From assembly GCF_964355755.1 (NCBI RefSeq), contig NC_092671.1, positions 13,062,501 to 13,126,500 on the forward strand: a stretch of 64,000 nt of DNA, read 5' to 3'. The position numbers and the translations under genes were made by a program. Of this stretch, positions 1 through 64,000 are shown piece after piece. The notes beneath the pieces were generated by a model, which ran no database searches, was not told the origin of the DNA, and was given only the letters and a program-made list of their open reading frames with translations. Position 1 is the first letter of the stretch; the number at the start of each line of letters is the position of its first letter. This DNA is from Antedon mediterranea (Eukaryota; Echinodermata; Crinoidea; Comatulida; Antedonidae).

Positions 1-980
1 GCCGACGTAAATGTCCACAAAACATTCATATATCTTTCGACAAGTAACAGTCGACTACGAACCATAGTGTGGATGTGGACTTTGTTGACGTTAGTACAAA
101 TCTAATGGTCCCTATTGTCCCATTAGTTGATGATTCTAGTTTAATGATTTCCTCTCTGTAATTTTAAACTGTTTGCCTCACCATTATATATATATTTTTC
201 CATAGTGTGCTGTGACCAAACTTGTCTATGTAGGCTTAGTTTTTCCTCTAACTTCTTTTATTCCAACCTCTTTCCTACTCACTGTACATGGCTGTATCTT
301 TCCCTGTGTAAACATAGTGCATATTAGTACAATACTCTTTGCGAATATAAACTGTATGTGTACTGATTTCACAAGATGTAAACAAATTGTCATTTTATCA
401 GCAATCATAAATATCTAAGCACTGGACACTACAATGATGACTGATTACAGGTCATGGGTTAAGTAAACATTGAAAGAATACATAATTAGTTTGGATGTTT
501 TAGTATAACTCTATTATAGTTCACTTGAGTTTTATAAAATTCACATGTATGTAAAATTGAAGTGCACTGCACTGGTGATTTGGGGGTAGAATATTTGTCT
601 TTTACCCTGATTAACACATTTACATAATGCAAGCTGAATCATATGCCATAGACAGTGAACGACAGAATGAGATAAAGAAAACAGTTGTGCCTAGATAATA
701 TGCATGTCTACTAAAATATAATATATCTCCTTTTGTTGTTATGGTTTTAGTATATATACTCTATGAATACATTAAAATGTCAATCTATTGGGTTACCACG
801 GATTAATAAATAGAAAGATAAACATAAAAATGGTACAAATTCTATATGCTAACCACATGCTATACAATAGTAAAAATGGTATAAAATGGCAAACTATTTT
901 AGCATTTTAACATTTAAAAAAGGATTTAGAGTATAAGATATTTTTCAAATGTAAACATAGATTTAACTTTATATTTTCAG
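1..980 (+). other. Intronic sequence of the ORP gene, upstream of the first recognisable exon
   Basis: No exon is supported here. The window opens with GCCGAC followed by GTAAAT, which could be an exon end plus splice donor, but six bases cannot prove an exon. The rest is AT-rich and full of stops in all frames. The PH-domain half of the ORP gene must lie to the left of the window. Confidence 0.4.
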
Positions 981-3900
981 CCTGAGGAAAGCCTTACATT
1001 AAAGAAGAAAGCAAAGAAGTCCTTAAAAAAAAGCAAGCAGAGAAAGCCATCTGAAGAAATAGGATCAGATACAAAGAAAATGGTAAACATACAGTGTTTG
1101 TGATTATTATCTTCATCATCATTTGACTTTACTTGAATGTCATTGTATAATTATTATAAACAGTTCTGTTGAATTTTGACTATTAATATTGTGTAAATTT
1201 TTCAGAGGCCACTCAGCAACCCAACAATATTTGTTGGTAACCCATTATTTGATGATGATGCTTGCAGTGTTACGTCTGGATTTAGTACCCTCTCGTACCA
1301 AGAAACCGAAGGGCGCCGAAGAGAAGAGTTTTTTGATACTGCTGGCAAGGGTAGGATAAGACATTGAAGATGTGTATATTGCGCTATTCAACTTCCATCC
1401 AATGCTGTGTTTTTTAACATTATTTGAATAGAAACTTGTTATTAGGTGTCCATTTCATTCTAAAAGGCTTTGATACAAATACACTAAAAAAAATGACGTT
1501 AACATCACCTATTGACACCACTTCGCTACATATTAAAAATGAAGTGCCCTACCATAATACAGAACAGACAGCTTTATACCGTTACTGCTGTTATTCCATT
1601 ATCTGAGTTACCCAGTCACAATGTTCAATGTTTGACCAAAGCCCTGAAAATGGAAGAAACAATGCCTGCATGCCGGTCTCTGTAGTTCGAAGTTGATGGT
1701 AGACGTGGTCGTCACAAAACCAATCTTCTCGGAATACCTTAAAAAACGGTGGCCTTAGGCTGACAAATTGTTTTTAAAAATGTTTTATTTTTTAATGTTT
1801 TTGTAAACAGTATATAAATTGACTTTTTTTATTTAAATTGTATCTTTTTAGTTCATCGTTCATTCAAAACACTTCTGCATACACTTACACAGCAACATGA
1901 GAAACTTAGTCAGATGATGAAGATGCAAGCCCCAAATGCATCTCTCTATGGTGGCAATTGTGAACTGGCATCATTACGTGAGGCATTGACCAAGGTAAGT
2001 CATTAAATGATTATAAATAGATCACATGCTCGAAATCTCTATGTTGTTGTTTTTAGCATTGGGCAAAAACTACATGCCAAAAAAAAATACTACGCAGTGA
2101 CGAACCCGTAAATGTAGTAAGATATATACTTTAAATGCCTCCCTTTATGGCATAAATGTAGAACCCACAGCACTATGTGAAGCAGTGGTCAAAGTAAATC
2201 TGTGAGATTCCCATAGTTTAAATGCCTCCCTCTATGGCAAAAATTATAACGTCACAGCCCTACGTGAAGATTCCCATTGTTTAAATTTCTCCCTCTTTGC
2301 TCAAAATTGTCTAGCATTCTATTACAGTAATTGGTTAGTAAAAATTTCACAAGCTTCAAAATTTCTGTTCATGCAACTATCATTATTAGATTACTGTATC
2401 AAGTTTAAAAGCAATTAATGATTAATTTGTTTATACTCGTTAATAATATTGTTATTTTAGTGGCCTTGATCAGCTGAGTACATGTTATCGTTTCTACATG
2501 TTGATATTTGCAAAATGATAGTTTTATTTTTTTATGATTTGTAAAGTGGTGTAGGGAAAGCTATTTATAAAATAAATTTACTGATACATTAAGAAGAATT
2601 TAGTGCTTTAAAAAAGTTTCCAAATAACTTTGTGTCAGATGGTGTTTTTGTTGTACTTAAACAATAATATTGTTATGTTGCATTGCAGGCTAATAGCTCA
2701 AATGCAGAACTTAGAGGGCGTCTTTCACGAATATTCAAGGAAGCTGATATTGGTGATCTTGGAGGTGAAATATCCATTCCAATACCATCAACTCCACTAA
2801 CTGTTCTGGATGAAACAATTCAGGTACACACATACATTAAAATATTATATAGTTAATCTACTCTAAAATGTAAGTAATTGTCTTGCCTAAGATCGCAAGT
2901 AAAGCGACAAGTGTTAGAATCGATCTCCTGATCTTGCGATCAGAAGAACGTCCAACATACTGTGCCACATACTCTCATTCCTTGTATTGCAGTCCAAAGA
3001 AATATGCTTTTGGAATGTGAATCAATCAACATAATTTATTATAGAAATAAAATAATAAGACAACTAGTCAAGTCTGTTCACACAACATTCATATTAAACA
3101 ATGTTTATGCTCTAAAAAGTAAAATGTAAATCTTGTAATCCTTTGTAAACACTAGTAAACCAGGATACAAAATCTCATTTTCTTGGTTTATTTCTTATAT
3201 TTATCAACATAGATCTATCAAAAGATTAGACCATAAATACAATATGTGGCATTTACAAAACTCCAGTTATAATTCATAAATACAGTATTTCTTGGCGTTT
3301 ACCAGTAAATATTTATGAATGGTCACCTTTGTTGTTGGTCAACCGTTACTGACCCATAGCTGCTGCCTATGGAATAATCATTAAAATTGGAAGATATAAA
3401 TTATTTTATTATCTCATTGTTCATGGTTGTTTCAGAAAACAAACTGACTCTTAATTTTCATTTATAGCATGACACTCTTGTTGCTCAAGCCTCGACAGAA
3501 AGCAAACTGTCAAGATCTGAATCTCTAGCTGAATTCTTTGATGCTCAAGAGTATTTGCGATCTGTGTCTTCTGATTCAGAAGAGGAAGAAGAAGAGTTTA
3601 CAGAAGTATGTCACCTTTATTTTAGGAAATTAAATAGAGTTCATGAGAACCGTTTCAATAAAACAAATGGAAATATATGTATATAATAACATTCTTAAAT
3701 TTGTCTTAAGTACTTTCACTTGCACTGATGAAAGGGTAGTACTGCTTGAAAGCTCTGCAATTTTTTCTTGCTGTTTTACTTTATCGTTTTTATTTAGCCT
3801 TATAAAATATTCTCACAAATACATTATTAAAATTTATGCATAACACAAATGTAATAGTAATAATAAACAAATAAAAAACCAAGACTTAGATCAAGATTCA

Positions 3901-6900
3901 TATGCTAGGATTAAGGCAAAGCTAACATTCAGTAATAAAATAAATGCAGATGGATTTCCACTATTTCATAAGATAGAATTTAAATCCTAGTGTTCTTTCA
4001 GTGACTAGGCTATGTATGGCATTACAACCAGTATTATTTTAATGCTTTATTGTTCTTATAGGCTGAAGATGACCAGGAGAGCTCTTCCCAAGCAAGTGAG
4101 GCTGATGAATCTGAGATTCCCTCAGAAGAATTCAGAAGTAGTGAGTTCATTTTTCTTTATATTTTATTTTTTATTTTATTTCCCCATCAAAATAATAATA
4201 TTATTATATTAATTGTTTACAGTCGTGTAATCATAGCTTTGTTGCAAATAATGCTATACTGACCTTTCACTTAATTCCCTTTTAATAGTAAATATCTTGT
4301 TCCCAAACTTTATCTTTGATTCCCCTCTATAGTATAGTAGGAACTATATTCTATAGATTAATTTTTGTGTCTATAATTTACTGTATAATTTATTATAAAA
4401 GATGTGTGTTTAAAGTTCAAACTGACCTTGATTGAATAATTTCTATTGATTAAGCTTTTATTATTCACAGTTTTATTCACATTTCATTACATACTATTAC
4501 TCTTTATATAGACATAAATGACTCATGGCAGTTGAAATACACACATTTCTATATTTTATTTATTTTGTAGAAAAATATACAAATAGTGTATACATTTTTC
4601 AGAAAAATCTAATTATGATTTCACAACTTACTTGCATATCTCAATGTTACATCTATATAGTTTATGTTTTTAATGTAGACAAAATATTAATAACCTGTAG
4701 AAATAGAAATAGAAATCAGAAATAAATAATTAAAATACCATACTCTACTTAATACACAAAACAATATATGATAATACATTGTTATTTATGCACCCTCAGC
4801 CACAGTAAAGTTTTCTTCAATCCATTTGTGTTGTTAGTATTTTATTATAATTGCACTGGATAATTGCATTCTACCTGAAACGGAAGCTCACAAAATCAAT
4901 AAGCTAGGGGGTCAAGCTTCAATAATTATGCTTTTCAAATGGATGCTTGTAGCAGAGCATTTCAGCTGAGCCGGTATTTATTAGTCTACTACGCTTTCTC
5001 GTAGTGTTTGGATAAACCGTTGTTTCTCAATTACATACTTATGTGGTTTAACTAAATGAAATGTGTTATCTACAAATGTTGCTAATGAACTCACATGTAC
5101 CATGCACGCAAGCATGTGAACAAGGTTTGTGCTTGTGATTTTATGTTGAGTGAACTAGGTTTTGTTTGTGTTATGTGATCTAGGTTTTTTTGCTCGCAAC
5201 TTAGTATTATGTGAATGGTGATTTATTGGTAACTTTAGACACTGTTGATACTAGGATGTGCCAAACTTATTACATGCTTTTATTAGGGCAGTGTGTGTCT
5301 CGGACACATAATTTGCTCAGTTTCTACTAAAAATAGTGGTAAGTAATTATCTAAATTTAATTTGAAGATGTAATCCTGTGTCCAGTATATAACCAAAGTA
5401 TACCAAAATAATAGTATGTACTCTTTCATAATACCATGAATACCTTTGTAATGCTAAATTGAGACATTAATAAAACATACATATCAAAATATTGTTATGT
5501 TTGATTGACTTAATTCATCTGTTCATCAACTGCTGTATATTTAATTCCTTCAATTTCTGACATTTGCACAGTGAAATTATCTTTAAAAAACTACTGAGTA
5601 CTGTAGGAGGTTGGTTACCTTGTATAATTTATTTAATGCTAAAATAAAATATAAAAATGTTTATTAGCTCAATTCAATTCTCCAAAAAATCTACTGACTA
5701 ATAATTTTATTTAATAATATGAATGATATAAAATTCTTTTTCTTTCCGCTGTTAAATGACAATAATCATTGATTTTTACTAAACATATGTCACACTGTAT
5801 TACTGCAACTTCAGCAACATTATTCAATCATAGATTCTTCTAGAGCTTCCAAATAAAATAAATATTAATTATTATTAAGGCAATAATTATAAATGCAAAC
5901 ATTAAATATATTGTTTTATATCAAATAAATACATTCTTACTAATAGTATTTAATTTTATTTGTTAAAATAATATCATTTAAATGGTAACCATTTTCAAGT
6001 GATTTTATCTCTTTAACTAGAAATTATTATCGAATACAGTAAAGCAATGATCTTACTGAAATGTAGCAAAAGACATGATGACAAGCAATACTTAATTAAA
6101 TCACTGCTCTCTATTGATTACATTGGTCTTCTTCCTGAGATTGCTTTAGACCAGCTGTTATAAGCTTTGGTTATTGTGGTATTTAAATTTTTATTTCAAT
6201 CTTTATTTCAATTTTTAATTTCATCAAAAATTAGCCCTTTAAATATAAGTTATTGTAGTCAAGTGGTTCAATTCTCAATAAGGAAAACTCCAATGTTCAC
6301 TCAGCTGTAAATGAATAACTGTTTACTTATACTTGGAGGGCAAGGCGGCGCAAATGAACTAGACACTCTATTACATAATTCCAAGACTTAGTACAATGAG
6401 CTCCTAGCAGACCATTCCCTACATTAAGAATAAATATATATACAGGTACTCACCTTCTTTCATCTACAAAAACACCAAATGGCCTTAATGATTTAATGAT
6501 TGCACAGAACTTTTGTATTCTTCTTCGTGGCACTTGTCTAAAACATTTCCAATACAATAATAAAATGTTTCATAATATAATTTTAATTTATATTGAAGGA
6601 ATTACACATTGTTTTTTATACATTTCTGGTAATGATTAAATAATACAACCTCACAATTTTCCATTTATCCTTTTATAAAATAATAGTAGTAACATTTCTC
6701 TGAATACATTTTAACACTATGAATAAATCTGTCAAGGAATGTCTAATGTTTTACTCTGTCAACTCATAATTTGAAGCATACCATTGCCCTACATACCGTA
6801 TATCATCAACAGTGATTATCATATTTGAAATTTCTCAGATATGAATATAATTAATTTTTTTTAAGATGATACTGAAATTGCTGCCAAATTTTAATATGCC

Positions 6901-9900
6901 TAGATTACATTTAAACTTCCATGAGAGAACTTTAATTCAATAGTAATTACATAATGAAGGTTGATTACCATATAATCAAATACTTAGTTTTCAATTAAAA
7001 ACGTATTTATTGACACTTTCCACTTTCCACATAACCAAAGCAATTTAGCATGCCTTGATTACATTTAAATCTTCAAAATAGAAATACTATATGATAATAT
7101 TTTATTATTGCAACCACATAAAATAGTATGCAAGTTCAGCTATGAAATATGATACATTTATTTAGTAATAAGAACAGCAAAAATATTAGATTATATCAGG
7201 AAAAGAACAGCATGTAAAATCTCTATTATATAATCTGATAGCTGATGGATATACATGTTTTTCTAAATGTAATCTTTATTATGGAGTAATCTTTATTATG
7301 GAGTAATCTACCAGATTACCAAGTAACAATGGCTGGTAAAGTACAATATATATCTGATTAGTTTTTATTTGCATTGATACATTATTAAATATTAGTACGC
7401 CATACATTTAAAAATATTAAAATTATTTCAGAACATTTAAAAGGCCACGGAGATTTTTAATGACATTACTATCACACCTTATATCTTTACAGTGTGTAAA
7501 GTTATTCATAGGAATATTGGATTATACAATGCGTATAATGGATTTTCTTAATAGAATCTTGTTAACGGAAATAGAACGATACCAGAGAACGTTACATATC
7601 CCCACATTGTAATGGAAGCAGGAGTATATACAATTGAGTTCTGATTGGGTTTTAATTTGCAACCATGTTCATGTCAGTCTTTAATTAAATTGTCAAGTAA
7701 ATAATTGCTTGGTTTACTTCAGATATTCCCATAACCCCCAACAGATTACTATCTTCGTTTATAATTAATATTCAAGCTCCCAAGGTTTATTTTTTAATAT
7801 GTCCTATCTATCATATTGGTTTTGATTAAAATTTGCAATATATTGTTTTCATTCCCATTTTCAAACCGGTTTATTATTTTTTATTGCGAATAATTTTTTT
7901 TTCTGAAATTGAATGTAATGAATGAAAAATTCATAATTTTTAAATTAAACGTAGGCTTGCATCAACATAGAAAATCCATTACATGCAATCACTGCACACA
8001 GTTGCCAAAATATTTTCATAATATGTTATGTATTAGAGGATTTTTATTACAGAAAGAGTTGTATCTATTTAGATATATTTATTCTATTTTTAAAAGATGG
8101 TGAATTTGTGAAAAGAATTCTGTACTCTGTCAAGAGCTTTTGTGTAATAGTATGCACATTTGTGATATATTGAACACAGTGTTAGTACATACATAGTTAT
8201 ATAATGTAAAGCTCTATCTACACTATCAGACTACCAAATATGGTAGTGATATGACATCATCATGTCCATATATAGGCACACCACATTTTTTGTCACATCA
8301 AGTTTGATAGTGTAGACAGTGATGTGCCCAAATATGGTAGTGATATGCCTAAATATGGTAGTGATATGACATCATCATGTCCATATATAGGCACATCACA
8401 TTTTTTGTCACATCAAGTTTGATAGTGTAGACAGAGCTTTATTCTAGGTGCTTCAAATTTCTTACTGCTCTTTATATTAAAATTGATGTTTTTATGGACT
8501 ACATTCTTGCAGCCAAATTAGAATACGTCATATGTAATTGGAATTATACATGAGCCATTTGCTATTGAAAGGTTATTACAATAACATGTTCATTGTGATC
8601 AATCTATCTTCATTATTTTTTCCATATATTAGTAATATTAAGTTATCCATTTATCCTATTAAAACAGTAGTTTTTTACACACTACTACTAAAACATACTT
8701 GGTTCCCATTAGAGACATAACACAAGTCGGATTGGAGGGAATTTCATGTTTAAATGTTTTATTGTTTGATATCAAAAATGTTCTTGTTATTACAACAGTC
8801 AGTAAAAAAAAGTCCTTTGTAAAAGAATAATTATTAGAGTACTAACTGAACTTTTTGAAATATGTACTAAAAATACTCCTTGTATATTTTGATGCTTGGT
8901 ACCGTCTTAAAGCTTGGTTCCCACTAGAACGTAACGCAAGAACGTAAACTCAACGCAAGCGTTTCAACCAATGACCAGCGAAGTTATAGACAGTTAACAA
9001 TCACAAGCGAATAAGCCATCACTTGTGATTGGTCAATTCACTTGCGTTGCGTTATGTCCTTGTGTTGCGTCGCTAGTGGGAACCACGCTTAAGCTCTGTC
9101 TAAACTATACAGAGCTTTATACAGAAATGCCTCAATGTGATACATAAAACATGGAGATACTATATTTATATGCATGAAAATCCATTTTAGTGAATTTGCT
9201 ACACTTTGAAAAAGCTATTTATTATAAAAACGGCTTATTTCACTTCAATCAATGCTGCCAGAAAAAAAAACCTTTACAAACACACAATTAGAACCCGTGT
9301 CTTGTAATATATTACTGCTGCTTGTTCATACAGTACAATCAATGAGAGGTATGCATGAGAAGACCAACAGTAATTAAATGAGAGTGCAATACAAATATTT
9401 GTTAATAGAAAGATCTTGTCAAGTGAATTGTGTTAATACTGTAAATGATAATGAGTGTTTAGATGTAGGTTATTTACATACTTTGTATAAGACATAATAT
9501 TATTAATTACATTTAGAATACACTGGACCTACAGTACAATTGTTGTTCTTATCCTAGAAGGCTCATTCTATCACCAGGATAAGTGAGCCTCGAACCCTTG
9601 CCCCACTACTTGTTTATTTACTGTATCTTATATAATAATTACCGGTATACAGTATAGATTTCTACAGAATTTCTGGCTGTTTTACTACAATGTTTTGATT
9701 TAGCTGTTTCCTGCTGTATTTTGTTTGTATCTGCATTGAAATCCAGCCACTTAAACCCACAGCATCATTTTCAGTAATTTTGGATTTATAATATTTTTAC
9801 AATGATGATGAAGGATAAGAATGACAATTAAGTTGATTTCTTGTTGGATAGTATGGTGACGGAGATAAAGGGATAATGATGAGTCTGTATGACGATGGTT

Positions 9901-12900
9901 GTCTTACATGATCTATTTCTTTGTTTACGTATCCTGTACCCACACACAAATCAATTTCACTTGTGTGTTATTATTTTCAAAAGCAATCTATTTTTAGGAA
10001 ATATGACATTTTGAATCGCATTGATTTGTTAATATTTTATGTGACGAGTGGGTGGTATTCTGACCTATGCAATGTGTCGTTATAGATCAACAGTTTATAC
10101 TAAGTGCATTAAGAATGGAAATGTGTGGTTGTGGGGGTGTCTGTTTAGACATGATTATATAAACATAATACTCATTATTTCAACCCTTATTGACTATTAC
10201 AAAATTTGATATGATCAATATATAATTGTGTTTAGTAATATCTTCATCACGTTACCTTGTCATGTACATTACTTTTCATTAAAAACATCATTATACCATT
10301 GTTGCCGTCATGATCATGATCATCACCATCATCATTATACCATTGTTGCCGTCATGATCATGATCATCACCATCATCATTATACCATTGTTGCCGTCATG
10401 ATCATGATCATCACCATCATCATTATACCATTGTTGCCGTCATGATCATGATCATCACCATCATCATTATACCATTGTTGCCGTCATGATCATCACCATC
10501 ATCATTATAATTGTTGTTGTTCTCATCATCATTGTAGTCACCCATAGTTTCTTTATAATCATATCATTTATTTTGCCATAAACAAATACAAACATAAAAA
10601 AAACAGAACAAATATAAATCAATGTATTAGAAATTTTATTTTAAAAAGTAAGAGTTGAGAATCTATCCACAAAGAAATACCTTAAATTAAATATAGGGTA
10701 TATAAAAATATTTTCAAACATTACATTGTTGTCATCATTTAATATTTAACAAGCCTTTAGCAGATATCAGTTGCTCCACAATTGGGTGAACTTTGTATTA
10801 AGTTTTAATTGAAAAGATTGAAATTCAGAATTTTCATTGATTTTCACTATTTTTACTGCATGTAGTTGCTGTATGGTCTCGATATAAAAGGAAAATAACT
10901 TTACTAGCCCACAGATCCTTTTCTTTACATTTGTTTTATTTATCATTCCAATATAACTAATTTGAAATGAACTGGATTGATGCAACCACTTTACCATAAT
11001 TATATTTGTAGTTCATCTTAATTATACAGGTGTTACTGAAATAAAGAGAATGCTTATTTATCGATGTATACGTCGTATTAAAATAAATATGGCATTAGTT
11101 TGAATCAATTCCATGGGATAATCAAGGGGCGGATTGCTATAAGCGGTCTATAACCGGTCTTAGCGCTTAGCCGGCTATAATTCGTGACGTAGCAAGTAGT
11201 CTTATATTATAGACCATTGCTATACCGCGGTCTAACCTGTAAACGGTCTTTAAAATTAAAGCCTACTCGAAGGAGTCTTAAAACAGTTTTAAACCTCTCT
11301 TTTTTTTGCTTTTACGTATTATTTATCGTCAAAGATAACCAATTGAACGAGTTTTAAGTGTTAAATCAAATAATAACGGTGATTTTATTCTTATATAGGC
11401 CTAGAATAGATTTTCTCGCGTATAATGTACGTTGTACTGTTATGATTGTGAATTGAACAAGCGTGACGAACATTACCTTATTTGGTATTCTACGCGCAAA
11501 GTACGCCCTCAATTTGTTACTTTACGTGGTCTTATTTAAGACTGTTTTATAGCAATGGTCTAACAGGGGTGGCTTTAGTAAGACCGTCTATCTGATAAAG
11601 CCGGCTTTAATCGGGGAGTTAAGACCATCAGTTAAGACTGTTTTATAGCAATCCAACCCAGGTTTAATAATAATCAAGGTTTATTTATTTCAATTTTTCT
11701 TGCATTACAGTTAAAAAAACTGAATTACAACAATCGTGACAATTTATGAAAATAGCAAAAGTTGGTTAAACATAATAATAAAATTTAACATTAATATTAA
11801 CATCGCCAATTATATTCTATCAATATTTTAATTTATATTTTCTTTTCATTGCAGTGGAAGAACTATCAGAGGCAGCAATTCCAGGTGCCAGGTCACAGAC
11901 AGGACGTAGAACTCAGCTACCTTATCCCCAGCCTGATACATCTGATATCAGCATTTGGAACATTTTAAAGAAAAACATTGGAAAAGATTTATCAAAAATT
12001 GCCATGCCTGTTATATTTAATGAACCACTTAGCATGCTCCAGGTAAAATGTCTGTTAATTTATCCATATAATATTGTTACTTATAGTTATACATACAAAT
12101 TACCACCCCAGCAGTGGCGTAATAGCTATGAGCGCTCATTGGCTAAACCTAGGGCTAAAAACGCCCGGCGTCCAGCATTTGAGAGCCATTTAGGGTTCCT
12201 ATACCAGAGGCCTCAGGTCTCTGCGTTACGCCACTGCCACCAAGTACTTCCCACTGCACGAGATGGACACACAATTTCTACTTCAGGTGAGAGAAAAAAT
12301 TTTACATTCTTTTATCTGCACAAATGTACCAATGTCTTCCCATCTTACAGGTGCTATGTGAAGAGTTAGAATACAGTGAACTGCTTGACAAAGCGGCCGA
12401 GACGGACAACCCTTACAAACGTATGGTATACATTGCTGCATTTGCCGTCTCTAGCTACAGTTCAACATACTACCGTGCACGAACTAAACCTTTTAACCCA
12501 CTACTTGGTGAAACATATGAATGTGTACGAGAGGATAAGGGCTTTAAATATGTATCTGAACAGGTAATCATTTGATTATTTTGTATGGGCGATTTAAAAA
12601 ATATTGTTTCACCCAGTGTGAAGCTTGATTTAATGGCTTCCACTTACATGTACTGTACATTACTTTTTTACCATCACCCAACCTTGTAACACATTGTACC
12701 TTGTTGCCGTCCAATTTATTTCTAAAAAAAAAAAATTAAACATAAAATTAAACCCAAATAGAAGCCTAGATATTTAGTATTTGTAGAAATATTGTTATAT
12801 AAATGTAATGTTTAATTTTATTGTATTGCTAAGGTATCTCATCATCCTCCAGTTTCTGCCTGTCATTGTGAAGCAAAGCAGTATACATATTGGCAAGATG

Positions 12901-15126
12901 CAAGGATAAAAACAAAGTTCTGGGGTAAATCTATGGAAATCTTACCAGCAGGAACAATTAATATCACAATACCAAAGTAAGTTAATGGATATAGTTATTC
13001 AATATTTGCAAATAAGAGGCACCATGGATTGACATATGTATTGTTACTTTTTATGACAATGATTATATACATCCCAAAGCAAGTAACTCATGAAATACAT
13101 TTGAGGCATAGGGAGTAAATTGAAAGAGTCTTGATTTACTGTAAAATCTTGACTAAGTCGGGATTGAACCCTGTAACTTGGGATTGGATTGGAAGCAAGC
13201 ATTTTACTAACAAAGCTCCATTTTGCTTATGCATGTGTGTGCCTATGTACAGTATGAGTGTGCTTATGTACAATAAAAAAGAAATCTGCATTTTGATCTT
13301 TGTTTTTATAGATATAATGACCATTATACATACACTAAGGTCACTAGTTGCGTTCACAATATACTGAGTGGACAAAGGTGGATTGACCACTATGGAGAGA
13401 CTGTCATTAAAAATGGAGATATAATATGCAAACTGAATTTTACCAAGGTAAGTGCTAATATAATCACTTCATTCCATTATTGCCATATCGGATACTTTTT
13501 TTTATGCACTACAAACTTTTGTCTGAAACTGGCCTTTAAATAGAGACTTGTATTATTTTAGGCAAGTTATTGGAGTAACAGAAGACATGAAATTAACGGA
13601 TGTGTAATGAACGAGAATGGAGAAACTGTTCATGAGATATTTGGCAAATGGAATGAAAGTATCTACTGCGGTCAGTCCTCATCTGCCAAATGTATATGGA
13701 GAACAGGTAAAGTGGAAATAAACATACTTTTCATAGTTAAATCAAATTTTTTACAGTTAAGCTAATTGTATATGCATATGTAATAATAGTATTGGTTTTC
13801 TTGTATGCGACTAATATGTGTGGCGCTTCCCGCAAAGAAAAAGTCCATGAAATATCCTGAATATATATGAATATAATCCCATGGTTCAGTGTAATCTCAC
13901 CCACTAATTTAAGTTAAATTCGAACTCGTAAATTCCATTGTTAATGCGTGATCAGAGTATACCACTCTAATTTTCTCAAAATGTCATACCTGGGCCTCAT
14001 GGAACTATACTCGGTCATCTACGGTATCAGTGGAATGTTTCTGTTACCATTTACAGGTTGTCTGTATATAAAAATATACAGATAGTTAATATAAAAACCA
14101 GATGAAAACATTTTTTGAACATGTACAGGTTGTATGCCCGAGGACCATCAACTTTACTATGGACTGACAAGATTTGCTATTGAGTTGAATGAACTTGATA
14201 GTCATATACAACCATTACTACCATACACAGACTCACGCTTTAGACCAGATCAAAGGTTTGTAGATACTATATTGACTAGAACTTAACAGGACGTTAAGGT
14301 ACAACACTTAAAGTTATCGTTTACCATGCAATAGACTCACTGCAGAAAGTAAAGTTTAATTCTTTGGTTTTGAAACCGTGTATCTTGTTTTAAAGAAAAA
14401 TAATTTTTAGTCATTAAATAAGATTTGATATTTCTGTTTAGTCGTATTGTTAGTGTAGCTGTATGGTCAGATTAGGTGTATGGTCAGTGTAGCTGTATGG
14501 TCAGTTTAGCTGTATGGTCAGTTTAGCTGTATGGTCAGTTTAGCTGTATGGTCAGTTTAGCTGTATGGTCAGTTTAGTTGGCTTAGGCATATGGTCAAGG
14601 AGCATAGAAAATTTGATTATTTTATTGACATACAGTGGATAGATAGCTGACAATTTATTTATAATCTTTCAATAAATAACACTTAATACATGTTTGGAAA
14701 TTAGTATTAGAAAGTTATTAAATTTGACCCATTTTTACAAACAATATTTGCAGATTACTAGAAGAAGGAGATGTGAAAGGAGCAGAGAAGGAGAAACAAC
14801 GTCTTGAAAGTTTACAGAGAGAAAGACGAAAACAAAGAGAAGAGCTTAAACAACTTTATGATCCTAAGTTTTTCAAGTAAGTTTTATACTTTTCTTTCAA
14901 TTTTAACTGTACATAAATAAAATAATGAGAATAGTATCCTAACGCAATAATTGTATATTTCTTTAATATGTTTTGATTTAGTAGGATAAATTACTAAACA
15001 TAGTTCTTGTATTTTTCTAGGAGTACAAATCAGAATGGCAAAGAATTCTGGGTGTTTAAAGGAGACTATTGGGAATTACGAGATAATAATCAGTTAAAGG
15101 ATGCGACACTGCCAAATCTATGGTAG
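981..15126 (+). CDS. Oxysterol-binding protein-related protein, ORP3/6/7 subfamily (3' 14 exons, 5' partial)
   Basis: Cytoplasmic lipid-transfer protein acting at ER contact sites. Exons in order: 981-1082, 1206-1350, 1852-1994, 2689-2823, 3468-3605, 4062-4140, 11855-12042, 12351-12563, 12834-12976, 13312-13447, 13562-13706, 14129-14255, 14754-14876, 15021-15126 (stop TAG). All junctions are GT-AG, phases match, and the sum is 641 codons. The fifth exon carries a canonical FFAT motif EFFDAQE (3531-3551), which by family knowledge binds VAP in the ER membrane; an acidic [10 protein letters not shown] stretch follows. The ORD begins at [20 protein letters not shown], and the OSBP fingerprint EQVSHHPP is split across the 12563/12834 junction. 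The C-terminus has the usual charged helix ([15 protein letters not shown]) and ends [18 protein letters not shown]. The PH domain is outside the window. A 7.7 kb intron (4141-11854) holds several MITEs. ORP3, 6 and 7 cannot be told apart here. Confidence 0.93.
8207..8441. mobile_element. MITE with ~25 bp terminal inverted repeats and an internal duplication
   Basis: The left end TAAAGCTCTATCTACACTAT and the reverse complement of the right end (TAAAGCTCTGTCTACACTAT) match over about 25 bp. The interior repeats a ~100 bp block (AAATATGGTAGTGATATGAC...) twice, so the right TIR sequence GTTTGATAGTGTAGACAG also occurs mid-element at about 8310-8327. There is no coding capacity. A short related hairpin (AAGCTCTGTCT...ACAGAGCTT) lies at about 9090-9117. 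Confidence 0.75.
8913..9087. mobile_element. Short MITE with GGTTCCCACTAG termini
   Basis: The ends are CTTGGTTCCCACTAG and, in reverse complement, CGTGGTTCCCACTAG. Further in, AACGTAACGCAAG pairs imperfectly with CTTGCGTTGCGTTATG. It is about 175 bp with no ORF. A partial related end (CTTGGTTCCCATTAGAGACA) occurs at about 8699. Superfamily not assigned. Confidence 0.75.
10285..10510. repeat. 44 bp tandem repeat, about five copies
   Basis: The word TTATACCATTGTTGCCGTCA starts at 10291, 10335, 10379, 10423 and 10467, an exact 44 bp period. Each unit also contains short ATCATG and CATCAC sub-repeats; the last unit is shortened. It lies in the large ORP intron. Confidence 0.9.
11131..11654. mobile_element. 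524 bp MITE with GGATTGCTATAA termini
   Basis: The left end is GGATTGCTATAAGCGGTCTA; the reverse complement of the right end is GGATTGCTATAAAACAGTCT. Subterminal GGTCTTA/TAAGACC words recur on both sides. There is no significant ORF. It lies about 200 bp before the first ORD exon of the ORP gene. Confidence 0.75.
14453..14580 (+). repeat. 17 bp minisatellite
   Basis: About seven near-identical copies of AGCTGTATGGTCAGTTT lie in the ORP intron between exons 14129-14255 and 14754-14876. No coding role is evident. Confidence 0.85.
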
Positions 15127-15469
15127 TTAATACAAATGGGTATTTCCCCATAAAAAATTGAGACCTATGTAATAAAAAAGCTGAGAGATAGTGTTCAAGG
15201 TCTGTTTTGTTGTATCCAGCAATTGATTTTGTTCGTGGCAATGACACCGAGAAATGAAATGATACATCAAAGTACAAAGCCATGTATACGAAGAAACCAA
15301 CTGTGTGTATATGGTATCACAACAGCTGAGCAAAAACAACTTTTACAAGCAATATAGATTTCTATATCTTTCAATTTTTCATGGGACAATACATTGAAAT
15401 ATGTATGTATGTCACAATCACCAATCTTCCTGTCAAGAAAATCCAAGTAGTTTTTGAATTTATGTACAG

Positions 15470-15915
15470 TACCATGGTTAATGATGAACTAAGTTTTCAT
15501 GCATGGTTGATTCGAGTACCATGGTTATTGATGAACTGAAGTTGCCCTATGACATGGGTGATTCAAGTATAGTACCATGGTTAATGATGAACTGAAGTTG
15601 CACTATGACATGGATGATTCGAGTACCATAGTTAATGATGAACTAAAGTTACCCTATGATGTGGACAATTTGAGTACCATTGTTAATGATGAACTGAAGT
15701 TACCCTGCATGGGTGATTCGAGTACCATGGCTGATGATGAATTGAAGTTACCAAATACCATGGGTGATTCAAGTACCAAGGTTAATGATGAACTGAAGTT
15801 GCCCTATGACATGGGTAATTCGAGTACCATGGTTAATAATGAACTGAAGTTATCCGGCATAGGTGGTGATTTTAGTATAGTACCATGGTTAAAGTACTAC
15901 AGTTAATGATGAAAT
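15470..15915 (+). repeat. ~51 bp minisatellite with an uninterrupted reading frame
   Basis: Eight or so diverged copies of a unit beginning AGTACCATGGTTAATGATGA. The consensus is 51 bp, though some units are shortened in multiples of three. One frame stays open over 15577-15906 and would encode 17-residue repeats with a VNDELKLPYD core. It sits about 350 bp after the ORP stop codon. I take it as 3'UTR minisatellite, not a gene, because no start context or splice site ties it to a protein. Confidence 0.8.
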
Positions 15916-16429
15916 AAAGTCACCCTAAAGATTATTACCTCAAGACTGCTACTACTACTTCATTTCAAGGTATTTTTCATGAAAATCCCACCCTTATAAA
16001 CTAACCCCCACGATCTGTTTAAATCAAATAGAATATTCAGTTTTAATGTTATATTACGGAATCATCTTTCAGACATTTTAAAGGTGTTTAATAGTTCCTC
16101 CGTCCTTTAGTTTTAGTGTAACCTGTATCATGGTTTTAAATGTTTAATGTGTAAGATTTTATGTGTATTTTATTCATATCTGTTTACAAAATTTAACCGA
16201 ATATGTGTTATCTTTAGTTTAGTTATAAATGTTTAAAAAAAAAATTATGTGTGGAAAATTAACGAATGCTAAAAATTAGGTCAACTAACATTGCATATAA
16301 AGCAAAGTAAATATTTTATTTGAGAATTCTGAAAAAGTTCTAATTAGGCCAAGTACAGAATGGTGAGACATTTTGGCTGTAATGATTTCTGGAAAGGCAT
16401 GCCGAGGATATTAAAGTACAGTATATGTA

Positions 16430-16530
16430 CAATAGGGGTTGCAGACACAAATGTGTTATGGCGCTCTGTTGCTGTCGCAACCCCTGGACCGCTTGTTGTC
16501 GAATAAAGAAATGAAAATGAAAAATGAAAT
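16430..16530 (+). mobile_element. Possible short LINE 3' tail remnant
   Basis: A GC-richer stretch with CGCAACCCCTGGACCGCTTG is followed by AATAAAGAAATGAAAATGAA. It resembles in layout, not in sequence identity, the LINE end at 53670-53726, where GGCGGTTTCATCGC precedes an AATAAAAT-type tail. Confidence 0.3.
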
Positions 16531-17081
16531 GTGATTTGTAAACTACCACACCTAACTACTTAGCACGCCTTAGGCTTGGACAAACATGTCATAAGCAGTT
16601 GGAGGCATATGCCTACAAATTCAGGACTTTCAGAAGTTGATAATCTTACTGCCATATATTTACGTGCTACATCGGTTTTACCGATATATTTTTACACATT
16701 GTATAACTATAGATATTTGATTTCATAACTTTGATTTTTATATATTGTATTTTTTATTTGAAATATTTTTATTATAGTTTATATTATACTGTATTAACAA
16801 AGTAATTTATTTGTTTCAAATTTACCTTTATGATTACCAAACAATGAGCGGTTAAATTCACTATGACTAAAAACTTCTAATTGAATTACGTGTACGGTAG
16901 TTGATTGAATGATTTTAACGAGTGACCATTGATTGTAAAAATGCGTTTTATGTCAAATAAACAAACTAAGATGATAGCACTCAGAGATTTTATTTTGTTT
17001 GAGAAAATGTTTTAGCAAAGTCTTACACAGCAAATTATTTCCAAATTTGGTCAAAGCAATGAAGTCTTCCTAATTTCTTGA

Positions 17082-22033
<4,952 letters not shown>

Positions 22034-23690
22034 GTTTTAGTTTGTTACTGAGTGCTTTAAGTTCATAATCCGTTTCGAGAGCAACCGAGCTGTGCCGCGT
22101 CAATGTGCATTACCGTGTTCACACGCAACATTTAGCCTAGGCCTACAATCCCACAATTGTTAGAAGGAAGTTGAAATACGCATGTGACGTGTTAGTGCCT
22201 TGAGGGAATAACAGACTCGGAATTCGGTCGAGTTTTATTCATCTAATACCTCGATCAATATGTTTTTTTTTCTCTTTCATCTAAACCTATCATTGTCTGC
22301 TGTTGGTTAACGGTTGATGTTGATTGTATCATTATAGGTCTATATGTTACTACCTTAGTAAATTGTGTGTATAAGCCAATTATAATTATATAAGAATGCT
22401 CAATTAGGTGCACACAAAAAGCATTAATTACCAAAACCTAGGTTTATTGATCGTTGATCTATTTAGCTATAAGCAGCTTAATTTGACTCGGCAAAATATT
22501 GAATACCAATTACACAATGAACATAAGGCTGCATAATAAAATCTATATATATCGAATAATGCCGAAAAAGACCGACAAGGTAGATCAATACGGATAAAAG
22601 AAAAAATAAAACGTTGACCATGAGTTAATTTTCAATACGATCGCTTACAATGGATGAAATTGTCTTAACAATAGTTCTCAATTACACATCACTGATGTGT
22701 CAATTTAAGTATAGTCTCTTTAAAAAGAGTACTCCTGATTAATCCAGCTCATTCTTCAGTTAGTTAATAGTATAGTGTATCGTCAGCACAATTTAGTTTA
22801 GCCCTGTATAGTACAGGATTTATTTTCCAAATTCCAATGCTTTTGTTTACTATGAGTCTGATGATAATTAAGTGATATTTTGCCATATATCACTGGGGAA
22901 ATAAATTCAAAAGATAACCATATATGGACTTTTAAAAATTAAATTATTATGTCACATGTCAACTAATTATTATAATCTTGGACTCATCGAAAAACAAAGA
23001 AGTCGAACTGTAGCCATTAAAAAAAATGCCCATTCCTGTACTATAGTACTGTAAGTATTTTCGAAAAATCGGCTCACGATCGGTATAGTGCCTCCGGGCA
23101 CAAACAAACAGGGTTCATCTTGTCTTATGTCCTTTTTTACCTCATTTGTGTTGGTCGGGCTTATGTGCGTCACTATTAAAGTAGAGAGGAACTTCCCCAT
23201 TTTCTCCACACAGCAGTGCTCCACCGGAGGTGCTGACCGGTCTTGGGCGACCCATGATGTTTTTTGGGGGGTTTTTTTGTACATAATTGTTGTTGTCTGG
23301 CATGTATTACCGTACATTTAAATGCATTTAAAAGGTTACCAAACTGACAAGCACTCGCTTCTTTTGGTATACTATAAATATTGTAGGCCTAAATGTAATT
23401 GTGAATTGTGAATAAATGTATTATAGTGTTGTGTAAAATGACAAAATAGGTAACATGCTCAGAACACATTATGTGATACTGCGCAAGGGTCGAAATTTGG
23501 CAAAAGTTTCGAAAATGTCCCTATTTTAAATGGCTGAATTTCGACCATTAAAAACACGTAGGCCCATTGAGGTAACATGCGCAGAACAATGCACTATGTG
23601 TTCTACGCACGGCAAATTTCAAAATATAAAAGGGTAATTTTACTGTACTATTAAAGTACAGGGATTTTTTTTAACAAATTGCCAAATATC
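22034..23690. other. Intergenic sequence upstream of the unknown minus-strand gene
   Basis: Probable promoter side of the 17082-22033 gene. No TATA box can be assigned with confidence. A GC-richer patch at about 23080-23270 is open on both strands but matches nothing I recognise and has no splice-site support. Short relatives of the palindromic satellite (TGCGCAAGGGTCGAAATTTG, CTGTACTA) begin at about 23450. Confidence 0.4.
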
Positions 23691-26600
23691 GACCATTTAA
23701 CCACCATCGACTATATATATTATATTTATTATCTTATAGAGTCATAGTAACTAGATATGTCAAAAAATAAAAGGGTCGAAATTTGGTACTATAGTACAGG
23801 GATTTTTTTAAAAATGGCCAAAATATTGCCTTTGTCAAATTCAATTATTATGCAATAATATTGCCATATATACACATATATTGCGTTATCACCAAATTTC
23901 CCTGTACTATACTGCCCCGTTATGAAAGAACGACTCAACTGCATAAAGCAAAGTTTTGAGATAATCAACAAAACGTGTTCTTGTTTTAGCTCTTCACGTG
24001 TATAGATAATATTATTTTGATTAGCATAATAAACATGCGCAGAGGCGACTGATGGGTTCTGCGCATGTCAATTGTGCTATAGTAACCAGTTTTATCGAAA
24101 AATAAAAAGGTCGAAAATTTGCCATTTTTTGAAAAATCCCTGTACTATATAGTACAGGGAAATTTTCGAAAAATGACCGATTCACGACCCTTTTATTTTT
24201 TGACATAAATGGTTACTATTGCATAATATACATGCGCAGAGACGAATAATGGGTTCTGCGCATGTCAATTGTGCTACAGTAACCAGTTTTGACATAAATG
24301 GTTACTATAGCATTATAAACATGCTCAGAGGCGACTAATGGGTTCTGCGCATGTTAACTGTGCTATAGTAACCAGTTTTATCAAAAAATTAAAAGGTCGA
24401 AAATTGGCCATTTTTAAAAAAAAATTCCTGTACTATAGTACAGGGAAATTTTCGAAAAATGGCCGATTTTCGACCCTTTTATTTTATGACGTAAATGGTT
24501 ACTATTGCATAATAAACATGCGCAGAGTCGAATAATAGGTTCTGCGCATGTCAATTGTGCTATCATAACCATATTTGACATAAATGGCCGATTTTCGACC
24601 CTTTTATATCATATAGCATAATTAAAAAAAAAAAAAGGTCGAAAATTTGCCATTTTTTGAAAATTTCCCTGTACTATAGTAAAGGAATTTTTTTTTTAAA
24701 ATGGCAAATTTTCGACCTCTTTATTTTTTCGATAAAACTGGTTACTATTGCATAATTAACATGCGCAGAACCCATTATTCGTCTCCTGCGCATGTTTATT
24801 ATGCAATAGTAACCATTTACGTTAAAATATAAAAGGGTCGAAAATCGGCCATTTTTCGAAAATTTCCCTGTACTATAGTACAGGAATTTTTTCAAAAAAA
24901 TGGCAAATTTTGGACCTTTTTTTTTTGGATAAAACTGGTTACTATAGCATAATTAACATGCGCAGAACCCATTAGTCGAGTCTGCGCATGTTTATTATGC
25001 TATAGTAACCATTTATGTCAAAACTGGTTACTGTAGCACAATTGACATGGGCAGAACCCATTATTCGACTCTGCGCATGGTTATTATGATACAGTAACCA
25101 TTTACGTTAAAATATAAAAGGGTCGAAAATCGGCCATTTTTCGATAGTACAGGAATTTTTTCCAAAAAATGGCAAATTTTCGACATTTTGTTTTTCCGAT
25201 AAAACTGGTTACTATAGCACAATTGACATGCGCAGAACCCATTTAACGACTCTGCGCATGTTTATTATGCTATAGTAACCATTTATGTCAAGAGTGGTTA
25301 CTATAGCACAATTGACATGCGTAGAACGCATTATTCGACTCTGCGCATGTTTATTATGCTATAGTAACCATTTATGTCAAAAGTGGTTACTATAGCACAA
25401 TTGACATGCGCAAAACGCATTATTCGACTCTGCGCATGTTTATTATGCTATAGTAACCATTTATGTCAAAAGTGGTTACTATAGCACAATTGACATGTGC
25501 AGAACCCATTATTCGACTCTGCGCATGTTTATTATGCTATAGTAACCATTTATGTAAAAAGTGGTTACTGTAGCACAATTGACATGTGCAGAACTCATTA
25601 TTCGACTCTGCGCATGTTTATTATGCAATAGTAACCATTTACGTTAAAAAATAAAAGTGTTGAAAATCGGCCATTTTTCGAAAATTTCCCTGTACTATAG
25701 TAAAGGAATTTTTTTTTTAAAATGGCAAATTTTCGACCTCTTTATTTTTTTGATAAAACTGGTTACTATTGCATAATTAACATGCGCAGAACCCATTAGT
25801 CGACTCTGCGCATGTTTATTATGCTATAGTAACCATTTATGTCAAAACTGGTTACTATAGCACAATTGACATGCGCAGAACCCATTGTTCGTCTCCTGCG
25901 CATGTTTATTATGCAATAGTAACCATTTACGTTAAAATATAAAAGGGTCGAAAATCGGCCATTTTTCGAAAATTTCCCTGTACTACAGTACAGGAATTTT
26001 TTCAAAAAAATGGCAAATTTTGGACCTTTTTTTTTTCGATAAAACTGGTTACTATAGCATAATTAACATGCGCAGAACCCATTAGTCGAGTCTGCGCATG
26101 TTTATTATGCTATAGTAACCATTTATGTCAAAACTGGTTACTGTAGCACAATTGACATGGGCAGAACCCATTATTCGACTCAGCGCATGTTCATTATGCA
26201 ACAGTAACCATTTACGTTAAAATATAAAAGGGTCGAAAATCGGCCATTTTTCGATAGTACAGGAATTTTTTCAAAAAAATGGAAAATTTTCGACCTTTTT
26301 TTTTTTCGATAAAACTGGTTACTATAGCACAATTGACATGCGCAGAACCCATTTAACGACTCTGCGCATGTTTATTATGCTATAGTAACCATTTATGTCA
26401 AGAGTGGTTACTATAGCACAATTGACATGCGTAGAACGCATTATTCGACTCTGCGCATGTTTATTATGCTATAGTAACCATTTATGTCAAAAGTGGTTAC
26501 TATAGCACAATTGACATGTGCAGAACCCATTATTCGACTCTGCGCATGTTTATTATGCTATAGTAACCATTTATGTCAAAAGTGGTTACTATAGCACAAT

Positions 26601-26740
26601 TGACATGCGTAGAACGCATTATTCGACTCTGCGCATGTTTATTATGCTATAGTAACCAGTTTTATCGAAAAATAAAAAGATCGAAAATTGGCCATTTTTT
26701 TAAACAAATTCCTGTACAGGGAAATTTTCGAAAATTGTTT
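23690..26740. repeat. Nested-palindrome satellite, about 20 hairpin units in ~3 kb
   Basis: There are two alternating modules. Module H (~75 bp plus ~10 bp spacer) has arms GGTTACTATAGCA and TGCTATAGTAACC, with inner arms ACATGCGCAGA and TCTGCGCATGT around an asymmetric ACCCATTATTCGAC loop. Module P is a larger foldback, GGTCGAAAATCGGCCATTTT ... CTGTACTATAGTACAG ... AAATGGCAAATTTTCGACC. I count roughly 20 H units between 24030 and 26660. H units before about 24600 have the opposite orientation to those after about 24660. A 1110 bp higher-order copy is visible (24811 against 25921; 25201 against 26311). The short ORFs here are by-products of the repeat. Confidence 0.9.
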
Positions 26741-27247
26741 TTCATGTTTCTTGTATTTTTACTTTAGTTTTAAGTATTAATTTAAGAGGGAGAATATTCA
26801 ATAATAATATCATTACGGTGTTCACATAGTCTCTCTCCGGGGTATTTAATTCTAAATATTCCAGAAATAAAATTAATACTCTAATAATAACTAAACAAGT
26901 GAGTGAGTAAGTGAGTATTGAATAAAATAATTATTGACAATTATTCGTAGGGCAGTACCAAATTATTTTATGTTTAAAACAACAACATTACACAGCTTGC
27001 TGTGCAATCAACACCATTGTTGTGCATTTGAATGGGTTTCCTATGATAATAGGTGTTAATATGTCATTTGAGTGAGTCTTTCATGGCATTTGTAGTTGAG
27101 TTAGTCTTTGGTGACAATAGTAACACACACTTGTAATTGAGTGGTATTTTGATTTTTTAATTTCATATTTCTAGTTAAAATTTTGAATATCTGAATATTC
27201 CCTAAATAGCCCAAAAAGCTAAAAAGGTGATTTTTGAAAAATGTGTC

Positions 27248-27660
27248 AGTTGAGTCGTTCTTTCATGACAGGGCAGTATAATAGTATAGGGATTTTTTTT
27301 TAAATGGCCAAAATATCGCCTTTTTAAAATTTGATTATTATGCAATAATATTGCCATATATTCACATATATTGCGTTATCACCATCTTATAGAGTCAGTA
27401 ACCAGTTATGTCAAAAAAATAAAGTGGTTGAAATTTGGTCATTTTTCGAAAATTTTCCTGTACTATAGAACAGTAATAAATAAATAATAAAATGATTGAA
27501 TACGCGAATATCAATTATGATATTGTAACCAGTTACTATAATATCAAAAATAGTTTGGCCATTTCTCGAATTATCAACTGTAAAATATGTTGTGGCAACA
27601 TTCGCAGAACACATGTCAATTATGATAAATTATAGTAACCATGTTATATCAACAATTTTT
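27248..27660. repeat. Outlying fragment of the satellite flank
   Basis: 27300-27400 repeats, in the same orientation, the segment at about 23800-23895 (ATTATTATGCAATAATATTG, CACATATATTGCGTTATCACC). In contrast, 27250-27280 (GAGTCGTTCTTTCATGAC) is the reverse complement of about 23912-23940. The flank of the satellite has therefore been copied and partly inverted. Confidence 0.7.
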
Positions 27661-28081
27661 TGTTGTTGACAAAAAAATGTGGAAAATATCACCTTTTTAA
27701 AACAAATTTACAAAAAACTCTTTATTAAAACAAACTTATTAAATCCCACATTTCTATATTAGGACTAACTTAAATTTCATGAAATCAACAGATAAATTAA
27801 TAATTGTTGTTTATCAAAATATAAATAGCATTCCAATAGTAACTAAACCATTTACAATAATCACTTCTTTAGATACCCTTATACCAAAATAGGTATTCTA
27901 ATATTGAAAAGCATATATGACAAGCTCTGGATGGAGAATTTAGAATATTAACTTCATGATTTTAACCATTCAATAATTATTTGATTATTTTGTGGGTACA
28001 ACAAGTTTCCTTAACTAGAAACTGATTGGTGTTCGTTGCAAACAGCTGATAATACTTCAGTTGAGGTTTGCCAATTATTCT

Positions 28082-30009
28082 CTATTCTGGGCCTTCACTT
28101 CCAGGTACCAGCTAGATAAAACAAATACACAAAAAAACTACTAAATCTGTCATCACAAAATGCAAATGGATGTGATTGGGTATCACAATTAAATTGTTTT
28201 TTAACAAGTTGTAACATGCATTGATCTCCTGATTTATTATCTGTTTTCACACACACATATTCGAGAACATTTTAAAATTTCGGGAGAAATAATATAGTTG
28301 GAGACACTAAAAAATACAAACAGGGGACATCTTCGTAACAAAGAACAGGACTTTTTCTGGTGTGTTTTTCTTCCAAGATTTCACAGTGCTCACAGGGGAA
28401 TTTTCACACTACGCGAACCTGGTTACAACTTGTTTTTAAGATGTTACTTTTTGCAGATGTATAAAAGGGTACAAAACAAAAATGTATTATGGTTTTTCTT
28501 GAAAGACAATACTGTAATACAGACAATAACTTACCATTGTAATGTTGTTGCCGTTTAACAGAATCTGATCTAACTTTGTTTCACGTCTACCTTCTGCAGT
28601 ATTCTCACTAGAAAAATTGGAAAATCAGTTTAATGCATATGAAAATATAAAAGAAGTTTTAATCAGTTTTAACAATTTAAATATCACTTAAACTTACAAT
28701 TCTACAACATCTTCAAGTACCATATCTGAGATAAAATTGATGAGGAAAATTCAACATAATATTTTAAAATGCACTTTATATTTGAATACTCATGTACTGA
28801 AAATGAATGCCAAGTAATACTTGTTATGTTCCTCTCTATTTTCATGGAAAATTAAACTTAAGCATGAATCATTATACATCCAAGCATCTTGCCAACTAAT
28901 CATCACTATACTTGCCTAAAGGAATCAGTGCAGTGTCGGCGGTGGAATATGAATTTACTAAAAAAACATCAAATTCTTAGATGTAAAATGTCACTTTTAT
29001 ATCTATGTATTATAAGGATACTGACAAAGTCATCAAAGCCAAGCAGTGTTCCAACAATCTCTTTATCACTTTTCATAATAATATGAATTCTTGAACCTAT
29101 GCATTTGTCTACAAGCTCTGTGTGAGAAATGGCAAAAAAAGGGTAAATTATTACTAATTTATATACAAATACTACAGTAGGCCTAGGTATAGTTTTTGAA
29201 TGAATACAGAACTGTAAAGAGAAAGGCAATATACCGAATAAATTAAATAACCAGCTTCAAGTCAACTATTATAAAAGTAAATTGATTTTTATTCGCTACA
29301 AGGAAAAAACGATAGACTTGTGTCATATTAATCAATGCCCAGTGGGGGCAGGTAGGATTTCATGATATAAAATGATCAGGCTTGATTGTGATATTTAATT
29401 TGGACAAGTTTGATACATTTTTAATGTTCAACACGTTGTGGTTGCGTTGAACGCGTTGTGGTTGCGTTGAACGCGTTGTGGTTGCGTTGAACGCGTTGTG
29501 GTTGCGTTGAACGCGTTGTGGTGGCGTTGAACGCGTTGTGGTGGCGTTGAACGCGTTATGACAAAATGAAAAGTTTGACATTAACAATATCAATATTTTA
29601 ATTGATTTTAAACTTGTTTCTGAAAAGAAAAATATATATTATTAGGCTTAAGTTAAATATACCACTAGGCCTACATCATGTTAATAACATGTACTTGATA
29701 TCATTTTATATTATATAAGCCTACCGGGCGTATGACAGCTAGGCCCAGTCACTGTATAGATTATGGAAGGTCGTACACGGCCAGAAGTGAGAAATGACCG
29801 TATAGTGACATGCTGTTTGTGATACGAGTAGTAGCCTAGCACCGTCCTTGTTTCTAATAAAAAATACACGTTGCTTACTTACATTTTAGCCATTGGAATG
29901 GTCATATATTGTGGAAGGATACATTACATATTACATTTTATTTGTTATACATACCCAAAGGGAGCAAATGTGATGGATTTGTTTGCTGTTGTTGTAGAGT
30001 GGTAGCCAT
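28082..30009 (-). CDS. LSM5: U6 snRNA-associated Sm-like protein LSm5
   Basis: Subunit of the LSm2-8 ring (nuclear U6 snRNP) and the LSm1-7 ring (cytoplasmic mRNA decay). Exons on the minus strand: 30009-29955, 29117-29022, 28725-28698, 28607-28535, 28111-28082; GT-AG throughout, with phases 1,1,2,0. The sum is 94 codons, i.e. 93 aa, close to the ~91 aa usual for LSm5. After a Gln-rich start (ATTLQQQQTNPS) comes LLPLELVDKCIGSRIHI, then the Sm1 fold (MKSDKEIVGTLLGFDDFVNM) and Sm2 with ILLNGNNITMLVPG. It ends SEGPE. It lies about 700 bp downstream of PSMA1 on the same strand. Intron 1 carries a 20 bp minisatellite (29426-29559). Confidence 0.97.
29426..29559. repeat. 20 bp minisatellite in LSM5 intron 1
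   Basis: Six to seven copies of GTTGAACGCGTTGTGGTTGC; the last two have GTGG in place of GTTG at the end. It is rich in CpG (ACGCGT), unlike the surrounding AT-rich intron. Confidence 0.9.
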
Positions 30010-30702
30010 TTTGTAGTAGCCCTCTATAGTTTGTTACAGCTGCTCTTCCAATTACCCACCTCCCTCCCACCAAATGCGGGTATTTTTTTTCTTATTTTTT
30101 TAAATTTCACTTTTCCTTGGTAATACTGTCCTGGCATATACCATTAAATAACTTATCAAAAGATAAATCACTCTCAAAACAACCTATATAATCTAATCAT
30201 GTATATCACAAATGCACTAGAAATATCTGTACACAGAGTAGTAGGCAATTACACAGATTCTATCAATATGGTTTTATACTGTATTTATTATTTTCTGCAT
30301 GCTCCATTTACAAAAGGGTAATTGTGTTTACAAAAAAAAAATTTAACAAAAATATAGGATAGGTGTGCTCCTTGTTTGATCACTTAAATTATCAATATTT
30401 TGTGTCAAAAAATAAATTCATAACATCCATAAATATTGAAGAAATTGTTATTAATAGTAACAGACACAAGCTCGAGTCAGATATTCAAAAGTTATATCTT
30501 GGTTTTGCTATGATAGACTAACTGTAACAATAAACAAAGAAATGGGCCAATAATCTACAGAGCATCATTTGAAATACCTTTTGCTTTAACGTTACAATTA
30601 AAGTGATGCTAAGATATTGCAACATAACTTGCTTTCAATATTGTCTGTTTTTATGACAAATATTTACTTATACAGATTTAAAAGCGAGAATTTATAAACA
30701 TA
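30010..30702. other. Intergenic region between PSMA1 3' end and LSM5 5' end
   Basis: It contains the LSM5 promoter on the minus strand and the PSMA1 3'UTR. A TTTATT at 30284-30289 is an AATAAA for PSMA1, about 415 bp after its stop. No TATA box is evident before LSM5. Confidence 0.4.
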
Positions 30703-33504
30703 TTAGTGTTCCATTGGTTGCTCTCCCTCTGGTTTGGGAGTAGATTCCCCTTCTGCCGCCGGTGCAGTCTCAGCTTCCATTGAACTTTCATCTTTCTTGG
30801 TTCGAGATGGTTTACTTTCGATTCCGGCCAACTTTAGCATTATGGTTAAGCAAAATAAATACAATTTGATAAAACAGTGTCAATGATTCCTAATAATGAA
30901 ATAAAGCTCAAAAGGTATGTTGAAAAATTGCACACAATTATAAAGGATACAAAGTTTGCTACATCATCATCTTCATAAACTGTAAACTTCTGATCTTTAC
31001 CCACAATCGCAACAGAACAGTTCTATAAACAAAAACATGATAAACAAATACAGAGTGAGTAAGATATGAAATAAGATTCTATCCTAGGCATTGGTATTTA
31101 TGCCGTTAAATAAGGTATATTAAAATATTCTGGCACAAAGGAAGATTTACTAGAATGGTGCACAGATGACCAGAACTGTCTACATACCTTTGTTGTAAGC
31201 TCACTTTCATTTGGTAAAGTATCTCTCAATGCAGTAAGCCCATGCTTTACAAGCTCTTCAAGTGTACCTTAAAAACAATTAAAAAAAACATGTTTAGCAG
31301 CCAGGTAGCTTGGTGGTATATGCTTACCTGCAAAGATCTGAACTCTTAGCTAGTCAACTTTAATTGACCCGGCATATAATTAATATACAATAGTATAAGA
31401 AATACGACAACCTGATATACAAGGTTTCAGAACATTAGGTGCTATATAAATCCAGGATATTATTATTACCAGTTAATTTTATATCAGCATTTTGCCAGTT
31501 CACATAAATTTTAATACTTACTGTCTGAAAATTGATTGAGATACTTTTCTAGATACGTTCTTGCTGATTGAGAACGTGCTCCAATTGCCATTGCTTTGCA
31601 GTCATAGTGGTTGGATGATGGACATGTTTGATAAATATGGGGACCAGTTTCCTAAAGACGGGAAATCATTCACTCAATATCAATCCACCATAATTGTTAA
31701 CACTGTACTTTATAAAGGATGCTTTAATTGCTATTTTTTTTATATTATAGTTAACCCTCCAAAAATAGACATTGTCTGGTTGAATTATTTACATTATAGA
31801 TAAAAATAATAATGTGTAATTACAGTAATAATATTAAATGAAAGCAAAATGAAATACACATACATCATAACCAGCAACAAGTAACCCAACACCAAACGGT
31901 CGACGTCCATCTCGCTGCGTATTCACTTGTGACTCTAAATCAAGTAATATAAGGAATGGTACATACAATAGGCAATTTAGTTTAGTAACTATAGTAACTA
32001 AAACAAACTGAAATTATTATATGCATACATTTTTGTAGTGTACTAGTAGTAATATAGAAATGATTTTATGTACAATTTTGGCAAAGTACAAGAAATGTTT
32101 TTGAAATGGTCGAAGGATACTATTGCCAACAGCACTGATGAGTCTTGAAAGAGGCAAGGCTGAGTTATATGCATATCTTGAGTTCATACATTCTGCTCTC
32201 ATGAATTTGCTGTAAAAAATCACACAGATAATTAGTATGTTCTGAACATAACCACCATGAAATGGGGTACAATAAATACATTCCTGAAGGCAGGTTCTAG
32301 TTAGTATTGCCGCAATATAAATAATTTATTGATACAAACAAATCACAACTCAACAGAATAATATTAAAATTTCTATTTGTTTACCTTAAAAGTCTAGCAT
32401 CTGAAGTAAGCCCTGCGATTGACACTCCGACATGATCATCAATTGGAATAATCTTTTTTTGATGAGCAGATAATTCTGATGAAGCTCTCTGCAAAAAAAC
32501 AAAATACAAACTATGATTTAGTTTGGTGTAAAAAGTGTTTTTTACTTGCCATACAGTACTATGCTAACAGGGTTTAAAGAACCATAGTGGGTGTCAACAA
32601 GCAAAGTTAGAGAGTGAAGAAAATAAACGATATTAATAATCTGTACTTTAAGGTATATCAAGTTTCATGGGTGACCATATATCGAAAATAGATTAGGTCT
32701 CTCGACATAAGCATAGATTAAGACACGACTTACTTTTAAAGCAACTACAACTGCATGTGTCTTGGATTTGAGACCAACTGTAGCAGAGCCTTGTTTCACT
32801 GCTTCCATTGCATATTCAATCTGGTGTATGCGTCCTTGTGGACTCCATACTGTTACATCGTTATCATACTGATTTCTAAACTGTTATTAAATGAAATGTA
32901 TAAAAAATAATCAACTTTACTGTATACAAATTAAATGAAATAGTTCTAGTACTAGGCTAGGCCAGCTAAATAATTGATTGTTTGGTGTATAATTAATCAT
33001 ATACAGTATAATTAGTATACTTATACTAATAGATCTTTTCTAGGGCTTTGGCCTACATGTAACATACATAGCTTAGGCCTAGCTAGGCCTATTGCCTATT
33101 ATTGGTATTTATTGCTATTTAATTTAGTATTATGTAGCTGAAAATGAAAAATATTGAAAAAATTAAGTAATTAAATAGAAAATTAATTACTACTGCTGTG
33201 ATCTTTCTAGTAATGTTAATTACAGGTAGGCTTTAGGGAGTGTAGAGTAGACTAGTAGCTAGGCCAAAGTACAGATTTTGCGCTTCAACCACACGTCCCT
33301 CACTCGGCCCGGAGATGTTCAATTTCAACACTGATTGATCTTGTTGTAGTAATAGTAGTAGGCGACCAGGCTAGGCCTAGCTTTTCGGATTAGGCCTAGC
33401 TTAGTTACACTGGAGGAGACGATTCCCTAATAGATATAATTTATTTATATTATCATTATTTAACAGCTAAAGTCTGCAGACATATTTAAGTGATACATTA
33501 CCAT
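30703..33504 (-). CDS. PSMA1: Proteasome 20S subunit alpha type-1
   Basis: Structural alpha-ring subunit of the 20S proteasome. Nine coding exons on the minus strand: 33504-33502 (ATG only), 32880-32734, 32488-32385, 32209-32121, 31934-31864, 31651-31522, 31267-31188, 31022-30951, 30831-30703. Phases agree, giving 275 codons, i.e. 274 aa (human is ~263). The start [15 protein letters not shown] is followed by the alpha-subunit signature region [20 protein letters not shown], then [29 protein letters not shown] and [17 protein letters not shown]. The tail is charged ([20 protein letters not shown]) and ends PMEH, as in other PSMA1 proteins. The last acceptor (ATGCTAAAG) has a poor pyrimidine tract, but the frame and the PMEH end support it. 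Confidence 0.97.
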
Positions 33505-33934
33505 GTTTTTTGAAGAATTGACCGCACCGGTACGTCTTCTATATATTTTGTTGATTCACGTTTTTTTGTTGGAATGCTCACGGCCAATGTTTTAAAGAAA
33601 AGCGCGACAAGAAGCAATAGTTGTATTATTTATAGTACTGTACTTTTTATACGCATGGCTCGCTAAACTAGACGTACAGAGTAAACCATCGGTATTTTGT
33701 AAATTTTTCGTGAGATTATAATGCATAAATAATTTGATGACATTACAATTTTAAAAAGCAGCCTCACTAGTTTATTTGTAAAAGCTTGTTGTTGAAAGAA
33801 ACTTAATGACTTAATGTGAAATGAAATGTTACTAGTATAGGTACTTTGTATGTTAATTATAACTTTATTCATTTTATACTTTAACAAAATATAAAAGTTT
33901 CTTATATACAGAATAATAATTGCATGAGAATTTC
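33505..33934. promoter_or_regulatory. PSMA1 5' flank, possible bidirectional promoter
   Basis: This 430 bp separates the PSMA1 start (minus) from a possible plus-strand first exon at 33935. GC-richer words (GACCGCACCGGTACG, AAAGCGCGACAAG) lie within 100 bp of the PSMA1 ATG. No TATA element is close to either start. Bidirectional use is inference. Confidence 0.3.
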
Positions 33935-34022
33935 ATGGCACACCCGATCTGTGACAAATATGAATTAAATGACGGTGCTTGTGTTGCATGGAGAGTGCGA
34001 GATGGCTATGGATTTTCAGGAG
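33935..34022 (+). CDS. Candidate orphan first coding exon (29 codons)
   Basis: The ATG at 33935 opens a frame ending in a clean donor, GGAG|gtaagatc, at 34022. It gives 29 codons plus one base, with Cys and aromatic residues typical of coding sequence (HPICDKYELN, RVRDGYGFSG). An in-frame TAA lies 18 bp upstream. I did not recognise the product or find a matching downstream exon; the next 1 kb is SINE and simple repeat. It could also be chance or a gene fragment. Confidence 0.3.
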
Positions 34023-34056
34023 GTAAGATCATCATAGTTTTCATTACTTAACTAAC

Positions 34057-34062
34057 ACTATA

Positions 34063-34108
<46 letters not shown>
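34057..34108. repeat. (TA)n microsatellite
   Basis: TA run forming the tail of the minus-oriented SINE copy 1. Confidence 0.9.
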
Positions 34109-34110
<2 letters not shown>

Positions 34111-34288
34111 TACCGTAAATTATAGAAACAGTGCTCACATTCGGAACATGATCTCATAATCGCGTCGAGGATAGCTCATTGGCGAAAGTTCCGTATTTTT
34201 TAGTTGTATGAAAAAATGTCTCTGGCTGGATTCGAACCTGCAACCTCTCGCTTACAGGGCGAGTATCATACCACTAGACCACAGAGCC
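34108..34288 (-). mobile_element. tRNA-derived SINE, copy 1
   Basis: On the minus strand 34288-34218 folds as a tRNA-like head: GGCTCTG acceptor strand, A-box-like TGGTCTAGTGGTA, anticodon stem CTCGC/GCGAG with loop CCTGTAA, and B box GGTTCGAATCC. It differs from a functional tRNA by a G-A mismatch in the acceptor stem, an A-A mismatch in the T stem and a C before the TGT anticodon position. The body continues through CGACGCGATTATGAGATCAT to a TA tail, with a second copy 367 bp away, so I call it a SINE and not a tRNA gene. Confidence 0.7.
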
Positions 34289-34474
34289 ATGTATGGTATT
34301 ATCACAGATTTTCACCCACCAGATACATTCTCTCATACAACAAACGCCCTCACAATCAGTGGAGGCCCAACAAGTCAGAACAAATTCCAACTTTAATTCG
34401 CAACGGTTTTTTAAATAATATTGTGTATATGTAAATCAATGATGTTGCGTAGCACTGCGCAAATCATACATAAA

Positions 34475-34645
34475 TCATACCGTAAATTATAGAAACAGTG
34501 CTCACATTCGGAACATGATCTCATAATCGCGTCGAGCATAGCTCATTGGCGAAAGTTCCGTATTTTTTAGTTGTATGAAAAAATGTCTCTGGCTGGATTC
34601 GAACCTGCAACCTCTCGCTTACAGGGCGAGTATCATACCACTATA
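34475..34645 (-). mobile_element. tRNA-derived SINE, copy 2, head truncated
   Basis: Near-identical to copy 1 at an offset of 367 bp (B box at about 34591-34605). It breaks within the tRNA A-box region at 34643-34645, where the sequence switches to the inverted 54 bp copy at 34652-34705. Confidence 0.7.
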
Positions 34646-34651
34646 TGATAC

Positions 34652-34705
34652 TATCTGGTGGGTGAAAATCTGTGATAATACCATACATGGCTCTGTGGTC
34701 TAGTG
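34652..34705 (+). repeat. Inverted 54 bp copy of the SINE head junction
   Basis: Exact reverse complement of 34272-34325 (TATCTGGTGGGTGAAAATCT ... GGCTCTGTGGTCTAGTG). It joins directly to the Penelope-like sequence at 34706. Confidence 0.85.
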
Positions 34706-34858
34706 AAGGGCTAGTGTTGCCCGAAAGCTCTGCTAACTTTTCTGGCTGTTTACTTTATCGTTTTGATTTAGCTTTTCGCTTTTTATTTTTGTATCTCCAT
34801 TGAGATCCAGCCACTGATACCCACAGCATTGTCATTTTTTTCAGTAATTTGCCTTTGG

Positions 34859-34911
<53 letters not shown>
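34706..34911 (+). mobile_element. Penelope-like element 3' tail (tentative)
   Basis: AAGGGCTAGTGTTGCCCGAA then AGCTCTGCTAACTTTTCTGGCTG, a second block GAGATCCAGCCACTGATACC, and a (TA)n tail (34861-34911). Parts of it recur at 3723-3800, with an intact ACTGATGA before the stem, and at 9665-9800. The family is inferred from the GGGC/GCCC-GAAA stem and the TA tail; no RT is present. Confidence 0.45.
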
Positions 34912-34914
<3 letters not shown>

Positions 34915-35082
34915 AATTATATATATATATTGCATGTTGTATTTATTGAATGAAATTTGAATACATTCTTTTTCGGATGTCCACGAAGGAAAAAGGGTGT
35001 ATGGTCCGCATGAGGCAATGTGTAATTAGTATTATAATCAGGGAAAAGTGAAATTTAATTGTAATTTCACTCTTTCATGGTT

Positions 35083-36873
35083 TTATTGAGATGAAGAAGC
35101 AGTAACGCTGATTCCAGTGTGAAATGAAGGAAGAGGCTTTTGTAACAAACGGGTCCACGTCATATTATGCTCAGGATCTTCAACGAACAATTCCAGGACA
35201 GGTTCCATTCTATTCTTCACTATTACCGCGTATACTCTCTCTTCACACACTTGAGGAGAAATGAACAAAACCTCACCATTGAATTGCACGGTTTGGTGTT
35301 CTTTTGAAGCGGTGTCAAATTTGGTTATGTTTCCATCATGTCCTACATATACAGTGTGTTCGTGTATTGTCAGTTTTCTTGATGAATCCGGGTCCCCTTC
35401 AATAGTAAATGATATGTGTGGAAGCATTTTCTCATTTACAGGCGAGTACCCTATAAGTGTTACATCCGTCTGACGGTATCTATCATCAGACCCTGCGTCT
35501 TTTTGTCGAATAATATAAAATGCGTTTTTACCACTGACAAGAGAAGGATTTGTTGACGGGTGATTGAATCCTTCACAAACATTCCATTCATCACCATTAG
35601 GATCGTAACCGAGACATTGGTTCATGAAACCTCTTTGACCACCAACACAATAAATTAGGCCATTGAGCTCAACACATGAACTTCCTCTGGTGGTCCTTGA
35701 TAGCGCGTTAGGACTGTGAAGGTACTTCCGCTTTTGTTGCACACCAGGAGGTCTTCGAATTGTTTCCATTTGGTGTTTCGTTTTTAAGTTATACCGGTAC
35801 TTTACCAGGCATCCTCTTGAGTGCATCATTAAGTAATCGTCTAGTACAATCGGTCTATTTCGACACGCACATATATCCAGAGAACATGTACCAATTGTGT
35901 CAATAGTACCGAGTGAGTCATCTTTATAGTGATTCATGAAATCAATTTTAAAAGCAGTTGCTGAGTCTCCAGATGTATTCACAAAGACTAGAACGTTTTC
36001 ACGCCTCAACCGGGCAGCAGTACTCAAACGATTCTTTGTAAACGTGTGTGTCTTTAACGACATCTGAGCATTTAAAATCCGCTCCATTGTTCCAGCCTGA
36101 GAAAAATTAATACCTGAGTCAGATTCAAGTTTCTTTACTTGAGGAATTATAATATCCTCAATACATTTCAGAGTAATTTTATCGAATTGCACTAGATCCA
36201 AGAACTCGCAGATGTCAACTAAACGTTTTGAATCGCTGTAAGTCCAAGATAAAATGGCATCAAAGACCAGCCTTTCAGAATTTACCCTCAATTTACTGCT
36301 GCGTAATATTTCAAAGATGATTTCCTTTGGAAGTAGAGGAAACGAGCTTGTGTTGACGAAGTCTTTGAAATTGTTCAACAATGTTTTCAACGCAAATTCT
36401 TTTAGATCACTGAAACTATTGCTACGAAGTGAAAACATTAATAGAGGTACACACGTTTCCTTGCTAATGTGTTTCTTCAATTCGGAAACACATAAATCGA
36501 TAATAGACTGAATTTGTAAGAAATCTGCAGTTTCCAACAATTTGAAAATAGTTTCGTTTGAAATGGTCAACGATCCTGTGTACAAAAAGTTTAATACGGT
36601 TCGCAAACTGTCACTGTCGATAGTGTAGAAGTTGACAACACCATTCAACGATTCCTGATAATCGCTGATAAACATGGCTCGGAAATAACAACTTGTTGAA
36701 GCTAATAAAAGTCGATGGCACGGGAACTCTTCCCCATCTCTGGTCCTAATTACAACGTCAGTCAATAGATTTTCTTTCCAAATTGATGCAATTCCATTGC
36801 TGACAACCTGTTTGAAGTTCTTGAGTGTTTGCTCTTGGGAGAAAGCACCCAGTAAATCACAAAAATCGACCAT
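35083..36873 (-). CDS. Intronless BTB-BACK-kelch (KLHL-type) protein, 596 aa
   Basis: Probable substrate adaptor for a Cullin-3 ubiquitin ligase (family knowledge). A single uninterrupted frame. The BTB domain spans roughly residues 30-135 (LLTDVVIRTRDGEEFPCHRL, LLASTSCYFRAMF, LNFLYTGSLTI), the BACK domain roughly 140-240 (LRVNSERLVFDAILSW), and a degenerate kelch region roughly 290-590 (SSCVELNGLIYCVGG, LGYDPNGDEWNVC). The kelch GG and Y-x-W marks are clear in only about one repeat. TTATTTAG just before the ATG may be a splice acceptor for a 5'UTR exon. The stop TAA sits inside an AATAAA (CAATAAAAC), so the poly(A) signal may overlap the stop codon. Full length for the family (~570-620 aa). 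Which KLHL is not clear; a retrogene origin is possible. Confidence 0.9.
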   Translation of the reverse strand: MVDFCDLLGAFSQEQTLKNFKQVVSNGIASIWKENLLTDVVIRTRDGEEFPCHRLLLASTSCYFRAMFISDYQESLNGVVNFYTIDSDSLRTVLNFLYTGSLTISNETIFKLLETADFLQIQSIIDLCVSELKKHISKETCVPLLMFSLRSNSFSDLKEFALKTLLNNFKDFVNTSSFPLLPKEIIFEILRSSKLRVNSERLVFDAILSWTYSDSKRLVDICEFLDLVQFDKITLKCIEDIIIPQVKKLESDSGINFSQAGTMERILNAQMSLKTHTFTKNRLSTAARLRRENVLVFVNTSGDSATAFKIDFMNHYKDDSLGTIDTIGTCSLDICACRNRPIVLDDYLMMHSRGCLVKYRYNLKTKHQMETIRRPPGVQQKRKYLHSPNALSRTTRGSSCVELNGLIYCVGGQRGFMNQCLGYDPNGDEWNVCEGFNHPSTNPSLVSGKNAFYIIRQKDAGSDDRYRQTDVTLIGYSPVNEKMLPHISFTIEGDPDSSRKLTIHEHTVYVGHDGNITKFDTASKEHQTVQFNGEVLFISPQVCEERVYAVIVKNRMEPVLELFVEDPEHNMTWTRLLQKPLPSFHTGISVTASSSQ

Positions 36874-38230
36874 CTTAACCTAAATAATAAAGTATAATAC
36901 GTTATGAATAAATAACATAAGACCCGATAACTTGGTAGGCCTAATATTATGAGGTTGATTTTGATGAAAAAAATATCGGTTATAATAATATGATCGCGGA
37001 AGTTCGACAATTTTTTAGAAATAATGGAATGACAAATATCTTACGGATTTTCCAATAATTGGATTTAGATTATAGAATTTAACAAAAGTATGACGTCAAA
37101 AATCAAGCGTGACCGACCAAGCTCAATGCCAGGATTAAAAGCAGTTTCAATAACATTGAAAAATACAGCGTTTAAACGTATAGCCTAAGTAGCCAATATC
37201 AAACAAAATTGCCTACGAATAATTTAACGATCCTGTGTACAAAAAGTTTAATACGGTTCGCAAACTGTCACTGTCGATAGTGTAGAAGTTGACAACACCA
37301 TTCAACGAGAAAATTATAATAACTTACAATTTTAAAATTGTTAGCTTTTGTAGGAAGTTAACCGACTAGTAATATACCATAACATGATACCAATAGACCA
37401 TGACCGGCCTACAATTACTACAATAAATACCGCATACATAAAGTACAGTATTAGTATAGTATGTAGAATGTTGATATCAGACATATACCCTAAAATAATA
37501 TTGAAATACCTTACCCGAGACGTGAATCTCAACCAAGTCGTGTCAATGCGGTTGTAAATACGATTATTGTATTAAAGGGTAGACTATTCATAGAAACAAG
37601 TCATCCATATAAGTATAGAAGTATGATGACAACCTAAAGTGAAGTATTGTAAATAGGCTTACCGCAGTACCACAGACAATTATGACTTAGGCCACTGTGG
37701 CATACCGTATGTTCAAGAATGTCTTTTTATATTTTATTTATTTTTATTTTGAGAGTGGGAATTTTTCAGTTGTCAATTCACGTCTATGCATGGGGTCGGG
37801 TCGCTAGGAAAACTATCTTTAGCCTAAAAGTAATTTTTGAAGATACTTCCTTGATTAATAATAATTGTTAAAAAATACATTTAGTCAAAATCATTAATAC
37901 CATATCCTTACTTACTGTATCAAACTAAGTTCCAAAAAAGTATTGGTTAAATTTTGTTTTAAATATATACAGTAGGGCCTACTAATGATTTAATTGGCCC
38001 TATTCAATTCAAATGTGAAATTCAAATTTAGTAGAATACTAAATAAATAGCATAATATTAATATCCCTTTAGTAATACATCGAAGAAGAATACTATGACG
38101 AATTTTCCAGTGCATTCGAGAAAATAATAGGTTATTCAGTAATGATACAAAAACAGAATAGGTTAATAATAAGCCGCAGTAGTAGTAGTAGTATTAAGAT
38201 CGTATAGTATAATATAACGCGCAGTAGGGA
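36874..38230. other. Divergent intergenic region between the kelch gene and HSP70
   Basis: AT-rich; no gene is supported. It holds an exact 83 bp copy of kelch coding sequence (37226-37308) and the 5' region of the kelch gene. Confidence 0.5.
37226..37308 (-). repeat. Exact 83 bp duplicate of kelch-gene coding sequence
   Basis: Identical base for base to 36569-36651 (BTB domain coding region) at a constant offset of 657 bp and in the same orientation. It lies about 350 bp upstream of the kelch start codon. The bases just outside differ on both sides. Confidence 0.95.
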
Positions 38231-38330
38231 AGAATGTTCTAGTGAAAAATGGAACAGTCCAGATATGTGACGTCATCGAGATCGAGAATATTCACCAACT
38301 ATCTATACATGAATCGATGTATATATAAAC
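38231..38330 (+). promoter_or_regulatory. HSP70 promoter: heat-shock elements, CRE, TATA box
   Basis: Two GAAnnTTC heat-shock-factor inverted pairs are present: GAATGTTC (38232-38239) followed by further GAA units, and GAATATTC (38286-38293). A perfect palindromic TGACGTCA (CRE/ATF site) lies at 38268-38275. A TATA box TATATAAA is at 38322-38329, about 85 bp before the ATG at 38414. The arrangement is typical of a stress-inducible HSP70 promoter. Confidence 0.8.
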
Positions 38331-38413
38331 GATCCACTGCGATGAAGAATATCAATTCAAAATCAAACTGAAGAAATTCACAGAAGACTGAAGGAAAAGA
38401 CAAAAACTGCAAA

Positions 38414-41038
38414 ATGACAAGTAAAGCGATTGGAATCGACTTGGGAACAACATATTCATGTGTTGGTGTGTTTGAGAACGGGAAGGTTGAAATAATCGCA
38501 AATGACCAGGGTAACCGAACAACACCAAGCTATGTTGCATTTACAGACACCGAAAGGTTGATAGGAGATGCTGCGAAAAATCAAGTTGCAATGTAAGTTG
38601 TTTTAATTTATTTAAATGTACTTAGCATATATAATATAAGTTACTGTATATTCCAGCACTAAAGCTTATACACTATCAGGCCTGGGCATATACTATAGCA
38701 GACCTATTTTCGAGATTTACTTTAGTAAATAATCGATATTACCTCTGGAGTAGTAATCGATGAAGCAATCCATTAAATGTCTGATTTGACTTTGAAACAA
38801 TTAATTGATCAAATGTTAATTTTCGTGTAAAAATGTTACTTTTGATGACAAATAGGAAGATGGGACGAGAAGAGCGGTGGCTATTCACACTTTAATATCA
38901 ATTATTAAAAACACGTATAGCATACCCATTGCAATATATAAAATATATAGCTGAAAATGAATAGCTGTTACGCCCGTGGCATGGAATTTATAGGTCCGAT
39001 GCCCATAGTAAATAGATTATTCAAATTGCTGGCCTATATGGATCAAATATGACTCAGTTAGAGCCATACCACTAAAATTCCAAGCAGTATTCATATTGCT
39101 GAAAATATTTTTGCTATGCAATCTGACACCGTGATGAAATGAATTGAAATGGAGGTAATAAATTTATAGATGAACGAGTGCATAGGATTGTATCTATTAC
39201 ATGGAATCTCCAGTAAACATTTGCGTTAACTTTTAAATTTGTATTTCTTTTATATTTAAATATATATATGATAAATAAAAATAATATTTAACACAAAAAC
39301 ACGTTTGTTTAACAGGAACCCAAAAAACACAGTGTTCGACGCAAAGCGGTTGATTGGAAGACGATTTAATGACGCTTCTGTACAGGATGATAAAAAACAC
39401 TGGCCGTTCACGGTCATAAACGCTGGGTCAAAACCAAAGATCCAACTGACGTACGCTGGAGAAGAAAAGACATTTACCCCGGAAGAAATCAGCTCTATGG
39501 TCCTGACGAAAATGAAAGAAACTGCAGAGGCGTACTTAGGCAGTAAAGTCACTGACGCTGTTGTCACCGTACCGGCTTATTTCAATGACTCTCAGAGACA
39601 AGCTACGAAAGATGCAGGCGTCATAGCTGGTATTAACGTTCTGAGGATCATCAACGAGCCCACGGCTGCTGCCCTAGCCTACGGTCTGGATAAAAAGCTT
39701 GACGGAGAAAAGAACATACTGATCTTCGATTTGGGAGGAGGAACGTTTGATGTTTCTATCCTAACAATAGATGGTGGAGTATTTGAAGTACGTTCTACTG
39801 CTGGTGACACTCACCTCGGAGGTGAAGATTTTGATAACAGACTGGTAAATCATTTGGCATCCGAGTTCAAGAGAAAATACAAAAAAGATATGGCGACAAA
39901 CCCTAGAGCAATCCGCAGACTGAGAACAGCTGCAGAAAGAGCAAAACGAACACTTTCAAGCAGTACACAAGCTAGCATTGAAGTTGACTCACTTTATGAA
40001 GGTATAGATTTCTATACCTCTATAACCAGAGCGAGGTTCGAAGAGCTTTGCTCAGATCTGTTCAGAAAATGTTTAGAACCTGTTGAAAAGGCGATGAATG
40101 ATGCGAAATTGGACAAAGGAAGCATTGATGAAGTTGTGTTGGTTGGTGGCTCTACAAGAATACCCAAAATACAGAAGCTTCTCCAAGATTTTCTGAATGG
40201 GAAAAACTTAAATAAATCGATAAATCCAGATGAAGCGGTTGCTTATGGAGCAGCGGTGCAGGCAGCAATTTTATCTGGAGTTGACAATGAAGCAGTAAAA
40301 GATGTACTTTTGGTCGACGTGGCTCCTCTATCACTCGGCATAGAAACAGCTGGAGGTGTAATGTCCGTCTTAATCAAAAGAAACGCTCGAATACCAACTA
40401 AAGCGTCTGAAGTATTTTCGACGTATTCCGATAACCAACCTGCAGTTTCTATTCAGGTATACGAAGGAGAAAGAGCAATGACAAAAGACAATAATCGCCT
40501 CGGTACATTCGATTTATCTGGAATTGCTCCTGCGCCAAGAGGGGTTCCAAAGATTGAGGTAACATTTGATATTGATGCCAACGGTATCATGAATGTATCT
40601 GCAAAAGACACTGGAACAGGGAAGGAAAATAGAGTCACTATTACCAACGATAAAGGAAGGTTATCAAAGGCAGACATCGAACGAATGGTAAATGAAGCAG
40701 AGACATTCAAAGCTGAAGATGAAGCTCAACGGGAGAGGATTCAAGCCAAGAACAACCTGGAAGGTTATGTGTACAATATCAAATCCACAATAGAAGATCC
40801 TGCTGTAGCCAATAAAATCAACAGCGCTGACAAAAACACGATTGAAAATGCGGTGAAAGATACGATTGAGTGGTTGGATAGTAACAACCTGGCCTCAAAG
40901 GATGAGTTTGACTACAAATTGAAGGAGCTTCAAAACGTCTGCTCACCGATTATGACTAAACTTCACGGTGGCGCAGCAGCAGGATCAGATGGGGCACAGA
41001 AATCGAACACTGGCCCAACTGTGGAAGAAGTAGATTAA
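38414..41038 (+). CDS. Cytosolic HSP70 chaperone, 633 aa, one intron
   Basis: ATP-dependent chaperone of cytosol and nucleus. Exons 38414-38592 and 39316-41038; the intron splits the Met codon in NQVAM|NPKN, a position I recall as that of the first coding intron in HSC70 (HSPA8-type) genes. The start is [20 protein letters not shown]. The three Hsp70 signatures are present: IDLGTTYS (residues 8-15), [12 protein letters not shown] (about 196) and [14 protein letters not shown] (about 335). The C-terminus ends GPTVEEVD, the TPR co-chaperone docking tail of cytosolic members, but the GGMP-rich stretch common in HSC70 is absent. No signal peptide. The upstream heat-shock elements suggest inducibility despite the intron. 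It converges on the aminopeptidase gene. Confidence 0.97.
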
Positions 41039-42789
41039 GCTACAACACACGCATAACATATCTGTAGTTAATACATTACTAAATATTATACAAAGGTTCA
41101 TTCAACATAGACTATCTAACATTAAAAGCGTGGAATGTAATGTTAAAACATAATGTAATGTAAAACATTAATTTAATCAACTTCCTTGGTATAACCATAT
41201 GGAGGAAAGGTATAATGTATTACTGTGTGAAAATATTTTAGCTAAAATAACAAGCCTTAAAAACATATGTAAAATGTAAAAAATATTAGTATTATACGAT
41301 ATTTGTTATTTTTTAGTAACGTATTCCTGTGTGTGAATATAGCTATAGTGGAAAAACTATAATAAAACAGGGGCCTTAGTGATATTAGTCTGTTACTGAA
41401 TATATATATTTCCTAGTTAATGAGTCTAAATATCAGAATAAAATTATCGTTTATGAAAATATCCAACAAAATTATACTATTGGTCAAACACATAAAATGA
41501 AGATACAGAATGCCCATAGTCCTATAATAACAGAACCACAAGCTTAACCATGTCATGTAGCCATTTGTCACATATTGTTCAAATTTGTATGTGTTAAATG
41601 CAAGAACTATGAAATAAACGATAATTTGTGGTAATATAAAAATATTTTAAGAGTTAAAGAAGTTGTATTCAATTGTAAAGTCATCTGTTTTAAATGGATT
41701 AAAAAAAACTAACATAGAAGTGTAAAATATTATTTATTCACAACTTTAAACTACTTTATTACATGTGAGTTACTGGTTACAGTTAATAATTAATATATTT
41801 GTGATTGTTATGCGTAATCATTTATTAGCATATATTTCATGTTGGCTGTTTCTGTCACTCTTGTTGAGTTGTTTTATAGTTAAATGAATAAAGTTACTGT
41901 TGAATAAAGTTACTGTTAAACAAAATACACTATGTTTTGTACTTATTTGCCCACTGTCCTTTAGTAAATATAATCAACATGTTGAATGAAGCATGGTAGT
42001 ATTGAATCCTGTTGGCACTCTTGGACTTCAAAGCACAAAAATAAATTTAAGATTTATAGTATATGAATGTGCATATCAGCCAAAGCATTTTAAATGGAAT
42101 TACACCCAAGGGATATTCAAGCACTGCATTGTGACTACCATGACTTGGCTATCAAATATTGATGAAGAAACATAATAGTAACAATAACGCCTTGTTTCTC
42201 TGCTACTACTTATTTTATTTTCATAATAGAAGTTACACATTACAAATGACACTGTGTCGAAAGCATTCACTTAAAAACAAATTTGGTTAAGTGATGCTAA
42301 CAACATACATTATAAGGAATGTCTGATGAATAAACATGTGGGTTTTAATTGATGGTGGTCTTAAAATGATGCTGGATATATAAAAACAGGCTCTTCATAC
42401 AAAAGTCCATTTGTGGGCCATCAATGACATTACTTGAAAACATATAATAAATGACTTAATTTCTTTAAACAAGAATTTCAATATATTCTATGCATCCATA
42501 TCCATGTATTATCTCACACAAACAAATATTCATTGATTTCATCTAGTATAAAATCGTTTTCCTGTATTGAAGCACTTGATTGAAGTTCAGTCAACAATCG
42601 TATCAAAATAATTATTGAGCTCTTTGATAAAAATTTTTCACTTTGCATAAATTGTGAATTGGTTGTAAAGATGCAATATATAGTATATAAAATGAATGAA
42701 GTGAGAAGTAAGACAATTATTTAACTTTCTAAGTAGAACATTAATCTGTATATTTCAGAATAGATTGCAAATTTACTTTCCTTAATTTC
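41039..42789. other. Convergent 3' region between HSP70 and the aminopeptidase
   Basis: AT-rich with no supported gene. Plus-strand AATAAA signals occur at about 41611 (GAAATAAACG) and in the doublet TGAATAAAGTTACTG at about 41886 and 41902. TTTATT at about 42213 would be an AATAAA for the minus-strand aminopeptidase. Confidence 0.5.
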
Positions 42790-45700
42790 TCAATAAACTT
42801 TGCTTTTGAGCCATTCCTTGATGGCACCCCCTTCACGGCTCAACCACGAAACATGCAGTCGAATATTCTCCAACGATTGTCGGACGGTTCTCGCAGCTGC
42901 TGGAGCAGGATGCTCTTTGAAAAATGTCTCAATTTCTTGCGCTTTCTCCTCGGTTACGAATCCCTCAGTAGTACACTGGAATGAAATTGTAACATCAAAA
43001 TTGACATGTATTCTCTATTGCAATTAAATCCACATTTAGCTTAAGTCAATCCATGGATTAAGGAATAGAAGGATATGCATCAGTTTGAGATCAAAGCTTC
43101 CATGACTCTAGCCTACAGAGCGCGGACCGCTCACAATGTGACAAAATAACCGTCGTTGACAACAAAACGGTTGCGTGCCTAATATATTGTTTACTGCACA
43201 TGCTCAACAACCTTTAACCTTGTTGGCTATGCTTTCGCGCGCATGATTAATATTTTATATTTTAAGCGCTAGCTGCTATGGCGACAAAACTTTATAAGAC
43301 GAATTTATTATAACTTTTCTGAATTCAAATTAAACAATCTCCAAGAAATATTACAAGATTATTAATAAATGTAATTACATGTAAAATTACAAAATCAGCA
43401 AGATACTAGGCCCAGGCCTTATAGGCTTACTAGTAAACCCTGTGATTTGCAGACAATGCCCGACATTGATATAGGCCTAGGTAGGCCTATTGGTAGGCCA
43501 ATCTTAAGTGTAGTAGCTACAATGTGATCTATATTCTCTTCTCGCCTCTTAGCATTCTGTTAACAATGAAACTGCATGAATGCTGACGCGAGTTGCACTC
43601 TCCCTCCTAACATCTGGTTTGAGTGGCATTTTATCTGGCTAGTATTAGGAGAGACTTCCTAGCAAGATGCTTGATTGCTCGCGAATTGCTGACTGTGTTC
43701 ATCATCCTACACTCGTACATGATGATACTCCTCTCTCTATGCCTGCACCCCCTGCGGCTTCTACAGTCTCGGATGCTCTGTCTCCGGCAGTTCTGTAGGC
43801 CATCATGCAACAGTGAGAGCATAACAGAGGGACATGCCCTCTGTATTGTCCTCTCCTCTCAGTTCCATATATAGAACTGAAAATTGAGAATGCACTTCAT
43901 CAGTCACACCTCCACTATCAATTCACATGCATCAGTTGCATGTGGTTGCATAGGTGTTGTATACAGGTAGTGCCAGCTAGGTGGCGAACACAGTCAACAT
44001 TCTCGCCCCTTCGTTATCTCCACAAACATCACACCAGTAGCCACAGCAGAGCTGAAGGTAATGGATACACAAAGCTCGTTGTAACTTGTCTCCCACCGCC
44101 GACTAGTATCTAATCCGGTGCTACACTAGCTATTGTCGGTTTATCCAGGTAAGCTAGGCACGAAATAGACTACACAAACCAACAGTGGTGTTGGTAGTCT
44201 ATGAGTGCTAGCTTACCTGGATAAACGCCCTCCCGCCGTCCCCTCAGACAAGAGGTCTTGCGAAATGATGATGGTGGTTTGTGGTGAGGCTCTCACTTGA
44301 GGCATAGTTCATGGACTATACCATTTGTGGAGAGGGGTGTTCAATGAAAATTTCTACTTTTCGAGGTATATCTCGCTCTTCAAGGAGAAAGGTTGTCATG
44401 GTTAAGCTTGCCTTGCGAAAACGAACGAGTGCTAGAGAGTAGCAGTAGAGTCAGTGGTGACGTATCGCAACTATACATAGCCAGTCAATTCGGATCAGGG
44501 ATTGCAGTTTTCATTCAATTAGGCCCGGTGATTGGATGTCATGTGAATGACATAACCACTAGCCAATCACCAGGCACTACAATTTAAATATAATCACATC
44601 GATAATTAAGGAGATTTATGAAGAAACCACTTCTTAGCCATATATTAAAAACACGTTTGTTGTACGCAAGTACACAGGAACATACATGGTCAAATGCATA
44701 ATTTAATATTCTATAGATTAGCGCAATTTTATGATAATATGATAATTCAAATATAAAAATAATACTTAAAATTTCCGGTCGTCAAAAGTGAACTTTTCGT
44801 AGTCCGATTGTGATGAAATTAAAACAGAATTGTTCAGCAATATATTGTTGATGTCAATTAATCATCGACGCAGACATGTCAATAGAACAATCAGACTGCG
44901 CATACGATTTCTACATGGCTACGTTCTATAGAGGGCCGCGGTTAGAGACACAGAGTTCAATGAGAGTGTTTGTTTGATTGGCAGCAGTGCTTAATATAGG
45001 CAAGCGCGTTGGAAAATCGTTTGATGCATATCCTTCTATTCTTTTATCCATGGTCAATCTCACAAGCTTACTTACTTTTACAAGTCTTGATATAAGGAAT
45101 CCGCCAGTGTAGCGTTCAATTAGCTCAGGCCAACGATCCTGAAGGAACTGCCATGCCATTTCTCGTCCAGTTTTGGAACCAGTCACGCCAACAATTACAA
45201 ACACTGTATCTTGAGACCGTACTTTATCCTGCAACATACAAACAAATGTTGATTTGATGAGTAAGTATATCAAATATTTGTTGTCAATTCATCTTTTAAA
45301 CCATTGATTCTATTTATTTAGGTTTGACAAAATGTTGAATAATCTAAAACTGGTCTTATAGCAGAGTGACATCTTAACACAAAAATAACATGTTTAGGCA
45401 ACTGGATTGGGACTCCCGACCTTGGTGTCTGAAATCTGGTATGTGCATGTGGAGCTCATGGCGCTTTGTGCATTAACAACTATATGTCTGCCTTAACCTG
45501 CCTAACAAGTAATGTCCTCTATTGTCTTACCGACATGGCGAAATCCAAGACCTTCTTAATCAACTGTGGGTCTTTGACTGCTCCTAGTGACCTCATGATA
45601 CGCTCACGTTCTTCATGAAGATCTTGCTTATTGAATAACTATAATCAAATAAATTGTTTGATTAAAAAATGTGGAATTAACAGCATTGCAAAAATTGTTT

Positions 45701-48700
45701 TAACCAACTTTCAACTATTTTCACACTTCCTGTGTAACTTTTTGTGCACTTACTTCCAACATTGCATTGAAATCCTCTTCATTTCCATGTACAAGCACTG
45801 TATTATAAACCTAAATGAAATTTAAACAAGACAAATATTATTCACTTTAGTATTAACAATAGGGAAATAGGGTAATAGTAATACTGTAGTATAAGTACTT
45901 ACTGGGGCTCTGAGATCAGCGGGCAAAATGTTTACATTACTGGCATGATCCTTAAAACGCTTTCTGGCTTCTTCCACAGCGTGCGGATGACCGTTACGTC
46001 CCATGATACGAATAACTAAACTTCTTAACAAGGCATCCAAATGTCCTAGGATAAAGCAATAAATATTCCAAAAATGCATTGTACAAATATCAATACATGC
46101 TATACTTACTAATCATAAAAGTAAATATTTTACATTTTAGGAATCTGATTTACAATAAGTCTATTAACAAAAACATATAAAAGATGCTTTTGATTAAAAT
46201 TTTATCTTATCAAATTGTATTTTAAAGTTATTATTCATGTTATTCCATTATGCAATTGCCTGTGATCTTACCCTCTCCCTCTTTCTTTTCCCATCCAAGT
46301 CTTTCGTAGGTTTTCAAGAACAACTTAGTGACAAAGGTCTGAAGCAGTGTACTGTAGTCAGTGAAGGCTATCAGTGTAGCAAGTGCCCCAAGGTTAGAAG
46401 CAATATCACACCATACAGTGTAGTTAGTCTCAGACTCAAAGGCTTCCATAACTCGCAACGCATCAACCGTACTGGCTGCACCAGCTTTAGCCTGAAAACA
46501 AGTGTATTTAAAAAAAATAATAAAATACTGTTTTTGTGGGTTAAAAAATCATTAAGCTAAATATACAGCATAATAATAGTTCTTTAACTCACACTGTATA
46601 TGTAATTTATCTAAAAAATAAAGTTAAATAACAATTTAAATATATACTTCTCTTTACCAATGCAAATAGATCGCTTTCCAAATTAAGTCTGTCTCTTGGA
46701 GGTAAGGAGCAATCTTTAATACTTGGTATCAAAGCATCCAACATTTCAGATGAGTAATGTGCACGGTAAAAACCAACTGCACCTGGATTTAGCTAAGATA
46801 AAAACAAAACTTTCATAAAAACTGTTTTTATTCACAATGAGTACTATTCGCAATGAGTACTATTTACCATAAGTACTATTCGCAATGAATACTATTCGCA
46901 ATAAATACTATTCGCAATGAATACTATTCACACTGAATACTATTCACAATGAGTACTATTCGCAATGAGTACTATTCGCAATGAGTACTATTCACACTGA
47001 ATACTATTCACAATGAGTACTATTATTCACAATGAATACTATTCACAATGAGCACTATTCGCAATGAGCACTATTCGCAATGAGCACTATTCATAATGAG
47101 TAATATTCGCAATGAGTATTATTCGCAATGAGTACTATTCTCAATGAGTACTATTCGCAATGAGTACTATTCGCACTGAGTACTATTCACACTGAATACT
47201 ATTCACAATGAGTACTATTCACAATGAATACTATTCGCAATGAATACTATTCGCAATGAGCACTATTCGCAATGAGCACTATTCGCAATGAGCACTATTC
47301 GCAATGAGTACTATTCGCAATGAGTACTATTCGCAATGAGTACTATTCGCAATGAGTACTATTCGCAATGAGTACTATTCGCAATGAGTACTATTCGCAA
47401 TGAGTACTATTCGCAATGAGTACTATTCGCAATGAGTACTATTCACAATAAAGACTATTCGCAATAAGTACTATTCGCAATGAATACTATTCACAATGCA
47501 TCCTATTCACAATGAATAGAGTACACATTCTTATATACTGTCTGGTGTTACTCACCTTCACCCATCTTCCTTCTTTCATAAAAACTGTTTTTTCACAATG
47601 AATAGTATTCACAATGCATACTATTCACAATGAGTACTATTCACATTGAATACTATTCACAATGAGTACTATTCGCAATGAGTACTATTTACAATGAGTA
47701 CCATTCACAATGAGCACTATTTACAATAAATACTATTCGCAATGAATACTATTTGCAATGACTGTTCACAATGAGTACTATTCACAATGAATATTATTCG
47801 CAATGAATACTATTCTCACAATGAATACTATTCACAATGAGTACTATTCACAATGCATACTATTCACAATGCATCCTATTCACAATGAATAGAGTACACA
47901 TTCTCATATACTGTCTGGTGTTACTCACCTTCACCCATTTTCCTTCTGGAACATCAAGAGTAACAGAATCTGAAGCTGTGCTTAGAACAAATTTATGAGC
48001 CACTTTTGAAGGATTGTCACTGGTTATGACAGATATTGGTACTTCCCAAAACTTTTCTTCTCCTGCAAGACAATGCCAAAAATGTTAAAAAATTACAACA
48101 CTAGGCCGAAACAATTTGGTTTACAGTCACCCAAACATATTTCCAGAGTGTGAACTCTGATTAGCTTGGACGTAAATTTATATGTGATACCTGATTGTGG
48201 TTGAATTGCATTGAACTTTGACTGAGAGACAGTCAAGACACGAGATGAACCTTCTTGTTTTGAGGTTACTTTAAGAACGGGGAAACCCATCTCTTTTGTC
48301 CATGCATTCATGATACGTCCAACTGGTTTCGATGATGCTTTTTCTAGACTCTCCCAAAGATCTTCGGTGAATGCATTTGAGTATTTGAATTTGGTAAGGT
48401 ACTGATTCAATCCAGTTTTGAAGTCCTGAATGCAATGAAATACTTATTTTTTTATGTGACATGTTAAAACAATTAATGCAATGCAGATTTGTTTTTTAAC
48501 ATGAATATAAAAAAAAGTGCATTATGAATAAGTTATTTATCACTTACATCATCTCCTATATAGTCATGTAACATTCTGATAATAGATGCGCCTTTGCTGT
48601 ATGAGATCAAATCAAAGATTTCATCAATTTCATCAGGATGTCCAACTGGAACCTACACATGATTCAAATTAAGATAAATTAATTGAAAAAGAGTACTTAC

Positions 48701-51638
48701 TACATTTCAAAACCAGTTTAAGAAGTTCAGAATCTCATAAATTTAAAAACACTCAAAACTTATAGATAGAACATGAGATGCGGTTACAGTTTTCAGTTAA
48801 ATGAACAAGGGGCAGTATATGTATATAATATACTTTATAACACTACAACCCACCTTCATTCAGGGACACATTTAATACTGCTACTGTACCTTTTTACCAC
48901 CAACAGATAAAAGTTCACAGCAATGAATCATTATTATAATAGATAATATTATAAAATACATACTTCAATTGGATGACTGTTTTTGAGGGCATCTAAATTA
49001 AGAGCTCTGGTGTAATCTGTTGTAACAAACTGCGTCCATATGTCATACTCAGGAAAACAGTGGTCTACACACAGGTACTCAATCCAGGATGCGAATCCTT
49101 CATTCAACCATAGATGTGTCCACCATTCCTAAAACGAACACAGTATTCAATCAAGTATATTGCATTTATCAATATTCAGTCACATTTATTCAGCAATATA
49201 ATTATTTACATTGTTACAGGGATCTTAATTGTCTGTTGTCGTAAGACCATTTGAAGAAAAAGAATATCAATAAATGTTTATAAATATGTAGCCATAGTTT
49301 TTTTTATATATATTATCATAAGAAAAAATAATTACCATAGTTACAAGGTTTCCAAACCATTGATGAGCAATTTCATGTCCTATATTGAAAATATTAAAAT
49401 CAAAAAGTTTACAAGGATGCGATAACGAAAAGCTGTGTCGCATACTAATAAAGATTGTTTAATAAGAAGTAATGCGTTTACATTCAAATAATGTTAGTTT
49501 GGTATGCAAGAAAAAAAAATGTAATAATAATTACCAACAACTAAAGCAACCCACTGCTTGGCAGATGAGGATGAGTTCTTTGGATCTATTAACAAAGCAG
49601 TTTCTCTAAAAGAGAGAAAGTTTTTAATTATAATATTAATTATCTCATACTATATTGCACATCAGATTTCATTGTGCACTAAAGGTCAGCTTTCAAATAG
49701 TGGGTTAGTATCTTTAGATTTGTGATTTCTCATTGGAGTCCTTATATGTGGAGTAGCTTTACGTTAGAGAGTTGAGTAATTGGTTTGCCCTATTCTGATT
49801 TCATTTTGTACTTTATATAATTGAATTTTTTATATTATTCTTTCCTACCTGTAGGTGACTAGTCCCCAGTTTTCCATGGCACCTGCAGCGAAGTCGGGTA
49901 TAGCAATCAGATCCATTTTTGGAAGTGGATAAGCAATTCCAAAATAGTTATTGTAAAAAGGAAGTGTCTTTACTGCAACCTGTAAAGAAAGATAGTCTTG
50001 ATATACTTTTTGGTAAAATGTGTAAAGAGACTGAACACATTGAGTATTAGACATCTTGGTCTGTACCTGTATATCTATATACAACACATTTTAGCCAATA
50101 TCTGGGTAAAACAAAGAAAATATAAAAATACTCTTGGAAATTTTTCCCCTACCTGCAATGCAAAGTCGCCCTGTTCTTTCTTATTCACTGGTGTATAGAC
50201 TCGCACCAATACACCATCTGACGTAGTATTTTCTACATAATCAAAGTCACCCACTATGAACGCTAGCAGATATGTGGACATAATTGGTGTTCGAGCAAAT
50301 GTTACTTCTCTCAAATTTGCATCGGTGGAGAGTGCTTTATCCTCTATGACATTCTGAAAGAGGTAACAATATTACAAAATACATAGGAATTCAATTAACC
50401 TTTTCATAACACAAAATTGGAAAGCGTTTTATTTTAACATCAATGTAAAACTCACCATGTTTGATAGGGCAACCTTGCTTTTCGGTACTATAAGTTTGAT
50501 ATCAAAAGTTGCTTTTACTGCTGGCTCATCCCAACAAATGAAGGCACGGCGTGCATCAGTAGCCTACAAAAACATGAAGCACTTTTAATATGAAATATGG
50601 TTAAATGAAATTGAATGATTTATTCTAAAAAACAAAATAGAATTATATATGGTATGAGATTAGAGAGTAAGCAAGTACCTCAAATTGAGTAACAGCACAA
50701 ACTCTATCTTCCCCATCAACTTGATACTTGCTTCGATAGAACCCCTTCATCTTATCATTTAATTCACCAACATATTGAAGATGAATTTCTGCAGGTCCAG
50801 GTGGCAAATTGCTTGGAAATTCAAAGGTGACTGTCTCATCATCCACCCTTGGAGTTATTGCACTTGGTATAATATCTAATATTATTATAATATAAAATTG
50901 GTTATAAGCAAGCTTACTGTAGTTTTTTTATTTAACGTAACCATATTTTAACAACTTTTTTCAGTTTCTTACCATTTCCACCTGCCTTGAAGATTACACT
51001 TGAGATTTTTATATCCACAGAATTTAAGGTAACTATTGATGTTTCATTCTTTACCTGAATAAAATAAAAAAAATGTATCCTTGCACATTTATTTAGTGAC
51101 TAACTAAATTCTATTTTGTGTTATCTTATATATAGGCTAGACTAGGCCCTTATAGCCTACTAATTATATTATATTAAGGCCCAAATTATTTATTATCACA
51201 TATATAATTATCAAATTTATTTATTATCATATTACCATAAGATGCCTGGCTATTTGCCGAGTGAGCCTGGGGATATGCCTGTCCTAGCCAGGTTACTACT
51301 ACACTAGACCCAAGCCTAGGCCGCCCTAGAGGCTAGTAGATTTCCAGGCTAGTGTAGTATTAGGGCCTAGGGCCTAGGCCCCTACGCTATTGCCTAGCTA
51401 GGCTAGGACTAGGCTAGATAGTAGTATGCCTAGGCCCTATAGGCTAGCCGGGATAGCTAGGCCTAGCCTAGGCCTAGTTAATAAAATAAGTTAGGCCTAG
51501 AAATTAAACACTCACAACAACAGTTATGACTTCTTTTCCATTGAATGTAAAAGCATCAAGATCTGGTTGAAGTTCAAGGTAATAATTTTCTGGAACAAGA
51601 TCAAGTGCAAGACGATTAAAAGCCTTCTTTTCTGCCAT
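42790..51638 (-). CDS. NPEPPS: Puromycin-sensitive aminopeptidase (M1 zinc metallopeptidase)
   Basis: Cytosolic M1-family aminopeptidase that trims N-terminal residues. Nineteen exons, minus strand: 51638-51516, 51054-50973, 50875-50679, 50563-50456, 50353-50153, 49979-49849, 49605-49535, 49379-49336, 49128-48964, 48652-48548, 48425-48191, 48062-47929, 46792-46658, 46491-46272, 46045-45903, 45810-45754, 45638-45531, 45228-45076, 42975-42790. All are GT-AG and phase-consistent; 865 aa. The substrate motif GAMEN lies at about 270 and the zinc site HEIAH at 306-310 with the third ligand in NEGFA (E329), spacing HExxH-x18-E. A conserved SYSKGAS region follows. The start [10 protein letters not shown] matches the family's MPEKRPFERL. 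The frame extends 38 codons upstream to an ATG at 51752, and the human protein also has an extended form, so the start is not settled. Confidence 0.96.
42976..45075 (-). other. Last aminopeptidase intron with near-end inverted repeats and an embedded GC-richer insert
   Basis: 43038-43082 and 45022-45066 are imperfect reverse complements (shared core AGAATAGAAGGATATGCATC in minus-strand reading, with slight differences at the edges). One lies about 10 bp from the donor, the other about 60 bp from the acceptor. Between them is a GC-richer block (about 43550-44560) with short open frames that I could not assign, and a strong hairpin at 44140-44225. Confidence 0.55.
44140..44225. repeat. Long imperfect hairpin, ~37 bp stem
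   Basis: The arm TTTATCCAGGTAAGCTAG...TAGACTAC...CCAACA pairs with TGTTGGTAGTCTA...CTAGCTTACCTGGATAAA. The terminal loop is about 4 bases, with one asymmetric bulge (ACAAA). Size and shape fit a foldback element or a small-RNA precursor; neither is proven. Confidence 0.75.
46826..47890. repeat. 16 bp minisatellite, about 1.07 kb, in an aminopeptidase intron
   Basis: Dozens of copies of GAGTACTATTCGCAAT, with variants TTCACAAT, AATACT and GAGCACT. It is most homogeneous at 47250-47440 and degenerates toward both ends. It is interrupted at 47516-47600 by a duplicate of the exon 47929-48062 boundary region. Confidence 0.95.
51125..51500. repeat. CCTAGG/GGCCTA-rich low-complexity block
   Basis: Dense short words TAGGCCTAG, CTAGGCCT and GCTAGGC in aminopeptidase intron 1. 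A milder version lies at 33050-33420 in PSMA1 intron 1. No periodic unit was found. Confidence 0.6.
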
Positions 51639-51752
51639 TTTAGAAGCAATACTTCCTCGATTTCTTCTCTCTGAAAATTCACAAGAACACAAGAGGGCGC
51701 ATGGTGCTCGAGCAAGTTGTTCCAGGGTGTAACTCCAAAAACGCGTTAACAA

Positions 51753-52828
51753 ACGCGTCAGCTTTTTCTATTTTAAGTTAATCAGGAGGCAAATTGACTG
51801 GCTCCTATTTTGTTTCAATTTCAATTTTTATTTTAGACAAACTGTCCATATGATAAATAATACAAAGAAAAGAAATACATTGGATTGGATTCTGTAACAA
51901 CCAACATTAACAAAGAATGAAGAAAAGAGGACCAAGAATTATTCATTGACATTTATTCCATCAATATTCAACCAGTATAATACAATTTCTTTTTTTGCTT
52001 TTTATTATTCTGGTAAGAAAACTGTAAATTGATAGCCTCAAATATTCATAAGATTGATGTATTGACTTTATTCGAAATTCTCATGAAACAATATAAAAAT
52101 ATACATAAATACTAATATTTTTAGTTTGATGTAATGCTTACCACAAATCAAGAACAAACACTTCATTTGTAATGGTATGTAGGCCTAATTTTTAAAATAC
52201 AAACCTACACTTTTAGCTAAATTTAGTAGGAAAATGTTAAGCCTTGTTTCAAACTGGATTTACTGGAAATGGTAAAATTAATTATTTCTAGTAGGTTGAA
52301 GGTCATGTTTTACTCAACCCAATAAATTATTATTTCAGTATATCCATATATTCGCATTATTGCTCCATTCACAGGACCCACAAAGCATTAATAAAAATAT
52401 ATTTATTATACATATAATTTTTGGGATACATTTAAAGAACATTAACTAATTTTTTATTTGTGACCATAATTGCTTAATTATACAAAATTAATATAAAAAA
52501 AATACTATTGGCCAGAGGCCTAAAGTTAAGTCAGGCAAGGTGCCCGAAGAGGAGTATGCTTTAATGCATTTTTTATTTTTATCATAACATAATTGAAGTT
52601 GTTTACAATTTAAAACATCATAATACATTTTCAAAACTAGGCTTAGTGTCAATACTAATAAATAATTCATTTATTTATTTAGTATAAATATGTAACTAAT
52701 GAATGTAAACATAAATAATGTAATTATTGAGCAATGATTATTGTATCTTTAAAACAAAAATATTAGTGATCTAAAAAGGTGTCTGAATTAATGTGAAATA
52801 TTTTTTTCACTCAATTAACATGACCTAA
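51753..52828. other. Intergenic sequence upstream of the aminopeptidase
   Basis: AT-rich, with no supported gene. It should contain the aminopeptidase promoter on the minus strand, but no TATA element stands out. Confidence 0.35.
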
Positions 52829-53726
52829 AATATTGATGGGCATATGTATCTCTTCACCTGACGACGCTCATCTGCTGCAAGAGGATCTGGATTCTCTTGT
52901 GGGATGGGCTGAGACATGGAAACTTTCTTTAAAAATAAGCAAATGTAAATCTTTGTGTATCACTCTGAAAACAAAGCCTATTATAACCAAATACAAGTTG
53001 AATGATCAGGAATTAGATTGTGTTAATTCTCAAAGGGATTTAGGAGTTTTAATTGATAGTAAGTTAAATGTTTGTTTACATGTTAATTATGTTGTATCTA
53101 AGGCAAATAGAATGCTGGGTTTGTTATGGAGGAACTGTAGATTCATGGGCAATGGTGGAGCATTAATATCATTGTACCGTTCAGTCGTGCGCCCCCACCT
53201 GGAATACTGTTCAGTCATTTTTAATTCAATTTCTTGTACTCAATCTCAGCGTATTTATAATGTTCAGAACAAATTCATTAGATTCCTTACTCGCACTTGT
53301 CCTAATTTTTATGTTTCTCTTTTTTCTCTTGAAAATCGTAGAGTTGTTTTTAATATGGTTTTTTTATACAACTCATTCAATTCCGTTTATGATTGTCCTC
53401 TTGTTGCTTTGTTTAAGTTGAATACACCAACTCGTACTCGCAGCAAGTGTTTGCTTCACGTTCCTTGTGGTCGTGTTGAATGCACAAAACGAGGTATTTT
53501 ATTTAATAGGTTACTTGTTACTTGTTTGGATATTGATTTATTTTATGATAGTTTAAATGTATTTAAGGGTAAAATTGTTAAATGTCTTTAATGTTGTGAT
53601 CTTTGTTTATGTTTTTGTTGTTTATTTGAATATATTTTATAGTTTATTATGTTTAGATTCAACCTGTTAGTGGCGGTTTCATCGCTGTTGGTTGACAACT
53701 GAATAAAATAAAAAATAAAATAATAC
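52829..53726 (+). mobile_element. 5'-truncated non-LTR retrotransposon (LINE)
   Basis: The element starts inside the reverse-transcriptase coding region, runs through the RT stop at 53591 and a ~75 bp 3'UTR (GTGGCGGTTTCATCGCTGTT), and ends in an AATAAAAT-type short-repeat tail at about 53700-53726. Truncation from the 5' end plus a simple-repeat tail is the usual LINE pattern. Target-site duplications were not resolved. Confidence 0.85.
52833..53591 (+). pseudogene. Reverse transcriptase C-terminal fragment (jockey/CR1-type LINE)
   Basis: An open frame of 252 codons that starts next to where the catalytic YADD box would lie. Visible motifs: ISSPDDAHLLQEDLDSLVGW, WKLSLKISKCKSLCI, QRDLGVLIDSKL, the thumb-region SVVRPHLEYCSVIFNS, and IYNVQNKFIRFLTRTCP. 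Endonuclease, the palm YADD and everything upstream are missing, so it cannot be active. The intact frame suggests a fairly recent insertion. It sits between the aminopeptidase and TPGS1. Confidence 0.9.
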
Positions 53727-53990
53727 TGTAAGCCGTAACTAAATCAATGTTGGACCAGCTTGTTAAGTCATTTAGCAAGTTTAAAGAAAATATGAAGACA
53801 CCTCTCAGACCTATCTCAGTGAACATATTCAATGATAACATTGCCGGTCAGTTACATAAGCTTTAATTATCGAAGTGGTTTTATCTGTGAAGAAAAAATA
53901 TAATATTTATAGGATTTAAGAAGTACCTGTACATTATTTTTTACTGCTTTCAATTTGTGCATATTTTATTTTTTTTTGCATATTCCAAAA

Positions 53991-56900
53991 TTAACTTACA
54001 TTATCAATGTATACTGAAGCAGACTTATCAACAAACTCTTCCAGCTTCATTATAGATCCTTGATCTTTTCCTAAATATATTGCCTAAAAAAAAGTTATGA
54101 CGGTAAATTATTAATTCACTATGCCCTCAATGAATAATAATTGGATGGCAAACATTAGGTACATGTACAAGGTTTGTTTAAAAACAATTACTTTCTTTTA
54201 AAAGGGCGAGTTCAATACACATACTTGCATGCACCAAAGACTTCTTATTTCCAAATTTTGAGAAAATATAATTTATAAAAGATAGAACTGTAGGTTAAGT
54301 TTCAAAATAATTCAAAAAATATTATCCTAATAGGATATTATTTTTTGGTCCTGGGCCTATTTTATAATCGGGATCATTAACTTGAAGAAACAGTTACACT
54401 CAGTACTTACACTATTCATGGCTTTCTCTAATTCTTTTGATCCCAGCATAGATCCTGCCTCTAGCACACTAGTATTACAATAAAAAATGTAAAAACACAT
54501 TCAGACAATTGTTCACCAGTTTAGAGAATTACAGTAGGAAATTTCAAAATAAGAACATTTGTAAAAAAAAATAGAAAACAGTAATTCTTATCCTGTAAAA
54601 GTCAAGAAGTAAAATTAAGAACAAAATACGTACTATGTTTGTGTAGATGAAGGAATGGCGAGGGAACATGCTAGTTGTTTAAGTGCACTCGTGCATAAAC
54701 AGCGGTTGGCCGAGTTGCTTGCATTAATGTCCATGACCTTATACAGATTTGTAGTTTCACTAATGTATTCTAAAACATTTTAAAGAGATTCTGTATATTA
54801 TTTATTCAAGAATTAGAAGCATGCCATTAGCGACAATTAATTAAAAATATACAGTATTAACTTAATCAAAATGAACGATGAAAACTTACCAGTGAATACA
54901 AAACATGCAAGCACTCCAGAATGAAAGATCTGAAAAGAGACCACCTCATAATCACGACAACAGATCTTCTTGATCAACTTCTCAATTTGCACACTTGGAA
55001 CATCTCTAAAGAAAGGTGCCATGTAGTAAATTAAAAAAAAAAACTCATTTAAAATATCACATAGGACAAATCAAAGATGCTGTTAGCACTGTGTCGTAAG
55101 ATAAATCTAAGTAAAGCTAAACTAATACAGTGTTTTATCTGGTACCGTACACTGTGTAACATATTTACAATGGTTCCACGTAGCATTGCTTACAACGGAT
55201 ATTTATGGAAGTGACTATCCGGATTTACCAGTTGTAACTTTGCTATGTTACATAGTGTCCCAGTTAAACATTATCTTTAACCTTTGTAAAAAAATTATGT
55301 TAGCAGAATAGTGACATACTTGCAAATCATGCTCAGCAAATCATGAAAGGCAGTTCCAGAAAACATTTTTCCCTTCTTCTGAGCTAAGGAAAAGCAAAAT
55401 GTAAAACATTATAAATAAGAGTCACCCTCATATAAGATTACATTTTGTTGGAATTGCAATAAGGTAGTGTGTAAGTAGGCTAATGCTAAAATGATATAAG
55501 TTGTCATGCATAAAGACAATAGGCAATGTGGTAAAAAGAGGTCTAAATATAAACAGTCTTAGTGCTTAGTTTATAATTTGCAAAATGCTAGTAGAACCTA
55601 TAAAGTGGTTTAATCCGCTAGCTGCTATACTTTACTTTATAAAAAAGGCAGTTTTTAAACAAAATTCTCATAAAAAATATGTCATTCAAATTTTTTTAAT
55701 TACAACATTTATAGGTTTGAGATAAAATGCTGGCTGTATCAAATATCAACATACCTGTGCTTGGATACAAAATGTCATAAGCCGCGATAACATTACTCTC
55801 AAATGTAACTCGACTGTAGTGAGATAATGTCAACTCCTGATAGGCACGTCTAATGCGGTTGGATTTGTGATCCATGTTTTCAAAGCTACAATACAGTGAA
55901 AGGAGAAGATCAATCAAATAATTATGAAATTATTTCAAGATTAAGGTCAAATATACAAAATATGATAACAATATATTTAGTAAGATTAGGAGATTCAGTT
56001 TACTTTACTTACTGTTGAGCAAGAAATCCCAAAGCATCTTCAGGTTGATTTTCTACCAGCTTTGTTAATGCATATCTCATCTGTTTTGTTACACCATTTT
56101 TTTCTACAATATAATAAACATATTGAAAACATTTAGTACTAGGAGTAGGCCTAGTGCTTTTGTTTTAAATCTTTGTAGTAGGCCTACATTACTAATACTA
56201 CTTAATATTCAGAAACAGGAATCCAAGTATGAAGTCAATAATTAAAATAATTCTTGTCGTTTTATAGCTAGGTAGACTTTATATTTATTAAGGACTAGAC
56301 CTTTGATATATTTCTCCAAGTAAGTTTACTCTATAAAGCGAAGACACGATAAACACTGTCTGTGCCGGTCATACAGTACTAATCTACACCTGGTAGGCTT
56401 GTGGAAATTCAACTTCTATACATTTTTTTTTTCTAATCCAGAAACAAGTTAAAATCAGTAAAATCATAAAGATATATTTTCCCCCTGAAAAAATAATTTT
56501 TTAAATGTTTTTGTTGAATATGCTATTGTCACATAATAGTATTCAAAAAGTGGATCTAAACAAAATTATTTACCTGAAAAAACTGTAATTAACAAAAAAA
56601 ATGGACTGGAATTCAATGGTTTTTTTGTTCAATTTTAACCATTTATCTTTTTATATATTCATATAAATAAAAACATTCTTTTTTTATTTGATTTTCTACA
56701 GAAGTATTTAACTTTTTCAAAATTGTTCAAAGATTTTTTTTACAAATCTTTATTTTTTGATGTTTTTGGGGACAATACACATTGAATTTATGCTTTGACC
56801 AGAAAAAACCTCACACAACATCAAGTTGGCCCCAAGTCAAGTTGGCCCCAAGTCAACTCGGCCTCACGTCAACTCGACCAAAAAATAATCGGTCAACTCG

Positions 56901-59900
56901 GCCCCGTTATAGTATGGAACGCAAAAAGTGCAAATGAAGGGGATTGATAAAATAATATTTCTTCACAATTTTTTAACTATGAATAATTAGACAATATATT
57001 TAGCAAAAAAAATAGGAATGATTTCACCAACTTTTATTTATTTACGTTTAATAAAATTTCCAATCGCACAATTGAAAACAATTCGTAGCTGCGCCTCCCT
57101 GCGCCTTTGGCAGCTTTTTCGATATCTACAACTGCTACGTGTTTTCGCTGACCGGGGGATTCCCCCTTTTTTGATTTACTAAAATGCGGTACCTGCACGT
57201 GTTTTTGTAACGCGCGGGTACTTCTATTCATATCGGAAATGAGTTCATTTTTTTATATGATATTATTTAATTATATTATATTTTTTATTTCTTCATTTTT
57301 TTTAAAGCGTGGATAGTAAGAATCATAATAATATTAAGCACTTTTTGCGTTCCATACTTTATTGTGGCCGAGTTGACCGATTAGTTTTTGGCCGAGTTGA
57401 CGTGAGGCCGAATTGACGTGAGGCCGAGTTGACTTGAGGCCGAGTTGACGTGGGGCCGACTTGACGTGGGGCCGACTTGACTTTGGCCGAGACGGTTTGG
57501 GGCCGACTTGACCACCTGCACCCGACCCAGGCCAAAAAACGTCATTTATCACAGAGGGCGGTCTTCAGTTTCAGAACTAACCTTAGGCCCCTAATCAGTA
57601 TTTTGACATTTTTCACGTTAAAAATGTATAGGCCTAATCCGTACAATTAAATATCACAATAACATTAAATATAATTTTAGCATATACTTGATAACATTTC
57701 ACTTCATAAAGTCCTACCGGATCCTACCGGGCGTAGATTAGTATGACCCGTCTGTCCTGGATCGCTAGCTGCTATAGCCTATGCCATACTCCCGGGGAAC
57801 AGACGATCGGGACCACGGTCGATCGGGCCCAGAAAACGTGGGCCTTGATCGTCTTACCAGTTGGGCCCGATTGTCCAGTGTTTTCAGAACCACTTTGGGC
57901 CCGATCGTCTTACCAGTTGGTCCCGATCGTCTTAGCGTTGGGCCCAATAGTCTTTTGTGGATCGATCCTCTTTTGTGTTATATAAAATAATGTGCCACAT
58001 TTCATCATTTTTCATTCCTAGTGCTAGTGTCAACGTGCTTTTCTTGCGTAAATTAAGATTTTAATTAAAAAGGTTAATTAGATTTTTTTCTGATTTTATC
58101 ATAATTTTCCCCTAGGCCTAATTAACACGGATTACGGTCGAAGCGGCCGCCAACTAAAGCGGCCGCTAGTTCAATAACGGTAATACATATGGAACGCCGT
58201 GTGCGCTTTGATTGTCGTTGTTTTGTAATCTTTGATTGTCATTGTTTCGACAGGTTTTCTTTACCTCGGACGTAAATAACAATCTACATTATTATGTAAT
58301 TTATTCTCTTTTTTTTTACAGATTGAATGTGATACGCGTACGTTCTTTTAAACGAAATGGCGAATCGATGATTACTTATTTTAACTGTTCTAAATGATAT
58401 ACATATGTTTAATAAAGTCTATAAAATACATTGTGGTGTTTATATTGTATTTGTATATTAATATAATATAATAATAAGCCAATTATTAAGAATTATATAT
58501 AAATAAACCAATCAATAAAGTATATCAAAATATATAAATATATTAATAATTAAAAATATTTGTTATTGTATATTAATTAATTAGTAAAGTAACTAGAAGT
58601 GTTCGCAATCATAATTTAATTACAATAACATGATGACAGAAATTTATTTAATATCCTACACTATTTTATTACTTCAGATATTTAAATATTGATCAATTGA
58701 AAATGAGTTTTAAATACTAAAATAAGATGAAAGTGTCTGTTTGATACGGTAATTAATTACGCGAATTTCTGCTAATAACTCGACTGACGGCCAGCAATAG
58801 TGCTGCTGCACATTAGGTGCGCGTCCCATGTTGCTTTATTGAAAACACAAACAATGTATTACAATGGAATAACACTTAAATGTATAACACACCCTATTAC
58901 TAATAATAAAAACCAAGATTCGATAGTACAGTATGTAAATGAGATATAAATATTCGGCAATACCGTACGTAAATTATTATTGCAATACTGTATAAAGATT
59001 CGATAGTATGTAAACAAGATATAAATATTCGGCAATACCGTACGTAAATTATTAATGCAATACTGTATAAAGATTCGATTAAGTCTGTAAATGAGATATC
59101 AAGATTCGGCAATACCGTACGTAAATTATTAATGCAATACTGTATAAAGATTCGATAGTATGTAAAAATGAGATACTGTATAAAGATTCGGCAATACCAT
59201 ACGTAAATTATTAATGCAATGCTGTATAAAGATTCAATAGTATGTGAACGAGATATAAAGATTCGGCAATACCGTACGTAAATTATTAACGCAATACTGT
59301 ATAAAGATTTGATAGTATGTAAAAATGAGATATAAAGATTCGGCAATACCGTACGTAAATTATTATTGCAATACTGTATAACGATTCAATAGTACATATG
59401 TCAAATGAGATATCAAGATTCAGCAATACCGTACGTAAATTATTATTGCAATACTGTATAAAGATTCGATAATATGTATTGTAAACAAGATATAAATATT
59501 CGGCAATACCGTACGTAAATTGTTATTGCAATACTGTATAAAGATTCGATAGTACATATGTCAAATGAGATATCAAGATTCGGCAATACCGTACGTAAAT
59601 TATTAATGCAATACTGTATAAGGATTCAATAGTATGTAAAACGAGATATAAAGGTTCGGCAAAATATATTTCGATAGTTAATACTAATAGTAAATACAAA
59701 TAAAATATACATTGATTTATCGGCAGGCAAACTTAATTATTATAGAAATATAAAGATTTGATAGCTGTAACTCAACTCGCCATAGGCCATGGTGTTGACA
59801 ACGATAATCAAAGATTAAAGCGCACATGGCGTTCCATACAAATGACGATATTAAACTGGCGGCCGCTTTGGTTGGCGGCCGCTTCGACCATACTCCGGCC

Positions 59901-62361
59901 TAGCTAGGCTACTCTACTATAGTAGGGAATTACGATCATCTCGGTCGCGTTTCATTTCAGTCGCGTGTCAATTAAGGTCAATTTTCAACAATACCGATCG
60001 TGGTGTATGGCGCGTCAATTATGCATAAAGCATACGAAAATGGATGCTATTGTAGGATTGAGACTTAACTGTCCGATTTAACTCTCTTTCAGCACTCGGT
60101 ACGTGTAGCAGTTTATTATTTATTTATAAACCTGTTTGCATTTGTAACGATTTTTATCTATATTTTAAGGACACAACAAGTAGCTTACGAAGACGACTCT
60201 AATAGGTTAATAATTATGAATGAGTAAATTGGGAATATTTGTTTGGTGCCAGTTAAAATCAGTGAGAGACTTTACTGAGCTTTTTTATACACTATATTGC
60301 ACTGAAAGATATTATTACGATTATGTATGTAATGTAACATTTTTTTAAAGCATAATGCATTGACGTGTCGCATTATGTCATTATGCCTAATATAATCCCT
60401 GTTTATTAAGAGTGTTGCAAATACTTCAACTCTACCTCTTAATCGGGCTGCTGCATGAAGAGAGTCAGAATGTTCACATCACAATGGAATTAGTTCATCG
60501 CGAAGATGTTGACCGGCTTCAGCGACAAGCTTACCGACGTGCAACTAGAACGCTCTTACGCCTCTGGGACGAGTATCGCGCAGGCCAACGATCAGAGAGA
60601 TCGCTCCTTAAGCTGGATCGCGCGTTATATCAAATGATGTTCGTGATTTGTAGATGAGATAGATGTAAATAAATAGATAAATTAAATAACGTCTGTAGAT
60701 GTAAATAGAGGTGAACATTGTTAATAAAAAAAACAGTAAATACATAGATACATTAAATAACGTTTGTAGATGTATTGTAAATAAAAAGGTTTCAATTTGA
60801 ATGATGAATGTAAACATTTGTATATGCGTTTTTGTTTTAAAAATTAAAGGATTGAATTGAAAAACAGTGTGAATCGAGGTTGTTTTGCATTACATTAACG
60901 TATCTATGTTTTGTTTTTAAATATATGTAAATATTTGTGTATATGTTTTTGTTTTAAAAATAAAAAGATTGAATGATCATTGACAAAAGTGTAAAGTGAG
61001 TTTGTATGTTATTTTTCCCGTCAGAAACAAATAGAATATTTACAAAATATATCAAAATATATTGCTTATAGGCCTAAAAACATTTAAAAAAAAGTTAAAC
61101 TAATATTAATAACATACTGTTTTTACAATTTTATTTAAATATAATGATTATTATATAAAATCATTTTTAAATAAACACCTAAAAAGAGACTACACTTCGA
61201 TCTTTAATTAGAGCTTACAGTGTACAGTACTGCATTGAGCGGCGTTCCATAGAAATCGCCGGTTCGATTTCCCGGAAGCGCGACCGAAATGAAACGCGAC
61301 CGAGATGATCCGATACCATAGTAGGTAGGGTGCAGGTCAAGTCGGCCCCAAACCGTCTCGGCCAAAGTCAAGTCGGCCCCACGTCAAGTCGGCCCCAAGT
61401 CAACTCGGCCTCAAGTCAACTCGGCCTCAAGTCAACTCGGCCTCACGTCAACTCGGCCAAAAACTAATCGGTCAACTCGGCCACAATAAAGTATGGAACG
61501 CAAAAAGTGCTTAATATTATTACGATTCTTAGTATCCACGTTTTTAAAAAAATGAAGAAATAAAAAATATAATATCATATAAAAAAATGAACTCATTGCC
61601 GATATGAATAGAAGTACCCGCGTGTTACAAAAAACACGTGCAGGTACCGTATTTTAGGAAATCAAAGACGGAGGCCTACGTTCCACCATTTGGCCATAGA
61701 AAAAATGATCGTACATCGTTTTTGTGCATGATTTGCGTTTTAAAAAAAGGGGAATCCCCCGGTCAGCGAAAACACGTAGCAGTTGTAGATATCGAAAAAG
61801 CTGGCAAACGCACTACAGGGAGGCTCAGCTACGAAATGTTATTAAACGTAAATAAAGGAAAGTTGGTGAAATCATTCCTATTTTTTTTGCTAAATATATT
61901 ATTGTCTAAATAATAATATTCAATTATTCATTAAAAGTCAGAATTATTCATAGTTAAAAAATTGTGAAGAAATATTATTTTATCAATCCCCTTTATTTGC
62001 ACTTTTTGCGTTCCATACTTTAATGGGCCGAGTTGACCGATTATTTTTTGGCCGAGTTGACGTGAGGCCGAGTTGACTTGCGGCCGAGTTGACTTGAGGC
62101 CGACTTGACTTGGGGCCGACTTGACTTTGGCCGAGACGGTTTAGGGCCGACTTGGATCGAAACCTAGTAGGTAGGCTAGGCCTATAGACTAGAGACTAGC
62201 TATACCTCAAATAGGCTATTTATTAGGATAGGCTTAAGCTGGTTGGTTCAGTATCCCTATATATTATTAAATTATAATAAAATACCAAGAAATTCTTTAT
62301 CCGAGTCCTCTTTTTCGTTTCTTGAACTTTGGCGTCTGCTGCTGCTGCTGCTCCGATCCAT
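53991..62361 (-). CDS. TPGS1: Tubulin polyglutamylase complex subunit 1
   Basis: Non-catalytic subunit of the TTLL1 tubulin polyglutamylase complex, acting on axonemal and neuronal microtubules (family knowledge). Eight exons, minus strand: 62361-62286, 56103-56013, 55885-55755, 55383-55320, 55005-54890, 54769-54634, 54468-54411, 54083-53991. Phases agree; 254 aa (human ~290). Exon 1 starts MDRSSSSSRRQSS (CTG/CAG repeat coding Ser) and ends KEDSDKEFL; exon 2 continues EKNGVTKQM, matching the family's acidic lead-in to an RIIa-like dimerisation segment (ALTKLVENQPEDALGFLAQH, FENM). Later marks: KKICCRDYEVVSFQIFHSGV, LEAGSMLGSKELEKAMN, MKLEEFVDKSASVYID. The end IDNVS then TAA is read straight through a GTAAGT; AATAAA follows 20 bp later (53970-53965). 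Splicing to a further exon is possible. Intron 1 (6.2 kb) is packed with repeats. Confidence 0.92.
56821..57520 (-). mobile_element. Iteron-ended inverted-repeat element, family 1, copy A
   Basis: The ends are degenerate tandem words of the type GGCCGAGTTGACGTGA and GGCCGACTTGACTTG, running inward to TATGGAACGCAAAAAGTGC on both sides (56912 and, inverted, about 57352). The interior is AT-rich with one small ORF (57034-57231). It lies in inverted orientation to copy B (61331-62155). The left terminal array is shorter than the right. Confidence 0.8.
57034..57231 (-). CDS. Small ORF inside element copy A, unknown
   Basis: 65 codons, basic, starting MNRSTRALQKHVQV and containing KKGESPGQRKHVAVVDIEKA. 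The same protein segment recurs in copy B, where 26 extra residues sit between KSK and KKGESPG and a one-base change in an A-run shifts the start of the frame. Not recognised; no transposase signature visible. Confidence 0.35.
   Translation of the reverse strand: MNRSTRALQKHVQVPHFSKSKKGESPGQRKHVAVVDIEKAAKGAGRRSYELFSIVRLEILLNVNK
57720..57970. repeat. Iterated GGGCCCGATCGTCTTACCAG words
   Basis: Three to five diverged copies of TTGGGCCCGATCGTCTTACC-like units with inverted variants (GACGATCGGGACC, CGATCGGGCCC) at the left. Composition and layout resemble the terminal arrays of the neighbouring elements, but no partner end was found, so this may be a solo end or a small foldback. Confidence 0.6.
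58136..59889. mobile_element. Iteron-ended inverted-repeat element, family 2, with internal satellite
   Basis: The left end GGTCGAAGCGGCCGCCAACT and the reverse complement of the right end GGTCGAAGCGGCCGCCAACC match. Both continue into a second GCGGCCGC and then TATGGAACGCC(G/A)TGTGCGCTTT, about 90 bp per arm. The interior is AT-rich without a convincing ORF and holds a ~77 bp tandem array (58917-59660). 1754 bp in total. Confidence 0.8.
58917..59660. repeat. ~77 bp tandem repeat inside element family 2
   Basis: The word CCGTACGTAAATT (one copy CCATACGT) begins at 58963, 59038, 59115, 59198, 59272, 59349, 59429, 59509 and 59589: nine units, period 74-83 bp. Unit core: GCAATACTGTATAAAGATTC then GATAGTATGTAAA. 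A reading frame open across it on the minus strand is a repeat artefact. Confidence 0.92.
59934..61310. mobile_element. Inverted-repeat element, family 3, with a small arginine-rich ORF
   Basis: The left end GATCATCTCGGTCGCGTTTC... matches the reverse complement of the right end over 31 of 32 bp. The terminal words are CGGTCGCG repeats. The subterminal GGCGTTCCATA (about 61241) is the reverse complement of the TATGGAACGCC motif of families 1 and 2. 1377 bp, with an ORF at about 60484-60657. Confidence 0.8.
60484..60657 (+). CDS. 57-codon arginine-rich ORF in element family 3, unknown
   Basis: Starts MELVHREDVDRLQRQAYRRA and is predicted helical and basic (about one residue in five is Arg). 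It is much richer in GC than its AT-rich surroundings and has an in-frame ATG upstream at 60412. Stop TGA at 60655-60657. An AATAAA-rich stretch follows. Not recognised; composition argues against a chance ORF, but it is unproven. Confidence 0.4.
   Translation: MELVHREDVDRLQRQAYRRATRTLLRLWDEYRAGQRSERSLLKLDRALYQMMFVICR
61331..62155 (+). mobile_element. Iteron-ended inverted-repeat element, family 1, copy B
   Basis: The left array (61335-61485) has words GTCAAGTCGGCCCCA and GTCAACTCGGCCTCA; the right array (62025-62155) is its reverse complement. TATGGAACGCAAAAAGTGC lies inside each array (61491; inverted at about 61999-62017). TAGTAGGTAGG occurs just outside both ends (61319 and 62166), a possible target-site duplication. 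The interior carries the frame-damaged small ORF. Confidence 0.85.
61638..61913 (+). pseudogene. Small ORF of element copy B, frameshifted relative to copy A
   Basis: Open from MQVPYFRKSKTEAYVPPFGH through KKGESPGQRKHVAVVDIEKA. The N-terminal part corresponding to copy A (MNRSTR...) lies in another frame because the A-run at about 61627 has one more A than in copy A. Contains FLCMICV, absent from copy A. Function unknown. Confidence 0.35.
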
Positions 62362-62448
62362 TCGAAATGTTGTAAACAAAACAAAGATTATGGAACGCCA
62401 CGACTGCCTTCAGCACGTTCCTATACATTATCAAAAAATACATCTTCA

Positions 62449-63904
62449 TCTATATATAAATTTACGTAAGGGCAAAATTCGATAAATCGCAGTTTATTTC
62501 TAGAATTTTTAGTCGATGGTATATAAAGTTGGTTCGTACTTTCGGTACTGATTTTAACCATCTGATGTAACCATGTTTACTAATTAAATTGAGTTAGATA
62601 ATTAGTTATTGACAATTAAAACGAATTTAGGTTCAACGATTTGCCCCAAATAGGGTGTTTCGTGGTCGTGGTATACACTGTCTAATGGATGTCTAACTTG
62701 AAAAATACCCGCAGACAATAATGCAAGGATGCTTCGCATTTTCCTATCTCCTCCTACGATAATTGTTTTTAATAGCTGAAAACCGGTTGAACAGCTCGAG
62801 TACAGCATCATAATGTTGAAGACAGGCCGATTTTCTTTAAAAAATACTATTTTGATAGATTTAATATACGTTTATACAAATGTTTTGATCTGCGATAAAT
62901 GGAACATTCCAATCTCTGTTCCACAAGTGTCTATTCCCTCAGGCGTCGTAAAGACAAGTACTGTACAGTCATAACAGAAATTCGATACATTTTTTTCCAA
63001 TCTGTGGAATCCTTTTTTTTTAACGCATAATGAGCTAGCCTTTCCAGTCGCCGTCTATTATGTACAATCAACTTTATTATTGCAGCTAAACCACCACCAA
63101 CATCACCACCCTCCCCTCACTGGCATGTGTAGCGTTGTAAAGTCAGTAGAGGACAGGCCTACAGTACGAATGATCAGTACATGCCCTAAACGCAGAACAA
63201 CTTTGGTGGTTAGGAAACAACTTAATTTTCAATACAAGTTGGGTAGCATAATTGGCTCTATGAAACACTTGACCATTAGGCCTACTAATTAAGTTGAGTT
63301 AGATAATTATTTATTGACGATTAAAGCGAATTTACGATTTGCCGCGATTAGAGGTGTTTAATATATTACTGACAGTTCCTTCTGAACGTTTGTAATCATG
63401 TAACTTCAAAAAAATATAAACGTCGTATTAGAGTGATGTATCGTTACATGTACTGTACTATTTCAATCGACTATGACGGTGACAGTTTCAACAAAGTATT
63501 AAATCGCAATGTTTTACTGTGTTTACTGGTATATTATTTGTAAAACATGAAAACAATTCATATTTCGTTACTAAATCGATAAAGAATATATTTAAAAATT
63601 GTTCGTCTTTGCATCCATCCTCTTCCCCATCCCTCAACCCAAATGTTACATACAAAACACAAATTCAGTTTGTTTCTTATTTTGTGACAAACTTCATTTT
63701 CGGAAGTAATTCCCGGGGTGCTAATTTTAGTTGAGTACATAAATCACCGTGTCTATTTATTCGTTCCTGTAAACAACATGTATTATTGTCCTGCATGTGC
63801 ATTTGAAGTCGCCAGTTTTTTAAACGCTGAAATTACTATGTATTCGAGAACCATCTGTGGGCACGACCTAGATGGTACGCGAGCGAAGCGAGCGTACCAT
63901 CTAG
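62449..63904 (+). mobile_element. Non-autonomous helitron-like element, copy 2 (full length)
   Basis: Begins TCTATATATAAATTTACGTA after an A and ends CTAG before a T, with a GC-rich hairpin at the 3' end: CTAGATGGTACGC / GCGTACCATCTAG around GAGCGAAGCGA (63868-63904). A 5'-TC, a 3' hairpin with CTAG, insertion between A and T, and no terminal inverted repeats are helitron traits. No Rep or helicase ORF, so non-autonomous. Unusually, the CTAG is part of the hairpin. Confidence 0.65.
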
Positions 63905-64000
63905 TCTATATAAATTTACGTAAGGGCAAAATTCGGTAAATCGCGCCTTACTTCTAGAATTTTTACTCGATGGTATATAAAGTTGGTTCGTACTTTCGGT
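63905..64000 (+). mobile_element. Helitron-like element, copy 3 (cut by window end)
   Basis: TCTATATAAATTTACGTAAG follows directly on the CTAG of copy 2 and matches its first ~95 bp closely, so the two are joined head to tail with no spacer. The remainder lies beyond the window. Confidence 0.65.

Follow-up and report, generated by a model that had tools for sequence, protein, structure and literature searches.

The 10-bp motif TATGGAACGC recurs in eight families of transposable elements in the genome of Antedon mediterranea, and in the three families that we found in the window (the whole 64-kb stretch of DNA analysed) it is not where cutting happens. Our preferred reading, to which we give a probability of roughly 45%, is that in all eight families (F1 to F6, T and T2) the motif is a protein-binding site that non-autonomous elements of Foldback/Mutator-like and IS3EU-like type have in common and that is distinct from the sites at which they are cleaved. 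The cutting enzyme is probably not the protein that reads this signal.

Elements and target-site duplications

Three non-coding families of inverted-repeat elements, all of them multi-copy, are represented in the window by four copies, two of F1 and one each of F2 and F3 (Table 1). A preliminary description of this DNA had reported three GC-rich-bounded element types, and their tandem words and the eight motif copies are all present. It had also placed the motif near at least one end of each type, which we observed on both sides in F1 and F2 and on the right side only in F3. The elements themselves stood, but their exact limits did not, as paralogues moved them to the positions in Table 1.

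Table 1. Features of the motif-bearing elements, with positions in the window
Feature	Position	Strand	Remarks
F1, first copy	56821..57523	-	inverted relative to the second copy; extreme left end lost
Motif TATGGAACGC in F1, first copy	56913..56922	+	
Motif TATGGAACGC in F1, first copy	57347..57356	-	
Tandem iterons, F1, first copy	57390..57512		16-bp unit GGCCGAGTTGACGTGA
F2	58129..59896	+	GCGGCCGC words; ends GGATTACGG...CCATACTCC, set by paralogues
Motif TATGGAACGC in F2	58188..58197	+	
Tandem repeats, F2 interior	58915..59662		unit of ~80 bp
Motif TATGGAACGC in F2	59829..59838	-	
F3, left target-site duplication	59919..59926		ATAGTAGG
F3	59927..61317	+	CGGTCGCG words; ends GAATTACG...CCGATACC, set by paralogues
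Motif TATGGAACGC in F3	61242..61251	-	right side only
F3, right target-site duplication	61318..61325		ATAGTAGG
F1, second copy, left duplication	61319..61327		TAGTAGGTA
F1, second copy	61328..62164	+	ends GGGTGCAGG...GATCGAAACC, set by paralogues
Iterons, left arm of F1, second copy	61336..61461		
Motif TATGGAACGC in F1, second copy	61492..61501	+	
Motif TATGGAACGC in F1, second copy	62008..62017	-	
Iterons, right arm of F1, second copy	62050..62135		
F1, second copy, right duplication	62165..62173		TAGTAGGTA
Eighth motif copy	62389..62398	+	extended form TATGGAACGCC-ACGA-CTGCCTTC; outside the reported elements
F4			end GGGTAGTAAC; element only ~1.9 kb
F5			end GGGTGTGTAG
F6			end TACGGTGGCC; TACGG outer end
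T			TATGGAACGCCGTTTACG
T2			TATGGAACGCCTCCTCTGCC

Both GGCCGAGTTGAC elements of the window belong to F1. Among the other scored copies of this family, 29 of 39 begin at query position 9 and 26 of 39 end at position 845. The inverted arms of the second window copy are 97% alike, and CCTGCACCC, at the right end of the first copy, corresponds to the left end of F1. F1 and F5 have long inverted arms that contain tandem repeats; the arms are only ~95 bp long in F2 and 32 bp in F3. A search by eye of the window copies revealed no target duplication around the first F1 copy or around F2, whose relatives mostly have one of 8 bp, and the F3 copy keeps its 8-bp duplication. Due to TAGG repeats, the duplication of the second F1 copy can be read as 9 to 11 bp; its relatives have 8 bp.

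For F1, F2, F3, and T, duplications were checked by script at fixed termini on fetched ends. F2 and F3 gave the same counts, with a duplication of 8 bp in 8 of 10 copies each, of 9 bp in one, and none in one; an eleventh F2 copy has, by eye, the duplication GAATAGAC. F1 copies carried an exact 8-bp duplication in 6 of 10 cases and no exact one in the other four, one of which (L107) appears to have a mutated duplication (TTCTAGGCC/TTCTAGACC). T showed 6 bp at all three loci, as did T2 (3/3), and F6 showed 6 bp in both copies, one readable as 7 bp. F5 had 10 bp in all four copies, one readable as 11 bp. Four of the eight F4 copies tried could be resolved, three with an exact 9-bp duplication (one readable as 11 bp) and one with a mismatch. 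The outer ends are thus true transposition ends, and the length of the duplication is particular to each family and varies little within it. Multiple copies, paralogue-defined ends, and mostly 8-bp duplications thus bear out the earlier view of F1, F2, and F3 as genuine mobile families.

Other repeats were observed in the window. GC-rich iterons of a 22-bp unit, GGGCCCGATCGTCTTACCAG, lie at 57730-57990 without the motif and perhaps mark a further inverted-repeat element beside the F1 copy; a similar word flanks one F3 copy elsewhere (L070). Downstream of the eighth motif copy, the window contains no exact inverted partner for it. The stretch that it opens (62389-64000) holds two direct-repeat pairs (62453/63907 and 62578/63283) and may be where another motif-ended element, extending past the window edge, has its left end. 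Large tandem arrays occupy 24022-26658 (89/270-286 bp units) and 46829-47888 (~66 copies of a 16-bp unit), and a minus-strand frame at 45.8-46.1 kb has sub-threshold similarity to ERAP1_C.

Distribution and position of the motif

The window holds 8 copies of TATGGAACGC against 0.07 expected. Across the 354-Mb genome (18 contigs), we counted 3,124 copies (1,580 + 1,544) versus 149 (86 + 63) for the reversed word; the motif is far more frequent than chance and recurs across families. The motif with its next base, allowing at most one mismatch, gave 10,337 matches genome-wide versus 1,459 for the reversed 11-mer. Among the matches listed, a forward motif was frequently followed by a reverse one about 1 kb on, which is the signature of inverted arms.

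We compared 87 distinct contexts, namely the 100 listed matches on contig C1 (of the 3,124), which cover its first ~8.9 Mb, together with those of the window and with duplicates dropped. Eight recurrent families emerged, with F3 represented by the window copy only. First-look candidates genome-wide numbered 542 for F1, 201 for F2, 57 for F3, 1,395 for F4, and 197 for T, of which at most 40 per family were scored. Five further contexts (L091, L092, L095, L096, and L099; C1 ~8.09-8.45 Mb) are dispersed copies of one sequence bearing the 10-mer, in which the following base varies, unlike in the transposon families.

Single linkage grouped the 87 contexts into 24 loose clusters, with some families merged. 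With one representative taken per cluster, the base at +11 is C in 16 of the 24, and GC stands at +18/19 in 9 of the 24, where 15 control offsets gave 0 to 3. The pattern kept across families is therefore longer, TATGGAACGCC-N6-GC, and the signal spans ~19 letters. The form TATGGAACGCC-N4-CTGCCTTC has 224 occurrences genome-wide (117 + 107) and its reversed counterpart none (0 + 0), and N4 takes ten different forms in the 100 matches listed. Conserved letters are thus broken by free ones, and this bipartite motif looks like a bound DNA site. In the diverged arms of the inner hairpin of F4, the motif lies within one of the longest well-kept blocks. The preliminary description had seen no sharing between element types outside the motif, which nearly holds, except for the conserved C and GC and a loose likeness in the outer 21 bp.

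As the families were selected for containing the motif, they share it by design. Independent support for the motif therefore comes from its excess across the genome, the C and GC that flank it, and the fact that the families lie side by side in the window. We found no report of the motif as a transposon feature in a search of the freely accessible literature; Repbase may already include some of these families.

The position of the motif differs widely between families when the distance of its first base from the outer end is measured in one representative of each. This distance is 165 and 148 bp on the two sides of F1, 60 and 59 in F2, 283 and 284 in F5, and 348 and 409 in F6; it is 67 in F3 (right side only) and 374 in F4, where a one-mismatch inverted partner is present in 7 of 8 copies. 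The motif of F1 to F6 thus lies 59 to 409 bp inside the end, and in F1, F2, F4, F5, and F6 it points inward as an inverted pair. In T and T2, the motif is itself the terminus (position 1 on both sides), extending the range for all families to 0 to 409 bp, and each of the 40 T copies scored has both of its ends exactly there. None of 38 contexts of F1, F2, F4, F5, and F6 inspected by eye (diverged F4 context L046 excluded) contained an element starting at the inner motif, and we rejected on this ground the idea that both arms are usable as ends.

Transposase genes and coding copies

The preliminary description had proposed looking for a long autonomous copy with a transposase, and our limited search found none. 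The window elements have short open reading frames, the longest (161 codons) lying in the tandem repeats of F2, and inspection of these copies by eye revealed no MULE-type transposase frame. A tested F3 frame gave no match to Pfam, and no transposase could be made out by eye in the additional 2 kb that the longest listed F3 copy contains.

The genome itself contains 11 matches to Mutator-like transposases, 11 to the Merlin-like PF12762, and 77 to the IS3EU-like rva_4. All seven PF20700 loci are more than 12 kb from typed motif-bearing copies, and no PF12762 locus lies within 12 kb of one, the typed copies in both comparisons being only part of each family. Between 62 rva_4 places and 256 listed motif-bearing copies, there were four pairs within 12 kb, against about one expected by rough arithmetic, at distances of 1.5 kb (an F2 copy), 4.4 kb (a T copy), 10.1 kb, and 11.6 kb. 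The two nearest rva_4 places, C3:19247494 and C3:15568653, respectively, are possible leads to autonomous elements. In the first 8.86 Mb of C1, the four rva_4 places present are 22 to 171 kb from any exact motif.

Two candidates for autonomous copies were rejected. The parts analysed (2.0-2.3 kb) of three long T2-ended spans showed no IS3EU-type integrase by eye; their translations gave a Gypsy-type frame in one, a LINE-like fragment in another (L146), and no long frame in the third. The Gypsy-type frame is a long polymerase frame at C1:38968000-38970000 (L148). F4 was considered as an autonomous Mutator element, but the PF20700 frame lies outside the ~1.9-kb F4. At this place (L035/L036; C1:2464000-2480500), a THAP domain, the PF20700 Mutator-like frame, and a sub-threshold P2RX7_C-like frame stand close together with F4 copies inserted alongside, perhaps as the remains of an autonomous element from another family.

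Interpretation and comparison with known systems

The elements are non-autonomous, Foldback-like inverted-repeat DNA transposons, and their own outer ends and nearly constant duplication lengths indicate that copies are mobilised as units cut at these ends. Judged by anatomy and duplication length alone, F1 to F5 (8, 9, and 10 bp) would depend on transposases of the Mutator/Foldback type; for T, T2, and F6, which have 6-bp duplications and TAYGG ends, the mobilising enzyme would be of the IS3EU type. We suggest that TATGGAACGCC-N6-GC may be the binding site of one sequence-specific protein exploited by all families, and it is presumably not the cutting site of F1 to F6. Because the site crosses family borders, its binder would have to be either a host factor, such as a transcription factor or other DNA-binding protein that works inward from the arms, or a DNA-binding module that several transposases have in common. 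A promoter protein is a further candidate. Each family's own transposase probably uses the tandem GC-rich words as secondary binding sites, as shown for Galileo. Weighing against a shared site are the T and T2 motifs, which start exactly at the terminus and fit the IS3EU TAYGG end, as would not be predicted of a free-standing host site, as well as the four F1 copies lacking an exact duplication and the failure to find a binding protein, a transcript, or an autonomous element. A narrower proposal, that transposons of two or more superfamilies in this genome all depend on one host-encoded or domesticated protein recognising TATGGAACGCC-N6-GC, having converged on this internal site for expression or assembly, is doubtful.

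The main rival to a shared binding site is that TATGGAACGCC is an IS3EU-like terminus, as in T and T2, outside which F1 to F6 gained new iteron-bearing ends, so that the old end is now a relic or secondary site. T and T2 do have the motif as their exact terminus and duplications of 6 bp, which matches the published descriptions of IS3EU ends (PMC10045372, PMC12730594); F6 combines a TACGG outer end and 6-bp duplication with a motif deep inside; and F1, F2, F4, F5, and F6 carry the motif as an inward-facing inverted pair. However, this history requires independent events in several families, each keeping only ~19 bp, and the motif of F3 is on one side only. A 6-bp direct repeat flanks the inner motif pair in none of 11 cores (at most 3 of 6 positions match), on which ground we rejected an IS3EU-like core nested in a Foldback shell. 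In 8 of the 11, the flanking 6-mers instead form inverted repeats with 5 or 6 matching positions; the number is 4 in one F1 core, 3 in one F6 core, and 2 in the F2 core. Together with the 38 contexts in which no element begins at the inner motif, these findings leave a buried end possible but unlikely. If it were correct, the families would record an outward growth of inverted arms and a change of enzyme.

The preliminary description suggested that one undescribed transposase may recognise the motif and mobilise all families, which the sharing of the motif and the mostly 8-bp duplications and loosely similar ends of F1 to F3 would suit. Duplications of 6, 8, 9, and 10 bp, nearly constant within each family, together with unlike termini and a motif 0 to 409 bp from the end, make this improbable for the whole set, as cut positions and duplication lengths that differ so much do not let the motif define one cutting enzyme. 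F1, F2, and F3 by themselves may still share one enzyme class, since 8 bp is the prevailing duplication length in all three and there is a loose resemblance over their outermost ~20 bp; the outer 21 bp share 10 to 13 matches between these families versus 6 to 11 with F4, F5, F6, T, and T2, counted as the best of five offsets and with overlapping ranges. Chance or amplification, in which a 10-letter word happens to lie in several high-copy families, is less probable still. With families of 542, 201, 1,395, and 197 candidates, few chance events could give thousands of matches, and our ranking by family number covers the motif alone among 10-mers. Against it, the 87 contexts fall into 24 loose clusters across which +11 and +18/19 are conserved, and in 200 Markov shuffles no 10-mer occurred in more than five of the eight families versus all eight for the motif (by which the families had been chosen). 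The letters of the motif include ATG and could be read as a coding start (ATG GAA CGC, Met-Glu-Arg), but frames close soon after it in F4 and T and it stands in both arms of non-coding elements, so that we give this reading almost no weight.

If the proposal of one host-encoded or domesticated protein held, TATGGAACGCC-N6-GC would be a genome-wide hub common to unrelated mobile elements. Enzyme, end, and duplication length are what define a superfamily; a motif crossing these definitions would mean that unrelated transposons depend on one common factor.

The complement of the motif, GCGTTCCATA, corresponds to the 3' end of U6 snRNA, probably by coincidence, and C, the usual next base, presumably differs from U6. 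Among the literature matches to the 10-mer that were listed, most concern small-RNA expression, judged by title, and may contain it as primers; a single match to the 11-mer in connection with transposition is a paper on Vibrio. Dada elements have 6- to 7-bp duplications, lack terminal inverted repeats, and insert in small RNA genes; membership in Dada and Dada-like targeting of U6 were both rejected, as the elements described here have terminal inverted repeats and varied flanks. The duplication length of Merlin (8 bp, with an IS1595-type transposase) fits F1 to F3, and none of the 11 PF12762 matches lies within 12 kb of the typed copies, which are part of each family. Sea-urchin TU elements have inverted arms whose outer domain is made of short tandem repeats, with middles that vary, a likeness by description only.

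Further likenesses come from other described systems. Tm1 of root-knot nematodes has duplications of 8 to 10, mostly 9 bp (PMC3169594), and the MULE Muta1 has duplications of 8 or 9 bp (PMC5225508). Like the families described here, these Mutator/Foldback elements have composite inverted arms with internal tandem repeats, 8- to 10-bp duplications without clear sequence preference, and many non-coding copies. Duplications in the Mutator/Foldback range of 8 to 11 bp were found in F1, F2, and F3 (mostly 8), F4 (9), and F5 (10). Unlike in Mutator/Foldback elements, no MULE transposase was found within our copies, and the motif also occurs in another duplication class. IS3EU/GingerRoot elements have TA..TA ends with 6-bp duplications, and TAYGG..CCRTA ends in fungi (PMC10045372, PMC12730594). 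T, T2, and F6 resemble them in both features; F1 to F5 do not have this combination, and the window families differ in their GG or GA ends and mostly 8-bp duplications. We linked no IS3EU-type integrase to the motif. Galileo of the P-element superfamily (PMC3688188) has transposase sites at ~70 bp and at 561-718 bp from its end, and two of these sites fall within tandem repeats. It shares with the elements described here long, internally repetitive arms and sites well inside the end, binding at our motif being putative. The sites of Galileo bind its own transposase, whereas the motif here spans families with different ends. By analogy, Galileo is the nearest demonstrated parallel for such inner sites.
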